From Weissella ceti (GTDB lineage Bacteria > Bacillota > Bacilli > Lactobacillales > Lactobacillaceae), in NCBI RefSeq assembly GCF_018394055.1, contig NZ_CP074441.1, forward strand, positions 1,426,001-1,490,000: a stretch of DNA of 64,000 nt, written 5' to 3'. This document shows, one piece after another, positions 1 through 64,000 of the stretch. Made by a program: the position numbers and the translations under genes. The notes beneath the pieces are model-generated. The model did no database searches. It was not told where the DNA came from and was given only the letters and a program-made list of their open reading frames with translations. How positions within the stretch are numbered: position 1 is the stretch's first letter; every line of letters begins with the position of its first letter.

Positions 1-534
1 ACTACCCTTCATGGCTAGCAATGCACCACCCACTTCAACAAGTGGTAGTGTAAGCTCTCCCAAGACATTCAAACGCGCTAAGGCGCGGGCAGTAGCCACA
101 TCAAAAGTTTCACGGAATGCGCTACTCTTTTGACCGAATTCTTCAGCACGAGCGTGTGTTACTGTAACGTTATCTAGTTCCAATTCATCAACTAAGTCAG
201 CCAAGAACTTAATACGCTTGTTCAACGCATCGATGATGGTAATTTTCAAATTAGGAAAAGCAATTTTCAATGGAATTGACGGGAATCCCGCTCCTGCCCC
301 AACATCGACCATCTTCAATGGTTCTGTTTGTAATGCTGGGTAAGCAAAAGCAAGCGTCAATGAATCATAGAAATGCTTCAAATAGACATCATCACGGTCC
401 GTGATAGCTGTCAAATTCATATGTTCGTTAACTGCTACCAAACGTTCGTAATATTTTTCATATTGCATCAGTTGTGTGTCGTTCAAAACAACACCGTGTT
501 CGCGTAATGCCGCCGCAAATTCTTGAGGATTCAT
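1..534 (-). CDS. rsmG: 16S rRNA (guanine-N7) methyltransferase RsmG, 3' part cut by window edge
   Basis: RsmG (GidB) uses SAM to methylate N7 of G527 in 16S rRNA. The reading frame enters from the left edge, so the C-terminus is missing and about 178 residues are visible. It starts MNPQEF; the ATG at 534 is preceded by a GGAG-type ribosome binding site. The SAM-binding motif VDVGAGAGFPSIPLKI follows the typical YEKYYERLVAVNEHMNLTAI N-terminus, and LTLPLVEVGG lies near the cut end. In many lactobacilli rsmG sits beside noc/parA/parB near oriC, which agrees with the parS sites elsewhere in this window (known context, not visible here). Confidence 0.95.
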   Translation of the reverse strand, partial: MNPQEFAAALREHGVVLNDTQLMQYEKYYERLVAVNEHMNLTAITDRDDVYLKHFYDSLTLAFAYPALQTEPLKMVDVGAGAGFPSIPLKIAFPNLKITIIDALNKRIKFLADLVDELELDNVTVTHARAEEFGQKSSAFRETFDVATARALARLNVLGELTLPLVEVGGALLAMKGS

Positions 535-655
535 ATCATTTCTCCATACTGGTTCCAATAATAAAAGAATACCCTAAAACGCCTATAAATTCAACACTTA
601 CGCCGATTGAATCTAACGCTCAAGAGTACGATAACTAAGGCATCGAGGGCGTTTT

Positions 656-1762
656 TTACTTCGCCATTTTCTGCCAGATTTTTTCTTGAATTTTCGGTTG
701 TGGATCTGCCATCAACAATTCTTGTTCGCGCCAAACACCGCGACTCAATTCGGGTGTTTCTGTGATGTGACCCGTTAAAATTGTCACTGTCCATTTTTGA
801 TGCGTGTAAATGTGCGTGACTGGCTTACCTTCTACTGCTTCAAGTGTCACTTGAACACCATAATCTGCCAGAATACGTGCTTCAGTCGCCGTAATCATTT
901 CCTCAATGGTCCACTTCGCATCAGTATCCCCAATAAATTCATTCAAGTTGTACAGTGGCATCGTCCAAAAGTTAGCTAACAAGCCATTTTCTGGTCGTTG
1001 TTCCCACAGAAATCCTTCGGGTGATTTAACAGATACTGCGAAGTATGTAATTGGCTTCGCTTTTTTAGCCTTTGATTTTACCGGGTAGAAATCTTCTGTC
1101 CCATCTTCATAAGACGCATTGAAGGCTTTAACTGGTGAATTTTCTGAATCATAGTTCTTCGCAGACATAAATGATGACCCCAAGTCCATAATAGCTTGGT
1201 TAAAATCACCGGGACGAACTGGATCAATTAATTTATTTCCTAACTCAAAGAACAAATTACGCGTCTTGGGTTGGGCAACATCAGCATCGATTTTAAACAA
1301 ACGTGCATAAACACGGAAGGCATTTCCATCAATTGCGGCAACAGGTTCTTTGAACGAAATACTTGCCACAGCTGCGGCAGTATAAGGGCCAATCCCCTTC
1401 AAATCTAACAACCCTTTCATATCATCTGGCCAAACACCAGCATGATCGTCCACAATTTGTTGTGCTGCTTTTTGCATATTACGTACACGTGAGTAGTAAC
1501 CTAGTCCTTCCCACGCCTTTAACAAGGCTTGTTCTGGTGCAGCTGCTAAATCTTGCACAGTTGGAAACATCCCCATAAAACGTTCATAGTAAGGGATCAC
1601 GGTGTTCACTTGGGTCTGTTGCAGCATAATTTCTGACACCCAAATGTGATATGGTTCTTGGTCTTTACGCCATGGTAATTGGTCACGCCCTTCTGCGTCA
1701 TACCACGCTAATAACGTCGCTCTGAACGACTCGATTTTTTCATCTGACCACATGTCAATCAT
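656..1762 (-). CDS. mutY: Adenine DNA glycosylase MutY, clusterless form
   Basis: MutY removes adenine mispaired with 8-oxoguanine. The protein is 368 aa. Seen: catalytic Glu44 in SEIMLQQT, helix-hairpin-helix around residues 117-131 (LKGIGPYTAAA), catalytic Asp145 in AIDGNAFR, and a C-terminal NUDIX-like 8-oxoG recognition domain from about residue 235. The usual [4Fe-4S] loop C-X6-C-X2-C-X5-C is present in length but all four Cys are replaced (M199, S206, S209, N215). This is the 'clusterless' class known in some anaerobes, lactic acid bacteria and protists, so the enzyme is probably active without iron. It is followed by the rsmG 5' end on the same strand. Confidence 0.95.
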   Translation of the reverse strand: MIDMWSDEKIESFRATLLAWYDAEGRDQLPWRKDQEPYHIWVSEIMLQQTQVNTVIPYYERFMGMFPTVQDLAAAPEQALLKAWEGLGYYSRVRNMQKAAQQIVDDHAGVWPDDMKGLLDLKGIGPYTAAAVASISFKEPVAAIDGNAFRVYARLFKIDADVAQPKTRNLFFELGNKLIDPVRPGDFNQAIMDLGSSFMSAKNYDSENSPVKAFNASYEDGTEDFYPVKSKAKKAKPITYFAVSVKSPEGFLWEQRPENGLLANFWTMPLYNLNEFIGDTDAKWTIEEMITATEARILADYGVQVTLEAVEGKPVTHIYTHQKWTVTILTGHITETPELSRGVWREQELLMADPQPKIQEKIWQKMAK

Positions 1763-1890
1763 CTGTTAAATCTCACTTTCATCAGTCTTTATTTTCAATT
1801 TGTTCAATTTTTCATATCTGTATAAACATACCACTTTCATTACCGCTCTGCCTACACATGCGAACATTTATCCCCTAAACAAACACAATA

Positions 1891-1936
1891 AAAACGCCAA
1901 TCCGAGATATCACCTTATCCCGACTGGCGTTTTATT
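1891..1936 (-). terminator. Intrinsic terminator after the 72-aa membrane protein
   Basis: The arms AAAACGCCA and TGGCGTTTT flank a loop with internal pairing. On the minus strand a T-rich tail follows, just downstream of the stop at 1959. Confidence 0.6.
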
Positions 1937-1958
1937 TTAATCATTCAATTATGTACGT

Positions 1959-2177
1959 TTACTTATCTACTTCTGTCACGCGATCTTTTTTAACTTGGTC
2001 ACGGTATCCCTTAAAGAAACCAACCGCAAGTAACAAGAATCCCATCCACAAAATTTGTGAACGTTCTTGGTTTGCAATAAGTTCCGGTTGAATCGCCCAC
2101 ATCACAAACCACACCAATGCAAACCACCCAAAATTCGCAACCATTTCATCAAATCCATTACTAATTCTCTTCTTCAT
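1959..2177 (-). CDS. Small membrane protein, 72 aa, unknown function
   Basis: The start MKKRISNGF at 2177 is chosen because GGGAGGATG lies 6-9 bases upstream; a longer upstream frame lacks a ribosome binding site. Two hydrophobic segments are visible (FGWFALVWFVMWAI, and ILWMGFLLLAVGFF), then a basic tail (YRDQVKKDRVTEVDK) that is probably cytoplasmic. No family is recognised. It stands alone with its own terminator. Confidence 0.7.
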   Translation of the reverse strand: MKKRISNGFDEMVANFGWFALVWFVMWAIQPELIANQERSQILWMGFLLLAVGFFKGYRDQVKKDRVTEVDK

Positions 2178-2385
2178 CGCTTCATCCTCCCTAATTCCTA
2201 TGTCCCAATCATACATCATTATCCATCAACAAAGAATAATGACGCCGAAGAGTCCACGCAACCGAAACCCTATCATATCAACGGTTATGCTGATTTAATT
2301 ATCCGTGTAACATAAATATTGCGTGTCATCTTTTTCCTCTTTTAGTATGATTATTATTAAATAAGCACATTGGAAGGATGAACAC

Positions 2386-2760
2386 ATGAAGTTTGAAGAC
2401 GCGCTATACCAACAACGGGTTGCCAAGCAACTCACCCAACAAGAATTAGCTGACGCTTTATTCGTGACTCGCCAAACTGTGTCACGTTGGGAAAAAGGAC
2501 ACAACTATCCCACACTAGATATGTTGGGAGACATTTGTCGTGTTCTAGAAACAGATATTCAATCTTTGTTCCCTGAAGAATTAACGAAACATGTTAAAAG
2601 TACTGGCGTTCCCGTCTCATTCTTTCGTAAACTTATGACATTCATTATTGGCACGGCATGTACTGGCGGATTATTTATCTTCATTCTCCTTTTTGGAAAA
2701 TACAATGATGTCGATATCATCAACCGCTATAATCCTTTCCTTACTAGCACACACCATTAA
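2386..2760 (+). CDS. XRE-family regulator with C-terminal membrane segment
   Basis: 124 aa. Residues 5-60 form a Cro/C1 helix-turn-helix (LTQQELADALFVTRQTVSRWEKG). One transmembrane segment follows near residues 85-105 (FIIGTACTGGLFIFILLFG), then an extracytoplasmic tail ending INRYNPFLTSTHH. The same layout and a matching 'D.(I)xRxNPFL' motif just after the membrane segment occur in the longer XRE protein at 43.1-43.9 kb. The present gene therefore resembles a version truncated right after the motif. GGAAGGATG precedes the ATG. Targets are unknown. Confidence 0.85.
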   Translation: MKFEDALYQQRVAKQLTQQELADALFVTRQTVSRWEKGHNYPTLDMLGDICRVLETDIQSLFPEELTKHVKSTGVPVSFFRKLMTFIIGTACTGGLFIFILLFGKYNDVDIINRYNPFLTSTHH

Positions 2761-2765
2761 ACACA

Positions 2766-2812
2766 AAAAAGACGATGAGTACTCTATCCAATAGAGCGTT
2801 CATCGTCTTTTT
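2766..2812. terminator. Bidirectional terminator between XRE gene and ciaH
   Basis: The arms AAAAAGACGATGA and TCATCGTCTTTTT enclose a second stem (CTCTAT/ATAGAG). U-rich tails on both strands serve the convergent genes. Confidence 0.9.
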
Positions 2813-2842
2813 ATATCAGTCACATCGTAATTAACTATCTAA

Positions 2843-4081
2843 TTAGCTGCGGACTTTCTTTTGTGTTTTAGGTAAGTTCATCGTAAACGTTACACCATGT
2901 GGATCTGTATCTGTGATGTTAATTGTTCCGTGATGTCCTTGTACAACCCACTTCGCAATTGATAGACCTAGACCGTGTCCCCCCGTTGAACGAGAACGCG
3001 CCTTATCAATTCGGTAGAATCGATCGAACAAGCGTTTCTTTTGTTCATCTGTAACACCCTTACCAGTGTCAGATACGGTTAGCTTAATCATATCTTTCTT
3101 TTGTTCACCTGATACGGTGACATGGGCACCTTCACCAGCATACTTTTGCGCATTATCAATTAAGATAACGAACAATTGACGCATACGTTGGGCATCCCCG
3201 ATCATCATTAATTCATCAGGCATATCAATCGTTAGTGTTTGTTCCTTGCTTACTGCGTTCAGCTTATAGACATCCCCAACTTCACGCGCAACCTCAGTAA
3301 CATTCATTTCCTCAAATTCAAACATTGGCACACTAGCATCAGATTGCGCTAATGTCAGTAGGTCAGATGTTAAATGATTCAAGTGACGTACTTCGGTCAA
3401 TGAATTGGCAATGTTCTCAACTTGATCCATCACGGTATCGTTAGGATGTTCCAACATACGTTCCAAGTTGTTTTGCATAATTGTCATCGGTGTCTTAAAT
3501 TCATGTGCCGCATCAGCAATAAAGGTCTTTTGTTGGTGCGAAGCACGCAAAATCGGACGCATATTGGCTCGTGTTAAGGCCATCGCCATCAACAAAAGTG
3601 CAATTTCAGATAACCCAAAAATCCATAGCAGACGATATGAAATTTTTTCTAGCAATTGATATTGTGCTGTGACGTTCAAAAAGGCTAATTGATCATTATG
3701 TGCCTTAAAGAAATACCATTCACCGCGATATTTCTTCATCTCGACTTGGTCTTGCTTCAATTTCAATGCAACCTTTAATTCGTCGGTATAGTCCATTACA
3801 TCCGCTGGTTGAACACCATCCCGTTGTTGGACCTGAACAAATGTCTTTTCGACACGGCGTTCAGCTGGTCGGTACATAACCGTCTTGAATTGTGCCACGG
3901 CAAAGAAACTAATCAGTGCAAAGACCAACGTAAAACCGACAACCATCAAGATCATCATCTTCTCACGTTGGCTCAATGACTCACGCAACTTTTGCAATGG
4001 TCGTGGCAAACGAAGATTTTCATAATTTTGCGCCACATATGGTGCATATTCTGGCGTTTGTTGTGATTTACGCTCAGCCAT
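2843..4081 (-). CDS. ciaH: Sensor histidine kinase, CiaH-like
   Basis: 412 aa. The cytoplasmic N-terminus is followed by TM1 (about 43-63), an extracellular domain of about 80 residues, TM2 (about 148-170), then a HisKA domain with phospho-acceptor His193 in IADAAHEFKTPM. An HATPase_c domain follows with N-box IDNAQKYA, G1 DTGKGV and G2 GGHGLGLSIAK. It lies 2 bp downstream of its response regulator, so the pair is translationally coupled. The partner is clearly CiaR-like, hence the name. In streptococci CiaRH responds to cell-envelope stress and controls competence and beta-lactam tolerance; the signal here is unknown. Confidence 0.8.
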   Translation of the reverse strand: MAERKSQQTPEYAPYVAQNYENLRLPRPLQKLRESLSQREKMMILMVVGFTLVFALISFFAVAQFKTVMYRPAERRVEKTFVQVQQRDGVQPADVMDYTDELKVALKLKQDQVEMKKYRGEWYFFKAHNDQLAFLNVTAQYQLLEKISYRLLWIFGLSEIALLLMAMALTRANMRPILRASHQQKTFIADAAHEFKTPMTIMQNNLERMLEHPNDTVMDQVENIANSLTEVRHLNHLTSDLLTLAQSDASVPMFEFEEMNVTEVAREVGDVYKLNAVSKEQTLTIDMPDELMMIGDAQRMRQLFVILIDNAQKYAGEGAHVTVSGEQKKDMIKLTVSDTGKGVTDEQKKRLFDRFYRIDKARSRSTGGHGLGLSIAKWVVQGHHGTINITDTDPHGVTFTMNLPKTQKKVRS

Positions 4082-4083
4082 AA

Positions 4084-4776
4084 TTAATCAGCCTGCGCAG
4101 TCAATGAGTAACCAACGTTACGTAATGTCTTAATGTTAATCGCAGCATCTGCATTACGTAGGTTCTTACGCAAGTTACTCATGTATACTTCAACAACTGT
4201 CAAAGATGTATCTGAGTCAAATCCCCATAGGCGGTCAAAAATTTGATCCTTAGTTACGATTTGGCCCATGTGTTGCATCAAGTAAACTAACAAACCAAAT
4301 TCACGTCCTTGTAGGTTTACTTCCTTACCGTCAACCAACACCTTGTGTTGTTCAACGTAAACTTGCACATTTCCAACTTCCAACGCACCAGCTTGTCCTA
4401 GAACACCCGTGTGACGTAGCAAAGTCTTCAATCGGGCAAGCAATTCTTCCTTGTAGAAAGGCTTTGTAATGTATTCATCAGCCCCCAAGTCGAACCCTTG
4501 CATCTTGTCAGCCAACTCTCCCTTAGCCGTCAACATTAGGATTGGTAGGTTCGGGAACATTTCCTTAGCCTTACGCAAGATTGTAAATCCATCTTGTCCA
4601 GGCAACATAACATCCAAGACAACTGCGTCGTAAACGCCAGATTCAATTTCGTACAAGCCTTCGTCACCATCGTGAACTTGTGTGATACTTCCTAATCCAC
4701 TAATTGTTTCACTAATTGTGTCGTTCAATGCGTAATCGTCTTCTACAATTAACAACTTCACTGTCTCTTTTGCCAT
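4084..4776 (-). CDS. ciaR: OmpR-family response regulator, CiaR-like
   Basis: 230 aa. Receiver domain with acidic pocket VEDD (11-14), phosphorylation site Asp55 in VVLDVMLPG, and the conserved Thr and Lys (MLTAKG, TKPFY). The C-terminal winged helix contains QIFDRLWGFDSDTSLTVVEVY, a stretch typical of CiaR. The upstream region 4777-4876 separates it from menE and should carry the promoter. It is co-transcribed with ciaH. Confidence 0.85.
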   Translation of the reverse strand: MAKETVKLLIVEDDYALNDTISETISGLGSITQVHDGDEGLYEIESGVYDAVVLDVMLPGQDGFTILRKAKEMFPNLPILMLTAKGELADKMQGFDLGADEYITKPFYKEELLARLKTLLRHTGVLGQAGALEVGNVQVYVEQHKVLVDGKEVNLQGREFGLLVYLMQHMGQIVTKDQIFDRLWGFDSDTSLTVVEVYMSNLRKNLRNADAAINIKTLRNVGYSLTAQAD

Positions 4777-4876
4777 ATCCCTACCCCTTTACAAGTTAAT
4801 TATTCTTTAATTTATATAATTATCGTAAGTTGTGAACCTTAAACGCGGCTATTATTTTGGCCTGAACCTTAAATAT

Positions 4877-6310
4877 TTAAGGTTTCTCAATTTCGTCTTG
4901 TAGTCGGAAACGTTGAATTTTACCACTAGCAGTACGTGGCCATTCCTTATCATAGCTCATAAATTGCTTCGGCACTTTGTAATGCGCTAAGTGTGTGCGC
5001 CCAAATTCACGCAAATCATTTTTGTCTAATACATGTCCTTTATTTAACCGAATGAACGCGACGGGTACTGCACCCCAACGGTCATCCGCACGACCGACAA
5101 CAACAATTTCATCAACTACCGGGTGTTGTTGATAGACTTCTTCAATTTCAGCCGGGAAGACATTTTCCCCACCAGATGAAATCATATCGCCTTCACGACC
5201 AACAATCGTCACAAACCCTTCCGCGTCCATTGTTGCTTGATCACCAGTATCAAACCAGCCATCCACAAATGACGCAGCGTACTTAGCATCATCATTTAGA
5301 TAACCCACTGTGATGGTGGGAGACTTCACTTGTAGTCGTCCTACGCCACGAGCGTCAACGTCAGTTAAACGCACTTTAACGGGTGTAACAGCTTTACCAA
5401 CCGTCCCCAATTTCGTCACAGCGTCTGCGTCAGACAGCGTTAGAATTTGCGAAGCTGTTTCTGTCATGCCGTACGTTTGCGTGATATGAGCATTAACAGC
5501 ATCCCCAGCAATTAAATCGGCCTTAGTCACTGGTCCACCACCCAGAATAAAGTGGCGGAAACTTGTTGGATACTTATCAACTTGCGCCGCTAACATTCCC
5601 TTCAACATCATTGGTACGACTGAAATAACCGTCCCTTTACCTGCCATAATATCCTCATTCAACTCGGCTGGATCATAGTGATCATAGAAATGAACACGTA
5701 ATCCCAAGATTAATGAACGCATGACGATTGAGAAACCACTGATATGGAACAATGGCACAACCGTTAGCCATGTATCATCAGCTGTTAGGCTAAAGTTTTG
5801 GGCCGTTGCTTGCGCAGACGCATAATGATTACCGAAAGTTTGTTCTACTCCTTTAGGACGACCAGTCGTACCAGATGTGAACATAATACTGGTTACATCT
5901 GATGGTTCAAAGTTATCTACCAACGTCGCAGGTATACGTTCCGCCTGCGTTACAACTGAAAATGTCACTTGTTCGACATGTTCTAGCACATGCATAAAGT
6001 CATCATCTTGCAGCACTTGTGTGATTTCAGCATGTTCAACTTGATATTGTAATTCTTTAGCTGACAAGCGACGGTTCAACAAAACAATTTGACGGCCTAA
6101 TTGTTGCAAAGCAAGTGCAATCGTATAACCGGTTAGTGAATTTGGCGTAATCAACGCAACACGTGAATTTTCATCCAAAATTGCCGTTAATCGTTCTGCC
6201 ATTTCGACAACCTGCTCATATACTTGTGCAAATGTTAACTCCGTCGTTTGATCACTGACGGCAATGTGACTTGGTCGTTGTTTTACTTGTGTTACTAACC
6301 AATTTTCCAT
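4877..6310 (-). CDS. menE: o-Succinylbenzoate-CoA ligase MenE
   Basis: Activates o-succinylbenzoate to its CoA ester in menaquinone synthesis. 477 aa from MENWLVTQ; the second of two adjacent ATGs is preferred because AAGGAG is 6 bases upstream. The ANL-superfamily motifs are present: P-loop-like TSIMFTSGTTGRPKGV, the A5 motif TQTYGMTETASQ, WFDTGDQA, and the catalytic Lys near the C-terminus in PRTASGKIQRF. The gene lies downstream of menB, separated by a hairpin. menF, menD, menH and menC are not in the window. Confidence 0.93.
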   Translation of the reverse strand: MENWLVTQVKQRPSHIAVSDQTTELTFAQVYEQVVEMAERLTAILDENSRVALITPNSLTGYTIALALQQLGRQIVLLNRRLSAKELQYQVEHAEITQVLQDDDFMHVLEHVEQVTFSVVTQAERIPATLVDNFEPSDVTSIMFTSGTTGRPKGVEQTFGNHYASAQATAQNFSLTADDTWLTVVPLFHISGFSIVMRSLILGLRVHFYDHYDPAELNEDIMAGKGTVISVVPMMLKGMLAAQVDKYPTSFRHFILGGGPVTKADLIAGDAVNAHITQTYGMTETASQILTLSDADAVTKLGTVGKAVTPVKVRLTDVDARGVGRLQVKSPTITVGYLNDDAKYAASFVDGWFDTGDQATMDAEGFVTIVGREGDMISSGGENVFPAEIEEVYQQHPVVDEIVVVGRADDRWGAVPVAFIRLNKGHVLDKNDLREFGRTHLAHYKVPKQFMSYDKEWPRTASGKIQRFRLQDEIEKP

Positions 6311-6336
6311 CATGATCTCCTTATCATTCCAATTAA

Positions 6337-6369
6337 AAATGGCGGCGAACACTAGGTCCCCCGCCATTT
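6337..6369 (-). terminator. Hairpin between menB and menE (attenuating terminator)
   Basis: A 9-bp stem (AAATGGCGG / CCGCCATTT) is followed on the minus strand by TTTTTAA. It lies between menB and menE, so it could lower menE expression relative to menB. Confidence 0.6.
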
Positions 6370-6384
6370 AAATCAACATTTGGT

Positions 6385-7206
6385 TTATGGGAACTTAGGG
6401 AATTGATCAAAATCTGGTTCCCGCTTTTCCAAGAACGCGTTACGTCCTTCCTTACCTTCGTCAGTTGTGTAGAACAACATTGTGGCATCCCCAGCCAATT
6501 GTTGCAATCCAGCCACACCATCAGTGTCGGCGTTCATAGCAGCCTTGATGAAACGCAAGGCAGTTGGAGACTTCTTCAACATTGTTTCAGCCCATTCTAG
6601 GGTAGCTGTTTCAACATCAGCCAAAGGTACAACACGGTTAATCCAACCCATGTCCATCGCTTCTTGTGCTGTGTAGAATTCGTTTAGGAACCATACTTCC
6701 TTAGCACGCTTGTGTCCAACGACACGTGCTAGGTAGGCTGATCCATAACCGGCGTCAAATGAACCAACCATTGGTCCTGTTTGACCAAACTTAGCGTTAT
6801 CAGCGGCAACTGTTAGATCACAGACAAGTTGCAAGATGTTTCCACCACCAACTGACCATCCGCGAACCATCGCCACAACCGGCTTTGGAATCACACGAAT
6901 CAATCGTTGTAGGTCCAATACGTTCAAACGTGCAATTTCGTCTGGTCCCACGTATCCACCATTTCCACGGATAGATTGGTCTCCACCAGATGAGAATGCT
7001 TCATCCCCAGCTCCAGTTAGGATGATTACGCCAATTGAAGCGTCATCACGACTGTAGCTAAAAGCATCAATCATTTCAGCAACCGTTGTTGGTGTAAAAG
7101 CGTTACGCTTTTCCGGACGGTTCATTGTAATCTTGGCAATCTTACCAGTACGTTCAAATAGAATTTCTGAATACTCTTTAATCGGTGTCCATTCAACTGT
7201 TTCCAT
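6385..7206 (-). CDS. menB: 1,4-Dihydroxy-2-naphthoyl-CoA synthase MenB
   Basis: Crotonase-fold enzyme that cyclises o-succinylbenzoyl-CoA to DHNA-CoA. 273 aa, the usual MenB length. Seen: the oxyanion-hole stretch [11 protein letters not shown] near residues 75-85, [17 protein letters not shown], and [24 protein letters not shown], which is diagnostic for MenB. The C-terminus [16 protein letters not shown] is also typical. AAGGAG precedes the ATG. It is divergent from a hotdog thioesterase that probably acts on its product. Confidence 0.96.
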
Positions 7207-7352
7207 GCGTTTATCTCCTTACATTCACAGCGCTAATTTCATGTTAGTAGGTTTATCTTACCATTTTACAGCTGGTTATGCTTTTGTCTCTTACCTTTTT
7301 TAGGTTAAAATGGAGAAAATCATAAACTTTAAGAGTTGAAAGAAGGCACATT

Positions 7353-7739
7353 ATGACTGTTTCAAAATTTTTTCATTTAAACGCAGAGATTTTGACCGCT
7401 GAATTAGTGACGGTCACATTGCCAATCACCGCGCAGACGAAACAACCTTATGGTGTTGTGCACGGTGGGATTAATGCCCTAATCGCCGAGGAAGCAGCTA
7501 GTCTTGGCGCTAATGAAGCATTAAAGGCCGCAGATCGGACTGATGTCGTCGCTGTTGGTGTCGATATTCAAACACACCATCTAGCTGCTGTTTCCCAAGG
7601 TGTGCTTGAAGGTCGTGCGACACCAATTCACATTGGTGGCCGTATCCAAACTTGGAAAGTAAGCATTCGTGAAATGATTACAGACACACCAACTGCCTTC
7701 TCAACTGTCACGTTGACAACGATGCCATTACCTAAATAA
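7353..7739 (+). CDS. menI: Hotdog-fold thioesterase, probable DHNA-CoA hydrolase
   Basis: 128 aa PaaI/MenI-type hotdog thioesterase. The signature PYGVVHGGINALIAEEAASLGAN holds the conserved HGG and the catalytic acid position; GVDIQTHHL follows. Being divergent from menB suggests that it hydrolyses 1,4-dihydroxy-2-naphthoyl-CoA to DHNA, the step just before MenA. Substrate choice is inferred from context, since the family also cleaves other acyl-CoAs. GAAGG precedes the ATG. Confidence 0.8.
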   Translation: MTVSKFFHLNAEILTAELVTVTLPITAQTKQPYGVVHGGINALIAEEAASLGANEALKAADRTDVVAVGVDIQTHHLAAVSQGVLEGRATPIHIGGRIQTWKVSIREMITDTPTAFSTVTLTTMPLPK

Positions 7740-7753
7740 GGAGAATACTTCAT

Positions 7754-8305
7754 ATGGAAGCTCTGTTGATTATTGATTATACAAATGATTTCGTTGCTAC
7801 AGATGGCGCATTAACATGTGGTGAACCTGGGCAAGCCATCGCAGATCGTATTGTGGCGCTTGCTGATGAGCATTTAGCAGCTGGGAATGCCGTTATCCTA
7901 CCTACTGACTTACACGAAGAAAATGATCCATTTCACCCTGAAAGTAAATTATTTCCACCCCACAATTTAGCTAATACTTGGGGGCGTGAATTTTACGGAC
8001 CTTTGGCTGATTGGGTCGCAAAACATCAAGACGATTCCAATGTGTATATCTATCCTAAAAATCGTTATAGTAGTTTCGCCAACACCAATTTGGATAATTA
8101 TTTGCGTAGTCGTGGGATTACCTCATTACATTTGACTGGTGTATGCACGGATATCTGCGTCTTGCACACCGCCGTTGATGGGTATAACTTGAACTATCAA
8201 TTAACAGTCCACCCCGATGCTGTGGCAAGTTTTTCACCCAATGGGCATGATTGGGCCTTAGCCCACTTCAAGAACAGCCTAGGGGCCTCAGTTCCTGAAA
8301 AATAA
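7754..8305 (+). CDS. pncA: Nicotinamidase PncA
   Basis: Hydrolyses nicotinamide to nicotinate for NAD salvage. 183 aa cysteine hydrolase with the triad visible as Asp8 (LLIIDYTNDF), Lys in IYPKNRYSSF and Cys in TGVCTDICVLHTA. The metal-site region (DLHEENDPFHPES, LFPPHN) is typical of nicotinamidases rather than isochorismatases. It starts 14 bases after menI with AAGGAG, so the two form a small operon ended by the terminator at 8311. Confidence 0.92.
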   Translation: MEALLIIDYTNDFVATDGALTCGEPGQAIADRIVALADEHLAAGNAVILPTDLHEENDPFHPESKLFPPHNLANTWGREFYGPLADWVAKHQDDSNVYIYPKNRYSSFANTNLDNYLRSRGITSLHLTGVCTDICVLHTAVDGYNLNYQLTVHPDAVASFSPNGHDWALAHFKNSLGASVPEK

Positions 8306-8310
8306 TGATT

Positions 8311-8339
8311 AAGCTCATCTCCTTAGAGATGGGCTTTTT
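8311..8339 (+). terminator. Terminator after pncA
   Basis: Stem AAGCTCATCTC / GAGATGGGCTT with loop CTTA and a T5 tail, six bases past the stop codon. Confidence 0.85.
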
Positions 8340-8349
8340 ATTTTGTTTA

Positions 8350-9021
8350 TCACTTAAAATCAATCAACAAACCCGAATTCCATTCTGGTAATACACATTT
8401 TTGTAGGACCGTCACATCCCCACCACAATCACACCACACATCTTGTTCCCATGCTTGACCCAAGGTTTGTTGTGGGAAATCTGATTTAGATAACCAACCC
8501 CAATTTTCAAGATCTTCGGCGAAAATAGTTGGGCCAAACAACAAGACTGGCTTCACCTGCGCCTTCAACAAATCATGCACGCGTTGCAGCATGCTACGTC
8601 GAACTAACCTTGCATCCTTAACTGTAATCACACCGACAACATAAGGGCCCATATCAATGACTTGGATTTGGATATGTGGACTAATAATCCGCTGCCAAAT
8701 GACACCTAACCGATTAGTTGTTAAGACACCCATTCCACGTTGACTCGTTGTGTGGAGTGTTTGTGTCGCCCAACCTAAGTGCCATTTTGCACTTGTTTTT
8801 TGTAACTCTTTCTGCAAACAGAGAAGCGGATTATCTTGATACAATCGGCTAATGCCATCATTAGCTAGCGTGACATTCGTTAATAGTTCTGGTGTTCCTG
8901 ATTCACTAGTTTGATCCGTACTTAATACTAAAATTGTATCAATCGACATCACTCTCATTTGTTGCAGAAAACCTTTAACATCTTGCATTTGCTTTACATG
9001 ATTCATGACAACCAATCGCAT
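8350..9021 (-). CDS. Degenerate endonuclease/exonuclease/phosphatase (EEP)-fold protein
   Basis: 223 aa; the ATG at 9021 is chosen because GGGGGAG is 6 bases upstream (a GTG one codon earlier is possible). The order of segments follows the EEP family: RLVVMNH at the N-terminus, IDTILVLST where 'YDVIALQE' is expected, DNPLLCLQKEL...WHLGWA, RGMGVLTTNRLGVI, a beta strand VVGVITVKDA where 'xSVHLGWW' would be, and KPVLLFGPTIFA where 'PVLLxGDFN' would be. The catalytic Glu, His, Asp and Asn positions are all changed, so it is probably not a nuclease or phosphatase. This is an alignment by eye. It may bind a ligand or be a relic. Confidence 0.5.
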   Translation of the reverse strand: MRLVVMNHVKQMQDVKGFLQQMRVMSIDTILVLSTDQTSESGTPELLTNVTLANDGISRLYQDNPLLCLQKELQKTSAKWHLGWATQTLHTTSQRGMGVLTTNRLGVIWQRIISPHIQIQVIDMGPYVVGVITVKDARLVRRSMLQRVHDLLKAQVKPVLLFGPTIFAEDLENWGWLSKSDFPQQTLGQAWEQDVWCDCGGDVTVLQKCVLPEWNSGLLIDFK

Positions 9022-9251
9022 CACATTCTCCCCCTGAACTTAGTTATGGGCTAATATTAGCGAAGCCATTCCAGTTATACAACCCCTTATATAGACGGCT
9101 TTTATGCACGTTTCTATTATTAAATTCATGTTTAACCGGCTTAACAAAAACAAAGTCGATTAGAACCGTGTTTCTATCATTTAAACCTTTTAGGCAGCAT
9201 AGCGAACTATTCACTGGGTTATCAAAAATTAAAAAACGAAAATAAATAAAA

Positions 9252-9273
9252 AAACCGATCTAAGGATCGGTTT
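9252..9273 (-). terminator. Terminator after ydbC
   Basis: Stem AAACCGATC / GATCGGTTT with a 4-base loop. The minus-strand tail is T7-rich. It lies right after the ydbC stop. Confidence 0.85.
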
Positions 9274-9278
9274 AATTT

Positions 9279-9611
9279 CTATAAATCACCTAATTTAGCC
9301 CAACCAGGTGCATCTGTTGTTTCTTCTGGAAGTTCTTCAAACACTTTAACGATTTCTTCTGGCACCGCATTTTGTTGGCCAGTTTTTTCAGCGTTCAAAA
9401 CATCTTCTAATACGGCTGACAACTTCACAATTTCATCATGATTAAGCGTCAATCCTTTCCCCATCTTCTTGTGGTCTGGTGACCATGTACGAAGATCAAA
9501 CTTAGGTTGGTTGTCTCCCCATTGAACAAAATTCAATTGTAGTTCCCAACCACTTTTACTTGTAGAAAGTGTCCCAAATTCTTGCAAGATTTCAAATTTC
9601 AAATCTGCCAT
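9279..9611 (-). CDS. YdbC-like PC4-family single-stranded nucleic-acid-binding protein
   Basis: 110 aa. The N-terminal 75 residues match the PC4-like YdbC proteins of lactic acid bacteria: LKFEILQEFGTLS, KSGWELQLNFVQW, then FDLRTWSPDHKKMGKGLTL, the signature. YdbC of Lactococcus binds single-stranded DNA like eukaryotic PC4. The acidic tail (VFEELPEETTDAPGWAKLGDL) is an extension that could regulate binding. It lies 17 bp downstream of ansA and is probably co-transcribed. The cellular role is unknown. Confidence 0.85.
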   Translation of the reverse strand: MADLKFEILQEFGTLSTSKSGWELQLNFVQWGDNQPKFDLRTWSPDHKKMGKGLTLNHDEIVKLSAVLEDVLNAEKTGQQNAVPEEIVKVFEELPEETTDAPGWAKLGDL

Positions 9612-9628
9612 ACAGCTACTCCTTTCAA

Positions 9629-10618
9629 TTAAACAAAGTTCAAGTCGTGCGCAATTGGTGTTTGCATCAAGACACGAATCTTATCCAAATCACGTGTATC
9701 TGCCAAGACCCACATCAACTTCGCAACAGCGGCTTCTGTATTCATGTCACCAACTGTGATTCCACCAGCATCTGCCACTTTCTTTCCTACTTCGTACAAG
9801 TTAATGTCTTGTCCTTCTTCTAGGATTTGTGTTGTGATAATCACTGGAATACCACGAGCAGTTAGCTTTTCGATCGCTGGAATTAGATTACGACGTGCGA
9901 ACGGTAAGCCACCATTTCCAAAACTTTCGATGATCACACCATGTGTTGTATCACCTAAGTAGTCAAACACTTCCACTGGCATTCCAGGGAATGCCTTCAA
10001 AACGAAAACGTTCGTATCGATTGCTAATTCGCTCATGACAATCTTATCATTCTCACGCGGTTCGTAAAGCATCTTGAACTGTCCATCCCCTACACTCGCA
10101 ATGTATGGGTAGTTGATACTTTCAAAAGCACCGTAACTCTTACTCTTCGTCTTAATCGCACGCGTTCCTGCCATCACCAAACCATTAAAGACCAAGTAAC
10201 CCCCCTTTAGGTCTGCTTGACTAGCAACAGTTAGTGAATCATGTAAGTTACGAATGGCGTCCGTTTCAATCATTTCTAACGGCACTTGTGAGCCGGTAAT
10301 CACGATTGGTTTGTTCACATTGTTCAACAGATATGACAACGCTGCTGCAGTGTATGCCATCGTGTCTGTTCCGTGTGTAATGATAAATGCATCGTAATCA
10401 TCCACATGGTGTTGTACACGCTCTGCCATCTTCAACCAGTCTTCTGGTTGCATGTTAGAAGAGTCTTTGTTCATGACCGTTTCAATTGACAAATTAATGC
10501 CAGGTCGAGGTTCAAAATACGTCATCAACTGCTCATCAGGCAGTCCTGGCGCTAACCCATTATCTGTTTCTTGTGAGGCAATTGTGCCTCCAGTGGTTAG
10601 AATTAGAATTTCTTGCAT
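9629..10618 (-). CDS. ansA: L-asparaginase, type I (cytoplasmic)
   Basis: Hydrolyses L-asparagine to aspartate and ammonia. 329 aa from MQEILILTTGGTIAS; the ATG at 10618 has GAGGG 8 bases upstream and is preferred to an in-frame GTG seven codons earlier. Both catalytic regions are seen: TTGGTIAS near residues 8-15, and ITHGTDTMAYTAAALSYLL with the second Thr-Asp pair. No signal peptide is present. It is followed closely by ydbC. Confidence 0.93.
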   Translation of the reverse strand: MQEILILTTGGTIASQETDNGLAPGLPDEQLMTYFEPRPGINLSIETVMNKDSSNMQPEDWLKMAERVQHHVDDYDAFIITHGTDTMAYTAAALSYLLNNVNKPIVITGSQVPLEMIETDAIRNLHDSLTVASQADLKGGYLVFNGLVMAGTRAIKTKSKSYGAFESINYPYIASVGDGQFKMLYEPRENDKIVMSELAIDTNVFVLKAFPGMPVEVFDYLGDTTHGVIIESFGNGGLPFARRNLIPAIEKLTARGIPVIITTQILEEGQDINLYEVGKKVADAGGITVGDMNTEAAVAKLMWVLADTRDLDKIRVLMQTPIAHDLNFV

Positions 10619-10700
10619 CGTATTTACCCTCACAATCACCTTTCAATTGTGTTTATTATCGCACATTTGGCGCGTTTTGTGGGCTAAATCTGAACAAAAA

Positions 10701-10731
10701 GAAAACACCAACAGTGAATGTTAGTGTTTTC
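10701..10731 (-). terminator. Terminator after the APC permease
   Basis: GAAAACAC / GTGTTTTC with an inner AACA/TGTT stem. The minus strand runs into TTTTTG. It separates the permease from ansA. Confidence 0.7.
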
Positions 10732-10745
10732 ATTACTTATTATAA

Positions 10746-12167
10746 TTAATCTTTATTTTGCACACTGTGTTTCATGCCATATACGAAGTAAACAACGGCT
10801 CCCATAGCAATCCAAACCATCGTCATCATAATTGATTCTAGACTAAGGCTGACAAACAATCCTAGACAGCACAATACTGAGATGATTGGTAATACTGGGT
10901 AAAGTGGTACCTTGTATCCTGAGTGATCAATATCCTTACGCTTACGCAAGAAGACGATTCCAAGTGACGCTGCTCCAAAGGCAATCAATGTTCCAGCAGA
11001 AACCAAATTCGCTAGCAATTCAACTGGCATTGCAGATGCCAAAATAACCGCGATAACAGTCAATACGATTGTGGCAATCAAAGGTAGGCCTTGGTTATCC
11101 AACTTAGACATGCCCTTTGGCAACAAACCATCCTTGGCGAATGAGTACAACAAACGTGATCCACCAATCATGAAGGCGATAATACCTGTAAACATTCCAC
11201 CTAACGCAACAATAGATAGTAGGTTAGCTGTAAAGTAGTGGCCTGCTTGACGCAATGCCCAGGCAGCTGGTTCTGCGTTACCTGCGTATTCTTGGTATGG
11301 GAACATACCAGTCAACACAGCCGCAACGGCGATAAACAATCCTGTCGCAACAACCAAAGTTCCAATAATGGCCTTTGGCATTGTCTTTTGTGCGTCAATT
11401 GTTTCAGCTGAGTTAGCAGCAATTGTGTCAAATCCGATGTAAGCGAAGAATACTTGCGCTGCTCCACCAACAATCCCTTGCATACCACCAAATGTTGTTC
11501 CGACTTCATGAGCTGGAACAAATGGCATCCAGTTAGTCACTTGAATTGCAGTTGCACCAACAACGATGAACAACAAGATAACTCCAACCTTCATGATAAC
11601 AAGCGTGTTTTCAACAATCGCCACACCCTTCATTCCACGAACGATTAGCATTGCTGTTCCAATCAACGCAATTGCACTCATTAAGTCCACAAAATTACCA
11701 TTAGCCATGTTGAATGATCCACTCAAAGCAGTTGGCATATCAACCCCTAGCCCACTAATAAATCCTTGGAAGTAGGCTGACCATCCTGAAGCAAGCAAAG
11801 CCAACGCAATCACGTATTCGGAAATAACGATCCATCCGATTAGCCAACCAATGAATTCTCCAAAAATAACGTTTGACCAAGCGTAAATCGCACCTGAGAA
11901 AGGCAACGCTGAGGCAAATTCAGAATAGGCCAACGCTGACAATCCAGCAACGACGGCAGCGATAATAAATGAGATAACGACAGCAGGTCCAGCGTAGTCA
12001 GCTGCGACGATTCCAGGAATTGTAAAAATCCCGGCTCCAACAATCGCACCGATACCCATTGCAATCAAATCTTTTGTTCGTAGTGATGGAACCAACTTAC
12101 GATTCGAATCTTCATAATTCGAAAGGCTTGCTCGTCGGCTCATTTTTTGCCAAACATTTCCTGCCAT
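10746..12167 (-). CDS. APC-superfamily amino acid permease (YfnA/CAT-like)
   Basis: 473 aa from MAGNVWQKMSRR; AGGAG is 8 bases upstream of the ATG at 12167. About 12 transmembrane helices. TM1 carries the unwound motif GIGAIVGAGIFTIPG, and the segment AQVFFAYIGFDTIAANSAET corresponds to TM6 of this superfamily. LRKRKDIDHSGYKVPLYP is the typical cationic/neutral amino acid transporter (CAT/YfnA) loop before TM11. The substrate cannot be read from sequence. The nearby asparaginase does not share a transcript with it, because a terminator intervenes. Confidence 0.88.
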   Translation of the reverse strand: MAGNVWQKMSRRASLSNYEDSNRKLVPSLRTKDLIAMGIGAIVGAGIFTIPGIVAADYAGPAVVISFIIAAVVAGLSALAYSEFASALPFSGAIYAWSNVIFGEFIGWLIGWIVISEYVIALALLASGWSAYFQGFISGLGVDMPTALSGSFNMANGNFVDLMSAIALIGTAMLIVRGMKGVAIVENTLVIMKVGVILLFIVVGATAIQVTNWMPFVPAHEVGTTFGGMQGIVGGAAQVFFAYIGFDTIAANSAETIDAQKTMPKAIIGTLVVATGLFIAVAAVLTGMFPYQEYAGNAEPAAWALRQAGHYFTANLLSIVALGGMFTGIIAFMIGGSRLLYSFAKDGLLPKGMSKLDNQGLPLIATIVLTVIAVILASAMPVELLANLVSAGTLIAFGAASLGIVFLRKRKDIDHSGYKVPLYPVLPIISVLCCLGLFVSLSLESIMMTMVWIAMGAVVYFVYGMKHSVQNKD

Positions 12168-12378
12168 AATTAATACTCCTATGTTTTCCTGTTTAATATA
12201 TGTATTCAAACGATTTACTTCAAAATCTATTATTAGAGAATGATTAGAATTTTATCATTAAACACGCCTGCGTGCAAGATAACTTAATTGAAATACAGGC
12301 ACAGCTGTAAAATATTATCTTTTTGAGCGTATTTCAGATAAAATTGAAGGAATAAGTTTACAATTTCGGGAGTCTAAT

Positions 12379-14121
12379 ATGTCACTTAAGTCCAAGCTCA
12401 AATCAGCATTATCTAGCCAATCTGCACTATCCTTCTATATCATAGCTGCATTTTCATTTCTGTTACTTTTACCACAAATCATGACACATAGTCCTATCCT
12501 TGGAGTAGATGCCCTATTCCATTTTAACCGTTTCTACGACACAGCTATGCAAATCGATCACGGGACCTTTAATTATTTTCAAACGATGTATGGTTTTAAT
12601 GGAAATGGCCGTATCATTAATGCTGTTTATGGACCTATCTTTGCCTATTTAGCAGGTGGATTACTCCTAATCTGCAAAAGCTGGTTTGTATTTGAAGTCG
12701 TTTCGAGCATTTTAGTTATTTTCGTTGCTGGTGTAGGGGTTCGTTACTTAGCACGTGCAATGAATGTGCCATTCATTGGGCAAATCATCGCTGCTTTGTT
12801 GTACATGACTATGCCGCTCACTAATCAATGGATGCTAAACCAGTCCTTTACTGCCGTTGGGGCTGCAGTGCTCCCTTTCGTACTAATCTATGGTGTTTAC
12901 TTTTATACAAAAAAAGAGAATTACCCCTGGATTAACTTAAGTGTTGCTTTGGCAACATTGACACAAATCCACTTTTTAAGTGCTTTAATCGCCTCATTAA
13001 CTTTGTTAATTTTCTTTATTGGCGCTCAATTACGTGCTCATGACACACTAAAATTATTATTCTGGCCACTTATTCGAGCTATGGCTTTATTCGGGTTACT
13101 AATTAGTAACCTTGTCATCACATTAATTGATGTTAATAGTACGAACAATTTAATGACGCCATTTATTCCCGCTGACATCATGAGTAAATCGATGCATTTC
13201 TCATTTGGAGATGCTTCATTACGCCAGTATGGTTTAACTGGTATGACGTTAATTATCTTCGTTATCATCGGAGCGACGTTATTTTATCGCCAATTTAGTC
13301 AAATCCAACGTGATAGCCTTTGGATTGGCACAATTTTTATCATCGCATCTTCTGTGTTAATCCCTTGGACCACACTGCGTACATTATTTCCCACGATTGT
13401 TAATACGCTACAATTTCCTTCGCGCTTAGCGGTTATTAGTAGCATTTTGACCGCTATCTTAGCCGGATTAATTTTCACTAAGCTACTTGCTTATAAGCCA
13501 GAATCACCATCGATCTATATAACAGTTTGGCTGGTTATTGTTGGATTAGTAACATTAAACGTCACTAACATCATTGATAACGGATTTTCATCTACACGTC
13601 ATTTCAATAAAGAGCGCGTCATGAAAAATCGTTCATATATGGTGAATAGTGGTAAACTTAGTGTAGAGGATGAACGTAAAGCATGGGTTGGTAATGATCT
13701 AACAATTGCTATGAAGATGATTCAAAAACAAACGCCGGATTATCTGCCAGTATCTAATTTAGCTCCTTCAGATGATGCATATCTACTTTATCGTCATGAT
13801 TTACTTCTAAATCCATTACGTCCAATTATCAGTGCATCACCCGAGTTAACAATGACATGGAGTGCTGAACAAGCTAAGCATTCCGTAATGGTACCAACGA
13901 TTGTCTACGCTCATTCTAACGTGACACACAATGGTCATACCATTGCTGAACCACGCACATCTAAAGTTGGTGCATTGATTATTGATCAAACAAAGGGTCA
14001 AAATGTCGTCACCAATGATTACGAACCAAACGCTGTATTCTGGCCCGTGATTTGTTTAAACTTACTCACTTGGATTGGCGCAATAATTGCGCTTAGTTGG
14101 CCTCGCCAACGGAAAGGATGA
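12379..14121 (+). CDS. Polytopic membrane protein, GT-C/YfhO-like, unknown function
   Basis: 580 aa with about 11-12 hydrophobic helices and an extracytoplasmic C-terminal part (about 420-550) before a last helix. After TM1 comes GVDALFHFNRFYD, an Asp-containing first loop like that of GT-C glycosyltransferases that use lipid-linked sugars. The overall look resembles lactobacillary membrane proteins loosely annotated as YfhO or 6-pyruvoyl-tetrahydropterin-synthase-related. I cannot assign a reaction. A good promoter region and GGGAG precede the ATG. The stop (14119-14121) lies 2 bases before the next start, so the two genes are coupled. Confidence 0.75.
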   Translation: MSLKSKLKSALSSQSALSFYIIAAFSFLLLLPQIMTHSPILGVDALFHFNRFYDTAMQIDHGTFNYFQTMYGFNGNGRIINAVYGPIFAYLAGGLLLICKSWFVFEVVSSILVIFVAGVGVRYLARAMNVPFIGQIIAALLYMTMPLTNQWMLNQSFTAVGAAVLPFVLIYGVYFYTKKENYPWINLSVALATLTQIHFLSALIASLTLLIFFIGAQLRAHDTLKLLFWPLIRAMALFGLLISNLVITLIDVNSTNNLMTPFIPADIMSKSMHFSFGDASLRQYGLTGMTLIIFVIIGATLFYRQFSQIQRDSLWIGTIFIIASSVLIPWTTLRTLFPTIVNTLQFPSRLAVISSILTAILAGLIFTKLLAYKPESPSIYITVWLVIVGLVTLNVTNIIDNGFSSTRHFNKERVMKNRSYMVNSGKLSVEDERKAWVGNDLTIAMKMIQKQTPDYLPVSNLAPSDDAYLLYRHDLLLNPLRPIISASPELTMTWSAEQAKHSVMVPTIVYAHSNVTHNGHTIAEPRTSKVGALIIDQTKGQNVVTNDYEPNAVFWPVICLNLLTWIGAIIALSWPRQRKG

Positions 14122-14123
14122 TT

Positions 14124-15023
14124 ATGTTAGCCATTGAAATGTCTGAATTCGGAACACCTGCGGTTCTTAAGGCCACACGTGTGGACACACCCGAAGTAAC
14201 ACCTAACCAGGTTTTAGTTCAAAACCACGCTATTGCAATTGATCCATACGACGTTAAATTTGTTGCAGGGATGATGGGTGACCAAAAATTGCCTGTCATT
14301 CCTGGATCAAGCGTTGTTGGTGAAGTAATTGCAGTTGGTGATAAAGTCACTGATTACAAGGTAGGCGATCGTGTAGCCGCGTCGCGTCATCTGAAGACCT
14401 ACGCGGAACAAGTTCCAGTCCATCAAAAGCATCTTGCGAAAGTGCCTGACAATATCTCAGATGAACTAGCCGTTGCTTCTGTTCTAGGCGCCGCTACAGG
14501 CTATGAAATGATTACAGCTGGCTTAGATGTTCAACCTGACCAAAACATCCTTATTACAGGTGCTGCTGGTGCTGTAGGAAGTGTAGCTGTCCAAGCTGCC
14601 TTGCTACGTGGTGCAAATGTATATGCACTTGTCCGCCCTAACCAAGCACAACGTGTTGAAGCATTGGGCAATGTAACCGTCATTGATGCAGATAGCATTC
14701 CTAGTGACGTCACCTTCGATGGTGCCCTTAATACAATTACTGATGATGTCACACTAGAACGTATTGCTAAGCAATTGTCACCAAATGGTAAGATGCTTAC
14801 TTTACTTCCTGTACCTACCTCTTTGGAAAATCAAGAGAACGTTCAACATGCATTCGCAAGCGCAGATGGTAACATTCTAGCTAATCTGTTAGCTGATATG
14901 TCTGCTGATAAGATTCACATTGCTATGGCAGATACTATGCCATTTAATGAAAAGAATCTTCAAGAAGCCCATCGTATGATGCTTGAGGATCACCCACAAG
15001 GTAAGCTCGTTCTTACTTTTTAA
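14124..15023 (+). CDS. NAD(P)-dependent quinone oxidoreductase-like MDR protein
   Basis: 299 aa, zinc-independent medium-chain dehydrogenase/reductase of the zeta-crystallin type. Seen: AIDPYDVKFVAGMM, VIPGSSVVGEVIAVG, the Rossmann motif ILITGAAGAVGSVAVQAALLRGA, and the C-terminal EAHRMMLEDHPQGKLVLTF. No structural zinc Cys cluster is present. The ATG at 14124 is preferred (GGAAAGG, 6-base spacing). It is probably co-translated with the upstream membrane protein, though a functional link is not obvious. Confidence 0.88.
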   Translation: MLAIEMSEFGTPAVLKATRVDTPEVTPNQVLVQNHAIAIDPYDVKFVAGMMGDQKLPVIPGSSVVGEVIAVGDKVTDYKVGDRVAASRHLKTYAEQVPVHQKHLAKVPDNISDELAVASVLGAATGYEMITAGLDVQPDQNILITGAAGAVGSVAVQAALLRGANVYALVRPNQAQRVEALGNVTVIDADSIPSDVTFDGALNTITDDVTLERIAKQLSPNGKMLTLLPVPTSLENQENVQHAFASADGNILANLLADMSADKIHIAMADTMPFNEKNLQEAHRMMLEDHPQGKLVLTF

Positions 15024-15085
15024 ATACTAAATACGAAGTTCCATTTTAATAAATTAGATCTTGCTCTCCTGACCTAAAATATCAT

Positions 15086-15130
15086 AAAACCCCGTTTGAA
15101 TTAGCCATTGCCAATTCAAACGGGGTTTTT
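15086..15130. terminator. Strong bidirectional terminator
   Basis: A 16-17 bp perfect stem (AAAACCCCGTTTGAATT and its complement) with a 10-base loop and T tails lies between the convergent oxidoreductase and tagG genes. Confidence 0.95.
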
Positions 15131-15152
15131 AAGTTCACACAATATTGGGTTA

Positions 15153-15980
15153 TTAAATAAAGTCCAAGAAACGATCACGGAAGCGCATATGAATGTGCAC
15201 TCCAACAATCAAGAAAATACTTACAATTCCCCAAAAAATGCATGTTAGTGTCATATTATCCCAAAATCCAACTGGATTAAGCATCAATGTTTCACGCATT
15301 CCCTTAATAATATAATACAAAGGGTTTAATTTTAGAATTTGTGAAATTGTCTCTGGAAGTGGCGGTGAGTCAATTGAAATAACAACTCCGGATACCCACA
15401 TTCCTACACGTAATATAGCTGCATAAGCATTATAGAAGTCCGGAATCAACACTGACACCGTTGACGTTACCAAGCTTAATGCGTACAAAAAGATAATCAT
15501 CGCAAAGAAGTAATAGAAATATTGTAACCACCACAATGATGGCCATACACCCAAACCAAAAACGATTACTAACATCACAACTACCATCATAATGAAATAA
15601 CGTCGTAATTCAGTGATAATGTCTGTCAATGGAATCGCAGATAGATTGAATTTCATACGTGCTAATAACTTCATTTGACGTTGAATACTCTTTGATGATT
15701 TTAGCATTGATGATTGCATGTAGAAATATGTAACCATCCCCAATGCAATCCATGTAACTGCACCAATTATTCCCGGTGTATGGGGATTATTTTCAGTTTG
15801 TCCTTGGCGGGCAGCAAACATCAATACCATAATCCCAATTTGTAACATTGGATCTGCAAATTGCCAGAAATTTCCTAAATAATTATCTCGATATTTTTGC
15901 TCATTATTATAATGCGCAATTCTTAGCATAGTATTAAAACTTTCTCGCAGTTCCTGTACTATTGTCCATACATTTCTCAC
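15153..15980 (-). CDS. tagG: Teichoic acid / polysaccharide ABC exporter permease TagG
   Basis: 275 aa ABC-2 permease with six transmembrane helices, pairing with TagH to flip wall teichoic acid or a related polymer across the membrane. Family features: NNEQKYRDNYLGNFWQFADPMLQIG near residues 25-50, and LKLNPLYYIIKGMRETLM before the last helices. It starts at GTG (15980) with GAGG 8 bases upstream, 5 bp after tagH. The gene order tagH-tagG is the reverse of that in Bacillus subtilis. Confidence 0.88.
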   Translation of the reverse strand: MRNVWTIVQELRESFNTMLRIAHYNNEQKYRDNYLGNFWQFADPMLQIGIMVLMFAARQGQTENNPHTPGIIGAVTWIALGMVTYFYMQSSMLKSSKSIQRQMKLLARMKFNLSAIPLTDIITELRRYFIMMVVVMLVIVFGLGVWPSLWWLQYFYYFFAMIIFLYALSLVTSTVSVLIPDFYNAYAAILRVGMWVSGVVISIDSPPLPETISQILKLNPLYYIIKGMRETLMLNPVGFWDNMTLTCIFWGIVSIFLIVGVHIHMRFRDRFLDFI

Positions 15981-15985
15981 AATGC

Positions 15986-17224
15986 TTACCTCTCTTGCGG
16001 CACTGTAATTACATCGCCCGCTTTCACTTGATCTGTTTCAAAATTATTTACACTTGCTAGGTCTTCAAGTGTAACATTTAGACTTTTTGCTAATTCTTCC
16101 GTACTCATGTCTGATGGCACAGTGTACTTATTCTGAATAACTGTCTTCTTTTCTTCAACCACAGAGACCGCTGATTCTGCACTAGATGCTTTTTTACCGT
16201 GCATCATCGTTGGAACATTTTTCTGAATATCTTTGAAGGAAACATTCATCACTTGCTTTGCAATTAATAGTGACGTCATCAAAATTAGCATCATCAAAAT
16301 GATCTTAGTGTTATTAGTCAATGTTCCAGCACTACTTTTTGGAACCGTCAAAGATTTCAATGCTTTTCTTGGAGTTCCTTTATCAGAACTTTCACGGATT
16401 TTCTTCTTCAAATCATCCATCGTGAAATTTTTTTGCGCATCTTTATGTTCTTTTTGATATGCCAATCGTTCTTTTTCAGGTAGTGCATTAAAATTTTTGA
16501 CGAACTTTTGGTATTCCGGCATCACTTCATCAGTTGGTCCATCCATGCGGATATCCCCATAATGCATCCAAATAATTCGATCAGCCATTTGCTTAATCTG
16601 GTTCGCTGAGTGTGACACAAAGAAGATTGTTTTTCCTTCTTCTTGGAACTTTTTAGTTCGCGCGATAGACTTTTCTGCGAAAGTTTGATCTCCAACAGAA
16701 AGGGCTTCGTCAATAATGATAATGCTTGCTTCAGAATAAACTGAAATTGCAAACCCCAACTTAGATTTCATACCAGAAGAGTAGCTTTTAACTGGTTGAT
16801 CAATAAAATCGCCTAATTCAGAAAACTCGATAATTTCGTCCATCTTTTCATCGATTTGTTTATCAGTCATTCCTTGCATCAAAGCTTTCAATCGGATATT
16901 CGCACGACCTGTTAATTGTGGACGCATTCCGGCTCCCACTGCGATCATTGACGTTTCACCGTTGATTTCCATTTTTCCACTAGTTGGTTGACGAATCCCT
17001 GCAACCATTTCTAGCAGCGTTGATTTACCGGAACCATTAGTACCAATAATTCCAATTGTTTCACCGGCATGCGCATCAAACGAAACACCTTTTACAGACC
17101 AAAAGCTCGGAATACCCTTATCCCAAAATTTAAAAACGGCTTTTAATTTATCTGATTGTTTTTCAGCTAAGTCAAAACGCTTGGTTACAAATTTAGCTGA
17201 AACCATTACTTTATTTTCACTCAT
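15986..17224 (-). CDS. tagH: Teichoic acid ABC exporter ATPase TagH with C-terminal membrane-LysM tail
   Basis: About 412 aa. The N-terminal ATPase (to about 245) has Walker A GTNGSGKST, signature YSSGMKSKLGFA, Walker B IIIIDEALSVGDQ and FFVSHS. The KGIPSFWSVKGVSFDAHAGE start is typical of TagH/RfbE ATPases. After a charged linker comes one transmembrane helix (KIILMMLILMTSLLIA), then an extracellular tail ending in a LysM-like domain (YTVPSDMSTEELAKSLNVT...VKAGDVITVP). Start MSENK is preferred but its ribosome site is weak; a TTG four codons earlier is possible. Confidence 0.88.
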   Translation of the reverse strand: MSENKVMVSAKFVTKRFDLAEKQSDKLKAVFKFWDKGIPSFWSVKGVSFDAHAGETIGIIGTNGSGKSTLLEMVAGIRQPTSGKMEINGETSMIAVGAGMRPQLTGRANIRLKALMQGMTDKQIDEKMDEIIEFSELGDFIDQPVKSYSSGMKSKLGFAISVYSEASIIIIDEALSVGDQTFAEKSIARTKKFQEEGKTIFFVSHSANQIKQMADRIIWMHYGDIRMDGPTDEVMPEYQKFVKNFNALPEKERLAYQKEHKDAQKNFTMDDLKKKIRESSDKGTPRKALKSLTVPKSSAGTLTNNTKIILMMLILMTSLLIAKQVMNVSFKDIQKNVPTMMHGKKASSAESAVSVVEEKKTVIQNKYTVPSDMSTEELAKSLNVTLEDLASVNNFETDQVKAGDVITVPQER

Positions 17225-17262
17225 TTGTTTTCTCAACTATCCTAATATGTTTATCTTCGTCC

Positions 17263-18108
17263 CTATGCTGTTACTACACTAGATGCTTGCTCAACATTTT
17301 TTTCTTTTAGAGTATCTACAGCTATCTCATCAGCATTAGGGGTTTCAACACTGCTTTCGCCTTGCTCTGTTTGAGTTTCAGTTGGCTTGTCTGTAGGTTC
17401 CTCTGGTACAATTTGTGGTTCTTCTTGAACTGGTGGCTGCACTGGTTGCACCGGTTGAGCTGGTTGGACAGGTTGTACTGGAGGTACAATCCCATTGTTG
17501 CTATTATCAGGAACTATGACACTTTGTTGCTCTCCTTGCATGGGATCAACTTCATCCTCAGCATAAATCGATGTTTGATTTTCCTCTAACGCTTCACTAG
17601 TTGAACTTTTAGAGCTTGTTTCAGATGATGATCGTGAACTGTCACTTTTAATCTTTAGCAACTCTGTTTGTTTTGTTTTATTCTGTTCAGCAGTAATCTC
17701 GTATTCACCTGGGACAACAAACACTATAGTTAGCTGACGTTTTCTATCTTTGGCCGCTTCATGTATAGGATCTACTTGCCCCTTTTTATGTTTAATTGTA
17801 ATCTTTGTGTCTTGTGCGACCGTAATTTTTACAGCAGCCTTCCCATTCTTTAAACGAGCATCCTTTTTATCTACTGTAACCAATTTAGCCTTTGCAGCTT
17901 CTTGATGTTTCTCTTCTTGCTTTGAGCCATTAGTTAGCAACACCACACTTGGAATAACAATTAATAAAATAGACACCACCATAGCTATTTTCATCAACAA
18001 TGTCTTTTTTCGATTCTCATCTTGTGCGTGTTCGGCCTTATTCATTTTCTTATTCAAAAAATAAACAGCACCTAGTAAAACCACTCCTAAACCAACTAAA
18101 TACGCCAT
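17263..18108 (-). CDS. Proline-rich membrane/surface protein, unknown function
   Basis: 281 aa. It opens with a hydrophobic helix (AYLVGLGVVLLGAVYFL), a basic loop, then a second helix (LMKIAMVVSILLIVIPSVVLL). A predicted extracellular beta-rich region (about 80-155) follows, then a Ser-rich stretch, a proline repeat of the PVQ type (about 205-235) and an acidic Thr/Glu tail. No LPXTG motif. It directly precedes tagH (38-bp gap) and shares its strand, suggesting a role in envelope polymer export or display. No family is recognised. GGGAG precedes the ATG. Confidence 0.75.
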   Translation of the reverse strand: MAYLVGLGVVLLGAVYFLNKKMNKAEHAQDENRKKTLLMKIAMVVSILLIVIPSVVLLTNGSKQEEKHQEAAKAKLVTVDKKDARLKNGKAAVKITVAQDTKITIKHKKGQVDPIHEAAKDRKRQLTIVFVVPGEYEITAEQNKTKQTELLKIKSDSSRSSSETSSKSSTSEALEENQTSIYAEDEVDPMQGEQQSVIVPDNSNNGIVPPVQPVQPAQPVQPVQPPVQEEPQIVPEEPTDKPTETQTEQGESSVETPNADEIAVDTLKEKNVEQASSVVTA

Positions 18109-18218
18109 AAAATTTCTCCCAATTACTTTAAATGCATTTTAAGCTTTCAAAGTTAATTATACCTGACTCCACTAATAAAATCATACGCTTTTATCATATC
18201 TACCTATATAAACAAAAA

Positions 18219-18252
18219 AAGTGATAAAGTTCTGGCATGAACTTTATCACTT
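18219..18252 (-). terminator. Terminator after the LPETG protein
   Basis: A perfect 14-bp stem (AAGTGATAAAGTTC / GAACTTTATCACTT) with a 6-base loop; T7 follows on the minus strand. Confidence 0.95.
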
Positions 18253-18268
18253 AGTAAATACTATAAAA

Positions 18269-20029
18269 TTATAGGTTCTTCTTGTAGAAGAATGCACCGA
18301 ATCCTGCAATTAACAAACCAGCAAGAGTCAACAATACGTTGTTCTTGTATCCTGTTTCTGGCAAAGTTTCTTTGTCATCAGACTTGTCTTCTGACTTAAC
18401 TTCAGCCTTTTTAACTTCAGTAGTAGATTCTGTCTTCTTTTCTTCTGACTTCTTCTTTTCTGGAGCTGGCTTCACTTCTGGCTTTTCCTTTTCAGGAATA
18501 GGCTTCACTTCTGGCTTTGGTTCTGGCTTTTCCTCTTCAGGAACAGGCTTCACTTCTGGCTTTTGCTTTTCCTTATCACGTTCGATAACGTCTTTTAGCT
18601 CTTCTTTTTGTTCTGGTGTCAAAATTTCATCAATAATTTCTTCATCAGTCAAAATTTCTGGCTTTCCATCAATTTCCACTTCATGAGTGTGTCCTTCTTC
18701 AAGACCACCTTCGATGTGTTCTTGGATGATATCATCTAAGATTTCTAGTTGTTCTTCTTCCAAAACTTCTTCAACAAGCTTTCCATCATTCAAGATTTCT
18801 GGCTTATCAGTTTCAGTAACCTTATCATCTTCTGGTTCTTCGGTTACATTTGGAACTTGAGGATTATTTGGATCTTCTGGCAAAGGTTCTACTGTTTCTT
18901 CAATAACGTCAACATCATTTTCATTGAATTCGTTCAAAGTCAATGGTGGGTTGGCGTGCCCAGTGTCTCCATCTGCAGCACCATCCAAACGAATGTTCTT
19001 TGTTTGGTAATTCTTATTTTCCTTAACTGGATTCTTACCTTCAATTTGGTAGCTCATATCAAGGTTATTGGTGAATTCTGCTAACTTCGGATCAGTAACA
19101 TCAGTGATGTAACTCAAGGCAAAACTTTGTCCTGAAAGTTCAGCAGTCCACTTAGGATCTTCAACATTCAGGATGATTTCAAAACTCTTTCCATCAACAG
19201 ATGGATCCTTAACAACCTTAACCCATCCAGCTGCTTGAAGTTCCGGGATTGAAACCCATGATGTTTCATTCTTCTTCAAAGTAGGATTCCACTTTGTACG
19301 TGAAACCATGAAACTATCCTTCTTGAAAACTTGACCAGGGCCAAGCGTATCCTTGATTACGATATCAGACGCAAACTTCTCAATGACTTGTTGACGTTGG
19401 TTAACATTGATAAACCAACGTACGTTACCTACACCAGTAACCATGTCACCTTGCTTAGTGTAATCAAATTCACCTTCCGGTGCAGTTTCTTCGTATTTTG
19501 TCACACCACGAATTGTTAGACCTTCCGTATTCATTGGTACACCCTTTGAATTCTTTTCAGGAAGTCCCATGTTCAATGGACTAACTTTTAAATCTGTTTC
19601 ACGTTGTACGTTTTCCGCGATAATGGCAATATTAAAATGCCCACGAATATTATCTAGCTTTTCTACGGCATCACTAAACGTAACAACCGCCTTACCTTCT
19701 GAAACAATCACTTCACCAAAGACAACGCCCGCTGAATTCTTCAATTCAATTTTTGATGGTTGTCCGTTATCCAACATTCCCTTGATTCCATCAGGCAATG
19801 TCAAAGTAATCGTATCTCCAGCTGACAATTGCTCGTCATATTTTTCACTGAAAGAGACCGTAAGAGAACTAATTTCTCCTTGGTTCAATGTCGGAGCCAT
19901 GAACTTCAAATTGTCGACCAAATTGTTTGGTGCTTCTGAAGTGATATCTTTTGCTTCCGCAGTTGTAGTAGCGAACCCAATCCCCATTACAACAGCTAGC
20001 ATTGAAATAAATACTTTTAGTTTATTCAT
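18269..20029 (-). CDS. LPETG cell-wall-anchored adhesin
   Basis: About 586 aa. Signal peptide MNKLKVFISMLAVVMGIGFA..AEA, then two adhesin-type beta-sandwich regions (about 30-340; GDTITLTLPDGIKG and VRWFINVNQ are typical of Cna/SdrG-like N2-N3 domains). An acidic stalk (about 370-480) and a Lys-Pro-Glu repeat region (KPEVKPxPEEEKPEP) follow, then sorting signal LPETG, a hydrophobic helix and the tail YKKNL. Sortase A should link it to peptidoglycan; the ligand is unknown. The start at 20029 is chosen from the signal peptide; an ATG eight codons earlier is possible, and neither has a strong ribosome site. Confidence 0.9.
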   Translation of the reverse strand: MNKLKVFISMLAVVMGIGFATTTAEAKDITSEAPNNLVDNLKFMAPTLNQGEISSLTVSFSEKYDEQLSAGDTITLTLPDGIKGMLDNGQPSKIELKNSAGVVFGEVIVSEGKAVVTFSDAVEKLDNIRGHFNIAIIAENVQRETDLKVSPLNMGLPEKNSKGVPMNTEGLTIRGVTKYEETAPEGEFDYTKQGDMVTGVGNVRWFINVNQRQQVIEKFASDIVIKDTLGPGQVFKKDSFMVSRTKWNPTLKKNETSWVSIPELQAAGWVKVVKDPSVDGKSFEIILNVEDPKWTAELSGQSFALSYITDVTDPKLAEFTNNLDMSYQIEGKNPVKENKNYQTKNIRLDGAADGDTGHANPPLTLNEFNENDVDVIEETVEPLPEDPNNPQVPNVTEEPEDDKVTETDKPEILNDGKLVEEVLEEEQLEILDDIIQEHIEGGLEEGHTHEVEIDGKPEILTDEEIIDEILTPEQKEELKDVIERDKEKQKPEVKPVPEEEKPEPKPEVKPIPEKEKPEVKPAPEKKKSEEKKTESTTEVKKAEVKSEDKSDDKETLPETGYKNNVLLTLAGLLIAGFGAFFYKKNL

Positions 20030-20391
20030 CACACTATACCATTTACCTATCATATTATTATCTTACAAGCATATAGGTCTATACCAAACAGAGAATAAGT
20101 ATTGTTCCTATATGTTTTTCTGTACAAATTAGTGTAACACATAAGTATATAGATACAAGTAAAACGATTAAGTATTTGTAGTGTATATAGGTGATTTAGA
20201 AAGGCGAAATCTACACCATTTCCCATGAAATAGGCATGTAAAGCGTTAACAATATATATACAAATTTTTTCAAACTAATTTTCATTTTGTTAATAAACGA
20301 CATTTTTATGTCGCAACCGTTGATGTTACCTTAAATAAAACAAAAAAGACGACGTAATCAAATGATTACGTCGTCTTTCAATTTACTTTAA
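20030..20391. other. Intergenic region, 362 bases
   Basis: AT-rich. It should hold the promoter of the LPETG gene on the minus strand, with an inverted repeat CATATAGG (20070) / CCTATATG (20107) near it, and the aquaporin terminator at its right end. I see no gene in it. Confidence 0.5.
20345..20378 (-). terminator. Terminator after the aquaporin gene
   Basis: A perfect 16-bp stem (AAAGACGACGTAATCA and its complement) with a 2-base loop; T6 follows on the minus strand. Confidence 0.95.
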
Positions 20392-21105
20392 TTAAGCAGC
20401 TTCTTCTGAACCGAAGAACTTAGCGATCAAAGCAGCCAAAGCAGCTCCAACCATAGGTCCAAGTAAGTAGATACCCATTTGACCAATTGCCTTAGTGTTT
20501 CCCAAGAAGGCTTCCATCATTGCAGGTCCGAATGAACGGGCTGGGTTCAATGATGCACCAGTTAGGTTTCCACCAACCAAGATCATTGCTGCCAAAGTCA
20601 AGGCAATAACGACACCAGCAACGGCACCAGCACCAAACTTTTCTGAAGTAACCATCAAGATTACCAATACCAAGACGAAAGTCAAGATTGCTTCAATAAC
20701 GAAGGCTCCAGTTGCTGAAACAGGAATCATGTTTTGACCAGCGTATGTTGTTGATCCCAAAGGAAGAACCTTGAACATCTTTGATTCAACCATTCCAGTT
20801 GACAACCATACACCCAAGATCATTGCTGAACCAGCCAATGCTCCCAACACTTGTGCTCCGGCGTAACCCAAGAAGTCAAGCCATGAGATACGCTTGTTCA
20901 TTGCCATTGCGAATGAAACGGCTGGGTTCAAGTGTGCCCCTGAAATCGCACCAAATGCGTAGGCACTAATGATAATTGCAAACCCAAAGGCCAAGGCGAC
21001 TGCTACTAATCCAGCTTGTGCGCTGAACAATGCGGTACCTGTTCCTGTTGCGATCAATAGTAAAGTTCCGATGAACTCCGCCAAATATACTTTAAACTTT
21101 TCCAT
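20392..21105 (-). CDS. MIP-family aquaporin/aquaglyceroporin
   Basis: 237 aa from MEKFKVYLAEF; GGAGAGAG is upstream of the ATG at 21105. Six helices and both half-helices with intact signatures HLNPAVS and SLNPARS. Aligning by eye to AqpZ, the selectivity-filter positions read Phe, Ile, Ala, Arg. The AqpZ His is replaced by Ile and the GlpF Gly is also absent, so this is neither a classic water channel nor a classic glycerol facilitator. Lactobacillary paralogues of this type are reported to pass small neutral solutes, so the solute here is open. Confidence 0.93.
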   Translation of the reverse strand: MEKFKVYLAEFIGTLLLIATGTGTALFSAQAGLVAVALAFGFAIIISAYAFGAISGAHLNPAVSFAMAMNKRISWLDFLGYAGAQVLGALAGSAMILGVWLSTGMVESKMFKVLPLGSTTYAGQNMIPVSATGAFVIEAILTFVLVLVILMVTSEKFGAGAVAGVVIALTLAAMILVGGNLTGASLNPARSFGPAMMEAFLGNTKAIGQMGIYLLGPMVGAALAALIAKFFGSEEAA

Positions 21106-21187
21106 GTTCTCTCTCCAATTCATATCTATAAAAGCATAGAAACTATTATATATCATCCATTTATGAATGAAACTTAAATTTTGTTAA

Positions 21188-21526
21188 TTATCGTCCAATT
21201 GCTTTACGAGCAGCTGCATCTAATGCAAACCATACCTCTGATGCATTGTTCTTAAATTGTTCAACGAAGCTATCGTACTTTTCACCAGGTACAGCCTTGC
21301 CTTCAATTTCACTATCCATTCCCAAAATCCAAAGTTCTGTGAATGTATCGTCCCAACGAATTGTGAAATATGCACCATCGGCACGCCCATCAACGATATC
21401 TTGGAACCCAGCACGTAGGGCTTCTTGAATCACATCATCTTCAGTTACGTCAAACCCACGTGCTTGCATCAAAATGACACGGTCACGTACATCACTCATA
21501 TTTTCTGGAATTGTATGTTCGTCCAT
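21188..21526 (-). CDS. Conserved hypothetical cytoplasmic protein, 112 aa
   Basis: Start MDEHTIPENMSDVRDRV at 21526, with GGAGG 6 bases upstream of the second of two ATGs. Soluble, acidic, mixed alpha/beta, with no membrane segment or recognised motif. Phrases seen: DVIQEALRAGFQDIVDG, YFTIRWDDTFTELWILG, EVWFALDAAARKAIGR. It sits between the aquaporin and an XRE regulator, each apparently separately transcribed. I do not recognise its function. Confidence 0.65.
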   Translation of the reverse strand: MDEHTIPENMSDVRDRVILMQARGFDVTEDDVIQEALRAGFQDIVDGRADGAYFTIRWDDTFTELWILGMDSEIEGKAVPGEKYDSFVEQFKNNASEVWFALDAAARKAIGR

Positions 21527-21653
21527 CATAAACCTCCACCTTACCGATACTATTATTGTCAACCATTGTAACACAGCTGTTTTTAGCCTGCATGCCTTCA
21601 ATTGCTGTTTTATATAGGTATATTTTAAATATTCCGCGTTATATAGAAGAACT

Positions 21654-22175
21654 CTATATAAATCGTTCTGACATCACATAAGCGATACCATATGTACTTA
21701 AAGACACAAACCACATGATGACACAAATCGCATTAATCCACCAATAGTACCGATTAGTCTTCTTATTTTTCCAGATGACTAACCATGGTGCAATTAGGTC
21801 AATAATTGGTAAACATGCACATACGCCTAAGATAATAAGCAACAACACACTCTCATCAAAATACGTGCGCTTTTTCCCCTGCTCGTAATCAGCCCGAAGA
21901 TTTTCCATCAACTGTTGGACGTTACCGTCAAAGTTCCCTTTATTATCAAGACCCTGTACTTCTGCCGGTTCCATCTTTTCCATCAAACAATCTACGCTAA
22001 CTCCATATAGATTACACATGTCTCTTACACGTGAAATGTCTGGTAGTTGCGAATTGTTTTCCCATTTTGAAATTGATTGACGTGAAACATGAATTGCATC
22101 CGCAACATCGGATTGAGATAAACCAGCTTCATTTCGACACTCTTTTAGTACCTGGCCTAGATCTTGCATGCTCAT
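21654..22175 (-). CDS. XRE-family regulator with C-terminal transmembrane hairpin
   Basis: 173 aa. Helix-turn-helix at residues 5-60 (LSQSDVADAIHVSRQSISKWENNSQLPDISRV), a linker with an acidic helix, then two hydrophobic helices (VLLLIILGVCACLPIIDLIAPWLVIW and WWINAICVIMWFVSLSTYGIAYVM). It is thus a membrane-tethered DNA-binding protein. It is divergent from the secreted-peptide cluster. A TGTAAAG-type palindrome lies in the shared intergenic region and overlaps the -35 of this gene (TTGCTC, 18-base spacer, TATTAT), which fits autoregulation. Confidence 0.85.
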   Translation of the reverse strand: MSMQDLGQVLKECRNEAGLSQSDVADAIHVSRQSISKWENNSQLPDISRVRDMCNLYGVSVDCLMEKMEPAEVQGLDNKGNFDGNVQQLMENLRADYEQGKKRTYFDESVLLLIILGVCACLPIIDLIAPWLVIWKNKKTNRYYWWINAICVIMWFVSLSTYGIAYVMSERFI

Positions 22176-22243
22176 GTTCTCCTTTTTTAAAACTTTATGT
22201 CATTTATTTAAAATAATATCATGTTTTACTAGATTTGAGCAAA

Positions 22244-22271
22244 TGTAAAGTACTCTTTACATCATGTAAAG
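22244..22271. promoter_or_regulatory. Overlapping palindromic operator, three TGTAAAG half-sites
   Basis: TGTAAAG-TACT-CTTTACA (22244-22261) overlaps CTTTACA-TCA-TGTAAAG (22255-22271). It lies between the divergent XRE gene and the secreted-peptide gene, so it is the probable binding site of that XRE protein. A plus-strand -10 (TATAGT, 22304) lies downstream. Confidence 0.55.
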
Positions 22272-22352
22272 TGCTAGGTGCAACTGGATTCTTCGTTTTC
22301 CTCTATAGTTAAATCTGTAGAAAAGCAAAAATAAAAAAAGGAAGTCCAATCT

Positions 22353-22667
22353 ATGACTAAGAAATTCAAAATCGCCGCACTCATTTGTACAGCAAGCTGT
22401 TTGTTTAATTTAACGTCTGCTAGTTTGATTACTCCTGCGCAAGCATCAAATCATGCCCCACTACTATCTGAAGTTACTGACAGCCTACCTGACCTAACTG
22501 AAGTTCGTAGTTTAACGGACTTACAAGAAGATATGCTTCATTTAACTGATAATTTAGCCGACCTACATGCTGCGCCTGTTTCAGCACATAAGTCTACCGC
22601 AGCATCAAAATTATGGATTGGTAACATGTGGATCAAGACTTGGATTTGGACACAATTACGCAAATAA
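22353..22667 (+). CDS. Small secreted protein/peptide precursor, unknown
   Basis: 104 aa. Signal peptide (MTKKFKIAALICTASCLFNL) with likely cleavage after AQA at residue 31. The mature part is an acidic amphipathic helix (LTDLQEDMLHLTDNLADLH), then a tryptophan-rich basic end WIGNMWIKTWIWTQLRK. AAAGGAAG precedes the ATG. A small hairpin (GTGTCCAT/ATGGACAC) follows the stop. First gene of a three-gene plus-strand set behind the divergent XRE operator. No family is recognised; the Trp-rich cationic end could act at membranes. Confidence 0.65.
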   Translation: MTKKFKIAALICTASCLFNLTSASLITPAQASNHAPLLSEVTDSLPDLTEVRSLTDLQEDMLHLTDNLADLHAAPVSAHKSTAASKLWIGNMWIKTWIWTQLRK

Positions 22668-22737
22668 TTTCCGTGTCCATCTCTATGGACACATACATAT
22701 CACTTATCGCTTATGCCAACTATGTTAGGAGTCATAC

Positions 22738-23322
22738 ATGGCAGCTTATGTAAATGCCCTGATTGGTTGTCGTCTCATTTCTAATAAACACTCAAGCAAG
22801 CCCTTCTCATTACGTCATCGTATTCTATCTGACGAATACATGGTTAAGGCTAATCGTGCGATCACATTTAATGGTCGTCATTTTGTGCTTAACTTCTCGC
22901 TTACAAAAGGCATCCCCAACAAAGTTCTTGCTTTAATTGAAGAAAAAATCCGACTAACTAATCTATTTATTGAAGATATTTTAGATACACAAGATCAAAC
23001 TGCTGCTATTTTATCACCTTGTGGTTCAATCTTGCCTCTGTGCAAAGGTCAAACGAACCAAATTCGTGAGCAATATGATGTTGTTATCTCTTGGTACCAT
23101 GTGCGTATTACACTACCGCCCGAGACAATTAAAAAAGGGCTACGTTCCGGTTGGCCAGTTGCTGGACTAATTCTACCGAAACAAATCATTAAAGTCGCCT
23201 GCTATCGTTCACGCACTAATTTACGTGTGATTCATCACAGTATTTGGTTTGAATACGACCTATTAAATCAACAGGTATGTTGTAACTGTGGCATTAAAAT
23301 CGAAGGCGAACATCCACACTAA
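22738..23322 (+). CDS. Uncharacterised 194-aa protein with Cys-rich tail (weak ComK-like look)
   Basis: 194 aa, basic, soluble. Visible: SPCGSILPLCKG in the middle, ISWYHVRITLPPE, LILPKQIIKVACYRS, and a C-terminal VCCNCGIKIEGEHPH that could be a zinc knuckle. Length, and spacing between the HV motif and the later R-rich segment, are reminiscent of ComK competence regulators, but the key blocks are not clearly conserved. I would not name it. A translational link with the following gene is possible (42-base gap). The two proteins share a C-terminal V-C-x-x-C motif. Confidence 0.6.
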   Translation: MAAYVNALIGCRLISNKHSSKPFSLRHRILSDEYMVKANRAITFNGRHFVLNFSLTKGIPNKVLALIEEKIRLTNLFIEDILDTQDQTAAILSPCGSILPLCKGQTNQIREQYDVVISWYHVRITLPPETIKKGLRSGWPVAGLILPKQIIKVACYRSRTNLRVIHHSIWFEYDLLNQQVCCNCGIKIEGEHPH

Positions 23323-23364
23323 ACAAACTTAACCTACTATATAACATATAAGGAGAAAGTCGTC

Positions 23365-23607
23365 TTGGAATGGCATTTACTAGCGACTGCACTCCTTCCA
23401 CAATGGGCGATGCTTGCATTGATTCAGCGTTTATCGTTAAACACTGTAAATGAGCTGCTGTTCTATGGAAGTATTGCACTCATTTCAATCCCTACAACCA
23501 TCGTTTTAATTTATCACCAACAATATAATTTAGCGCGCAAAACCAACCATTGCCTGTCAGATAATGAAGTCTGTTCATGTTGTGACCAACAGCTACCTTA
23601 TTCTTGA
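23365..23607 (+). CDS. Small membrane protein with CxxC-type tail
   Basis: 80 aa. It starts at TTG, chosen because AAGGAG is 9 bases upstream. Two hydrophobic helices (LLATALLPQWAMLALI and LLFYGSIALISIPTTIVLIY), then a short tail ending EVCSCCDQQLPYS. The tail motif resembles that of the preceding protein (QVCCNCG). Probably co-expressed with the two upstream genes; terminated at 23618. Function unknown. Confidence 0.6.
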   Translation: MEWHLLATALLPQWAMLALIQRLSLNTVNELLFYGSIALISIPTTIVLIYHQQYNLARKTNHCLSDNEVCSCCDQQLPYS

Positions 23608-23617
23608 TAAATACCCA

Positions 23618-23650
23618 AAAACCCACACCCTTTCTTGCGGTGTGGGTTTT
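23618..23650 (+). terminator. Terminator after the three-gene set
   Basis: Stem AAAACCCACACC / GGTGTGGGTTTT, 9-base loop. Confidence 0.9.
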
Positions 23651-23674
23651 ATTATTGGTTAGTCAATAGGTTTA

Positions 23675-23706
23675 TTATTGAGAGACTTCTCAATAACGCC
23701 TATAAT
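23675..23706 (+). promoter_or_regulatory. nnrE promoter with a palindrome over the -35
   Basis: -35 TTGAGA (23678-23683), 17-base spacer, -10 TATAAT (23701-23706). The -35 sits inside a perfect 9-bp inverted repeat TTATTGAGA-GACT-TCTCAATAA (23675-23696), likely a repressor operator. Confidence 0.65.
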
Positions 23707-23740
23707 AGAATATATTAAAAAACATTCCAAGGAGCTTATC

Positions 23741-24400
23741 ATGGTCGAAGCAATCACAGCACAAGAGATGCAACAATTAGAACGATACACAATCGATGAA
23801 ATTGGGGTATCACCATTAGTACTAATGGAACGTACTGCCATGTCAGTCATCGAGGTCTTAGGTGCCGGTGATTTTGACCTTAGCAAAGTCCTTGTCTTAT
23901 GTGGGCTTGGAAATAACGGAGGTGATGGAATCGCCATCGCCCGTTTGTTGATTCAAAAAGGAATTAACGTTGATCTACTAATCCTTGGTGACGAAAAACG
24001 CGCCTCACCTCGTACTTTGAGCCAACTAAACATTGCTCGCAAGTATGGGATTGAAGTGAAGCAACGTGCAAGTGACTTCCGTAGTTACACTGCCATCGTT
24101 GACGCTTTGTTTGGAATTGGTTTGTCAAAGCCCGTTCCTGCCAAGCTAGGTGACGTTATCAAGCGTATTAATTCAGCAAACGTTCCAGTTGTTTCAGTCG
24201 ATACACCATCTGGACTAGATGCCACATCTGGTGAAATTCTAGGTTCTTCAATTCGTGCCGCGGCTACTGTTACCTTTGGCTACGCTAAAACAGGTTTGTT
24301 GCAAAACGAAGGATTGAAGCGTGCTGGAAATATCTACGTCAAGGATATCGGTGTTTACAAGTACCCTGGATTTGAAGCTGAAGAAACTTCAGCAGAATAG
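23741..24400 (+). CDS. nnrE: NAD(P)H-hydrate epimerase
   Basis: YjeF N-terminal-domain enzyme that interconverts R and S forms of damaged hydrated NAD(P)H. 219 aa from MVEAITAQEM; AAGGAG is 6 bases before the ATG at 23741. Seen: MERTAMSV, VLCGLGNNGGDGIAIARLL, IVDALFGIGLSKPV, VVSVDTPSGLDATSG and the conserved FGYAKTGLL. The kinase half (NnrD, ADP-dependent dehydratase) is absent here, so it must be elsewhere. The next gene starts 9 bases later. Confidence 0.93.
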   Translation: MVEAITAQEMQQLERYTIDEIGVSPLVLMERTAMSVIEVLGAGDFDLSKVLVLCGLGNNGGDGIAIARLLIQKGINVDLLILGDEKRASPRTLSQLNIARKYGIEVKQRASDFRSYTAIVDALFGIGLSKPVPAKLGDVIKRINSANVPVVSVDTPSGLDATSGEILGSSIRAAATVTFGYAKTGLLQNEGLKRAGNIYVKDIGVYKYPGFEAEETSAE

Positions 24401-24409
24401 GAGACTCCC

Positions 24410-26212
24410 ATGCAGATTGCACTTATTGGTGCTGGACCGCGCAATCTGATTCTTACCGAGCGATTGATGACATTTGCGAATCAATCAACTACGCCAGTAA
24501 CCATCACTTTGTTTGATCCTTTCCCTATCGGTGGGCGTGTTTGGTCACCCGAACAAAGTCCATATTTCATCGCGAATACAATTGCGTCACACGCAACATT
24601 GTTTTCTGATGAGTCCATCGAATCACCCTTCCCTGGACTTCGCGGACCTAATTGGTATGAATGGCTAAACACAGTTGCCGCTGATTTTATAAAAGAACAG
24701 AATTATACACATCAAGATTATTTCCTGAATGTCATTGCTAACTTAACACCTAATACGTATCCATCTCGAGCGTTGATGGGTGTTTATGCTGCATGGACCT
24801 TTGAACAAATCATTAAACACGCCAATCCAAATGTACACATTGTACATCGTCGTTTAAACGTCACTAAGACGCTTCAAAAGGATAATCAATTTGAATTAAC
24901 GTTTTCTGATGGCACGACTGAATTGATGGATCAAGTGATTCTAACACCTGGTCACCTACCGACCGAGCATACGCCTGAAGAACAAGTCTTTGCAGATAGC
25001 GGACTAACCTATCTTCCAGTTGGCCACCCTGGTGAAGCCAAACTAGATTTATTACCTGCCAAGCAAGATGTTATTTTTCGCGGCTTAGGTCTAAGTTTCT
25101 TTGATTACATGGCTGCGTTAACACTTGGTCGTGGCGGAAAATTTGATCGCGATACAAATAGTCGCTTGGTGTACACACCATCCGGTCACGAACCGCACAT
25201 TATTGCCGGTTCTCGTCGTGGTGAACTAGCGCACGCTCGTGGGGTCAATCAAAAACCCGCGCATGTTAGTTACGTGCCTAAAATTTTTACTTCAGAACGA
25301 TTAACAGCTACACAACCAACAGACTTCCACACGTTTTTCCGTTTGATTAAAGCTGAAATGCAATTAGTCTATTACCAAAACTTGCTATCAGAACAACCTG
25401 ATGTCTATCCTGGTGATGCATCAGCCTTTATTGAAGGTCTAATCGCGAGTGATAACTTGGAAGAAACTGTTGTTGCATCTGATTTACCGGCAGAATATCA
25501 TTACGATTGGGCACGTGTTTATCCACACACCGTAACTTCTGATGTAACTGTGATGGACGCGCTCTTAACAACTGACATTGCTGATGCCGAGTTAGGAAAT
25601 GCGGCCGGCCCTTATTCTGGCTCATACGAAATCGTTAAAGACTTGCGTTCATTAATTCGACAATATTTGTATGCTGGTATTTTTGATGGTACTGGATATG
25701 CTGCTTTCCTTGATTTGTTTGGTCCCTTCAACAATACAGTTGCGGTGGGTCCGCCATTGGAACGTATTGAAGAATTACAAGCCTTAATTGCTGCTGGTAT
25801 TGTGACAATTGCTAATCCTGGTCTGAAGGTTGAAGTACATGATCATCACTATCAAGCTACCGATGATGCCGGTAATGAATGGATTACCGATTATTTAGTT
25901 GAGGCACGCTTGCCATCTACTAATATCACGAAGGTCACTAATCCATTAATGCACCAACTATATGTAGATAAGTACATTGAACCCGTGACGATGACACGTA
26001 CGGATCAATCTACTTATAGTATTCCCGCGGTACATGTTAATCCACGTACACTTCAAACTCAAAATGCGTCTGGTCAAATGGATAATCTCTTTATCTGGGG
26101 ACTACCAACTGAAGGTGGGAATCGTTGGTTTACAACCTTCTTGCCTCGTCCTAATGACCATGACTCTAATATGGTTGACGCGGAAACCATTGCGCAGACG
26201 ATTTTCAAATAA
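24410..26212 (+). CDS. FAD/NAD(P)-binding protein
   Basis: 600 aa. N-terminal dinucleotide-binding motif IALIGAGPRNLILTERL, then FDPFPIGGRVWSPEQSPYFIANT, as in the 'FAD-NAD(P)-binding' family (PF13454-like). A second glycine-rich strand VILTPGHLP and VIFRGLGLSFFDYMAAL follow; the C-terminus has LFIWGLPTEGGNRWFT. Soluble and single-domain in appearance. The gene follows nnrE with a 9-base gap and a GGAG site, so the two form an operon; a link to nucleotide-cofactor repair or redox is only contextual. The substrate is unknown. Confidence 0.85.
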   Translation: MQIALIGAGPRNLILTERLMTFANQSTTPVTITLFDPFPIGGRVWSPEQSPYFIANTIASHATLFSDESIESPFPGLRGPNWYEWLNTVAADFIKEQNYTHQDYFLNVIANLTPNTYPSRALMGVYAAWTFEQIIKHANPNVHIVHRRLNVTKTLQKDNQFELTFSDGTTELMDQVILTPGHLPTEHTPEEQVFADSGLTYLPVGHPGEAKLDLLPAKQDVIFRGLGLSFFDYMAALTLGRGGKFDRDTNSRLVYTPSGHEPHIIAGSRRGELAHARGVNQKPAHVSYVPKIFTSERLTATQPTDFHTFFRLIKAEMQLVYYQNLLSEQPDVYPGDASAFIEGLIASDNLEETVVASDLPAEYHYDWARVYPHTVTSDVTVMDALLTTDIADAELGNAAGPYSGSYEIVKDLRSLIRQYLYAGIFDGTGYAAFLDLFGPFNNTVAVGPPLERIEELQALIAAGIVTIANPGLKVEVHDHHYQATDDAGNEWITDYLVEARLPSTNITKVTNPLMHQLYVDKYIEPVTMTRTDQSTYSIPAVHVNPRTLQTQNASGQMDNLFIWGLPTEGGNRWFTTFLPRPNDHDSNMVDAETIAQTIFK

Positions 26213-26244
26213 TTGCTTCGCGATTTAAAAGATTATATAAAAAC

Positions 26245-26276
26245 AAAGCGGTGAATGCCTTAGCATTCACCGCTTT
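26245..26276. terminator. Terminator after nnrE operon
   Basis: A perfect 14-bp stem (AAAGCGGTGAATGC and its complement), loop CTTA, T tail. Confidence 0.9.
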
Positions 26277-26325
26277 TCTTTATTTATTCATTTCGCTTTT
26301 AGTTTCTGGAGACTTAAAGCGTTTC

Positions 26326-26997
26326 TTATTTAGGCCAGTTGGCTTTAATATTAGCCAATGTGACTTCTGACGTATCGGCAAACAAAATATCTGCAGCACT
26401 CAAGGCAGTTGCATCTCCAATACCGACTGATACTTCACCAGCTCCATTAATCGATTGTAGGCCAGCCCCAGAATCTTCTAAACCAACCACTTGTTCTGGT
26501 TCAAGATTTAATACTTTAGCCGCCTCAGAAAAGATAGCCGGGTCTGGTTTTCCAGCTGCAACAGATGCTGGATCAACAATTGCTTCAAAGAAATCCGCAA
26601 TCCCTAATCGCTCAACGATAAAGCCAGCATTTTTAGATGCAGACGCGATACTCATTTTATAACCAGCTTGCTTTAATTCTGTTAAAAAGTCTGTCATGCC
26701 TGGCAAAGCGTCGGCTGGTGTTAACGTTGAAATTAACTCACGATAGTTATCGTTTTTCTTTGTCGCTAAAGCTTCCCGTGCAGCTAAATCATATTGATTC
26801 GCTAAACCACCTGTCGTTAGGATCAAATCGAGTGATCCCATCCGGTCAATACCTTTTAAATTTTCAGCTAATTCAGGTGTCCAAGTTGTCCCCACTTCTT
26901 CGGCGATTTGGCGCCAAGCAATTGAGTGAAACTTCGCTGTGTCCGCCAAGACACCATCCATATCAAAGGCGAATCCTTTTATCTCTTCAAATGACAT
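26326..26997 (-). CDS. pgmB: Beta-phosphoglucomutase
   Basis: HAD-family enzyme converting beta-glucose 1-phosphate to glucose 6-phosphate. 223 aa from MSFEEIKGFAF; AAAGGA is 7 bases before the ATG at 26997. Catalytic FDMDGVLADT (nucleophile and acid/base Asp), cap-domain LKGIDRM, SIASASKN, the Lys in AAGKPDPAIF and GLEDSGAGLQ. It starts 4 bp after the GH65 phosphorylase, whose product it consumes, and is the last gene of the trehalose operon. Confidence 0.95.
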   Translation of the reverse strand: MSFEEIKGFAFDMDGVLADTAKFHSIAWRQIAEEVGTTWTPELAENLKGIDRMGSLDLILTTGGLANQYDLAAREALATKKNDNYRELISTLTPADALPGMTDFLTELKQAGYKMSIASASKNAGFIVERLGIADFFEAIVDPASVAAGKPDPAIFSEAAKVLNLEPEQVVGLEDSGAGLQSINGAGEVSVGIGDATALSAADILFADTSEVTLANIKANWPK

Positions 26998-27001
26998 TCT
27001 T

Positions 27002-29347
27002 CTATCCTTTACTAAAAGTTTGGGGCACATCAGGTGCCAATGTAACCACTTGTCCGTAAACATCAATCGTGATTGGCTTATCAGCACTCACAGTCACTAC
27101 ATCAGGTGTCATTTCAAATGCCAACACGGTGTCTTGATAACGTTGCGTAAAGGCTAGACGATGCCAAGTTTCAGGTAGATTAGGTTGAATCTTAATGCGA
27201 CCATCACGCAACATCACGCCACCAAATTCATTTTGGATGACTTCTAGTGTTTCACCCATGACACCAATGTGAACCCCTTCAGCAGTCGTTCCACCTTGAA
27301 TGTCATAGTAGTCCGATCCAATCGCTGTCGTTAGATAATCCAGTGCTTCGGATTTATTGTCCAATGTCACATCAATCCCTGCAAATACTGGGCGTGATGT
27401 GGTTGACCCATGCACTGTGCGTTCCAAATAATAATCCTTATTTAAAGCTAACCAGTTTTCTGGCAAGTCATAACCTAGTTGCTTCACTAATGATTCCATA
27501 TGATGAGCGCCTAAGTTATAAATGGTCATCAAGGTATCAGCTTGTTTAGCCACTTGATAATCATCTGGGGATAAACCTTCGGCCTTCAACAAACGATCGA
27601 TACGATGGATATCTCCATATTTAGCCTCGTAAGCAGCAAAATCGACTGGCTTTAAGTCAAAGTAACCGGCATATTGTGCAATAATCCCTTCGTCATTGAT
27701 TTCCAATGCCAGATGACGTGATGCATCTTGTGCCAGTTCCATTAAGTCTTCGTTGAAATCAACCCTGTCAGCGACTTCAGTAAATAACTTTGTTTCCTTG
27801 ATAGCCAAATCTTGCAACCAATTCAATGACCACGTTAGCATCAAGTTCGTGTAGGCATTGTCTTTGATACCACCAACTTCTGTTTCTGGGTAGGCTTCGT
27901 GATATTCATCAGGTCCCATCACACCAGCAATATGATAGCGTCCCTCTGCATCTTTTTCCGTCTTATTTAGCCAGAATTTCGTTGTTTCAAGTAATAGTTC
28001 TAATCCACCATCACGCAGTAACGATGTATCGCCTGTAATCTGGGTATATACCCAGATATTATAGGCAATTGTCAAAGACACGTGACGTTGTAGACGAGAG
28101 TTGTCTGGTTCCCACTCATTATTAACGGTGTTCAAGTGAATGAATTGTGATTGTTCATCCCCAGTCATACCAGATTGCCATGGGAACATTGCGCCCGCCT
28201 CACCATCAAGCAGCGCATTTCCCTTCGCTGCATCTAGGCGCTTAATACGGTAACGCAAAATGTCACGAGCGGTTTCTGGATCATTAGCTGCATAATATGG
28301 CACGACAAAGATTTCATCCCAGAAGATGTGACCACGATATCCTTCACCGGTTAATCCACGTGATCCAACTGAGGCATCTAAGTCTTTATTCGCCGCATGT
28401 TGAGCTGCTTGACGAATATGGAAGATGTTCATGCGAATCATTAATTGCATGTCTGGATCGTCTGAATCTAACTGCACATCTGCCGTTTGCCAAACTTCAG
28501 CCCAGTGTGCGATGCTGCTTTCGATCACTTTATCAACACTGTGTGTCGCTAAACTTGCATCTACAAACGCCAATGGTTCATCCATTTCATAACTCGTTGC
28601 AACAGCAATCAACTTCTCAAGTTTCACCGGTTCATTGGCTTGTAGTGTTATTTCACCACGCGCCATTTGGATATCAGTGGGTGCCACAACATTATGGAAG
28701 GTCATCGCATCACTCGTTGTTTCGGCTCCCAACACCAGTTCAATATCGGTTGTACGTGTTTTAGCCTTTAAGACATCCCCACTAATTTCAGTAACATCAA
28801 ATTCTCGTGAATCAAATGCTCGGTAACGCGCAACGTTTTGATTCAATAAAGTCCCATCAATCATACTTTCAACGGTCAACTCTGCTGTGAAGTCAGCAGT
28901 AATCGTTAGTCGCATTCCTAGCATATGATATTGCTTTGGATCAACGGCTTTAACTGTATGCAACGTTAACATCCCCTTCGGTACGTCAACCGTTAGAACT
29001 TCTTCAAATAAGCCCGTCTTAAAATCTACAGCTGCACGTCGCGTCTTAATCGTGTCATGATTAATGTCTACAGCCGTGCCATCCAAAAATAGCTTAATCA
29101 ATTGTGGATTAGGTAAATTCACCATATCTTCATTGATTACATCTTTCCCGGCCACTTGTGTACTCGTTTGATTAAAGACACCTGCCACGTACAAGCCAGG
29201 ATAATGATGGTCATTAAAAGATTGGAAAATTGATGCCCCACGCCAACCTAGGTAACCATTTCCAAGCGTCAACAATGATTCTTGTCCATACGCGCGCTTT
29301 TCTGTGGCTAATTCTGTATATTCCAAACGCCATGCTTGTTCGGTCAT
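27002..29347 (-). CDS. trePP: GH65 phosphorylase, probably trehalose-6-phosphate phosphorylase
   Basis: 781 aa glycoside hydrolase family 65. Signature segments: LTLGNGYLGWRGA, HYPGLYVAGVFNQTST, GYRGHIFWDEIF, the catalytic-acid region GVMGPDEYHEAYP, and VHGSTTSRPVFAGID. GH65 includes maltose, trehalose and trehalose-6-phosphate phosphorylases. Here it follows a trehalose-type PTS and TreR and precedes pgmB, as in Lactococcus, so phosphorolysis of trehalose 6-phosphate to beta-glucose 1-phosphate and glucose 6-phosphate is most likely. Maltose phosphorylase remains possible. GAGGAG lies upstream of the ATG. Confidence 0.85.
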   Translation of the reverse strand: MTEQAWRLEYTELATEKRAYGQESLLTLGNGYLGWRGASIFQSFNDHHYPGLYVAGVFNQTSTQVAGKDVINEDMVNLPNPQLIKLFLDGTAVDINHDTIKTRRAAVDFKTGLFEEVLTVDVPKGMLTLHTVKAVDPKQYHMLGMRLTITADFTAELTVESMIDGTLLNQNVARYRAFDSREFDVTEISGDVLKAKTRTTDIELVLGAETTSDAMTFHNVVAPTDIQMARGEITLQANEPVKLEKLIAVATSYEMDEPLAFVDASLATHSVDKVIESSIAHWAEVWQTADVQLDSDDPDMQLMIRMNIFHIRQAAQHAANKDLDASVGSRGLTGEGYRGHIFWDEIFVVPYYAANDPETARDILRYRIKRLDAAKGNALLDGEAGAMFPWQSGMTGDEQSQFIHLNTVNNEWEPDNSRLQRHVSLTIAYNIWVYTQITGDTSLLRDGGLELLLETTKFWLNKTEKDAEGRYHIAGVMGPDEYHEAYPETEVGGIKDNAYTNLMLTWSLNWLQDLAIKETKLFTEVADRVDFNEDLMELAQDASRHLALEINDEGIIAQYAGYFDLKPVDFAAYEAKYGDIHRIDRLLKAEGLSPDDYQVAKQADTLMTIYNLGAHHMESLVKQLGYDLPENWLALNKDYYLERTVHGSTTSRPVFAGIDVTLDNKSEALDYLTTAIGSDYYDIQGGTTAEGVHIGVMGETLEVIQNEFGGVMLRDGRIKIQPNLPETWHRLAFTQRYQDTVLAFEMTPDVVTVSADKPITIDVYGQVVTLAPDVPQTFSKG

Positions 29348-29383
29348 CTCTTACTCCTCTTATTCCGTTACTATGTTGTTGTT

Positions 29384-30901
29384 TTATTTAACTGCATCTT
29401 TAAAGACGTTCTTTTGTGCAACATCTTCTTTCACAACACCATCATTCTTAAACCCAAATAAGTACGTTAGGGTGAATGAGATGATTAGTGTAACTGCCGT
29501 CGCAATCCAGAACACCATGAAATTATTAGGGTTGTCTTTTGGTGAAGCAAAATTTGGGAATCCAATCAGTGAACCTGAGAATCCGTACATGTGTAGATCT
29601 AATAAACCAGCCAAACCAGCTCCAAACGCTGCCCCAATTGAAGAAGTTAAGAACACACGTCCGTACTTCAAGTTAACACCGTACATCGCGGGTTCAGTCA
29701 CTCCGGCGAAAGCTGATAATGCACCTGAACCTGCCAATGCCTTAATACCTGTGTTCTTGGCCTTGAAGAAGACAGCCAACGCTCCAGCACCTTGGGCTAA
29801 CATCGTGAATGAAACAATCATGTTGATGTTTGATTGCCCAGTTTCCGCAATTTGTTGCGTCAAAATGGGAATGACCATCCAGTGCAACCCGAAGATAACT
29901 AAGACTTGATACAAGCCACCAATGATGAAACTTGCGATGGCCAAGTTCAGATTAATCATTCCTGTAATGATAGCTGCAATTCCTGATGAAATAATTGAAA
30001 TGACTGGGCCAACCCCAATCAATACGACTGATCCAACAATGAACAACGTAAACATTGGTTGTAGGATTGGGCGCAAGGCTAGTGGCAGATGGTTCTTAAA
30101 GAAGTTCCCAACTGGGCGTGCCAACCAGGCTGCAAAAATGATTGGGAAAATTGTGTATGCGTATGATGGAATATTAATAGACATTCCTAGATATGTTGCG
30201 TTAAGCGGTACTCCAAATAGATTACCCATGACTTCAGGATTCACAATTGCGTTTCCTGCAATGTGTGGTCGTGTCAAATCTTGCACCGCTGGATGAATCA
30301 TAAATCCACCAATCGCGGCGACAACATATGGATCTGACTTTAGTTGCTTAGCAGCTGAGAACCCAACTAATACAGGTAAGAAATAAAACGGCGCCATTGC
30401 CATTGATGACAAAATGACATAAGTATCTGAGCTTGCATCAATCCAGTTCAACAAGGTTGGATCAGACATCAAAGTCAACAAACCATTAATCATTCCACCG
30501 GCTGCTAACAAACCAATAATTGGAATCATTGAACCAGTAATGGTTCCGACCAAGGCTTGGAACATGCCCCCAATAGTACGCGGCTTATGCTCGTTGTTCT
30601 TGGGTGTTTCCTTCTTTGGATCAATGTCTTCGTCTGTAGAAAGGCCTAATTGATTGGCTAATTCTTCATAAACGTCTGCGACAGCTTGGCCAATGACGAC
30701 TTGGTATTGACCTAGTTGCTCGTTGTAAACAGCTCCTGCAACCCCATCTAATGCCGCAAGTTTCTCTGTTTGGGCTTTCTCAGGATCTTTTAGGTAGAAA
30801 CGTAGACGCGTCACACAGTGAATAGCGTTATCAACGTTGTCCTCCCCACCAACATTTTCAATAATTTCTGCTACTAGGTCTGAATAATCTTTCTTTGCCA
30901 T
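29384..30901 (-). CDS. treB: PTS trehalose-type transporter EIIBC
   Basis: 505 aa. The N-terminal EIIB domain has phosphorylatable Cys in NAIHCVTRLRFYLKD; EIIC (about 110-480) has about ten hydrophobic segments including IPIIGLLAAGGMINGLL, IHPAVQDL and GVTEPAMYGVNLKY. It imports and phosphorylates trehalose to trehalose 6-phosphate. It belongs to the Glc/beta-glucoside PTS family and lacks its own EIIA, which is the separate gene 15 bp upstream. Specificity is inferred from TreR and GH65 context. Confidence 0.88.
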   Translation of the reverse strand: MAKKDYSDLVAEIIENVGGEDNVDNAIHCVTRLRFYLKDPEKAQTEKLAALDGVAGAVYNEQLGQYQVVIGQAVADVYEELANQLGLSTDEDIDPKKETPKNNEHKPRTIGGMFQALVGTITGSMIPIIGLLAAGGMINGLLTLMSDPTLLNWIDASSDTYVILSSMAMAPFYFLPVLVGFSAAKQLKSDPYVVAAIGGFMIHPAVQDLTRPHIAGNAIVNPEVMGNLFGVPLNATYLGMSINIPSYAYTIFPIIFAAWLARPVGNFFKNHLPLALRPILQPMFTLFIVGSVVLIGVGPVISIISSGIAAIITGMINLNLAIASFIIGGLYQVLVIFGLHWMVIPILTQQIAETGQSNINMIVSFTMLAQGAGALAVFFKAKNTGIKALAGSGALSAFAGVTEPAMYGVNLKYGRVFLTSSIGAAFGAGLAGLLDLHMYGFSGSLIGFPNFASPKDNPNNFMVFWIATAVTLIISFTLTYLFGFKNDGVVKEDVAQKNVFKDAVK

Positions 30902-30916
30902 GACATTCTCCTTTGC

Positions 30917-31402
30917 CTATTTGGCAGTCGCTTTCCCAATAAGTTCGCCAGCTGTGGCTGGTCCGCTTTGTACATCTAAATTCGCTAATTTATCAGTTGT
31001 ATTTGTAATCAACACCATCGTTGTACGTGGTAACCCAGCTGCTTCAATTTGTGCCCAATCGGCAATGGCAATGGGTTCGCCAGCCTCTAGCACATCTCCC
31101 ACCTGAACTTGCATATCAAATGGTGCACCATCTAAACTCACCGTATCAATACCCATATGAATCAAAATTTCTAAGCCATCAGCACGTTTAAAGCCAACTG
31201 CATGACCTTGCAACATTGTCACCTCACCGGCAACAGGGGCAACTACTCGGCTATCATCTGGTTCAATGGCGAAACCATCACCCATCATTTTCCCGGCAAA
31301 CACTGGATCAGGAACCGTTGTTAAATCAATAACTGTCCCATTGACTGGGGCATACAAATTAACGTCTGCGACAACTACTTTTTTCTTACCTAGTCCAAAC
31401 AT
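30917..31402 (-). CDS. PTS EIIA component (Glc family)
   Basis: 161 aa from MFGLGKKKVVV; AGGAG is 7 bases before the ATG at 31402. Phosphoryl-accepting His in LEILIHMGIDTVSLDG, second His in VTMLQGHAVGFK, and the biotinyl-like DVLEAGEPIAIADW. It should pass phosphate from HPr to the EIIB domain of the next gene. It lies between treR (13-bp gap) and treB. Confidence 0.92.
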   Translation of the reverse strand: MFGLGKKKVVVADVNLYAPVNGTVIDLTTVPDPVFAGKMMGDGFAIEPDDSRVVAPVAGEVTMLQGHAVGFKRADGLEILIHMGIDTVSLDGAPFDMQVQVGDVLEAGEPIAIADWAQIEAAGLPRTTMVLITNTTDKLANLDVQSGPATAGELIGKATAK

Positions 31403-31415
31403 ACTCTTTCTCCTT

Positions 31416-32129
31416 TTAATTCCGACGACGTGCAAATTCAACGTTACTAAACCGATCAGCACGATGCCTTGATTCTGTAAATGATAATAGTCGGTTGTCC
31501 ATCAAGTGCGTTTCGCTTCGAATCACGACCATAGAAGATCCAACTGCCACACCTAGACCTTTATGGTCTTGTTGGTTGGCCGGTTCAATCGTCATATGCT
31601 TAATCGCATAATCAATTTGGAGGTCTAATTCATGTTCGAAATAGTCAAAAATGGACGTTTCTGCTGCTGTATGGGGCAATTCTGGAATTACAGCTTGATT
31701 AATATAATCATAATCAAGTACTGTCGCCTCACCATTTACATTACGCCTTCGCACTAACTTAATAGCTTGAACATCATCCGTAACCTGTGAATCCATTTGT
31801 AGATTTTCAGGAACCGGCTGATTAGATTCTAGTAGTAACACATCATTCGTTGAGGAAATACTACCTTCTGCCATCAATTCCCGATAACTTTTCAATTGCG
31901 ACATGGGGATTGCTACACGTTCTCGGTCTAATACGATGGTCCCTTTTCCTTTTAATCGTTGGACATAGCCATCATGCGCTAAATTGACCATGGCTTTTCG
32001 TACAGTTTCCCGGGAAACATGATATTTCAGAACTAGTTTTGTATCACTAGGTAAAAATGCCCCAGATCCATATTTTCCCGACTTAATATCATTCACCATA
32101 TCCCGATAAATGCTTTGATATTTATCCAT
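31416..32129 (-). CDS. treR: GntR/HutC-family trehalose operon regulator TreR
   Basis: 237 aa. N-terminal winged helix (FLPSDTKLVLKYHVSRETVRKAMVNLAHDGYVQRLKGKGTIV) and a UTRA effector domain (about 80-230) that in TreR binds trehalose 6-phosphate. LKSYRELMAEG matches the TreR type. First gene of the operon, so it probably regulates itself. The ATG is preceded by GAGGGGGAA. Confidence 0.88.
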   Translation of the reverse strand: MDKYQSIYRDMVNDIKSGKYGSGAFLPSDTKLVLKYHVSRETVRKAMVNLAHDGYVQRLKGKGTIVLDRERVAIPMSQLKSYRELMAEGSISSTNDVLLLESNQPVPENLQMDSQVTDDVQAIKLVRRRNVNGEATVLDYDYINQAVIPELPHTAAETSIFDYFEHELDLQIDYAIKHMTIEPANQQDHKGLGVAVGSSMVVIRSETHLMDNRLLSFTESRHRADRFSNVEFARRRN

Positions 32130-32147
32130 ACCAATTCCCCCTCAACG

Positions 32148-32187
32148 TTGTATCCACATTATACAAATAGTTTGTAAGCGATTACAA
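32148..32187 (-). promoter_or_regulatory. Trehalose operon promoter with cre box and candidate TreR operator
   Basis: Minus strand: -10 TATAAT (32158-32163) and -35 TTGTAA, 18-base spacer. A cre site TTGTAAGCGATTACAA (32172-32187) fits the CcpA consensus WTGNNARCGNWWWCAW at every position and covers the -35. The inverted repeat TTGTAT-N7-ATACAA (32148-32166) over the -10 is a candidate TreR operator. The rest of the 330-base gap 32130-32459 shows only the pip terminator. Confidence 0.8.
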
Positions 32188-32385
32188 TCACTTTTAGACG
32201 GCGTTATTCTCTACTTGACTAGGCATGTTATGACAAACTGCGTTAGCTTACCACTTTCCCGCCTAGGCAGGTTTTTTCAATTATTTTTAACCGCTTCCAT
32301 TCTTCATCTATAAACATTTGTTGTCTGTGAATCTTTTTATATTTCGTCAAAAATATCGCTCGTTTCTTTTCGTTTTAAGACACAA

Positions 32386-32419
32386 AAAAGCCCCTGCAGA
32401 TTTCTCTGCAGAGGCTTTT
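32386..32419 (-). terminator. Terminator after the yhgE/pip gene
   Basis: Stem AAAAGCCCCTGCAGA / TCTGCAGAGGCTTTT, loop TTTC. The minus strand ends in T6. Confidence 0.92.
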
Positions 32420-32459
32420 GGTTTATCTAACTGTTTAACATATTTGTGAGGTATACGTT

Positions 32460-35429
32460 TTAGTTATTCAAATCTGATTCGTTGCTCATTGTGTCTTCAA
32501 AACGGTAACGCTTTGACTTTTGAATGGCAAAGTATAGCCATGATAGTAGTGAGAATGCGACGAAAATCATGAACATAATTAGAACTGGTTCTGTAACAGA
32601 TAGACCCGTTGACAATGATCCACGCAATGCTTGAATTGCGTAAGTCATTGGCAAGTATGGATGTAGCCATTGGAAGAATCCTGAACTCAATTCGATTGGG
32701 TATGTTCCACCTGAGGCAGACAATTGTAGCACCAATAGAATCAATGATAGGAACGTTCCAATCTTACCAAACGCTGCGGTAAAGAAGTAAACAATACTCA
32801 TATCCATAATCGCAATAACAATTAATGAGATTAAGAAGGCAGTGAAGTTTACTGGCGTCAAACCAATAATGGCAACTGAGACAAGCGTTGTAATAATTGC
32901 GCCCATAAATACCAATACGAATGGAATTGTGTACTTACTCAACCACCATGTAAATGCTGACTTAGGGTAGACAGAAGGTTCCGTTAGGTTCATTGCTGCC
33001 ATCAATGTAATCATTCCAACGAACACGTAAATGGCAATCATGTATGGCGCCATTCCAGTTCCGTTGTTCTTAACTGATGTACGATCCTTGTGTGTTTCCT
33101 TGATTGGTGTTGCAAACATGTCCAAGTTAGCCTTATCGTCACGAACTTGCTTAACCTGTTCGCCACCTTCAGTTAACTTTTCGCCAAGTTCATCAGCACC
33201 ATCATTAGCCTTCACAAGCCCTACAGTCAATTGACCGGCTCCGTTAGCTAATTGGCCTGATCCATCATTTAGTTGGCTGACAGCTGATTGTAGACGTCCT
33301 GTATTAGCATTCAGTTCGCTCAATCCGCCATTCAACTTGTTAATTCCACCAACTGCTTGGTTTGCACCAGCTAGTAGGTCACCGTTCTTGCTTTGTAGCA
33401 TTTGTAGACCACCAGTTAACTTTTGACTTCCATCAGTTAACTTCGCACTATTACCAGACAATTGTTGTAGTCCTGCTGCTAATTGATTTGATCCATCATT
33501 CAACTTACTACTGTTGGCTTGCAATTGTTGCAATCCAGATGTCAATTGGTTTGATCCACCTGACAACTTGCCACTATTTGCTTGCAATTGTTGTAGTCCT
33601 GAAGTCAATTGATTTGATCCATCATTCAACTTACCACTATTTGCTTGCAATTGTTGTAGTCCTGAAGCCAATTGGTTTGATCCATCTGACAACTTACCAC
33701 TGTTTCCTTGTAATTGTTGTAATCCATCAGCTAATTGCGTAGTTCCTGCGTTCAATTCAGCGTTCTTACCAACTAACTTGGCTAGTCCTGCGTTGACATC
33801 TTTAGTTCCGGCCGCAACCTTTTGTGCACCTGGCGCCAACTTCTTAGTTGCTTCTTGTGTATTGGCCACATAACCTGTCATACCTGCATATAGTTGGTTA
33901 TAGCCATCAGCCAATTGACCTAATTGACTAGCCTTTTGTGCTTGCGCTTGCAATGACTTCCCTAGGTCTTCTAGGTTTCCCTTCAAAGTCAAAACACTCT
34001 TACCTAGCGCAGCACGATCAGCATCTGAAAGATCCTTTGACTTGACCAATTCACCAAGTGTGGCAACTTGTGTTGCCATGCTGTCCATATTAGCAAGAAT
34101 CTTTTCTTGTTCTGGGTTCTTACCAGCACTCATTGTCTTTAAAGCAGCAACTTGCTTCTTGTATTCTGCCATTCCCGCAGTCAACTTAGCGACATCATCA
34201 CTATGCAATGAGTCATTCAACTTAGTTAGACCGTCAGAAACTTGCTTGCTTCCGGCAACTAATTGCTTATTACCGGCTTCAGCTTGCTTGACACCATCAG
34301 TGTATTGCTTAATTCCTGACTTCAATGTCGGTACATTGTCAGCAGCCTTATCTACACCAGCTGTGTATTGTTGGATTCCTGCGTTCAACGTTGGGACATT
34401 TCCTGCAGCCTTATCTACACCAGCTGTGTATTGTTGGATTCCTGCGTTCAACGTTGGGACCTTTCCTGCAGCCTTATCTACACCAGCTGTGTATTGTTGA
34501 ATTCCTGCATTCAGTTCAGGAACTGATGATGCAGCCTGATCTACACCAGCTGTATATGCATAAATTCCTGCATTCAACGTTGGGACGTTTCCTGCAGCCT
34601 TATCTACACCAGCTGTGTATTGTTGAATTCCTGCATTCAGTTCAGGAACTGATGATGCAGCTGTTTCTACACCACCCGTGTATTGGTTAATTCCGTCTTG
34701 TAGTTTGACACCACCAGCAGCTAATTGTTGTGTTCCATTGGCTGCCGTACCAACTCCATTTGTATACTTCGTTAGGCCAGGTCCAAATTCAGCCAAACCA
34801 TCGTTTAACTTATTTGCCCCTTCATCCAACTTACCACTACCATCTGTTAATTGTGTCAATCCATTTGCTAATGTCTTGGCACCATCCCCAGCTTGTTCTA
34901 GACCTAGTCCAGCCTTCTTGAATTGGCTCAAAACAGTTTGTGCGTAAGTACGTGTAACGTTACTTTGCACTTCGCTCTTAATACGTCCAGCGGCAATTTC
35001 AGAGAACTTTGAAGCAGTGAAGTTGTGTCCTGCACTCGTTTCATAAGTCAAATTCATTGGCTTAGGGTTCTTATCCATCAAAGTTAGTGAATCTGATGAA
35101 AAGTCTTCAGGAATTGTAATTGCCATAAAGTACTTTCCAGCATCTAATCCTTCACGCGCTTCGTCAGCAGACATCATGTTGAAGTCCATGTCGCTGCTCT
35201 TATCTAGCGTCTTTGTTAGTTCTTCACCAATATTAATTTCTTTACCGGCCTTACTTGCCGCCTTGTCGTTGTTAATTACCGCAACAGGGAAATTATCCAT
35301 GCGTTCATATGTATCCCACATAGACTTCAGGAAGATTGTTGAATAGATTGATGGAATCAACATAACCACAATTAAAGTGACCATCAACAATCGGTTCTTC
35401 TTTACTTTCGCTAATTCTTGTTTCAGCAT
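32460..35429 (-). CDS. YhgE/Pip-family membrane protein with long repeat-rich extracellular region
   Basis: 989 aa. TM1 (LLMVTLIVVMLIPSIYSTIF), conserved YhgE N-domain (about 30-190; FPVAVINNDKAAS, AIDIPxDFS-like MAITIPEDFSSD), then about 550 residues of heptad/21-mer repeats (GxxQYTAGVDKAA and LQQLQANSGKLNDGSNQ types). A C-terminal ABC-2-like block of five helices follows (about 785-970). Founding members include the lactococcal phage infection protein Pip. The protein is probably a membrane-anchored exporter subunit or phage/toxin receptor with a coiled-coil stalk. It is co-transcribed with, and 2 bp after, an Rrf2 regulator. Confidence 0.88.
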   Translation of the reverse strand: MLKQELAKVKKNRLLMVTLIVVMLIPSIYSTIFLKSMWDTYERMDNFPVAVINNDKAASKAGKEINIGEELTKTLDKSSDMDFNMMSADEAREGLDAGKYFMAITIPEDFSSDSLTLMDKNPKPMNLTYETSAGHNFTASKFSEIAAGRIKSEVQSNVTRTYAQTVLSQFKKAGLGLEQAGDGAKTLANGLTQLTDGSGKLDEGANKLNDGLAEFGPGLTKYTNGVGTAANGTQQLAAGGVKLQDGINQYTGGVETAASSVPELNAGIQQYTAGVDKAAGNVPTLNAGIYAYTAGVDQAASSVPELNAGIQQYTAGVDKAAGKVPTLNAGIQQYTAGVDKAAGNVPTLNAGIQQYTAGVDKAADNVPTLKSGIKQYTDGVKQAEAGNKQLVAGSKQVSDGLTKLNDSLHSDDVAKLTAGMAEYKKQVAALKTMSAGKNPEQEKILANMDSMATQVATLGELVKSKDLSDADRAALGKSVLTLKGNLEDLGKSLQAQAQKASQLGQLADGYNQLYAGMTGYVANTQEATKKLAPGAQKVAAGTKDVNAGLAKLVGKNAELNAGTTQLADGLQQLQGNSGKLSDGSNQLASGLQQLQANSGKLNDGSNQLTSGLQQLQANSGKLSGGSNQLTSGLQQLQANSSKLNDGSNQLAAGLQQLSGNSAKLTDGSQKLTGGLQMLQSKNGDLLAGANQAVGGINKLNGGLSELNANTGRLQSAVSQLNDGSGQLANGAGQLTVGLVKANDGADELGEKLTEGGEQVKQVRDDKANLDMFATPIKETHKDRTSVKNNGTGMAPYMIAIYVFVGMITLMAAMNLTEPSVYPKSAFTWWLSKYTIPFVLVFMGAIITTLVSVAIIGLTPVNFTAFLISLIVIAIMDMSIVYFFTAAFGKIGTFLSLILLVLQLSASGGTYPIELSSGFFQWLHPYLPMTYAIQALRGSLSTGLSVTEPVLIMFMIFVAFSLLSWLYFAIQKSKRYRFEDTMSNESDLNN
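33357..33734 (-). repeat. Tandem repeat, six 63-bp units, in yhgE/pip
   Basis: Six 21-residue units of consensus LxxGLQQLQANSGKLNDGSNQ. Period is exactly 63 bp; copies 2-4 are nearly identical at the DNA level. Confidence 0.85.
34258..34698 (-). repeat. Tandem repeat, seven 63-bp units, in yhgE/pip
   Basis: Seven 21-residue units of consensus NAGIQQYTAGVDKAAGNVPTL. Unit starts at 34321, 34384, 34447, 34510, 34573 and 34636 show exact 63-bp spacing. Two versions of the unit (VPTL and VPEL) alternate. Confidence 0.9.
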
Positions 35430-35431
35430 GC

Positions 35432-35881
35432 TTATGCCTGCCTCGCTTTCTTAAACACGTCTATATCTTGTAGATTAGACAACTTGTATGTTGATAATTT
35501 CTCACGATATGCCTTTTCAGCATCGCTAAAAATTTGAATGATGTCATCTTCCTTTTCCCGAATGAAATGCTTATCACTTAGGAAACGATCAGCAATGTGC
35601 TTTGGTTGATACATTGTGTCTCGTCCTTCGATAGCATAATAGACATCTAATAACGTTAACTCTTCTAGCGCTTTATTGATGAAAAAACCACCATGTTTCC
35701 CAGCACCTGAACTAATGATATCGGCATGCACCAATTGCCCTAAGATTTTTTTGACGTAGCTTTGTGACGTGCCCAGCTTGGCAACAATCTCTGCGCTGTT
35801 AATACGACGTTCTTGCGCGCGTTCTGCTGCTAGTAGTAACACAATACAAATTGCTTCTTCAAAACTTTGTTTTAGTTGCAT
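35432..35881 (-). CDS. Rrf2-family transcriptional regulator
   Basis: 149 aa from MQLKQSFEEAICIVLLLA; AGGAGG is 6 bases before the ATG at 35881. Winged helix with INSAEIVAKLGTSQSYVKKILGQLVHADIISSGAGKHGGFF, the Rrf2 wing pattern. The Fe-S or sensing cysteines of IscR/NsrR are absent, so it does not use a cluster. It immediately precedes yhgE/pip (2-bp gap) and probably represses this operon. Confidence 0.9.
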   Translation of the reverse strand: MQLKQSFEEAICIVLLLAAERAQERRINSAEIVAKLGTSQSYVKKILGQLVHADIISSGAGKHGGFFINKALEELTLLDVYYAIEGRDTMYQPKHIADRFLSDKHFIREKEDDIIQIFSDAEKAYREKLSTYKLSNLQDIDVFKKARQA

Positions 35882-36010
35882 AGTCTGCCTCCTCATCTTT
35901 TATAACGTTACTCATTCTACATTCAAAGACAATCATTGTCCACATTAAAAAATGAATTTTTCGTAATTGTTTCAAAAATCACCTATTTCAGGTTTACCTC
36001 ACCCATGTAA

Positions 36011-36042
36011 AAAAGCCACCTCAATACATTCAGGTGGCTTTT
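36011..36042 (-). terminator. Terminator after the P-type ATPase
   Basis: AAAAGCCACCT / AGGTGGCTTTT with a 10-base loop, and a T-rich minus-strand tail. Confidence 0.85.
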
Positions 36043-36083
36043 CAATCTGTACGTCATTATTTATCTATTGAAGCAACCTATTT

Positions 36084-38717
36084 TTAAACACGGAAGAATG
36101 ATGGTTGGAATTTCTTCCAAACTTCAAGCACAACCGTTGGTGCAAGTGATAGCAACGCTACCATAATCCAATGCATCATTGACAATTGCGTCAATCCAAA
36201 CAATCCAGCAGTAAATGGAATCAAAGCAATCACTAATGTAATTAATGTTGCTAAGATGGCCATGTTAACCAATGTTGGGTTATCTGAATATGAGTTAGTA
36301 AACAACGACTTCGCTGAACGAATATTAAAGACGTGGAAAATTGACGTCAATGATAAGACGATAAAGGCCATCGTTTGACCAATTTCAGCAGATGGCAACA
36401 TACCACCAAGCGTCATGTCACGTCCAATCCAGATTGCCAACAAAGTAACTATCATAAACAAGATGGCATTCAACGCAATTTGCTTACCTAGTCCATCAGC
36501 AAACAGTTTTTCATCTTTATGCATTGGCGCACGATTCATGACACCTTCTGGCATCGGTTCACGACTCAACGCGAATCCTGGTAATCCGTCAGATACTAAG
36601 TTAATGAATAGCAAGTGAACTGGCAACAATGGTGACCCCCAGCCTAATAGCATGGCAATAATAATCACCATAATTTCAGACATGTTGGCACTCAACAAGA
36701 AGTTAATTGTCTTACGGACCTTCACATAAACACCACGACCTTCAGACACTGCATCCACAATCGTAGAGAAGTTATCATCAGTCAGAATAATATCTGAGGC
36801 GCCACGAGCAACATCGGTTCCGGTTTCACCCATTGAAATTCCAACGTCCGCAGCCTTCAAGGCTGGCGCGTCGTTAACACCGTCACCCGTCATAGCGATA
36901 ATCGCCCCACTACGTTGCCACGACTTCACGATACGAATCTTGTCAGTTGGCGTTACACGAGCATACACAGAGTATTCCTTTACGCGTTCGTCCAATTGCT
37001 CATCAGTCAATTCAGACAGTTCAGCTCCGGTCATTCCCTTGTCGCCATCTTCCATAATCCCGATTTCACGGGCAATCGCACTAGCAGTTTCTAGATGGTC
37101 ACCTGTGATCATAACCGTCTTAATTCCTGCCTTCTTGGCTTTCGCAACAGCGGGTGCAGATTCTGGACGTGGTGGATCAATAATCCCAACCAATCCAATC
37201 AATGATAAGTGTTCTTCATAGAATTCCGCTGATGGTTCAGCAGGCATTTCTTCAAAGCGCTTAGCTGTAATCGTCAAAACACGTAAGGCATCTTGTCCGA
37301 ATTGCTTATTAATCGCAACAGCTTTTTCTTTGTTTCCATGTTCAACCATTGGCAACAAGACATCAAACGCACCCTTTGTGATGGCAACAAACCCACCTTC
37401 TGGATCTTGGTGAACCGTTGTCATACGCTTCTTTGTTGAATTAAATGGAATTTGGTCAACTACTGGCCATTCCTTTAACAATTCTGCACGTGGCTTGATT
37501 GGTTGCATCGCACGGACAAGCGCTACTTCAGTTGGCAATCCATCATAAACCACATCGCCTTCATCTTCACGCACTTCCACGTTAGTTGAAATCGCTCCAA
37601 TTGATAGGACTTGTTCTGCTGATGCAGTCATTCCATTCGCAACAGTTGTTAGTTCATCATTTTGATCGGCCCACACTTCACGAACCGTCATCTTGTTTTG
37701 TGTTAATGTTCCGGTTTTATCTGATGCAATAACACTGGTTGTTCCAAGTGTTTCCACGGCTGGCAAGCGGCGAATAATCGCATGCTTTTTAGCCATACGT
37801 TGCACACCCAATGCTAATGTCATCGTCACGATAACCGCCAATGTTTCAGGCACTACCGCAACAGCCAAAGAAATCGCCGTTAGGAAGATGTGCATCAAAT
37901 CCATTCCTTGGTACAGACCAAGTCCCATCACGACCAAGGCAGCCACAACCGCAACAATTGAGATATTCTTTCCCAATTGTACTAGTCGTTGTTGCAATGG
38001 TGTTAGTGGTGTCTTTGATTCGCTGTTCAACAAACCAGCAATAATTCCCATTTCAGATTGCATTCCAACACTTGTCACCACCGCACGGGCTTGCCCGTTC
38101 ACAATGGTTGTTCCACGATAAACCATGTTGGCACGTTCACCTAAATCTACATCAGAGGTCAAAATGGCATCTGCATCCTTAGATGCAGGCACACTTTCAC
38201 CGGTTAGAGCCGATTCTTCGGCTTGTAGTTCAGTGGCTTCTAACAAACGCGCGTCAGCGGCGATTGATGTTCCGTTTTCGATAAGCAAGATATCTCCAAC
38301 AACGACATCATCACCATCAATTAGTTCTGTTTTCCCATTACGCAACACTTTTACTTTTGACTTATTCAATCCTTGCAAAGCGGCCAAAGAATCTTCGGCA
38401 CGCCCTTCTTGAACAATTGAAAGCGTAGAATTGATGATCACAATCCCAATGATCAACATACTTTCAAAGTAATTCCCTGTATTTTCCATATAAGCAGTAA
38501 TGAATGAGATTACGGCCGCAATCAACAAAATGATTGTGGCAACGTCATTCAAACTGATTAAAATCTTACGGGCTAGCGATGGCTTAGCGGGTTCATCGAA
38601 TACGTTGGCTCCGTATTGCTTACGGTGTATGTCGATTTGTTCTGTATTCAGACCAGTTTCTGGATTAACTTCGTAGTCAACCAGAACGTCTTTAATCGGC
38701 TTTTGATATTGTTCCAA
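36084..38717 (-). CDS. P-type cation-transporting ATPase (Ca2+-type, P2A)
   Basis: 877 aa. It starts at TTG with GGAGG 8 bases upstream. Actuator LTGESVP, phosphorylation site SDKTGTLTQNK, hinge MTGDGVNDAPALKAADVG. M4 has AVAVVPETLAV with the ion-binding Glu. M6 has NMSEIM and LLFINLVSDGLPGFAL with the Asn/Asp pair of SERCA-like pumps. The N-terminal YEVNPETGLNTEQIDIHRKQYGANVF is the cation ATPase N domain. Ca2+ export is most likely, but Mn2+ or another cation cannot be excluded. It is monocistronic. Confidence 0.88.
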   Translation of the reverse strand: MEQYQKPIKDVLVDYEVNPETGLNTEQIDIHRKQYGANVFDEPAKPSLARKILISLNDVATIILLIAAVISFITAYMENTGNYFESMLIIGIVIINSTLSIVQEGRAEDSLAALQGLNKSKVKVLRNGKTELIDGDDVVVGDILLIENGTSIAADARLLEATELQAEESALTGESVPASKDADAILTSDVDLGERANMVYRGTTIVNGQARAVVTSVGMQSEMGIIAGLLNSESKTPLTPLQQRLVQLGKNISIVAVVAALVVMGLGLYQGMDLMHIFLTAISLAVAVVPETLAVIVTMTLALGVQRMAKKHAIIRRLPAVETLGTTSVIASDKTGTLTQNKMTVREVWADQNDELTTVANGMTASAEQVLSIGAISTNVEVREDEGDVVYDGLPTEVALVRAMQPIKPRAELLKEWPVVDQIPFNSTKKRMTTVHQDPEGGFVAITKGAFDVLLPMVEHGNKEKAVAINKQFGQDALRVLTITAKRFEEMPAEPSAEFYEEHLSLIGLVGIIDPPRPESAPAVAKAKKAGIKTVMITGDHLETASAIAREIGIMEDGDKGMTGAELSELTDEQLDERVKEYSVYARVTPTDKIRIVKSWQRSGAIIAMTGDGVNDAPALKAADVGISMGETGTDVARGASDIILTDDNFSTIVDAVSEGRGVYVKVRKTINFLLSANMSEIMVIIIAMLLGWGSPLLPVHLLFINLVSDGLPGFALSREPMPEGVMNRAPMHKDEKLFADGLGKQIALNAILFMIVTLLAIWIGRDMTLGGMLPSAEIGQTMAFIVLSLTSIFHVFNIRSAKSLFTNSYSDNPTLVNMAILATLITLVIALIPFTAGLFGLTQLSMMHWIMVALLSLAPTVVLEVWKKFQPSFFRV

Positions 38718-38933
38718 TGTTTCGTCCTCCCTGTTCAGTCACGTTAACTCTACTTACTTAGCGTAATAAACGAAACTTAAAGAGAACCTTATTATATCTT
38801 TAACCAAGGCAAACAAAATACTTCTGCTAGTCTATTTGATAATTACCAAATAATGACTATATAGGAAGAAACTTACGTATCATTCATTAACTTTATAGAT
38901 AAAAGTTTTTAAAATTATTTTTTCGAAAATTTG

Positions 38934-38969
38934 AAAAGGACGAAAATACAGTATGTTTTTCGTCCTTTT
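38934..38969 (-). terminator. Second hairpin downstream of the GNAT gene
   Basis: AAAAGGACGAAAA / TTTTCGTCCTTTT stem, 10-base loop, 30 bases beyond the first terminator. It may be a back-up terminator protecting the ATPase promoter. Confidence 0.65.
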
Positions 38970-38998
38970 ATCATAACTACAAATAGAAGATGTACGTA

Positions 38999-39033
38999 GT
39001 AAAGCCCCCTAAATTTTATTTAGGGGGCTTTAC
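38999..39033 (-). terminator. Terminator after the GNAT gene
   Basis: A perfect 15-bp stem (GTAAAGCCCCCTAAA and its complement) with a 5-base loop, directly after the stop at 39042. Confidence 0.85.
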
Positions 39034-39041
39034 GGATTTAT

Positions 39042-39494
39042 TTATTTTTTTAAGACCATATCTTTATGTGGAATATTGTCTTCCAAGTATTCTGCTGAGG
39101 TTGTTTCAAATCCAAATGATGCGTAAAAGTTTTCTAAGTAACTTTGGGCTTGAATATAGATATTTTCCGCAGGAAAATATCGTTCGATTTCAGACAATAC
39201 CGCTTCGATTAATTTACGGCCAACATGTTGACCACGATATTGCTTAGTAACCAATACACGGCCGAATTTAATTTGGTCATTGTCTTTAAGAATTCGTGCG
39301 TACGCGACAATATCATCTGAATTTTTGAAAATAACATGAATTGCTTGATCATCGGCATCATCAACTTCTTGATAGGCGCAATCTTGTTCCACAACAAAGA
39401 CACGTACACGTTCTTTTAAAATAGCCAATAATTCTGATGTTGTTAGCTCGTTCGTTTCTTTAACTACTTTCGTCCAAACCAAATTTTCACTCAT
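39042..39494 (-). CDS. GNAT-family N-acetyltransferase, ElaA-like
   Basis: 150 aa from MSENLVW; the third of three consecutive ATGs has AAGGAG at 7 bases. RVRVFVVEQDCAYQEVDDADDQAIHVI is the ElaA signature; acetyl-CoA loop in LVTKQYRGQHVGRKLIEAVL, and AQSYLENFYASFGFE near the end. The substrate is unknown. It is monocistronic. Confidence 0.88.
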   Translation of the reverse strand: MSENLVWTKVVKETNELTTSELLAILKERVRVFVVEQDCAYQEVDDADDQAIHVIFKNSDDIVAYARILKDNDQIKFGRVLVTKQYRGQHVGRKLIEAVLSEIERYFPAENIYIQAQSYLENFYASFGFETTSAEYLEDNIPHKDMVLKK

Positions 39495-39744
39495 CATCAT
39501 ACTCCTTAAAGTTGAATGTCCGATTGTCCGTAACAATTGCAGCGTTTCTATCACCATCATAACACTCCTAACAATCTGTTACTTCCACTCAATCCGTCAA
39601 TTTTTCTCCGTTTCTTTTTTGCATAAATATGCAGAATCACATATCTATCCACTTATTTTTTAAGTATGTTTTTCGTACATAAAAACAATGGTGTGTAATC
39701 CATATATTCAGATTTAATATACACAAACTAGAGATAAGAAAAAG

Positions 39745-39774
39745 GCTGCGTTTTCATCAGTCAGAAAACACAGC
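39745..39774 (-). terminator. Terminator after the GntR regulator
   Basis: GCTGCGTTTTC / GAAAACACAGC stem (one mismatch), minus-strand tail CCTTTTTC. Confidence 0.75.
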
Positions 39775-39802
39775 ACAGAAAGCAAGGTTAGGTTAATATT
39801 AA

Positions 39803-40504
39803 TTATTTCAATGTTTCCATTAATTCACCAAAAGACAACCCTTCACCATACAAGATAATTTCCCGATCCGTTTCATGCCCTTTGGTCGTCACATGCATCA
39901 TATCTTCTTCCCGAGAATCATCACTATCGGGTTTAACTCCTCGATCAAATATCCTACTCGTGTGAAACTGCGGTTTAAAATCATACTTACGCATCAACAG
40001 AGGCAATAACGGCCCATGATCCAATTCACTTCGAACTAAATTAGGAAACCGATCATAATTCAAATAGACAGTATCAAAGAAAGTTGATTTATCGTCCGAA
40101 AACATCGTGTACTGTAATTGATACAAATAGGCATCATCACTCAATCCCATCAGCTGACGAACATGTGAAAACTCACCATCTACTGACAACTTGAAACTCG
40201 TTAGCGATATTTTGGCATCATGCCCCAACTCAGCAATCGTCCCCATCACATCGAAATAATGGATTACTCGATCCATGAGGTTTGGATTTAAAACAAAACT
40301 CCCTTTCCCTTTTTTCGTTTCAATATATCCATCACGTTCTAGGTCTGCCAACGCATGTCGAACCGTTGTTCGACTCATACCGTATTTGATTTGTAATGCA
40401 TTTGATGATGGTATTTTTTCACCTACCTCAAACACCCCCGAATCAATTTTTTGTTTCAGGATATTTTCTAACTCTTGATACACATTATTTTTGTCGACAC
40501 TCAT
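39803..40504 (-). CDS. GntR/HutC-family regulator
   Basis: 233 aa from MSVDKNNVYQ; AGGAG is 10 bases before the ATG at 40504. Winged helix IPSSNALQIKYGMSRTTVRHALADLERDGYIETKKGKGSFV, then a UTRA-like effector domain. It is divergent from a decarboxylase-type amidohydrolase gene, so it likely controls that gene. Promoter: -35 TTGAAT, 17-base spacer, -10 TATACT on the minus strand (40566-40594). Confidence 0.85.
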   Translation of the reverse strand: MSVDKNNVYQELENILKQKIDSGVFEVGEKIPSSNALQIKYGMSRTTVRHALADLERDGYIETKKGKGSFVLNPNLMDRVIHYFDVMGTIAELGHDAKISLTSFKLSVDGEFSHVRQLMGLSDDAYLYQLQYTMFSDDKSTFFDTVYLNYDRFPNLVRSELDHGPLLPLLMRKYDFKPQFHTSRIFDRGVKPDSDDSREEDMMHVTTKGHETDREIILYGEGLSFGELMETLK

Positions 40505-40565
40505 CGCAACATGTCTCCTGTTCATAACAAGTTTATTTTTATATAGATATATTAGGTATAGGTTC

Positions 40566-40650
40566 AGTATATCCAACTTGTCACCCCTATTCAAATACGA
40601 TTTACATAGATTGACCCGTTATAAATTAAGTCATACGCTATATATGTAAA
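40566..40650. promoter_or_regulatory. Divergent promoter region GntR/amidohydrolase
   Basis: Contains the minus-strand promoter (TATACT and TTGAAT) and an inverted repeat TTTACATA (40601-40608) / TATGTAAA (40643-40650) that could be paired GntR half-sites. A plus-strand -35 TTGACC lies between the half-sites. Confidence 0.5.
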
Positions 40651-40672
40651 TAAAAACGAAGGAGAACTAGAC

Positions 40673-41677
40673 ATGATCAATAAGAAAATTACATTAGAAG
40701 AGCATTTTTCAACACCGATGAACGATAAGTTATGGGATGATTCAGGTGAAGCAGCGCGTAACGGTCAAGAATACACCAACTTTATTATGGACCGTCTTTG
40801 GAATGATAATGAAGCTTATCGTGATGAACTAGGTCGCCTAAATATTACCCACAACATTATGTCTTTGACATCACCCGGTGTATAAGGTATTACCGATCCT
40901 AAAACTGCGGTTGGTTTAGCGCAGAAGAGTAATGATGAAGCCTATGAACATTACGTTAAGGCTGACTCCGATCAATTCGGCTTCTTCGCCGCAGTTGCAT
41001 TGCAAGATGTTGAGGAGGCTCAAAAGGAAGCTCGTCGTGCCGTTAACGAATTAGGCGCTAAAGGTATCCTCATTAACGGTTACACCAACGTCGGCGATGC
41101 CAACCATGCCATGTATTTGGATGATGAAAGTCTAAAGCCATTCTGGCAAACAATTAGTGAACTAAACGTGCCTGTTTACTTGCACCCACGTGAGCCACTT
41201 CCAACAACAACTGATACCTACAAGGGTTACGAAGAATTAATTGGATCCGCTTGGGGATTTACCCACGAAACAGCCACTCACGCAATTCGTCTAATGATGA
41301 GCGGTTTGTTCGATGAGTTCCCTAACCTAACAATTGTCCTAGGACACTTAGGTGAAGGACTTTCTCAAACACTACCTCGTACCGATCACCGTTTGTATCG
41401 TCAACGTAATGGTGTAAACAACCAAAAGAACAAGAAGCCATTAATGAGCTACTTGCGTGACAACTTTAAGGTCACAACGTCTGGTCACTTTACGACCGCT
41501 AGCTTGCTAGAAGCCATTGAAGTCTTTGGTGAAGACAGCGTTATGTTCTCCGTCGATTACCCCTATGAAGATAACTCAGATGCTGCAAACTGGTTCGATC
41601 AACTAGAGTTACCTGAAGACGTTAAGGAAGATATCGCATACAACAATGCCGCCAAGCTTTTAAACATCACTGACTAA
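40673..41677 (+). pseudogene. Amidohydrolase (gamma-resorcylate decarboxylase-like), interrupted by an in-frame TAA
   Basis: A full-length frame of 334 codons except for one TAA at 40883-40885 (codon 71). Related decarboxylases have Gln here (P-x-V-Q-x-I-x-D), and CAA to TAA is one change. Before the stop: LEEHF with metal ligands Glu9 and His11. After it: LQDVEEAQKEARRAVNELGAKGILINGY, the YLHPREP His, GHLGEG and FSVDYPYED Asp. All expected metal-ligand and catalytic motifs are kept, so the lesion is recent, suppressed, or a sequencing error. Family members decarboxylate dihydroxybenzoates. The 3' part alone starts at a TTG (41000) without a good ribosome site. AAGGAG precedes the ATG. Confidence 0.85.
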
Positions 41678-41718
41678 TCAACGTTAAGCAATCATTTAAT
41701 TACTAAGTCATAATATAT

Positions 41719-41756
41719 AAAACACGCACTTCGTTCAAAAGTACGTGTTTTATTTT
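41719..41756 (+). terminator. Terminator after the amidohydrolase
   Basis: AAAACACGCACTT / AAGTACGTGTTTT with one mismatch, followed by ATTTTT. Confidence 0.75.
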
Positions 41757-41843
41757 TCCCTAAATTTTTTGAAATATATTAAGTTATCTTTCTGCCTTAT
41801 TATCTTTTTACCTATATAAGCAACGCATATAAACACCCAACAT

Positions 41844-41871
41844 TTGACATTTATTTTTAAGTCTTTATATT
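41844..41871 (+). promoter_or_regulatory. Promoter of dus
   Basis: -35 TTGACA (consensus), 16-base spacer, -10 TATATT. The 5' UTR of about 65 nt carries a small stem TTGTGG/CCACAA. Confidence 0.65.
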
Positions 41872-41941
41872 AGTAAGTACCCCAGTTTATTGTGGAAGAT
41901 CGAGCCACAAATAACGCACAGAACCCCGAAAGGAAATACGC

Positions 41942-43009
41942 ATGGTTAAAGCAAAATCAGCTTATTGGCAAAACATTGTCGATGCAGCACAAAACCATCC
42001 TGAAGTTGAAGGTATTGAAACACTACCTTTCTTCACACTAGCGCCCATGGAAGCTGTTACAGATACAGTTTTCCGTCGAGTAGTTGCCAAGGCCGCTGCG
42101 CCTGAAGCATTCTACACAGAATTCACAAACGCGCGTAGCATGTCACACCCTAAGGCTAAGTTCACTATTCAAGGACGTCTACAATTCGTTCCTGAAGAAC
42201 ATTCAATTCCAATCGCCCAACTTTGGGGAGATCGTCCAATCGATTTCGATCTTGGAGTTAAGGACCTAAAGGAACGTGGATTTGAAGCCGTTGATATTAA
42301 CATGGGTTGCCCAGACTCAACAGTTATTAAAAACGGTGGTGGATCAGATTTGATTCGTAACCCTGAAAAGGCAGCCGAACTAATCGCCGCAGCTAAACTT
42401 GCAGGGCTACCCGTTTCTGTTAAGACACGTCTAGGGTTCAACAAGCTAGATACATTCCGCGAATGGCTACCATTCCTATTGAAGCAAGACGTTCAAGTTT
42501 TGACAGTTCACTTACGTACACGTAAGGAAATGTCAAAGGTTCCTGCTCACTACGAATACATTGATGAAATCTTGGCAATGCGTGATGAAATCTCACCTAA
42601 TACTTTGATTCAAATCAATGGAGATATTAAGAACCGTGCCCACGGTTTGGAAATCGCCAAGGAACACCCTGGTCTAGACGGTATCATGATTGGTCGTGGA
42701 GTTTTTGAAGATCCATACACATTCGAAGATACACCAGCTGAACACACACTTGAAGAATCATTGGATTTGCTACGTATGCAACTAGACTTGCACGACGAAT
42801 TCGATAAGGAATTTGGTCCAACTAACTTCCAAAAGCTAAAGCGTTTCTTCAAGATTTACGTACGTGGTTTCTCATACGCTTCAGACCTACGTGTTGCTTT
42901 GATGGACACTAAGACAACTGATGACGCCCGTGAAATCTTGGCTGAATTTAATGAACAATGGCAAGCTCGTTTGGCAGCAGAATATGCGGCTGAAAACGAA
43001 GCAACCTAA
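41942..43009 (+). CDS. tRNA-dihydrouridine synthase family protein
   Basis: 355 aa FMN-dependent Dus. LAPMEAVTDTVFRRVV at residues 33-48, catalytic Cys in DINMGCPDSTVIKNGGGSDLIRN, SVKTRLGF, LTVHLRTRKEM, and IMIGRGVFEDPY. The 'GCPDSTVIKNGGGS' variant differs from the standard GCPxxKVxKxGAGS. It reduces uridine to dihydrouridine in tRNA D-loops; the target position is not predictable. Single gene between two terminators. Confidence 0.92.
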   Translation: MVKAKSAYWQNIVDAAQNHPEVEGIETLPFFTLAPMEAVTDTVFRRVVAKAAAPEAFYTEFTNARSMSHPKAKFTIQGRLQFVPEEHSIPIAQLWGDRPIDFDLGVKDLKERGFEAVDINMGCPDSTVIKNGGGSDLIRNPEKAAELIAAAKLAGLPVSVKTRLGFNKLDTFREWLPFLLKQDVQVLTVHLRTRKEMSKVPAHYEYIDEILAMRDEISPNTLIQINGDIKNRAHGLEIAKEHPGLDGIMIGRGVFEDPYTFEDTPAEHTLEESLDLLRMQLDLHDEFDKEFGPTNFQKLKRFFKIYVRGFSYASDLRVALMDTKTTDDAREILAEFNEQWQARLAAEYAAENEAT

Positions 43010-43031
43010 TTAATTATCAATTGCACAATAT

Positions 43032-43065
43032 AAAAAGCTCAGGACAATATGTCCTGAGCTTTTTT
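43032..43065. terminator. Bidirectional terminator after dus
   Basis: A perfect 15-bp stem (AAAAAGCTCAGGACA and its complement), 3-base loop, T6 tail. It is shared with the convergent XRE gene. Confidence 0.95.
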
Positions 43066-43081
43066 GTACATCATGTTTCTC

Positions 43082-43876
43082 TTACTTTGTTTCCAATTTC
43101 TTAAGTGGTTCCATATATCCAGGAAAATCTCCTGTTCCAAAATCATGAATACGAATCCCGTCATTAAGTTCTTTACGTTCTTTCGCAGTGACATACTCAT
43201 ATTTGTTGGTATTTAGATAATTATAGATAAAGTCGGCATTATTCTTTTTCAATTTATCAATGGCTGCCCCAGGAACAATCATTGCTTCTTTAACGAACGT
43301 ACCCTTATGATTTACCATCACGTATGGATCCTTTACACCATGATTTAATCCCGTGTACAAATTCAATTTTAACCATTCTGTTCCCATTTCATTGACTGAG
43401 AACCAGCCACTCCAACGACCATCTTCTTTTTTACTTTGCTTCAAAATTTCTTTATCGCCCGGGAATTTTGCATAACTAATTTGATATGGTAAAAATGGAT
43501 TTACACGATCAATGGTATCATTTCCCTTTTCGTATCCAATATAAAATGTCGTAGCTGACCCTATCAATAGGGCGAAGATAATACCCAAGACAATGGTTAA
43601 TTTCTTGTAACGTCCCTTCAATGACACTTCTTTATCAATTACTTGAGCCACATTCTTTGTCTCTTTCTTCATTTCCAACGGTCCTCCAAATAATAGTTGT
43701 TCGAAAGATACATCAAACAATTCACTGATACTTTTTAAGACATCCAGACTTGGATAGTTTTTCCCACGCTCCCAGGTTGAAACGGTTTGTCGACTTACAT
43801 GTAACGCGTCTGCAACTTGTTGTTGAGTCATCCCTTTGTCTGATCGTAGTTGTTTAATATCGTGTTCAAAACTCAT
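43082..43876 (-). CDS. XRE-family membrane-anchored regulator with extracytoplasmic domain
   Basis: 264 aa. Helix-turn-helix at residues 5-60 (MTQQQVADALHVSRQTVSTWERGKNYPSLDVL), one transmembrane helix (LTIVLGIIFALLIGSATTFYIGY), then an extracytoplasmic domain of about 150 residues. The domain begins with IDRVNPFLPYQISYAKFPG, the NPFL motif shared with the 124-aa protein at 2.4 kb. One-component membrane regulators of this layout can sense external signals directly. The signal and targets are unknown. The ribosome site is weak (AGAAAG). Confidence 0.82.
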   Translation of the reverse strand: MSFEHDIKQLRSDKGMTQQQVADALHVSRQTVSTWERGKNYPSLDVLKSISELFDVSFEQLLFGGPLEMKKETKNVAQVIDKEVSLKGRYKKLTIVLGIIFALLIGSATTFYIGYEKGNDTIDRVNPFLPYQISYAKFPGDKEILKQSKKEDGRWSGWFSVNEMGTEWLKLNLYTGLNHGVKDPYVMVNHKGTFVKEAMIVPGAAIDKLKKNNADFIYNYLNTNKYEYVTAKERKELNDGIRIHDFGTGDFPGYMEPLKKLETK

Positions 43877-43917
43877 ATCTTTCTGTTCTCACTTTATCTG
43901 AAGATTTGTCTATAATA

Positions 43918-43994
43918 CTAGCAAGTATCGTTGGCATTTGTCACGCAAGTCCTGCTTGCATCTCCGTATTACCAGCGCTAATGTCATTTGCTAG
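43918..43994. other. Nested inverted-repeat element, possible structured 5' leader
   Basis: Outer stem CTAGCAA/TTGCTAG (43918, 43988), middle stem TGGCATT/AATGTCA with one G-U (43932, 43980), inner hairpin GCAAG/CTTGC (43945, 43955). It lies 42-118 bases upstream of the XRE start. It could be a structured leader of that transcript, a small RNA or a miniature repeat element. Confidence 0.4.
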
Positions 43995-44006
43995 AAAAAA
44001 TAAAAA

Positions 44007-44029
44007 GGAGTTTGCCTGATGCAAACTCC
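44007..44029 (-). terminator. Terminator after the 146-aa protein
   Basis: GGAGTTTGC / GCAAACTCC, 5-base loop, minus-strand TTTTTATTTTTT. Confidence 0.88.
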
Positions 44030-44040
44030 CATTAATTTAA

Positions 44041-44481
44041 TTACAAATCAGAAACCTTCAGTTGAATTTCATCAACATCATCTTTGTTTTCTGGCACAAC
44101 TACAAATGTATCATGTCCCTTTTCTTTAACAATCACACGACCTTCTTTATCTGATGGTTTCCCATCACGCACTTCACTAATTGCGACAACATCATTTTTC
44201 AAATACTTAACATGTAAACCAGCTTCTGTGTGGTCATAGTCAACATTCTTGACATTGATATCACCCATCCAGGCTTTTCCATTTTCAAAATGAACATAGA
44301 ATACAGGTTCCATCTTATTTTCAGTAGCACTTTCACCTGCCTGCATTACTGACACTTCCCATAATTTATTTGCCTCTAGCGTCTGTTGTGTTGATGTTTT
44401 CCCATTGATCATCACTACTGCAAGTACCACTATTAAAATAGCAACCGCCGCAATAATACTACCCGTTAATTTCTTTGACAT
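44041..44481 (-). CDS. Membrane-anchored extracytoplasmic protein, unknown
   Basis: 146 aa. N-terminal hydrophobic helix (IIAAVAILIVVLAVVMING) without a lipobox, then an extracytoplasmic domain of about 115 residues with alternating strands (MEPVFYVHFENGKAWMGDI, GLHVKYLKNDVVAISEV, DTFVVVPE). No family recognised. It lies between the XRE regulator and brkB, each separated by a terminator. Small TM-plus-beta proteins next to membrane XRE regulators may be partners; this is speculation. Confidence 0.7.
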   Translation of the reverse strand: MSKKLTGSIIAAVAILIVVLAVVMINGKTSTQQTLEANKLWEVSVMQAGESATENKMEPVFYVHFENGKAWMGDINVKNVDYDHTEAGLHVKYLKNDVVAISEVRDGKPSDKEGRVIVKEKGHDTFVVVPENKDDVDEIQLKVSDL

Positions 44482-44580
44482 AATAATTCCCTTTTATTTT
44501 TATCAATGTGTTGAATTATTTTAAATCAAAGTCATAATCTATTCAATGTCTATCTTTTGTCAGTTAGCGTGTATTTAAAA

Positions 44581-44604
44581 AAACAGACCTATCGCGGCCT
44601 GTTT
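44581..44604 (-). terminator. Terminator after brkB
   Basis: AAACAGACC / GGCCTGTTT with a G-U pair, minus-strand T7. Confidence 0.75.
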
Positions 44605-44611
44605 GTTGTGA

Positions 44612-45475
44612 TTATTCTGCTGTTTCTTCTTTGTAGAACGTGTTAATCCAAGCGATGAAAACTTGGCCTAAGACGATAATCGTTGCGACCAAATTGAAAT
44701 AAATCAACAAGGCTAACAATGAACCAAGAGAACGATAAAAGTCGACATTACGCATCGCAAATTGGGCGTATAGTCCAAATCCCGCATTCAAGATACTCAA
44801 TGCAATGGCCGCCATTCCAGACCCCATTGCAACTGATTGCCAACGAATTTTAACTGCTGGTAATGTGTAATTGAAAATAATTAGAATAACCCACGCTAGT
44901 AATAGCGCATAAATCCAAGTCTGTGAGGCTAACGTTTGTAGCCAACCTTCAATATGCGGTAAGTTTTTCATAATGACAGGGAATAAACTACTGAACAGAC
45001 CAATCACCACAGCGGCTAGCAAGAATGCTAAGAACCATAGGAAACTGACAATACGTGTTACAAGCCCATTCTCTGTCTCTTCGAGGTCATAGATGTCATT
45101 AAAAATCTTACGAAACGTTGATAAAATACCACTCGCTGTCCACATCACAACCAATACTGATACAGACAAGACACTAACGCTTCCGTGTAGCACTGAATTA
45201 ACAATCGGAATTAATGTTTCTCCAATCGCATTTGGCATCTGTTGACGAATAAAGTTATTAATATCCGTCGTGTCTAATCCAATAACCCCTAAAATAACCC
45301 CAATACTCATAATCAACGGTACTAATGCAACGATGGTATAGTATGCCACCGTTGGCGCAACCATCCCTACTTGCGCACGATCCACAAAATTCATAAATTC
45401 TGTCAGATGAATCTTATTTGAAAAATGCTCCCATTTTGATTTCACTCGTGAAACCACATTTTCTTTTTTAGCCAT
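44612..45475 (-). CDS. YihY/BrkB-family membrane protein
   Basis: 287 aa from MAKKENVVSRV; the ATG at 45475 overlaps the end of the upstream 70-aa gene. Six transmembrane helices; GMVAPTVAYYTIVALVPLIM, ASGILSTFRKIFNDIYD and FNYTLPAVKIRWQSVAMGSGMAAI are YihY signatures. Once mis-annotated as ribonuclease BN. The function is unclear; proposals include transport. Confidence 0.9.
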   Translation of the reverse strand: MAKKENVVSRVKSKWEHFSNKIHLTEFMNFVDRAQVGMVAPTVAYYTIVALVPLIMSIGVILGVIGLDTTDINNFIRQQMPNAIGETLIPIVNSVLHGSVSVLSVSVLVVMWTASGILSTFRKIFNDIYDLEETENGLVTRIVSFLWFLAFLLAAVVIGLFSSLFPVIMKNLPHIEGWLQTLASQTWIYALLLAWVILIIFNYTLPAVKIRWQSVAMGSGMAAIALSILNAGFGLYAQFAMRNVDFYRSLGSLLALLIYFNLVATIIVLGQVFIAWINTFYKEETAE

Positions 45476-45680
45476 GTTGTGCCTTTCTGTAGTCTTGAAC
45501 GTAGTTCCAATAGCTAACAACTGCAGATACCAAATCAAATCCCGGTAAGAACACAATGTATACAAAGATACTCAATGGCGTACTGGGTTGCAAAACAATC
45601 AAGAACAACGCATCAATCAATAACGAAAACATCAATTGACGTGGTGTTGCATGAAATATAGATTTTTGTAATCCAATCAT
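45468..45680 (-). CDS. Small membrane protein, 70 aa
   Basis: Two hydrophobic segments (LMFSLLIDALFLIVL and LSIFVYIVFLPGFDLVSAVV), then a polar tail ending YRKAQHG. Its stop lies 8 bases inside the brkB frame, so the two are translationally coupled, which supports it as a real gene. AGGG lies upstream of the ATG. No family recognised. Confidence 0.65.
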   Translation of the reverse strand: MIGLQKSIFHATPRQLMFSLLIDALFLIVLQPSTPLSIFVYIVFLPGFDLVSAVVSYWNYVQDYRKAQHG

Positions 45681-45694
45681 CTTTTTTCCCTACC

Positions 45695-46597
45695 TTAATT
45701 GTTTAATTCCTTATCTAAGAAGGCCGCTTTAACCGCTGTCCATTCTGGTGTCATGTAATTAGCTGGTCCATGTACGCCACCTTCAACCAAGTGATATGGG
45801 GCATGTTCACGACCTAATACTTCACGTGCGCTGTGCATCATATTCACTGTTTGTTGATATGGCACTACTGGATCTGCTGTTCCAGCAAATCCTAGAATAG
45901 CTGGCATACCTGCCGCAAAATACGTCGCTGGATTATATGCTTTTACCAATTCAGGCACGTCCTTTGGTGCACGCTCACCAAATAATTGCCCTTGGAAAGA
46001 TTCGGCTGTTCCAACTTCGGGGAATTTAGATTCAATCCCTGATTCCGCAAATTGCTTTTCAAATTGGTCAAACTCATATGGTCCATACAAAGCAATTACC
46101 GCATTGACTGTCTCTGATGCATCTGGATACAAACCGAATGACTTGTCTTCCATTGCATTAACATGTTGCGTTGCGGCAGTTGTAACGGCCAATTGCGCCC
46201 CTGAAGACTCTCCTACGAGTGCAACACGACTCATATCTAGATCATACTTAGCACCGTTAGTATGTAGAAAACGTAATGCTGCCTTCATTTCATAAATTTG
46301 TGTTGGGAACGGTGCTTGCCACAACATTGAATAGTTAGGGCTTACCACTGCATATCCATGTTCATGTAACAGCTTCAATGATGCATCCATCTTCATAGAA
46401 CTTTTTTCACCACGATATAGCCCACCACCGTAAATATCCACAATAACGGGATATGGCGCTGTTCCTTCATTAGGTAAGTAAATGTCCATACCGTGGCGTT
46501 CTCCGTCCATATAAGGCACATCAAGCCACTTACGTGTAATTCCCTCTGTCTTCGCTGGAATATGTGTGTATTTTAGATCAATAAAACGTTCAGTCAT
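45695..46597 (-). CDS. Alpha/beta hydrolase (BD-FAE/HSL-type esterase)
   Basis: 300 aa. Oxyanion hole VDIYGGGLYRG (HGGG variant with Tyr), nucleophile elbow GESSGA, acid Asp in FAGTADPVVPY and His in GGVHGPANY. No signal peptide. A carboxylesterase on acetylated sugars or short esters is the usual role; the substrate is unknown. It lies 14 bp upstream of the 70-aa gene and is probably first in an operon with it and brkB. Confidence 0.88.
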   Translation of the reverse strand: MTERFIDLKYTHIPAKTEGITRKWLDVPYMDGERHGMDIYLPNEGTAPYPVIVDIYGGGLYRGEKSSMKMDASLKLLHEHGYAVVSPNYSMLWQAPFPTQIYEMKAALRFLHTNGAKYDLDMSRVALVGESSGAQLAVTTAATQHVNAMEDKSFGLYPDASETVNAVIALYGPYEFDQFEKQFAESGIESKFPEVGTAESFQGQLFGERAPKDVPELVKAYNPATYFAAGMPAILGFAGTADPVVPYQQTVNMMHSAREVLGREHAPYHLVEGGVHGPANYMTPEWTAVKAAFLDKELNN

Positions 46598-46677
46598 GTT
46601 CTCACCCCCATATAGTCTTTTTTATATTTTAACATTTTCCATCAAAGAACCCCATTTTACTTATTTTAGGATACTAA

Positions 46678-46707
46678 AAAGGCCAATCGAATATTCGATT
46701 GGCCTTT
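46678..46707 (-). terminator. Terminator after the AAT permease
   Basis: A perfect palindrome of 15-bp arms (AAAGGCCAATCGAAT and its complement) with no spacer; minus-strand T5. Confidence 0.9.
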
Positions 46708-46720
46708 GACTTTTATTTCA

Positions 46721-48067
46721 TTAGTCTTGAACTTGACGACGACTTAGCAACGCCATTCCACCGAACCAAAGAATCGCAAGAATTGTTGTGATTCGTGTAG
46801 CTGGTGTGAATAGCAATACCAAGAAGACCATCCCCATGAAAGCAAGTGTTAGGTAATTAGAAAATGGTGCCAATGGCATCAAGAACTTCTTTTCACCGTT
46901 CTTGTAATCATCTGTCTTACGGTACTTAACGTGAGCAAATACTAGTGATGCGTAGATTCCAATAAAGGCAGCAGACGCAACAGATGTAATCACTTCAAAC
47001 GCTTCTGATGGGAACAAGAAGTTAATAACAGCAGACAACCCAATCAACAATGTTGAAGCAACAATCGCGTTCATTGGTAAGTAACGTCCGTTCAAACGAC
47101 CAAAACGACTGTTGTTCTTTTGTTGGCTTGTCAATGCGAACAACATACGTCCCGTTGTAAAGATAGCACTGTTCAAAGCTGAAGCTGCGGCTGTCAAAAC
47201 AACGAAGTTAATAATTCCAGCTGCAGCTGAGATTCCAATTCCAGCAAAGACTTGCACGAATGGAGATTCATCAGCGTTATAGTTAGTCCATGGTTGGATA
47301 CTCATAATCGCAATCAATGATCCAATATAGAAAATCAAGATTCGCATGATAATTGAGTTGATCGCCTTAGGAATGACGTGATCTGGATCCATTGATTCAG
47401 CAGCTGTCATTCCAACGAATTCAATTCCTAAGAAGGCAAAGAATACCATTTGGAAAGCTGACAACAAACCTGAACCACCATTAGCAAAGAATCCATGTTC
47501 CCATAGGTTAGATAGACTAGCCACACCAGCAGATGTTTCTGTCTGTGTTGTAATCATAATCACACCTGTCGCAATCATTGCCAAGATAGCAATAATCTTG
47601 ATCATTGAGAACCAGAATTCTGTTTCTCCAAACAATCCAACGGCAAAGATATTAATCGAGAACAATACCGCCAAGAAGACAACGGCCCAAATCCATCCAG
47701 CGATGTCTGGGAACCAATACTTCATGTAGGCACTAATGGCTGTCACTTCGGCCATGGCAATCGTAATCCACCCTAGCCAATAGGTCCATCCAATGACGAA
47801 TCCCGTACGCTTTCCCAAGTACTTTTCGATGAAGGCAACAAAAGTCGTCTTATCAGGATCTGTTAACAACATTTCTCCCAATGCTCGCATCATCCAGAAC
47901 ATAAATAGTCCAGTAATGATATAAACCAACAAAATCGCTGGACCAGCTGTGCTAATTGAGCGACCAGCACCCAAGAACAATCCAGTTCCGATGGTTCCAC
48001 CAAGGGCAATCATCTCAACGTGGCGTGCGCTTAGACCTCGTTCCAACTTATTTTCTTCACTATTCAT
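46721..48067 (-). CDS. Amino acid permease, AAT family
   Basis: 448 aa, 12 helices. LSARHVEMIALGGTIGTGLFLGAGRSISTAGP is the AAT signature at the N-terminus. FFAFLGIEFVGMTAAESMDP corresponds to TM6. No C-terminal soluble domain. An amino acid:H+ symporter; the substrate is not predictable. Monocistronic. Confidence 0.9.
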   Translation of the reverse strand: MNSEENKLERGLSARHVEMIALGGTIGTGLFLGAGRSISTAGPAILLVYIITGLFMFWMMRALGEMLLTDPDKTTFVAFIEKYLGKRTGFVIGWTYWLGWITIAMAEVTAISAYMKYWFPDIAGWIWAVVFLAVLFSINIFAVGLFGETEFWFSMIKIIAILAMIATGVIMITTQTETSAGVASLSNLWEHGFFANGGSGLLSAFQMVFFAFLGIEFVGMTAAESMDPDHVIPKAINSIIMRILIFYIGSLIAIMSIQPWTNYNADESPFVQVFAGIGISAAAGIINFVVLTAAASALNSAIFTTGRMLFALTSQQKNNSRFGRLNGRYLPMNAIVASTLLIGLSAVINFLFPSEAFEVITSVASAAFIGIYASLVFAHVKYRKTDDYKNGEKKFLMPLAPFSNYLTLAFMGMVFLVLLFTPATRITTILAILWFGGMALLSRRQVQD

Positions 48068-48212
48068 TTATGTAATACCTCTTTCAAAAATGTTTTTTTA
48101 AACAAGATTTTTTAATTAAAATCAGCACATAGTAGACTCATTATATCTTAATTACGACTTATTTTATAGTATATACACCCTTGCCTATGTGAGAAAACTT
48201 AACAAAATAAAA

Positions 48213-48234
48213 AGAGGTAACCGAAGTTACCTCT
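48213..48234 (-). terminator. Terminator after the AI-2E family gene
   Basis: AGAGGTAAC-CGAA-GTTACCTCT, minus-strand TTTTTATTTT. Confidence 0.88.
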
Positions 48235-48245
48235 CATATAGACCA

Positions 48246-49370
48246 TTATTTAGTTAAAGATTCTTCAACCTTAGATTGGCGCTCAACCTTCCATACTTGT
48301 GCCACATAGACAACAATTGTACGAATAACGGCGTATAGCGGTACCGCCAAAATCATTCCTGGAATTCCAGCAATATTTCCAGCCGCCAATAAGATAACCA
48401 AAATTGTTAGTGGATGAATACTCAATGTTGAGCCAATAATACGTGGGTACAGGATGTTACTGTCAATTTGTTGTACAACCAACACAACAATTGTAATTGA
48501 CACTGCTTCCATTGGCCCTTGCATTAATCCGATGAACAATGCGGGGATGTACCCAATGTAAGGTCCAACATACGGAATCATGTTAGTAATTCCAGCAATA
48601 ACTCCTAGCAACAATGCATATCGTTGACCGATAATCATGTATCCGAATGTTGTAAAGACCCCAACGAACAACATTTCTAATGCTTGTCCGCTAATGTAGT
48701 GTGACAACGTCTTATTCAAACGTCCCAATAATTCTGAAACATCATCGCTCATGCGCTTAGGCATTACACGCTGTGCAAATGGGACTAGCTTCTTACCATC
48801 TGCCAACATGTAAATTGTCATAACTGGAATCGTAATGGCTGCGATGACAACTGATGTCATTGTTCCAAGCACATTACCAAATCCGTAGGCCGTTCCCATA
48901 ACAACTGTTTCACCATACTTTTCGATGGTTTGTTGCAGCTTAGTCATGTCAATTTGTTGCACGTATTCACGGAACCAAGTTTCACGGCTCAAACTCTCAA
49001 ACCACTTTTGCATCTCTCCTACATATTGAGGAATACTTGCAACAATCTTTGAAATTTGTTCTGCCAGCGTCGGAATAAATGATCCTGCCGCAAAAATAAT
49101 CACACCTAGGAACAATAGCATCACAATTGTAATACTGATTCCACGCGGTAATTTATACTTGCCTAAAGGAATTTTTTCAAATAATTCTACAATTGGATTC
49201 ATTAGATAGTACAAAAATCCTGAAATAAGTAGTGGTACAAATACTCCACCAATGAATTGTCCAATTGGCACTAAGATAAATCCTAGTTGTGACAATACCC
49301 AAAGCAATGTCGCAATCACTAGGAACTCTAGCATCCAATAGAATGTTCGAGAATAATTTCCAGTTTTCAT
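48246..49370 (-). CDS. AI-2E/PerM-family transporter
   Basis: 374 aa from MKTGNYSRTF; the ATG at 49370 has GGGGA at 6 bases, while the upstream ATG has none. About eight helices; family motifs VPLLISGFLYYLMNPIV, IAGITNMIPYVGPYIGYIPALFIGL and the conserved C-terminal IHPLTILVILLAAGNIAGIPGMILAVP. Members move small solutes or act as Na+(Li+)/H+ antiporters; the name AI-2 exporter should not be taken literally. Confidence 0.9.
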   Translation of the reverse strand: MKTGNYSRTFYWMLEFLVIATLLWVLSQLGFILVPIGQFIGGVFVPLLISGFLYYLMNPIVELFEKIPLGKYKLPRGISITIVMLLFLGVIIFAAGSFIPTLAEQISKIVASIPQYVGEMQKWFESLSRETWFREYVQQIDMTKLQQTIEKYGETVVMGTAYGFGNVLGTMTSVVIAAITIPVMTIYMLADGKKLVPFAQRVMPKRMSDDVSELLGRLNKTLSHYISGQALEMLFVGVFTTFGYMIIGQRYALLLGVIAGITNMIPYVGPYIGYIPALFIGLMQGPMEAVSITIVVLVVQQIDSNILYPRIIGSTLSIHPLTILVILLAAGNIAGIPGMILAVPLYAVIRTIVVYVAQVWKVERQSKVEESLTK

Positions 49371-49532
49371 GTTGTTTCCCCATATTTCTTTCATAACAGT
49401 TATCGTTTATTATAGCACGAAAACATCGTTCAATTTTTTGTTTAAAAGCGCTATAAAACTTTTAAATACTCAACATGCTAATCTGCATAAAACAATATAT
49501 AATTATATGTAATATGATTAAGGAGTAGTTAT

Positions 49533-50734
49533 ATGAGTATATTATCTAACATTTGGGTGAAAATCATCCTTGCTATAGGTTTAGTTGGTGGTGGTGTCGT
49601 GGGAGTCAGCGCTGTCCTAAACAACAAGTCTGCTGATACTGAATCAGCAGCAAGTAGTTCCTCATCAAAAGCTGAGTCAAAGAAGGTATCTTCAAAGCCC
49701 AAAGAAACAGCTCTAACACCTGAACAAAAGTTATTAGTATTGATGGATAATCAAAAAACACCCGTCGCAATTACAACATCAGAATTACGAAACGGTTCAT
49801 ATGAATCATCTGCTATGGGACCTGGTGACAAAACTGAAGCCGTAACTACGATGACCGTTACGCCTATGGATTCAACAGTTTCTGAAACTGTAATCGCCAG
49901 TGCGCCATCTAAGGGAGCACTAGCTTTCGATGTGAAGCCTAACCGTGGTGGATCTATGACAGGACTATTAATTGAATCAGATAAGTCAACCTTATTCATG
50001 GGCCAAAATTTTACTGGAATTGAATATGATCGTTTAATTCAACATAACGAATATGCCGTTTCTATGACGAATTCCGAAATGGAAAAGTACTTCAAAGATC
50101 ACCAAAAAACGTTAGATGAACTTACATCAAAAATCAAAGTATCTGGTATCGATTCACCAAATACACAAACAATGCTGAGAATAGTTCTGTAAAGTCTAAG
50201 AAAGAAACTAAAACTGTTACTAATTCTAAGAACAATTCTGTTTCTGAATTATCTCTCCATGACAAGCAAGCACTTGCTTTGCTGGCATTACCTGATGATA
50301 TGTATTCTAATTTTGGTAAAATCACCCCTGAAATCATTCTGTCTGGTGTATCACCCGCCACTGGAAATGTCACCAGCAATGTTAAAGAAGTTAATTTCGA
50401 TGGTGTAGAACTGAAGCAAGAACGAAACAAAAATCTACTTTACCTTGCCAACGTAGACGCTCCCGATTCAATGAAGAACCCTCCTCTATTTGCTTTGGGC
50501 TTATTTATCATTGATGGTGATCAAGTAACATACAAGCTTCAAGGGGAACGTTTGTCATGGTCAAATGAAGAAGCTGATAAAATGCGTGCCCAAGGTATCA
50601 CTGAATATGAAGACATGCGTGCTAAGGTCCAAGATGAAAAAGCGCAAGTCAAAGGGACTGCTAGTCTACAAAATTTGTATAATCAATACAAAGATGATCC
50701 CAAGTTTGAACAAATGAAGAACAAAGTTAAGTAA
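49533..50734 (+). pseudogene. Membrane-anchored two-domain surface protein, probably frameshifted
   Basis: The first frame (49533-50192, 219 aa) has a membrane anchor (IILAIGLVGGGVVGVSAVL), a Ser/Lys linker and a domain starting LTPEQKLLVLMDNQ, ending MLRIVL. A second frame, shifted by -1, is open from about 50118 to 50734. It reads on as a Ser/Lys/Thr linker (ENSSVKSKKETKTVTNSKNNS) and a domain starting LSLHDKQALALLAL. One extra A in ACAAACAATG near 50186 would join the frames, so a one-base deletion is likely. The second part has no good ribosome site. It resembles lactobacillary cell-surface proteins with repeated domains of this start pattern. Two separate genes remain possible. Confidence 0.6.
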
Positions 50735-50747
50735 TTAATACTAGCAA

Positions 50748-50779
50748 AAAACACCTCATAAATTATTATGAGGTGTTTT
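50748..50779. terminator. Bidirectional terminator
   Basis: AAAACACCTCATAA / TTATGAGGTGTTTT, 4-base loop, between convergent genes. Confidence 0.92.
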
Positions 50780-50791
50780 CTTTCAATCATT

Positions 50792-50962
50792 TTATTCTAT
50801 TGTCAGCCAAACCATTGTATTAACTGACATAAACATCAACGCCATTAGATAATCTACATTATCTAAGTACCCAATTAAACCCAAACAAACATACCCTAAA
50901 ATTATGACCATTGATATTGCCAAACTGAACTTGGCAACTGAACGCGCCGTAATGACTCTCAT
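50792..50962 (-). CDS. Small membrane protein, 56 aa
   Basis: Starts MRVITARSVAKF; GAGG lies about 10 bases before the ATG at 50962. Two hydrophobic segments (FSLAISMVIILGYVCLGLIGYL and YLMALMFMSVNTMVWLTI) separated by DNVD. It ends just before a bidirectional terminator. Not recognised; it could be a chance frame, but the ribosome site, terminator and clean hydrophobic pattern argue for a gene. Confidence 0.5.
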   Translation of the reverse strand: MRVITARSVAKFSLAISMVIILGYVCLGLIGYLDNVDYLMALMFMSVNTMVWLTIE

Positions 50963-51075
50963 CTTTAATTATCCTCGCTAATTTCTTTAGTTCCTTAACA
51001 AGTATTTTAACGTGTTGTGCATCTAATGGTTTACATTATGTTATAAACACTTTACATTCGCTAAAAACGCTAAAT

Positions 51076-51091
51076 AGTTTCACGTGAAACA
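51076..51091. promoter_or_regulatory. parS-like site (ParB binding)
   Basis: AGTTTCACGTGAAACA differs from the Firmicute parS consensus TGTTNCACGTGAAACA only at position 1. ParB/Spo0J loads here for origin segregation. Confidence 0.8.
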
Positions 51092-51131
51092 GAAAGAGGC
51101 ATGTTAGTAGGTTACTAACATGCCTCTTTCT
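51091..51131. terminator. Strong hairpin between parS and DnaA boxes
   Basis: A perfect 19-bp stem (AGAAAGAGGCATGTTAGTA and its complement), 3-base loop. There is no long T run outside it, but the stem end is U-rich. It may end menA transcription (135 bases downstream of the stop) or shield the DnaA-box region. Confidence 0.5.
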
Positions 51132-51152
51132 AAGGGTTCATATTCACAACTT

Positions 51153-51265
51153 TGTGGATAACTTAATAAAGTTATCTAATAAGCTGTGGATAAGTCACTA
51201 CTTTTCCACAGTAATCCACAAGATATACACACCTTATCCACAGAGTTATCCACAATCGTGGATAA
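51153..51265. other. DnaA-box cluster, candidate oriC or origin-linked regulator
   Basis: Seven boxes relative to TTATCCACA. Perfect: 51153-51161 and 51185-51193 (as TGTGGATAA), 51234-51242 and 51246-51254. One mismatch: 51202-51210 (TTTTCCACA), 51212-51220 (TAATCCACA), 51257-51265 (CGTGGATAA). An AT-rich stretch lies among the left boxes (51161-51183). The cluster abuts the menA stop and lies 62 bases from a parS. dnaA/dnaN are not in the window. Confidence 0.75.
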
Positions 51266-51267
51266 CT

Positions 51268-52164
51268 TTAGATGAATAACGCAATAATCAATCCCAATGA
51301 AACAGTAATTGAAAGCAAAACTGCGTTCTTGATTGAGTTAATAAATGTACGCGCCTTGTTTGGATCAGCTTGGAACGCCTTGGTATTCTTGTACACCAAC
51401 GGCAATGAAATTAATCCTAACAATGCTGGCCATGGTAACACATTAAAGATTACGGCAATAATCAACGCTGCATATCCGGCTAGATAGATAATCCAGAACA
51501 GCTTCAGCGCTGTTTCTTTTCCTAAGTACCAGACCAATGTGTGTCGTTCTTCGGCAACGTCTTCATCATAATCACAGATATTATTAGCCAACATGATATT
51601 CGCAATCGCAAACCAACAAATTGCAGATGCTAGTGCAGCTTTTCCAATCATCCCTAGATCAATTAATGGTGTGACATTAATGTATGTTGCGGCTAGGAAA
51701 ATCAAGAATCCCATAGTCAACCCACTAGCCAGTTCTCCGAATGGTGTACGCGAAAGTGGCAGTGGTGTCCCTGCATACCAGAACGCCACGATAAATCCAA
51801 TAATTCCCATCCACAATAGTGGCCATCCAACAGTTGAAACGAGCCCTAGCCCAATAATACCGGCAAACGCTGTTAGACCTAGTAGGATAATCAATCCTGT
51901 CTTCATGCTAATTCCAGCACTACCAACAATATTGTTTTCTCCATTCTTCCAATCATCACTCACTGCATGACGGAAGTCTTGTAGATTATTCCAAACGTTA
52001 ACTGCCATTTGCAAAGCAAATGCAACTAATGCGAATAAAATTGCTGGTCCAGCATTAACATGATTGTACATGGTTGCTGAGTACAAATTAGCCAAAATCA
52101 ATGGTAATGCACTAGCAACTAATGATTGGATTTCAACGAATTTCAAAAAATCTTTAACTGACAT
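51268..52164 (-). CDS. menA: 1,4-Dihydroxy-2-naphthoate polyprenyltransferase MenA
   Basis: UbiA-family prenyltransferase that attaches an isoprenoid tail to DHNA, giving demethylmenaquinone. 298 aa, about nine helices. Asp-rich motifs: NVWNNLQDFRHAVSDD (first; NNLQD in place of NDxxD) and NNICDYDEDVAEERHT (second). FWYAGTPLPLSRTPFGELASGL is the conserved MenA loop. It lies 45 kb from menB/menE. Demethylmenaquinone in lactic acid bacteria serves haem-fed respiration or extracellular electron transfer. Confidence 0.9.
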   Translation of the reverse strand: MSVKDFLKFVEIQSLVASALPLILANLYSATMYNHVNAGPAILFALVAFALQMAVNVWNNLQDFRHAVSDDWKNGENNIVGSAGISMKTGLIILLGLTAFAGIIGLGLVSTVGWPLLWMGIIGFIVAFWYAGTPLPLSRTPFGELASGLTMGFLIFLAATYINVTPLIDLGMIGKAALASAICWFAIANIMLANNICDYDEDVAEERHTLVWYLGKETALKLFWIIYLAGYAALIIAVIFNVLPWPALLGLISLPLVYKNTKAFQADPNKARTFINSIKNAVLLSITVSLGLIIALFI

Positions 52165-52279
52165 TTTTTATCTTCTTTCCTTATTATTTGTTTTTAAGTA
52201 TACCTTGTTGCTTGAAGAATGGGAAAGTTTCTATCGCTTGTTCTTCTTATATAAATACATCTCTTAATCATGACGACAA

Positions 52280-52330
52280 AAAAATGATTAGGTAATTTGT
52301 GTCATATGCACAAGCTACCTAATCATTTTT
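52280..52330 (-). terminator. Terminator after the cystine-binding protein gene
   Basis: AAAAATGATTAGGTA / TACCTAATCATTTTT, extended by TTGTG/CACAA across a small bulge. Confidence 0.92.
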
Positions 52331-52349
52331 AATTTAAATATTTTTTGAA

Positions 52350-53171
52350 TTACTTCTTATCTGGATTTTTAGTCAAATCCTTATCAAAGTACTTTTCAGA
52401 TAACTTCTTCATTGTTCCGTTATCACGTAGTGCTTTTTCTGCACGATCAATTTCAGACGTTAATTCTGTCTTCTTCTTGCTCAACATTGGCGCTGCCCCC
52501 GTCAAATCAACATCCTTTGTTTCAATAGCTGTCAATTCTGTCTTCGGGTTAGACTTCTTGTAGATACTCCATGAATCATCAGAATTTAGAGTTACATCCG
52601 CTTTACCATTTTTCACTAATTCTAATGATTCGGCAAATCCTGGTGAAGCTACAATTTCAGCCCCTGCTTTCGCAGCAGCTTGTCCATAGTTAGATGAAGT
52701 TGTTTGTGCAGACTTTTTACCATCTAAGTCACTCAACTTCTTAATATCTGACCCCTTCTTAACGATTAGAATTGCTGGTGAATATAGGTAGTTTTCAGCA
52801 AATGAATAATGTTCTTCACGTGCAGGTGTTTTCCCCATATTGTTCATAACAACATCGTACTTATTAGCATCCAAACCAGCAATTAATGATTCGAACTTAG
52901 TTTCAACAAATACTGGCTTAACACCCATTTGCTTTGCAATTTCTTGTGCTAACTCAACTTCATATCCAGTTAAGTTTCCATCCTTATCCTTATAAGAGAA
53001 TGGCACGTATGTTCCTTCAAGGCCGATAGTCAAGGCATTTGGATTAACCAATTCACCTTTGAATCCTGTTTCTTTGTTAGACTTTCCTCCAGCATTTAGC
53101 GCCCAAACAGCACTTCCTACCACAGCCGCAACAATAGCTAGTCCAGTCACACCACGTACAATTTTATTCAT
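52350..53171 (-). CDS. tcyA: Cystine-type ABC transporter substrate-binding protein
   Basis: 273 aa. N-terminal membrane/signal segment (GLAIVAAVVGSAVWAL) with no lipobox Cys, so it is probably membrane-anchored rather than a lipoprotein. SBP_bac_3 domain: LTIGLEGTYVPFSYKDKDGNLTGYEVELAQEIAKQMG, KFESLIAGLDANKYDVVMNNMG, and GKKSAQTTSSNYGQAA match the cystine-binding TcyA/TcyJ/FliY group. GAGGAG precedes the ATG. It is divergent from its permease and ATPase genes and preceded by a Cys-codon-rich leader. Confidence 0.85.
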   Translation of the reverse strand: MNKIVRGVTGLAIVAAVVGSAVWALNAGGKSNKETGFKGELVNPNALTIGLEGTYVPFSYKDKDGNLTGYEVELAQEIAKQMGVKPVFVETKFESLIAGLDANKYDVVMNNMGKTPAREEHYSFAENYLYSPAILIVKKGSDIKKLSDLDGKKSAQTTSSNYGQAAAKAGAEIVASPGFAESLELVKNGKADVTLNSDDSWSIYKKSNPKTELTAIETKDVDLTGAAPMLSKKKTELTSEIDRAEKALRDNGTMKKLSEKYFDKDLTKNPDKK

Positions 53172-53223
53172 AATATATTCTCCTCGATTTTAGATCTAAT
53201 TTAGTTTTTGTTCGTTGTCAAAA

Positions 53224-53289
53224 TTAGCAACAGCAGCCCAATAAATTAGAGTCTGTACATCGATTGTGTTTATGATTTAAGATTGCCAT
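53224..53289 (-). CDS. Cys-rich leader peptide upstream of tcyA, 21 aa
   Basis: The ATG at 53289 has AAGGTGG exactly 7 bases upstream. The product begins MAILNHKHNRC and ends LLGCCC, so the last three sense codons before TAA are TGC TGT TGC; a fourth Cys is codon 11. The stop is 52 bases before the tcyA ATG. A CTAATTT/AAATTAG stem can form just after the Cys codons, and an alternative pairing of ATTTTGA with TCTAAAAT reaches next to the tcyA ribosome site. No clear intrinsic terminator, so control may act on translation. Candidate promoter: TTTCGC, 17 bases, TATATT (53352-53380). Confidence 0.7.
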   Translation of the reverse strand: MAILNHKHNRCTDSNLLGCCC

Positions 53290-53402
53290 AGCATGTCCAC
53301 CTTCACTTATTTTTTTGTTAGTTTTGAAAACTTACAAAAAGTAACAAATTAAATATATCATATAACTTCCTTCTGCGAAACTGCTTAGAGTCGTATTTAT
53401 AC

Positions 53403-53431
53403 TTGATTTCAATGTACAACTTACTTATAAT
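53403..53431 (+). promoter_or_regulatory. Promoter of the tcyBC operon
   Basis: -35 TTGATT, 17-base spacer, -10 TATAAT. Transcription would start near 53438, giving a leader of about 200 nt. Confidence 0.8.
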
Positions 53432-53478
53432 GAGTTGAATAAATCATTTAAAAAATGTAATTAATCAAGGGAGCCATC

Positions 53479-53526
53479 ATGAGCCAACTAATGTCATCAT
53501 TCATTATTTGTCTACACCTAGCGTAA
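53479..53526 (+). CDS. Leader peptide upstream of tcyB, 15 aa
   Basis: MSQLMSSFIICLHLA, with AAGGGAG 5 bases before the ATG. Cys is codon 11 (TGT, 53509-53511). The last codons and the stop form the left arm of hairpin CCTAGCGTAA/TTACGTTAGG (53517-53538), so ribosome position would decide folding upstream of the terminator at 53572. Confidence 0.6.
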   Translation: MSQLMSSFIICLHLA

Positions 53527-53571
53527 GTTTACGTTAGGTTATTTGATGTTCCATATCAAAATCTCGTATTC

Positions 53572-53611
53572 AAGCGCTAACCGTCTTCTTACCGACGATT
53601 AGCGCTTTTTT
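53572..53611 (+). terminator. Leader terminator (attenuator) of tcyBC
   Basis: AAGCGCTAA / TTAGCGCTT stem plus inner CGTC/GACG, followed by T5, ending 26 bases before the tcyB start. It is placed between promoter and first gene, as in attenuation. A hairpin TTTGAT/ATCAAA lies just upstream. Confidence 0.8.
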
Positions 53612-53636
53612 GTTCCCTTTTAGAAAGGATCTAATC

Positions 53637-54338
53637 ATGTTTGATTTTATTGCTACATATGCACCACAATTATTAGTGGCTGGATTAAAATATACAATTC
53701 CACTTGCGCTAATTTCCTTTGTTTTTGCATTGGTTATTGCATCAATTGTTGGAATCTTCCGTTCTTATACACCAAGCTTAGTAGGTTGGCGTAAGTTAGG
53801 TTGGACAATTATGCAACGACTACTTCAATTCTACGTTTGGATTTTTCGTTCTACTCCCATGCTAGTTCAACTATTTGTTGTCTTCTATGGATTACCAAAA
53901 CTTGGTATTTCTTGGCTACAACCCTCTCCATGGGGTTCAGCAATCGCAGTCTTCTCATTGAATACCGGTGCGTATGCAAGTGAATCACTACGTGCCGCTA
54001 TCGCTTCTGTGCCGGATACACAACGAGAAGCCGCGGAAGCTCTTGGAATGACTGATCAACAAATTTTTGGTCGTATCATTTTGCCACAAGCTGCGCGTAT
54101 CTCAATTCCAACCTTAGCGAACTCATTTATCGCGTTGGTGAAGGACACTTCTCTAGCCTCAGTTGTAACGATTGTTGAAATGTTCTATCTATCTCAACAA
54201 TTAGCTGCTGTTAACTTTGATCCTTTGAACATGTACCTACTGGTTGCGGCTATGTATGCCTTGTTTGTAAGTATCTTATCTATTCCGCAACGTTATCTAC
54301 AACGTTGGGCAGATCGCTTTGTGAAGGGAGCCAACTAA
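53637..54338 (+). CDS. tcyB: Cystine-type ABC transporter permease
   Basis: 233 aa from MFDFIATYAPQLL; AAAGGA lies before the ATG at 53637. HisM-type permease with about five helices; the EAA loop EAAEALGMTDQQIFGRIILPQAARISIPTLANSFIALVKDTSLASV is intact, and YVWIFRSTPMLVQLFVVFYGLP is the polar amino acid signature. It forms a heterotrimeric system with the ATPase (1-bp gap) and the divergent binding protein. Confidence 0.9.
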   Translation: MFDFIATYAPQLLVAGLKYTIPLALISFVFALVIASIVGIFRSYTPSLVGWRKLGWTIMQRLLQFYVWIFRSTPMLVQLFVVFYGLPKLGISWLQPSPWGSAIAVFSLNTGAYASESLRAAIASVPDTQREAAEALGMTDQQIFGRIILPQAARISIPTLANSFIALVKDTSLASVVTIVEMFYLSQQLAAVNFDPLNMYLLVAAMYALFVSILSIPQRYLQRWADRFVKGAN

Positions 54339-54339
54339 T

Positions 54340-55074
54340 ATGTTAGAACTACAACACGTTAATAAGACATACACAGAGCATCAAGCATTACGTGATATTA
54401 ATGTTACTTTTAATCCTAATGAAACAACCGTTATCGTTGGGCCTTCGGGCTCTGGAAAGTCTACGCTTCTGCGTTCTTTGAACTTATTGGAACGTCCAGA
54501 TACTGGTTTGTATACCATTGATGATAAGCAAATCGATTTCTCTGAACCATTAGATACAGAAACAAAACTATGGGTACGCCGTCAAACTGGCATGGTTTTC
54601 CAACAACCACGTATGTTTGATCACTTAACTATTCTAGGTAATATTACCGAAGCACCTGTACAAGTATTGAAGCAAAAGCAAAAAGATGCTGAAGCTGAAG
54701 CACGTCAATTACTTGAACAAGTCGGTCTAGCTGATACAGCCAATCGTTATCCATACCAACTATCTGGTGGACAAACACAACGTATTGCTATTGCGCGCGC
54801 CTTAGCAATGCATCCCAAGTATTTATTGCTAGACGAACCAACATCCGCTTTAGATCCTGAAATGGAAGCCCGTATCCTACGTATCTTGAAGCAAATGTCT
54901 GATGAAAATCAATCAATGATTCTTGTCACTCATAATATGAAGTTTGCTCAAATGGCTGCTGATCGCATCCTCTTCCTAGAAGATGGTTCAATTACATTTG
55001 ACGGCACACCTGAAACATTTTTTAATCATCCAACCGAACGTATTCAACGTTTCTTGAATGCCTTTGAAATCTAA
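54340..55074 (+). CDS. tcyC: Cystine-type ABC transporter ATPase
   Basis: 244 aa. Walker A GPSGSGKST, Q-loop VFQQPRMFDHLT, signature LSGGQTQRIAIARAL, Walker B YLLLDEPTSALD, and the H-loop in LVTHNMKFA. HisP/TcyC/GlnQ class. It starts immediately after tcyB, and a parS site overlaps the space right after its stop. Confidence 0.92.
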   Translation: MLELQHVNKTYTEHQALRDINVTFNPNETTVIVGPSGSGKSTLLRSLNLLERPDTGLYTIDDKQIDFSEPLDTETKLWVRRQTGMVFQQPRMFDHLTILGNITEAPVQVLKQKQKDAEAEARQLLEQVGLADTANRYPYQLSGGQTQRIAIARALAMHPKYLLLDEPTSALDPEMEARILRILKQMSDENQSMILVTHNMKFAQMAADRILFLEDGSITFDGTPETFFNHPTERIQRFLNAFEI

Positions 55075-55075
55075 T

Positions 55076-55091
55076 TGTTCCACGTGGAACA
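55076..55091. promoter_or_regulatory. parS site, perfect palindrome
   Basis: TGTTCCACGTGGAACA fits the ParB recognition palindrome. Exactly 4,000 bases from the other parS-like site, between the tcyC stop and its terminator. Confidence 0.88.
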
Positions 55092-55094
55092 CAA

Positions 55095-55126
55095 AAAAAC
55101 GACCTGATTAATTTCAGGTCGTTTTT
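55095..55126. terminator. Terminator after tcyC
   Basis: AAAAACGACCTGA / TCAGGTCGTTTTT, 6-base loop. Confidence 0.92.
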
Positions 55127-55176
55127 TGTATTAATTATTGTTTCATTCTCTACTATGAGTAATGATAATACTTACT

Positions 55177-55461
55177 TTAATTTCCAAACCAGATAGGAAA
55201 CATTGCTGCAGACATCCCCGCCCCGTGGCGAATGTTCTGTGTCTCTTTAATCATTAAACGAATTTTCGCGACATTATCTGGGGCTTGGAAATGGTTATTC
55301 CATTGATATTGCCCTAAGGCAAAATTTAAGCGCTCTAAAGCGCCATGAATATCTGTGTCTTTTTCTTGATAAAAGGTAATAAATAGTTGCGCAATTTCCG
55401 GATATTTTTCAGTATCCAACGTTAATGCTGTCTCTTGAATAAGTCCTAATAAATCATCCAT
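55177..55461 (-). CDS. Small helical protein, bacteriocin-immunity-like (tentative)
   Basis: 94 aa, soluble, almost wholly helical. The order (KYPEIAQLFITFYQEK, ALERLNFALGQYQW, KIRLMIKETQNIRHGAG) resembles the four-helix enterocin A immunity family, including the small-residue GAG motif near the end. Such orphan immunity genes are common in lactic acid bacteria. No bacteriocin precursor is visible nearby, so this is a weak call. GGAG lies before the ATG. Confidence 0.4.
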   Translation of the reverse strand: MDDLLGLIQETALTLDTEKYPEIAQLFITFYQEKDTDIHGALERLNFALGQYQWNNHFQAPDNVAKIRLMIKETQNIRHGAGMSAAMFPIWFGN

Positions 55462-55498
55462 ATGCGTCTCCTTTATTTATTTTTCTTTTATCATCCCC

Positions 55499-55843
55499 TT
55501 AGGCTTGATGACAATTTTCATCAGATCCTTCATGAATATGTTGATTGTGTTCTAAGGCTTCATTCAGGATATCTAAAATATGGCTGTCATTTAGAGAATA
55601 TGAGACAGTCTTCCCTACTTGACTCGTTGAAATCAGGTGGCCTTTACGAAGCAAGATCAATTGGTGTGATACAGCCGATTGTTCTAATCCTAAACGTTCA
55701 ACAATTTCACTAACGTTCATCGTACGTTGTTCTAACATGTAGATAATTTGTAAACGCATTGGATGGCTTAGTAACTTAAATATATCCCGAATCCCTGTTA
55801 CATCCGATTCAGATAGCTTGTTTACAGGACTTAATTCTGTCAT
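55499..55843 (-). CDS. ArsR/SmtB-family metal-responsive repressor
   Basis: 114 aa from MTELSPVNKL; GAGG is 8 bases before the ATG at 55843. Winged helix LLSHPMRLQIIYMLEQRTMNVSEIVERLGLEQSAVSHQLILLRKGHLISTSQVGKTVSYSL. The C-terminal helix carries His/Asp (DSHILDILNEALEHNQHIHEG), like the alpha-5 zinc site of CzrA/SmtB. It is divergent from a P1B ATPase, which it should repress until metal binds. Confidence 0.9.
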   Translation of the reverse strand: MTELSPVNKLSESDVTGIRDIFKLLSHPMRLQIIYMLEQRTMNVSEIVERLGLEQSAVSHQLILLRKGHLISTSQVGKTVSYSLNDSHILDILNEALEHNQHIHEGSDENCHQA

Positions 55844-55907
55844 TGCTTTTTCCTCTCGTGTTAATTCATTTGTATATTTTATCATAGTTTGAAAAAACAA
55901 ATGATCT

Positions 55908-55950
55908 TGTGCCTTGTATTTTACACCTCATATGATAAACTTGTCATATG
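55908..55950 (+). promoter_or_regulatory. Metal-ATPase promoter and ArsR-type operator
   Basis: -35 TTGTGC (55908), 17-base spacer, -10 TATGAT (55931). The inverted repeat CATATGA-N8-TCATATG (55929-55950) covers the -10 and resembles CzrA-type operators. Confidence 0.75.
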
Positions 55951-55981
55951 AAAAAGATTTCATACGAAAGGATATTATATT

Positions 55982-57850
55982 ATGAAGAATTTACACTTAG
56001 ACGCCGAGAACAAGCGTCGTGCCATCTTATTGGTGGCTGCCATATTACTAACCGTCTGTGCGTACATGATGCCATTGAACGTCGTTAGCATTGTGATTTT
56101 CCTAGTTGCCTACATACTTGCCGGTGGAGGCGTTGTTCTAAAAGCCGTCCGTCATATTTTTGAAGGTGATTTTTTCGATGAAAACACACTAATGAGTATC
56201 GCAACAATCGGTGCCTTAATTCTAGGAGACTTCCCTGAAGCGATTGCCGTGATGTTGTTCTTCTCTGTAGGAGAAATCATTGAAGATGCTGCTGTTGATC
56301 GTTCAAAGCGTTCAATTACCGAATTGTTGTCTGTGAAACCAGAATTTGCTAATCTTCAAACAATTAACGGATTTAAAGAAGTTAATCCAGAAACCGTTAA
56401 AATTGGTGATTTCATTCAAATCAAGCCAGGCGAAAAGGTTCCCTTAGACGGTGTCGTGGTTGATGGTACATCAACGCTAAATACTGCGGCTTTAACGGGT
56501 GAATCTATGCCCCAAACGGTTACAACTGGTGATGAAGTATTGAGTGGTTCAATTAATGATAATGGGACATTATTGTTAGAGGTTACAAAGGTCTTCGCCG
56601 ACTCAACAGTTGCCAAGATTTTAGACCTTGTTGAAAACGCAAATGAAAAGAAAACTGATACAGAAAAATTCATTACCAAGTTTTCACACATCTACACACC
56701 AATCGTTGTTGGTGCTGCTCTACTTCTTGCCATTATTCCACCACTTGTATTTGGGGCTGAATGGTCAGTTTGGACGTCACGCGCACTAGTATTCTTAGTT
56801 ATTTCATGTCCCTGTGCTTTGGTTCTATCAGTGCCCTTGGCTTTCTTTGCTGGTCTTGGTGCCACATCACAACATGGTGTATTAATTAAGGGAAGTAACT
56901 ATTTAGAGGCTTTAAATAACGTTGATACTGTTGTTTTTGACAAGACAGGAACCTTGACTGAAGGTCGTTTCACGGTTCGTGATATCGTTCCTGAAAATGG
57001 AATTTCACGCGAAGAATTGCTTGCCTATACTGCTGCCGTAGAACAAACATCAACACATCCAATTGCTCGTTCAATCGTTCAAAGTTTTGAGGATAATCTA
57101 GCCGATTACACAGTTTCAAATACAATTGAAACTGCTGGCCATGGAATTGGCGCTACTGTTAATGGACGTAATGTCATTGTCGGTAACAACAAGGCATTAG
57201 CTACAATTGGATTGCCCGAACAAGCACTAGATAACGCCGGAACAACTGTTTTCGTAGCGGTTGATAACGTTTATTGGGGACATATCGTGATTGCTGATCA
57301 GCCTAAGGCAGACGCTAAGGGAGCAATTGATTCTCTGCATGCACAAGGTATCAAGAAGACGGTTATGCTAACTGGTGATAACCACACCATCGGGACAACC
57401 GTTGCTGATGCATTAGGGTTAGACGACGTGAAAACAAATCTATTGCCTGGCGATAAGGTTGATGAAATCCAATTACTACAAGATCAAGAAACTGCTAATC
57501 ATATGGTTGCATTCGTCGGTGATGGTATCAACGACACCCCTGTTTTAATGCAAGCTGATGTTGGAATTGCCATGGGTGGCTTAGGTTCTGATGCCGCGAT
57601 TGAAGCTGCTGACCTAGTGATCATGGATGATAAGCCCTCTCGTATCGCAACAGTGATTAAGATTGCACGTAAGACACGTCAAATTGTTGTGCAAAATATC
57701 GTCTTTGCTTTGGGAATTAAAACATTATTCCTAGTACTTGGTGCCTTTGGAATCATTGGAATGTGGGAAGCCGTCTTTGCTGATGTTGGCGTAACTGTTC
57801 TAGCTGTGTTAAATGCAATGCGTATCCTACGTGCAAAGTACGAGGATTAG
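55982..57850 (+). CDS. cadA: P1B-2-type heavy-metal-exporting ATPase (Zn/Cd/Pb)
   Basis: 622 aa. CPC transmembrane motif in VISCPCALVLSVPLAF, TGES actuator, DKTGT phosphorylation site, the HP dipeptide STHPIA, and GDGINDTPVL. The C-terminal FADVGVTVLAVLNAMR with Asp, and the Lys in TM7 (GIKTLFLVLG), mark the Zn2+/Cd2+ subgroup. There is no N-terminal heavy-metal-binding domain. The neighbouring ArsR regulator supports the role. The exact metal is uncertain. Confidence 0.9.
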   Translation: MKNLHLDAENKRRAILLVAAILLTVCAYMMPLNVVSIVIFLVAYILAGGGVVLKAVRHIFEGDFFDENTLMSIATIGALILGDFPEAIAVMLFFSVGEIIEDAAVDRSKRSITELLSVKPEFANLQTINGFKEVNPETVKIGDFIQIKPGEKVPLDGVVVDGTSTLNTAALTGESMPQTVTTGDEVLSGSINDNGTLLLEVTKVFADSTVAKILDLVENANEKKTDTEKFITKFSHIYTPIVVGAALLLAIIPPLVFGAEWSVWTSRALVFLVISCPCALVLSVPLAFFAGLGATSQHGVLIKGSNYLEALNNVDTVVFDKTGTLTEGRFTVRDIVPENGISREELLAYTAAVEQTSTHPIARSIVQSFEDNLADYTVSNTIETAGHGIGATVNGRNVIVGNNKALATIGLPEQALDNAGTTVFVAVDNVYWGHIVIADQPKADAKGAIDSLHAQGIKKTVMLTGDNHTIGTTVADALGLDDVKTNLLPGDKVDEIQLLQDQETANHMVAFVGDGINDTPVLMQADVGIAMGGLGSDAAIEAADLVIMDDKPSRIATVIKIARKTRQIVVQNIVFALGIKTLFLVLGAFGIIGMWEAVFADVGVTVLAVLNAMRILRAKYED

Positions 57851-57911
57851 CCCTCTATCACGCGCTAACGTGTATTTCTACAATAAGTAATATAATTATC
57901 CACTAACAAAG

Positions 57912-57944
57912 AAAAAGCCCTGTAGCGACGCTACAGGGCTTTTT
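57912..57944. terminator. Bidirectional terminator after the metal ATPase
   Basis: A perfect 15-bp stem (AAAAAGCCCTGTAGC and its complement) with a 3-base loop. Confidence 0.95.
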
Positions 57945-57950
57945 AAATTG

Positions 57951-58550
57951 CTATAAATTCTTGTTCTTCTCAATGGCACTTTCAATCACACCATCTTGCG
58001 TTAAAATCGGTTGAATTTCGATCCACGTTGATTCGAACAATGTCTTAAATAAGGCATCTTCCCAACTACTTGCAAAATATGGATGGAAAAACGGCAAAAA
58101 AGTTTGCAGAATCAACAATCCTCGTTGTTGTCGGAAAGTATCCCAGGCCATCATAAGCTCCACACCCTCAGCGAATGCTTGCATACGTGGGTTGACTATC
58201 GTTTCTTGTTTACGTAGCTTTGCTTCGTATAAACGAGCCATCGCCGGTTTATCTAAAAATCCGTTTACGCGATTTTCAGCCAGTTGCCACAGCCAATCAT
58301 GTAATTTGATTAGTCGTTCTTCTGGTGCCGCACGTTGGGCCAGTTCAAGTACTGGTGCATCAATACGATCAATCCAATTTTGTAGCGCTGCATCATACAA
58401 TTCTTCTTTATTCGAAAAATGCTTATACAAAGCAGGCGCTGTAATGTTCAAACGACGCGCAATCTCAGCAAGCCGAGCTTGATCGAAGCCTTTTTCCGCT
58501 AATACCACTTGGGCAACACGAAATATTTGTTCATTACTAACTTTAGTCAT
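57951..58550 (-). CDS. TetR-family regulator
   Basis: 199 aa. N-terminal helix-turn-helix VLAEKGFDQARLAEIARRLNITAPALYKHFSNKEELYDAAL. The C-terminal ligand domain has no recognised class, though its length and LLILQTFLPFFHPYFASSWED resemble other lactobacillary TetR proteins. It starts 17 bases after rlmCD with AAGGAG, so it is likely co-transcribed with it. Targets are unknown. Confidence 0.88.
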   Translation of the reverse strand: MTKVSNEQIFRVAQVVLAEKGFDQARLAEIARRLNITAPALYKHFSNKEELYDAALQNWIDRIDAPVLELAQRAAPEERLIKLHDWLWQLAENRVNGFLDKPAMARLYEAKLRKQETIVNPRMQAFAEGVELMMAWDTFRQQRGLLILQTFLPFFHPYFASSWEDALFKTLFESTWIEIQPILTQDGVIESAIEKNKNL

Positions 58551-58567
58551 TAGGATAACTCCTTATC

Positions 58568-60025
58568 TTATTGACGCAATGAGAACTTAACAATTCCTTC
58601 CCAACGAGCTGTTTGTGGGAACATGTCAATTGATTGGATGTATTCAACATCATAAATCATGCTCAATTCAACCAAGTCACGCGCCAAAGTTGAAGCGTTA
58701 CATGAAACGTATACGAATTTTTCAGGCTTAGTTTGCATAATTGTCTTACGCAATGGTGATCCCAATCCTGTACGTGGCGGGTCAACAACCATGGCGTCCG
58801 CAATCCAGCCTTCTTCTTGCCATTCAGGAATGATGTATTCTGCTTCACCAACTTCATACTTAACGTTTTCTAGCCCGTTATCTGCCGCATTTTCGTTCGC
58901 GTCTTCAACCGCTTCGTAGATTGTGTCCATTCCACGAACTTCTCCAGCCTTATCAGCCAAAGTAATTCCGATTGTTCCAACACCTGAGTACGCGTCAATT
59001 AGCTTGTCCGCATGCTTCAAATCCAAGGCGTCGATAACTTCCTTGTACAAACGCTCTGTTTGTAGCGGATTCATTTGCAAAAAGGCACGTGGTGACAACT
59101 TGAAAGTCTTGCCGTTGATTGTTTCTGTGATGTAATCCTTACCCCAGACCCAATCAGTTTCGTCTCCCCAAACCAATGAAGTCTTACCTGGGTTAACGTT
59201 TTGGTGTACAGAAACAACTTCTGGCAACTTTGCTTCAATCGCATCCAAGAAAGCATCTTGCTTAGGGAATTCATGTCCGTTCGTTACGATTGTAACTTGA
59301 ACTTCACCTGTTGATTGAGAAGCACGTGCAACCAAAGTCTTGATACTTCCAACGTTCTTCTTTTCATTGTAAACAGACATATCTAGTTCTTCGATAATGT
59401 CACGCAATGTACGAATAACCTTCAATGTTAGTGGGTTTTGTGTTGAAATTTCTGGCAAGTCCACAAGTTCGTGTGAATTTGGACGGTACATTCCAACTGC
59501 CAACTTCCCCTTCACTTCACGGATAGGGAATTGTGCCTTGTTACGGTAACCAACTGGATTTTCCATACCAATAGTAGGCAAAATCTTGTAACTTGTGTAG
59601 TTACGTGGTTGGTACTTTTCAAGCGCTTGACGGATAACATCTTGCTTAAATTCTAGTTGCTTGTCGTAAGCCAAGTGCGCTAATTCAACACCACCAATTG
59701 ATTGGTCATCCTTAGGTTCAACACGGTCAAGTGACTTTTGCTTGAACTTACGAATTTCTGCTTGAATGTACTTAGGTGTCACTTCAGTAACACGCACATC
59801 TACGACTTCACCAGGCAAAGCTCCAGGAATAAATGTGATTTTACGCTTGTAAGATCCAATTCCTTCACCATTAATTCCTAGTCGCTTAACTGTGATTAAT
59901 AGCTTGTCTCCCACTTCAACCTTAACGTCGTTGGGGTTTGGCTTAACATTTGGACGCTTCTTACGCGGTCCAAACGGCTTGTTATTATTTGATTTAAAAT
60001 TATTACGCTTATATTGTTCTGCCAT
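58568..60025 (-). CDS. 23S rRNA (uracil-C5) methyltransferase RlmCD/RlmD-like
   Basis: 485 aa. A basic, low-complexity N-terminus (KRNNFKSNNNKPFGPRKKRPN), TRAM domain (about 35-100), then the methyltransferase: LIDAYSGVGTIGITLADKA, VVDPPRTGLGSPLRKTI, catalytic Cys in YVSCNASTLARDL, and ARWEGIVKFSL at the end. The [4Fe-4S] motif CGGC of RlmD is IGGV here (residues 110-113), so the cluster is lost, as in streptococcal RlmCD. It makes 5-methyluridine in 23S rRNA (U747 and/or U1939). Confidence 0.92.
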   Translation of the reverse strand: MAEQYKRNNFKSNNNKPFGPRKKRPNVKPNPNDVKVEVGDKLLITVKRLGINGEGIGSYKRKITFIPGALPGEVVDVRVTEVTPKYIQAEIRKFKQKSLDRVEPKDDQSIGGVELAHLAYDKQLEFKQDVIRQALEKYQPRNYTSYKILPTIGMENPVGYRNKAQFPIREVKGKLAVGMYRPNSHELVDLPEISTQNPLTLKVIRTLRDIIEELDMSVYNEKKNVGSIKTLVARASQSTGEVQVTIVTNGHEFPKQDAFLDAIEAKLPEVVSVHQNVNPGKTSLVWGDETDWVWGKDYITETINGKTFKLSPRAFLQMNPLQTERLYKEVIDALDLKHADKLIDAYSGVGTIGITLADKAGEVRGMDTIYEAVEDANENAADNGLENVKYEVGEAEYIIPEWQEEGWIADAMVVDPPRTGLGSPLRKTIMQTKPEKFVYVSCNASTLARDLVELSMIYDVEYIQSIDMFPQTARWEGIVKFSLRQ

Positions 60026-60200
60026 TTCGTTCTACAAAAGCCTTTCTTTCTACCACTGTTTCTCAGCGGCTGATTGGTTCATTCTACCATGCTCAACTTA
60101 AAAATGTTTGCATTTTACCTAAAACTGGTCTGCGACTTATTGCAATTACAAGGACCGTGTCTTACATTAGTGACATACTCAGACATAAGAGGCACATACC

Positions 60201-60959
60201 ATGGTAAAAAAACAAACTAAGAAACGTTCAAAAACAATTTTAAAGACAATTGGTACACTTTTCATCATGCTTTTAATCGCCACAATTGGTTTTGTTGGCT
60301 ACACAGTGAGCCAAGCACCCACTATTACTGAAAACCAATTACGTGCACTGCCAACCGAAACCGGTGAACAAGACTATATTAAAGCTAATCAAATTCCAAA
60401 AATGTATCAACAAGCTGTCATTTCAACCGAAGATGCCACCTTTCCGACAAATAACGGACTAAACAAAAGCGGCATCAAAGCTCTAATTACATCTAACATC
60501 TCAGCATTATTTGGTAAAGGAACCCCACGTGGTGGTTCATCCATTACACAACAATTAGTAAAACTAACCGCATTCTCTACGGATGTATCTGATCAAACGA
60601 TCACGCGAAAAATCCAAGAAATGTACTTAGCACTGAAGCTAACACGTGAATATTCAAAAGCACAAATCTTTGAATTTTACGTCAATAAACTGTATGAAGG
60701 TCATAATGCATATGGTGCTCAAACCATTGCCAATTTCTATTATGGTAAGTCATTAACTGATTTAACATTGTCACAACAAGCCATCATTGCTGGGATTGGA
60801 CAAAGTCCAGCTAATTTTGATCTCTATGCTAACCCCGAACTTGTTGCAGATCGTCGTGATATTGTTCTACTTTCTATGTTGAATAATGGTACTATTTCCA
60901 AAAGTATGTATCGCGAAGCAACAGAAACTGCTGTCACTGAAGGCTTGATAAAACGCTAG
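60201..60959 (+). CDS. Monofunctional peptidoglycan glycosyltransferase (GT51)
   Basis: 252 aa. A basic N-terminus and one signal-anchor helix (TIGTLFIMLLIATIGFVGYTV), then the GT51 domain: first catalytic Glu in ISTEDATFPTNNGLN, GGSSITQQLVK, second Glu in RKIQEMYLALKLTREYSKAQIFEFYVNKLYEG, and TIANFYYGKS. No transpeptidase domain follows, so it polymerises lipid II but cannot cross-link. The usual His of EDxxFxxHxG is Asn here. AGAGG precedes the ATG. Confidence 0.9.
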   Translation: MVKKQTKKRSKTILKTIGTLFIMLLIATIGFVGYTVSQAPTITENQLRALPTETGEQDYIKANQIPKMYQQAVISTEDATFPTNNGLNKSGIKALITSNISALFGKGTPRGGSSITQQLVKLTAFSTDVSDQTITRKIQEMYLALKLTREYSKAQIFEFYVNKLYEGHNAYGAQTIANFYYGKSLTDLTLSQQAIIAGIGQSPANFDLYANPELVADRRDIVLLSMLNNGTISKSMYREATETAVTEGLIKR

Positions 60960-61014
60960 ACCCGCGCCCCTGCTCACTTTAAGTAATTATGGGAAAACTC
61001 TAATGTAGAAACGG

Positions 61015-61042
61015 TTGATTATTGCTAGTTCTCACGTATAAT
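61015..61042 (+). promoter_or_regulatory. Promoter of guaA
   Basis: -35 TTGATT, 16-base spacer, -10 TATAAT. The 5' UTR is about 20 nt, so there is no room for a purine riboswitch. Confidence 0.7.
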
Positions 61043-61070
61043 GTTAAACAATATTTAAAAGGAGATCACT

Positions 61071-62624
61071 ATGGCGAACCTACAACAACATGATAGTATT
61101 TTGGTTCTGGACTTCGGTTCACAATACAACCAATTGATTTCTCGTCGTGTCCGTGAATTAGGAGTTTACTCAGAACTTCGTTCACACAAACTGACAGCGG
61201 CAGAAATTAAAGAAATCAACCCAAAGGGAATTATTTTCTCTGGTGGCCCTAACTCTGTATATGAAGAAGGTGCCTTCACCATTGATCCCGAAATTTTTGA
61301 ACTAGGACTTCCAATCCTAGGTGTTTGTTACGGTATGCAATTGATGGCTCACATGTTACCTGGTGGAGAAGTTGTCCCTGCTGACAGCTCATCAGAATAC
61401 GGTGAAACAGAAGTTGATATTGTCGACGCTGACACATTACTATTTGCTGGTACACCTGAACGTCAAACTGTTTTGATGTCACACGGTGACGTTATCAAGA
61501 GCATTCCTGAAGGATTTACTGCATCTGCTACTTCAGTAAACACACCTTTTGCTGCGATGGAAAACCGCGAACGTAACCTTTACGGTGTTCAATTCCACCC
61601 AGAAACAGAAGCTAGTGAATACGGTATGCAATTGCTAGAAAACTTTGTTACTAAGGCTGTTAAGGCTGAACGTAACTGGTCAATGGAAGACTTCATCAAC
61701 GAACAAATCGAAGAAATTCGTGAAACTGTTGGTGACAAGAAGGTCTTGCTTGGTCTTTCTGGTGGTGTTGACTCATCAGTTGTTGGTGTTCTTTTGCAAC
61801 GTGCAATCGGAGACCAATTGACTTGTATCTTCGTAGACCACGGTCTATTGCGTAAGAATGAAGCAGCTGAAGTTATGGAACTACTTGGTGGTAAGTTCGG
61901 ATTGAACATCATCAAGGTAGATGCACAAGAACGTTTCCTAAACATGCTTGCTGGTGTTTCTGATCCAGAAACAAAGCGTAAGTTGATCGGTAACGAATTC
62001 GTTGCTGTCTTTGATGAAGAAGCAACAAAGTTGAACGGAATTGACTTCTTGGCGCAAGGAACTTTGTACACTGACGTTATCGAATCAGGAACAGAAACTG
62101 CGCAAACAATCAAGTCACACCACAACGTTGGTGGACTACCTGAAGACATGCAATTCAAGTTGATCGAACCTTTGAACACATTGTTCAAGGACGAAGTTCG
62201 TGCCTTGGGTGAAAAGATGGGTATGCCTCACAATGTTGTTTGGCGTCAACCATTCCCAGGTCCTGGACTTGGAATCCGTGTTCTTGGTGATATCACAGAA
62301 GATAAGCTAGAAATCGTCCGCGAATCAGATGCTATCTTGCGTGAAGAAATCGCTAAGAACGGTCTAGACGGAGATGTATGGCAATACTTCACAGTTCTAA
62401 CTGGCGTTCGTTCAGTTGGAGTTATGGGAGATATCCGTACTTACGACTACACAATCGCTGTTCGTGCCATCACATCAGTTGATGGAATGACTGCTGACTT
62501 TGCTAAGCTACCTTGGGACGTTCTTGAAGAAATCTCACGTCGTATCGTTAATGAAGTTTCAAACATTAACCGCGTAGTCTACGACATCACAGCTAAGCCA
62601 CCTGCAACTGTTGAATGGGAATAA
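61071..62624 (+). CDS. guaA: GMP synthase (glutamine-hydrolysing)
   Basis: 517 aa. Class I amidotransferase domain with [12 protein letters not shown] (nucleophile Cys) and GVQFHPE. The ATP pyrophosphatase P-loop is [11 protein letters not shown], and the dimerisation domain ends [12 protein letters not shown]. It converts XMP to GMP. AAAAGGAG precedes the ATG. Codon choice is highly biased, as in strongly expressed genes. Confidence 0.97.
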
Positions 62625-62706
62625 TCGTTCTCATCACTGAGTTAAACATTTGCAGTTCTAACTCGACACAAGTCTGGACTAATCATTAGTCTTTACCTCT
62701 GTCGCC

Positions 62707-62742
62707 AAAAACCGTCTGCCAACAAATCGGCAGACGGTTTTT
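62707..62742 (+). terminator. Terminator after guaA
   Basis: AAAAACCGTCTGCC / GGCAGACGGTTTTT, 8-base loop. Confidence 0.92.
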
Positions 62743-62958
62743 GTTTTGTTTTTTTTACAAAAATAAACATCTCCTAGTTTTAAATTCCACGTTAAACAGC
62801 TGAACCTTTTTGCTATTCGGCCCTTAATCCCCCCTCGTTTGTTTTCAAAAAACAAACTATGATAAAAACTTCACAATAACAAACACCTTTATACCAACGT
62901 TTTAATCAAGCATCGAACTTTTTTTCTGTATTTTCAACGTTTTTAAAAAATTTCGATA

Positions 62959-62987
62959 TTGAGTTACTATTTGTCAGTATTTATAAT
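62959..62987 (+). promoter_or_regulatory. Promoter of the lysine-repeat surface protein
   Basis: -35 TTGAGT, 17-base spacer, -10 TATAAT. Confidence 0.65.
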
Positions 62988-63133
62988 TAGCTTTGTTAAG
63001 GGAAGTTACATATATCATCGTATTCTACTATTTGACTATCACTTTAAAATCACCTCTTTAGCATGAAAATTATCATTTTTTGCTGACCAAAGAGTTAGTT
63101 TAGAGAATACCTTGTACTCTGGGAGGAGCAAAT

Positions 63134-64000
63134 ATGCGTATTATTGTAAAAGCAATGGCTGTGGGGGCTCTTGCATTGGGAATGTCTGGTGGATTTGTTT
63201 CATTTGATTCAGTAAATGTGGTAGAGACCGCTACAGCATCAACTGTTAATTCTGGAAACACTAAACAGAATTCAAAAAAGAAAAAAAACACGACTAAGAA
63301 GAAAGCAGTAGTCAAAAAAAGACTGTCTCTAAAAAGAAAAACGTTACTAAGAAAAAAACAACTGTCAAAAAAAAGGCTGTCTCTAAAAAGAAAAACGTTA
63401 CTAAGAAAAAAGTAACTGTCAAAAAAAAGGCTGTCTCTAAAAACAAAAACATCACTGTTAAAAAGAAGGTTGTAAAGAAAAAAGCTCTAACAAATCACGA
63501 TATTAAAAAGATCAAAGCAGATAACGTTACTCGTATTAACACTGCCAACATGATCAAAGTACGTAAAGATAATGATGCCAAAGCAATCAAAAAGAACGAT
63601 GCAACATTGAAAAAGCTCTATGAAAAAAAGAAAAAAGAGCAACAAAATATTGCATCATTGAGTCGTGCAGTGGCTGTTAAAACACCAAGAGTCCACGTGG
63701 CCACGCCAAATACAGATTCTAATAATCCTGCTAAAGCATATACGGGTAATCATCTAATTACCCGCCATGAAAATTTACCTACCAAAATCGTGAATCCAAA
63801 AGTACCACGATCAAAGCAAAATAACGCAACGACATTTGCCTACTATGGTTACCAAAAAACATCTGCTGATAAAACCAACAAGATTAATGGCAAATTAACA
63901 GAAAATCAACAAAAAGAAATCAGCAATTACGCACTAACATTAGTTAATTCATATTTAAAAGACCAAGGATTAGCTCCTGTTAGACGTTCAAATTCTATGG
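63134..64000 (+). pseudogene. Secreted lysine-repeat surface protein, frameshifted at an A7 tract; cut by window edge
   Basis: GGGAGGAG precedes the ATG. Signal peptide MRIIVKAMAVGALALGMSGG..ATA, then a Lys-rich region. In the start frame it ends after 93 codons (63415), but from the first repeat onward the natural frame is -1. That frame stays open to the window end: TVKKKAVSKKKNVTKKK repeats, a charged helical region, and LTENQQKEISNYALTLVNSYLKDQGL, which resembles the start of SEC10/PgrA-type surface domains. The run after GTC at 63314 has 7 A; the two sister copies have 8 A. One more A restores the whole protein. Phase variation, slippage rescue or a sequencing error are all possible. Confidence 0.75.
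63325..63486 (+). repeat. 54-bp tandem repeats, about three copies
   Basis: Units begin GTCTCTAAAAA at 63325, 63379 and 63433. Each contains runs of 5 to 8 A and encodes an 18-residue lysine-rich unit. Confidence 0.85.

Follow-up and report, generated by a model that had tools for sequence, protein, structure and literature searches.

The transporter locus

The window, a stretch of 64,000 nucleotides from Weissella ceti (NZ_CP074441.1, positions 1,426,001 to 1,490,000; coordinates below count from its first letter), encodes what is probably a cystine ABC transporter. Its permease and ATPase genes diverge from its binding-protein gene, and two leaders, one per strand, lie between them.

52350..53171, minus strand: binding-protein gene of an amino-acid (probably cystine) ABC transporter, 273 aa (PF00497, E 2.7e-40)
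53403..53431, plus strand: promoter-like site TTGATT-17-TATAAT of the divergent transcript (consensus scan, 10/12)
53637..54338, plus strand: ABC transporter permease gene (PF00528)
54340..55074, plus strand: ABC transporter ATPase gene (PF00005, E 2.6e-36)

The domain search placed the binding protein in the SBP_bac_3 family, and its top PDB match was 2yln_A (E 1.1e-50). The top NCBIfam model was the cystine binding protein, at 139.8 bits and thus below the cut-off of 312; for the permease it was the cystine permease, also below its cut-off. Since the cystine models were the best for both proteins and yet under the cut-offs, cystine is the likely, unproven substrate. The same applies to the gene name tcyA given in the first-pass annotation, which agrees with the top model and is likely only. 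When the binding protein was searched against plasmids, every one of the 1,643 records had <60% identity, and the matches listed (15 of 1,643) were all from alphaproteobacteria. The promoter-like site is no evidence by itself, since the region has five such sites and shuffles had 6.2. Further along the window (55499-57850), an ArsR-type regulator gene adjoins a divergent P-type ATPase gene, probably for metal efflux.

A conserved Cys leader ahead of the binding-protein gene

Leader 1 is a frame of 21 codons with Cys at codons 11, 19, 20, and 21, separated by 52 bases from the binding-protein ATG. The frame, its ribosome site, its Cys codons, and the spacing were all as reported in the first-pass annotation, and they lie on the minus strand.

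53297..53303, minus strand: Shine-Dalgarno (SD) sequence AAGGTGG of leader 1, 7 bases 5' of the leader ATG (sequence)
53224..53289, minus strand: leader frame 1, MAILNHKHNRCTDSNLLGCCC and stop, upstream of the binding-protein gene (direct reading)
53257..53262, minus strand: conserved CGA-UGU (Arg-Cys) pair, codons 10-11, inferred stall site (conservation, folding)
53227..53235, minus strand: Cys-Cys-Cys (CCC) codons 19-21, possible secondary stall site (common only to the closest relative, L003)
53195..53250, minus strand: predicted sequestering stem, TCTAATTTA (53242-53250) with TAAATTAGA (53195-53203), plus TCGAT/ATCGA (MFE fold)
53180..53185, minus strand: SD sequence GAGGAG of the binding-protein gene (sequence)

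The window has 69 ATG frames of 6 to 40 aa led by an SD sequence, one of them with CCC. Dinucleotide shuffles (n=30) gave a mean of 0.2 SD-led CCC frames per window, so that a lone sighting of leader 1 is not significant, and the case for it is carried by position and conservation rather than by the CCC frame alone. When the whole genome was scanned in pieces (14 kb covered twice; a frame cut by a piece border may escape detection), leader 1 alone of the 107 candidate 5'-region leaders had CCC. Cys codons made up 0.14% of the codons in the 39 window open reading frames (ORFs) of at least 200 aa and 0.29% in the genome scan, and the share of CGA among Arg codons was 13% and 11%, respectively. 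Another candidate Cys leader, at genome position 580061, was rejected because it sits on the terminator of the preceding gene; the gene 3' of it is trans-sulfuration enzyme-like by sequence reading.

A homologue of the binding protein was found in 28/28 genomes of the genus. The set with the divergent layout comprised 17 loci, our own included, each with one binding-protein gene adjoining the leaders. Absence of the frame in relatives was the outcome that the first-pass annotation had set as disproof; instead, a short Cys-containing frame lies 5' of the binding-protein gene in all 17. These frames are MAILNHKHNRCTDSNLLGCCC (own), MVTFYHKSRRCLKNNLTGCCC (L003), MMTNLQFAHRCYPTGLACSC (L032), MIMLSKRCWLSE (L034), MKTLAKRC (L033), MKTLMNRC (L035), MTILRDRC (L036), one ending in LLGRC (L048), MNFRMRC (L043 and L004), MALGMRC (L047), MSLGMRC (L044 to L046), one ending in NVC (L005), MVMVCNY (L049), and MRKVCNC (L050). 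Aligned, they show the pattern that had been expected of a functional leader, with the Cys codons kept and the rest of the frame variable. The hexamer CGATGT is retained at 16 of the 17 loci and falls within the leader frame at 14, ten of which have a recognised ribosome site (L033 to L036 are without a clear one). Among the Cys codons proposed earlier as stall sites, codon 11 of the CGA-UGU pair is therefore the conserved one, whereas the CCC end recurs only in L003. In L049 and L050, CGATGT stands at the usual distance yet outside the SD-led frame, a hint that it does more than encode Arg-Cys. Leader 1 is absent from six of the 23 genomes that carry the plus-strand element described below; these six have tandem binding-protein genes, and the 250 bases 5' of the gene adjoining leader 2 held no SD-led frame of 5 to 40 aa.

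Predicted masking of the ribosome site

In the MFE fold of our own sequence, the TCGAT/ATCGA pairing extends the sequestering stem up to the ribosome site of the binding-protein gene. For a ribosome footprint assumed to span 18 bases 5' of the A-site codon and 12 bases beginning with it, the predicted cost of opening this site fell from 9.0 kcal/mol in the free RNA to 2.2 kcal/mol with codon 11 in the A site. The minimum (2.1 kcal/mol) came one codon later, and the cost rose through 3.5, 4.6, and 6.0 at codons 19, 20, and 21 to 8.7 kcal/mol at the stop; none of 100 shuffles matched this stall-dependent drop.

The same was true of the 17 loci together (CGATGT being taken as the stall site in L049 and L050), where the mean drop was 2.96, versus 0.07 (sd 0.30, maximum 0.86) in 100 shuffles. 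After thinning of near duplicates to 12 loci, it was 3.46, versus at most 1.02. Stalling lowered the opening cost at 16 of the 17 loci, L044 going in the opposite direction; taken singly, ten scored above 95% of the shuffles made from them, and six more were positive, not significantly so. A stall at the SD-led Cys codons changed nothing in the opening of the site in L049, and in L050 it gave 1.8 to 1.9 kcal/mol, other late codons behaving alike, i.e., there was no specific effect.

A search of the 17 loci for a terminator between leader 1 and the gene (hairpin followed by a run of at least four T) found no strong hairpin, the strongest 5' of a T run on this side being -8.8 kcal/mol (L005) and the others -4.9 kcal/mol or weaker. 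The first-pass proposal that a stalled ribosome exposes the gene through alternative pairing instead of a terminator is thus in line with the predictions, in which the pairing hides the site, the site opens at the Cys codon, and no terminator is evident. It would apply to leader 1 only; the second Cys leader, on the divergent transcript, has one. In the folds, leader 1 behaves as a translation attenuator would, with a masked ribosome site that a stalled ribosome sets free, and it is probably an attenuator of this type.

The same data bear on the possibility that leader 1 arose by chance and has no function, unlike the plus-strand attenuator and the leaders of other genera, and that the binding-protein gene is governed by its promoter. 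We consider this unlikely: CCC frames are indeed expected at 0.2 per window, the CCC end is shared with one relative alone, six genomes do without leader 1, and the ribosome sites of L033 to L036 are weak, but chance would hardly put a Cys frame at the same place in 17/17 divergent loci when Cys makes up ca. 0.3% of codons, preserve CGATGT in 16 of them despite changing flanks, or yield a mean coupling of stalling to opening that exceeds all 100 shuffles.

A second Cys leader with a terminator on the opposite strand

Leader 2, on the opposite strand and 5' of the permease and ATPase genes, had been overlooked in the first-pass annotation.

53479..53526, plus strand: leader frame 2, MSQLMSSFIICLHLA and stop, 15 codons, single Cys codon at 53509-53511 (sequence)
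53517..53538, plus strand: arm 1:2 hairpin CCTAGCG...CGTTAGG, 5 bases 3' of the Cys codon (sequence, fold)
53519..53579, plus strand: putative antiterminator, 53519-53533 with 53565-53579, imperfect here with 9/15 aligned pairs (covariation)
53572..53611, plus strand: intrinsic terminator with U run (sequence, fold, -18.0 kcal/mol), missed by a simple terminator scan

The motif TGY-N5-CCTARCG occurs in 17/17 divergent loci and in six further genomes. In 22 of these 23 genomes the TGY is in frame with an ATG, and in 20 a ribosome site was flagged. The exception is L035, which has no start codon in frame with its plus-strand Cys codon and carries Cys in frame in leader 1 only; the plus-strand Cys codon and hairpin are kept there, and the close relative L036 has an intact frame. 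A model (R1, 16 training sequences) recovered the element in 23 of the 28 genus genomes, seven of them outside the training set, its three weak extra matches being the opposite strand of the same places. In the family sample, searched at E 0.01 with stricter filters, R1 matched 16/350 genomes and 1/40 genera, i.e., our own genus alone.

The order of parts is constant: TGY motif, hairpin, alternative helix, and terminator, the last missing from L005. On the plus strand, L005 retains the Cys codon and first hairpin and lacks the later terminator arms; a second small hairpin and then a U-rich stretch follow. Across the 17 sequences, 79.7% of the antiterminator cells were paired, versus 72.1% after shuffling (0/500 as high), and 8 of the 15 pairs showed double changes (shuffled mean 5.3; 8/500 as high). 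Sliding the helix left 26 to 56% paired, although a slide of -2 likewise had 8 pairs with double changes. The helix is weak in L048 (6/15 pairs) and L050 (7/15), and its region is absent from L005. A trp-like pairing of arm 2 with arm 3 was dropped because the pairing that stays in register is a different one: a segment from the end of arm 1 through the loop to the start of arm 2 pairs with the bases that precede arm 3 and run into it. Hairpin, antiterminator, and terminator are mutually exclusive in our own species and in most of the 17.

In folds of nascent RNA, in which the transcript ends before the last terminator arm, the predicted probability of our own antiterminator was 0.99 with the Cys codon in the A site, 0.38 without a ribosome, and 0.40, 0.33, and 0.19 at one, two, and three codons past Cys; here the Cys codon is optimal together with the codon that precedes it. 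Over 16 species, the means were 0.80 at Cys and then 0.55, 0.30, and 0.21, compared with 0.78 without a ribosome and a range of 0.78 to 0.83 when stalls further upstream are included. Given these high means, Cys is no unique optimum across the genus; it marks the furthest codon at which a stall still spares the antiterminator. No antiterminator formed in the nascent-RNA folds of L048. Folding the full-length RNA at equilibrium gave 0.99 for our own terminator both with and without a stalled ribosome, and among the 16 species stalling lowered terminator pairing in five, left it unchanged in three, and raised it in eight. Equilibrium folds thus do not reproduce switching, and the switch would have to be kinetic, i.e., co-transcriptional. 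We class leader 2 as a putative transcription attenuator of the ribosome-mediated kind, in a variant form.

Cys leaders in other layouts and genera

Each of the 28 genomes of the genus carries a Cys leader at the transporter locus, 23 with the plus-strand element and five with a second type. In these remaining five, the binding-protein and permease genes are collinear behind one second-type leader, which consists of one Cys codon, a hairpin, and a terminator. A model of this type (R2, nine training sequences) matched 15/350 family genomes in four genera. Seven of the 15 were outside the training set, namely, G039 (the same as L027) and six genomes of genus g17, which had contributed one training sequence; all six have a Cys leader and a binding-protein gene, and inspection by eye showed a hairpin and a T run in the interval.

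We also took 84 homologues from outside the genus, three of which were dropped with starts too near the stretch end. Among the 81 upstream regions, an SD-led ATG frame with Cys was present in 20, with CC in 8, and with CCC in 5, compared with means of 7.0, 0.28, and 0.02 (maxima 14, 2, and 1) in 100 shuffles; in the other 61, the SD-led ATG scan found no Cys frame. Poly-Cys leaders with predicted terminators included those with the endings SECCCVVSENTTPFLHV (L112), SACCCLVTLDY (L133), and TVCCCAPLF (L122), and the frame MTTFMNAYQSNCCCTCCMI (L111). Altogether, clear Cys leaders appeared in eight other genera (g2, g7, g11, g17, g26, g35, g39, and g40). The order binding protein-permease-ATPase is collinear in g2, g17, and g39, the only genera checked for it.

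Six sister genomes with a broken binding-protein frame

In L076 and L081 to L085, the binding-protein gene adjoining leader 2 contains a conserved frame break. A signal-peptide-like frame of 29 codons ends in LLSAGVCNR and stop (MLSAGVCNR in L076), and the mature part is open for 246 to 247 codons in the +1 frame, from the UGU at a GGGG run; the first 22 codons of this part contain no start codon in any of the six. The two frames meet at GCC GGG GUG UGU. Between L076 and L083, changes at the three codon positions numbered 34, 25, and 107 in the mature part and 1, 1, and 5 in the signal part, and because of this third-position bias both frames look selected. Slippage of a tRNA from GGG to the overlapping GGG would create the lipobox LSAG-C, which makes the break a candidate programmed +1 frameshift.

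Proposed mechanism and alternatives

The frames, the placement of their codons, their conservation, and the covariation are read from the sequences and the folds are predictions; on this basis we put a probability of roughly 0.75 on the view that both divergent transcripts of the probable cystine transporter carry a ribosome-read cysteine sensor. Here we infer the stalling, the switching, and cysteine as the signal. With Cys-tRNA plentiful, ribosomes would complete the 21 codons of leader 1 and the RNA would fold to hide the ribosome site of the binding-protein gene. When Cys-tRNA is scarce, a ribosome would wait at CGA-UGU, mask one side of the stem, and leave the site exposed, perhaps with a second wait at CCC in our own leader. 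In leader 2, a ribosome at the single Cys codon would break the first hairpin, and the antiterminator could then form before the terminator is made, so that the permease and ATPase genes are transcribed.

A fuller version is more tentative, and we would sooner doubt it than rely on it: one transporter would be under several ribosome-read cysteine controls, with translational and transcriptional gates, a CGA-UGU pair tuned for hesitation, the frameshift replacing leader 1 in the six sister genomes, and an ancestor in the form of the single Cys leader of a collinear operon.

Regulation through an arrest peptide, or through binding of a protein or ligand to CGAUGU, in place of Cys-tRNA supply, would account for two things that Cys sensing alone does not need, the retention of CGA together with UGU although CGA provides 11 to 13% of Arg codons, and the persistence of CGATGT outside the SD-led frame in L049 and L050. 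However, the residues before the pair are highly variable, more so than those before the stall in known arrest peptides, and leader 2 and the inspected leaders of other genera have UGU or UGC with no preceding CGA, for which reasons we regard this as improbable. A riboswitch or T-box as the regulator of the locus, with frames of no consequence, is the least probable explanation. Our own genome does have 14 T-box matches with E of 0.001 or below (two over the curated cut-off), and one of 20 scanned loci (L029) is over threshold 5' of its binding-protein gene, but no Rfam family passed the threshold in the window, and 0/14 genome matches are at the transporter locus, where nothing qualifies as a T-box. 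In L029, the T-box (2377-2612) lies directly 5' of the homologous binding-protein gene, a possible exchange of sensing systems.

Amino-acid sensing in Firmicutes is usually described in terms of T-boxes, riboswitches, and protein regulators. If the ribosome-read sensor proposed here is real, cysteine would have to be counted among the amino acids that this phylum senses by way of the ribosome, through Cys leaders that are family-wide and, at one locus, have both transcriptional and translational outputs. The locus would also offer a compact system for studying how one codon and its CGA neighbour set the sensitivity to tRNA charging.

Comparison with known systems

Attenuation by leader peptides is a known kind of control, and Cys leaders are known from Actinobacteria and Rhodobacterales. 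We found none described for lactic acid bacteria in the open-access literature, most subscription papers being outside the scope of the search. To that extent the possible "undescribed cysteine sensor in lactic acid bacteria" of the first-pass annotation stands; Cys leaders occur in eight other genera as well.

Poly-Cys leader attenuators have been described in Actinobacteria, including mycobacteria (Seliverstov 2005, PMC1262725). They are similar in having a short frame 5' of sulfur genes whose Cys codons lie close to the stop, and a proposed role in sensing cysteine supply, and different in that the sections of that paper on them mention no conserved terminator hairpins and suggest Rho (PMC1262725). 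Our system has SD-led frames and targets a transporter; one strand carries a terminator and an antiterminator, and on the other the ribosome site is predicted to be masked. Actinobacterial Cys leaders are reportedly leaderless frames, going by the title of Canestrari 2020. Translation attenuation of the ermC/cat type likewise relies on a ribosome that stalls in a leader and thereby frees the ribosome site of the gene downstream; an antibiotic brings about that stall, whereas in leader 1 a shortage of Cys-tRNA would be the cause.

The uORFC-8-2 motif of cysS in Rhodobacterales likewise has a Cys-codon upstream ORF followed by an intrinsic terminator, with attenuation inferred, and differs in phylum, in its tandem Cys codons, and in its tRNA synthetase target (PMC8632094). 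Within the Firmicutes, the Leu-rich ilv-leu attenuator of S. aureus and the His leaders of bacilli are examples of the same leader-peptide attenuation, directed at other amino acids and at biosynthesis or synthetase genes (PMC5794164, PMC2965389).
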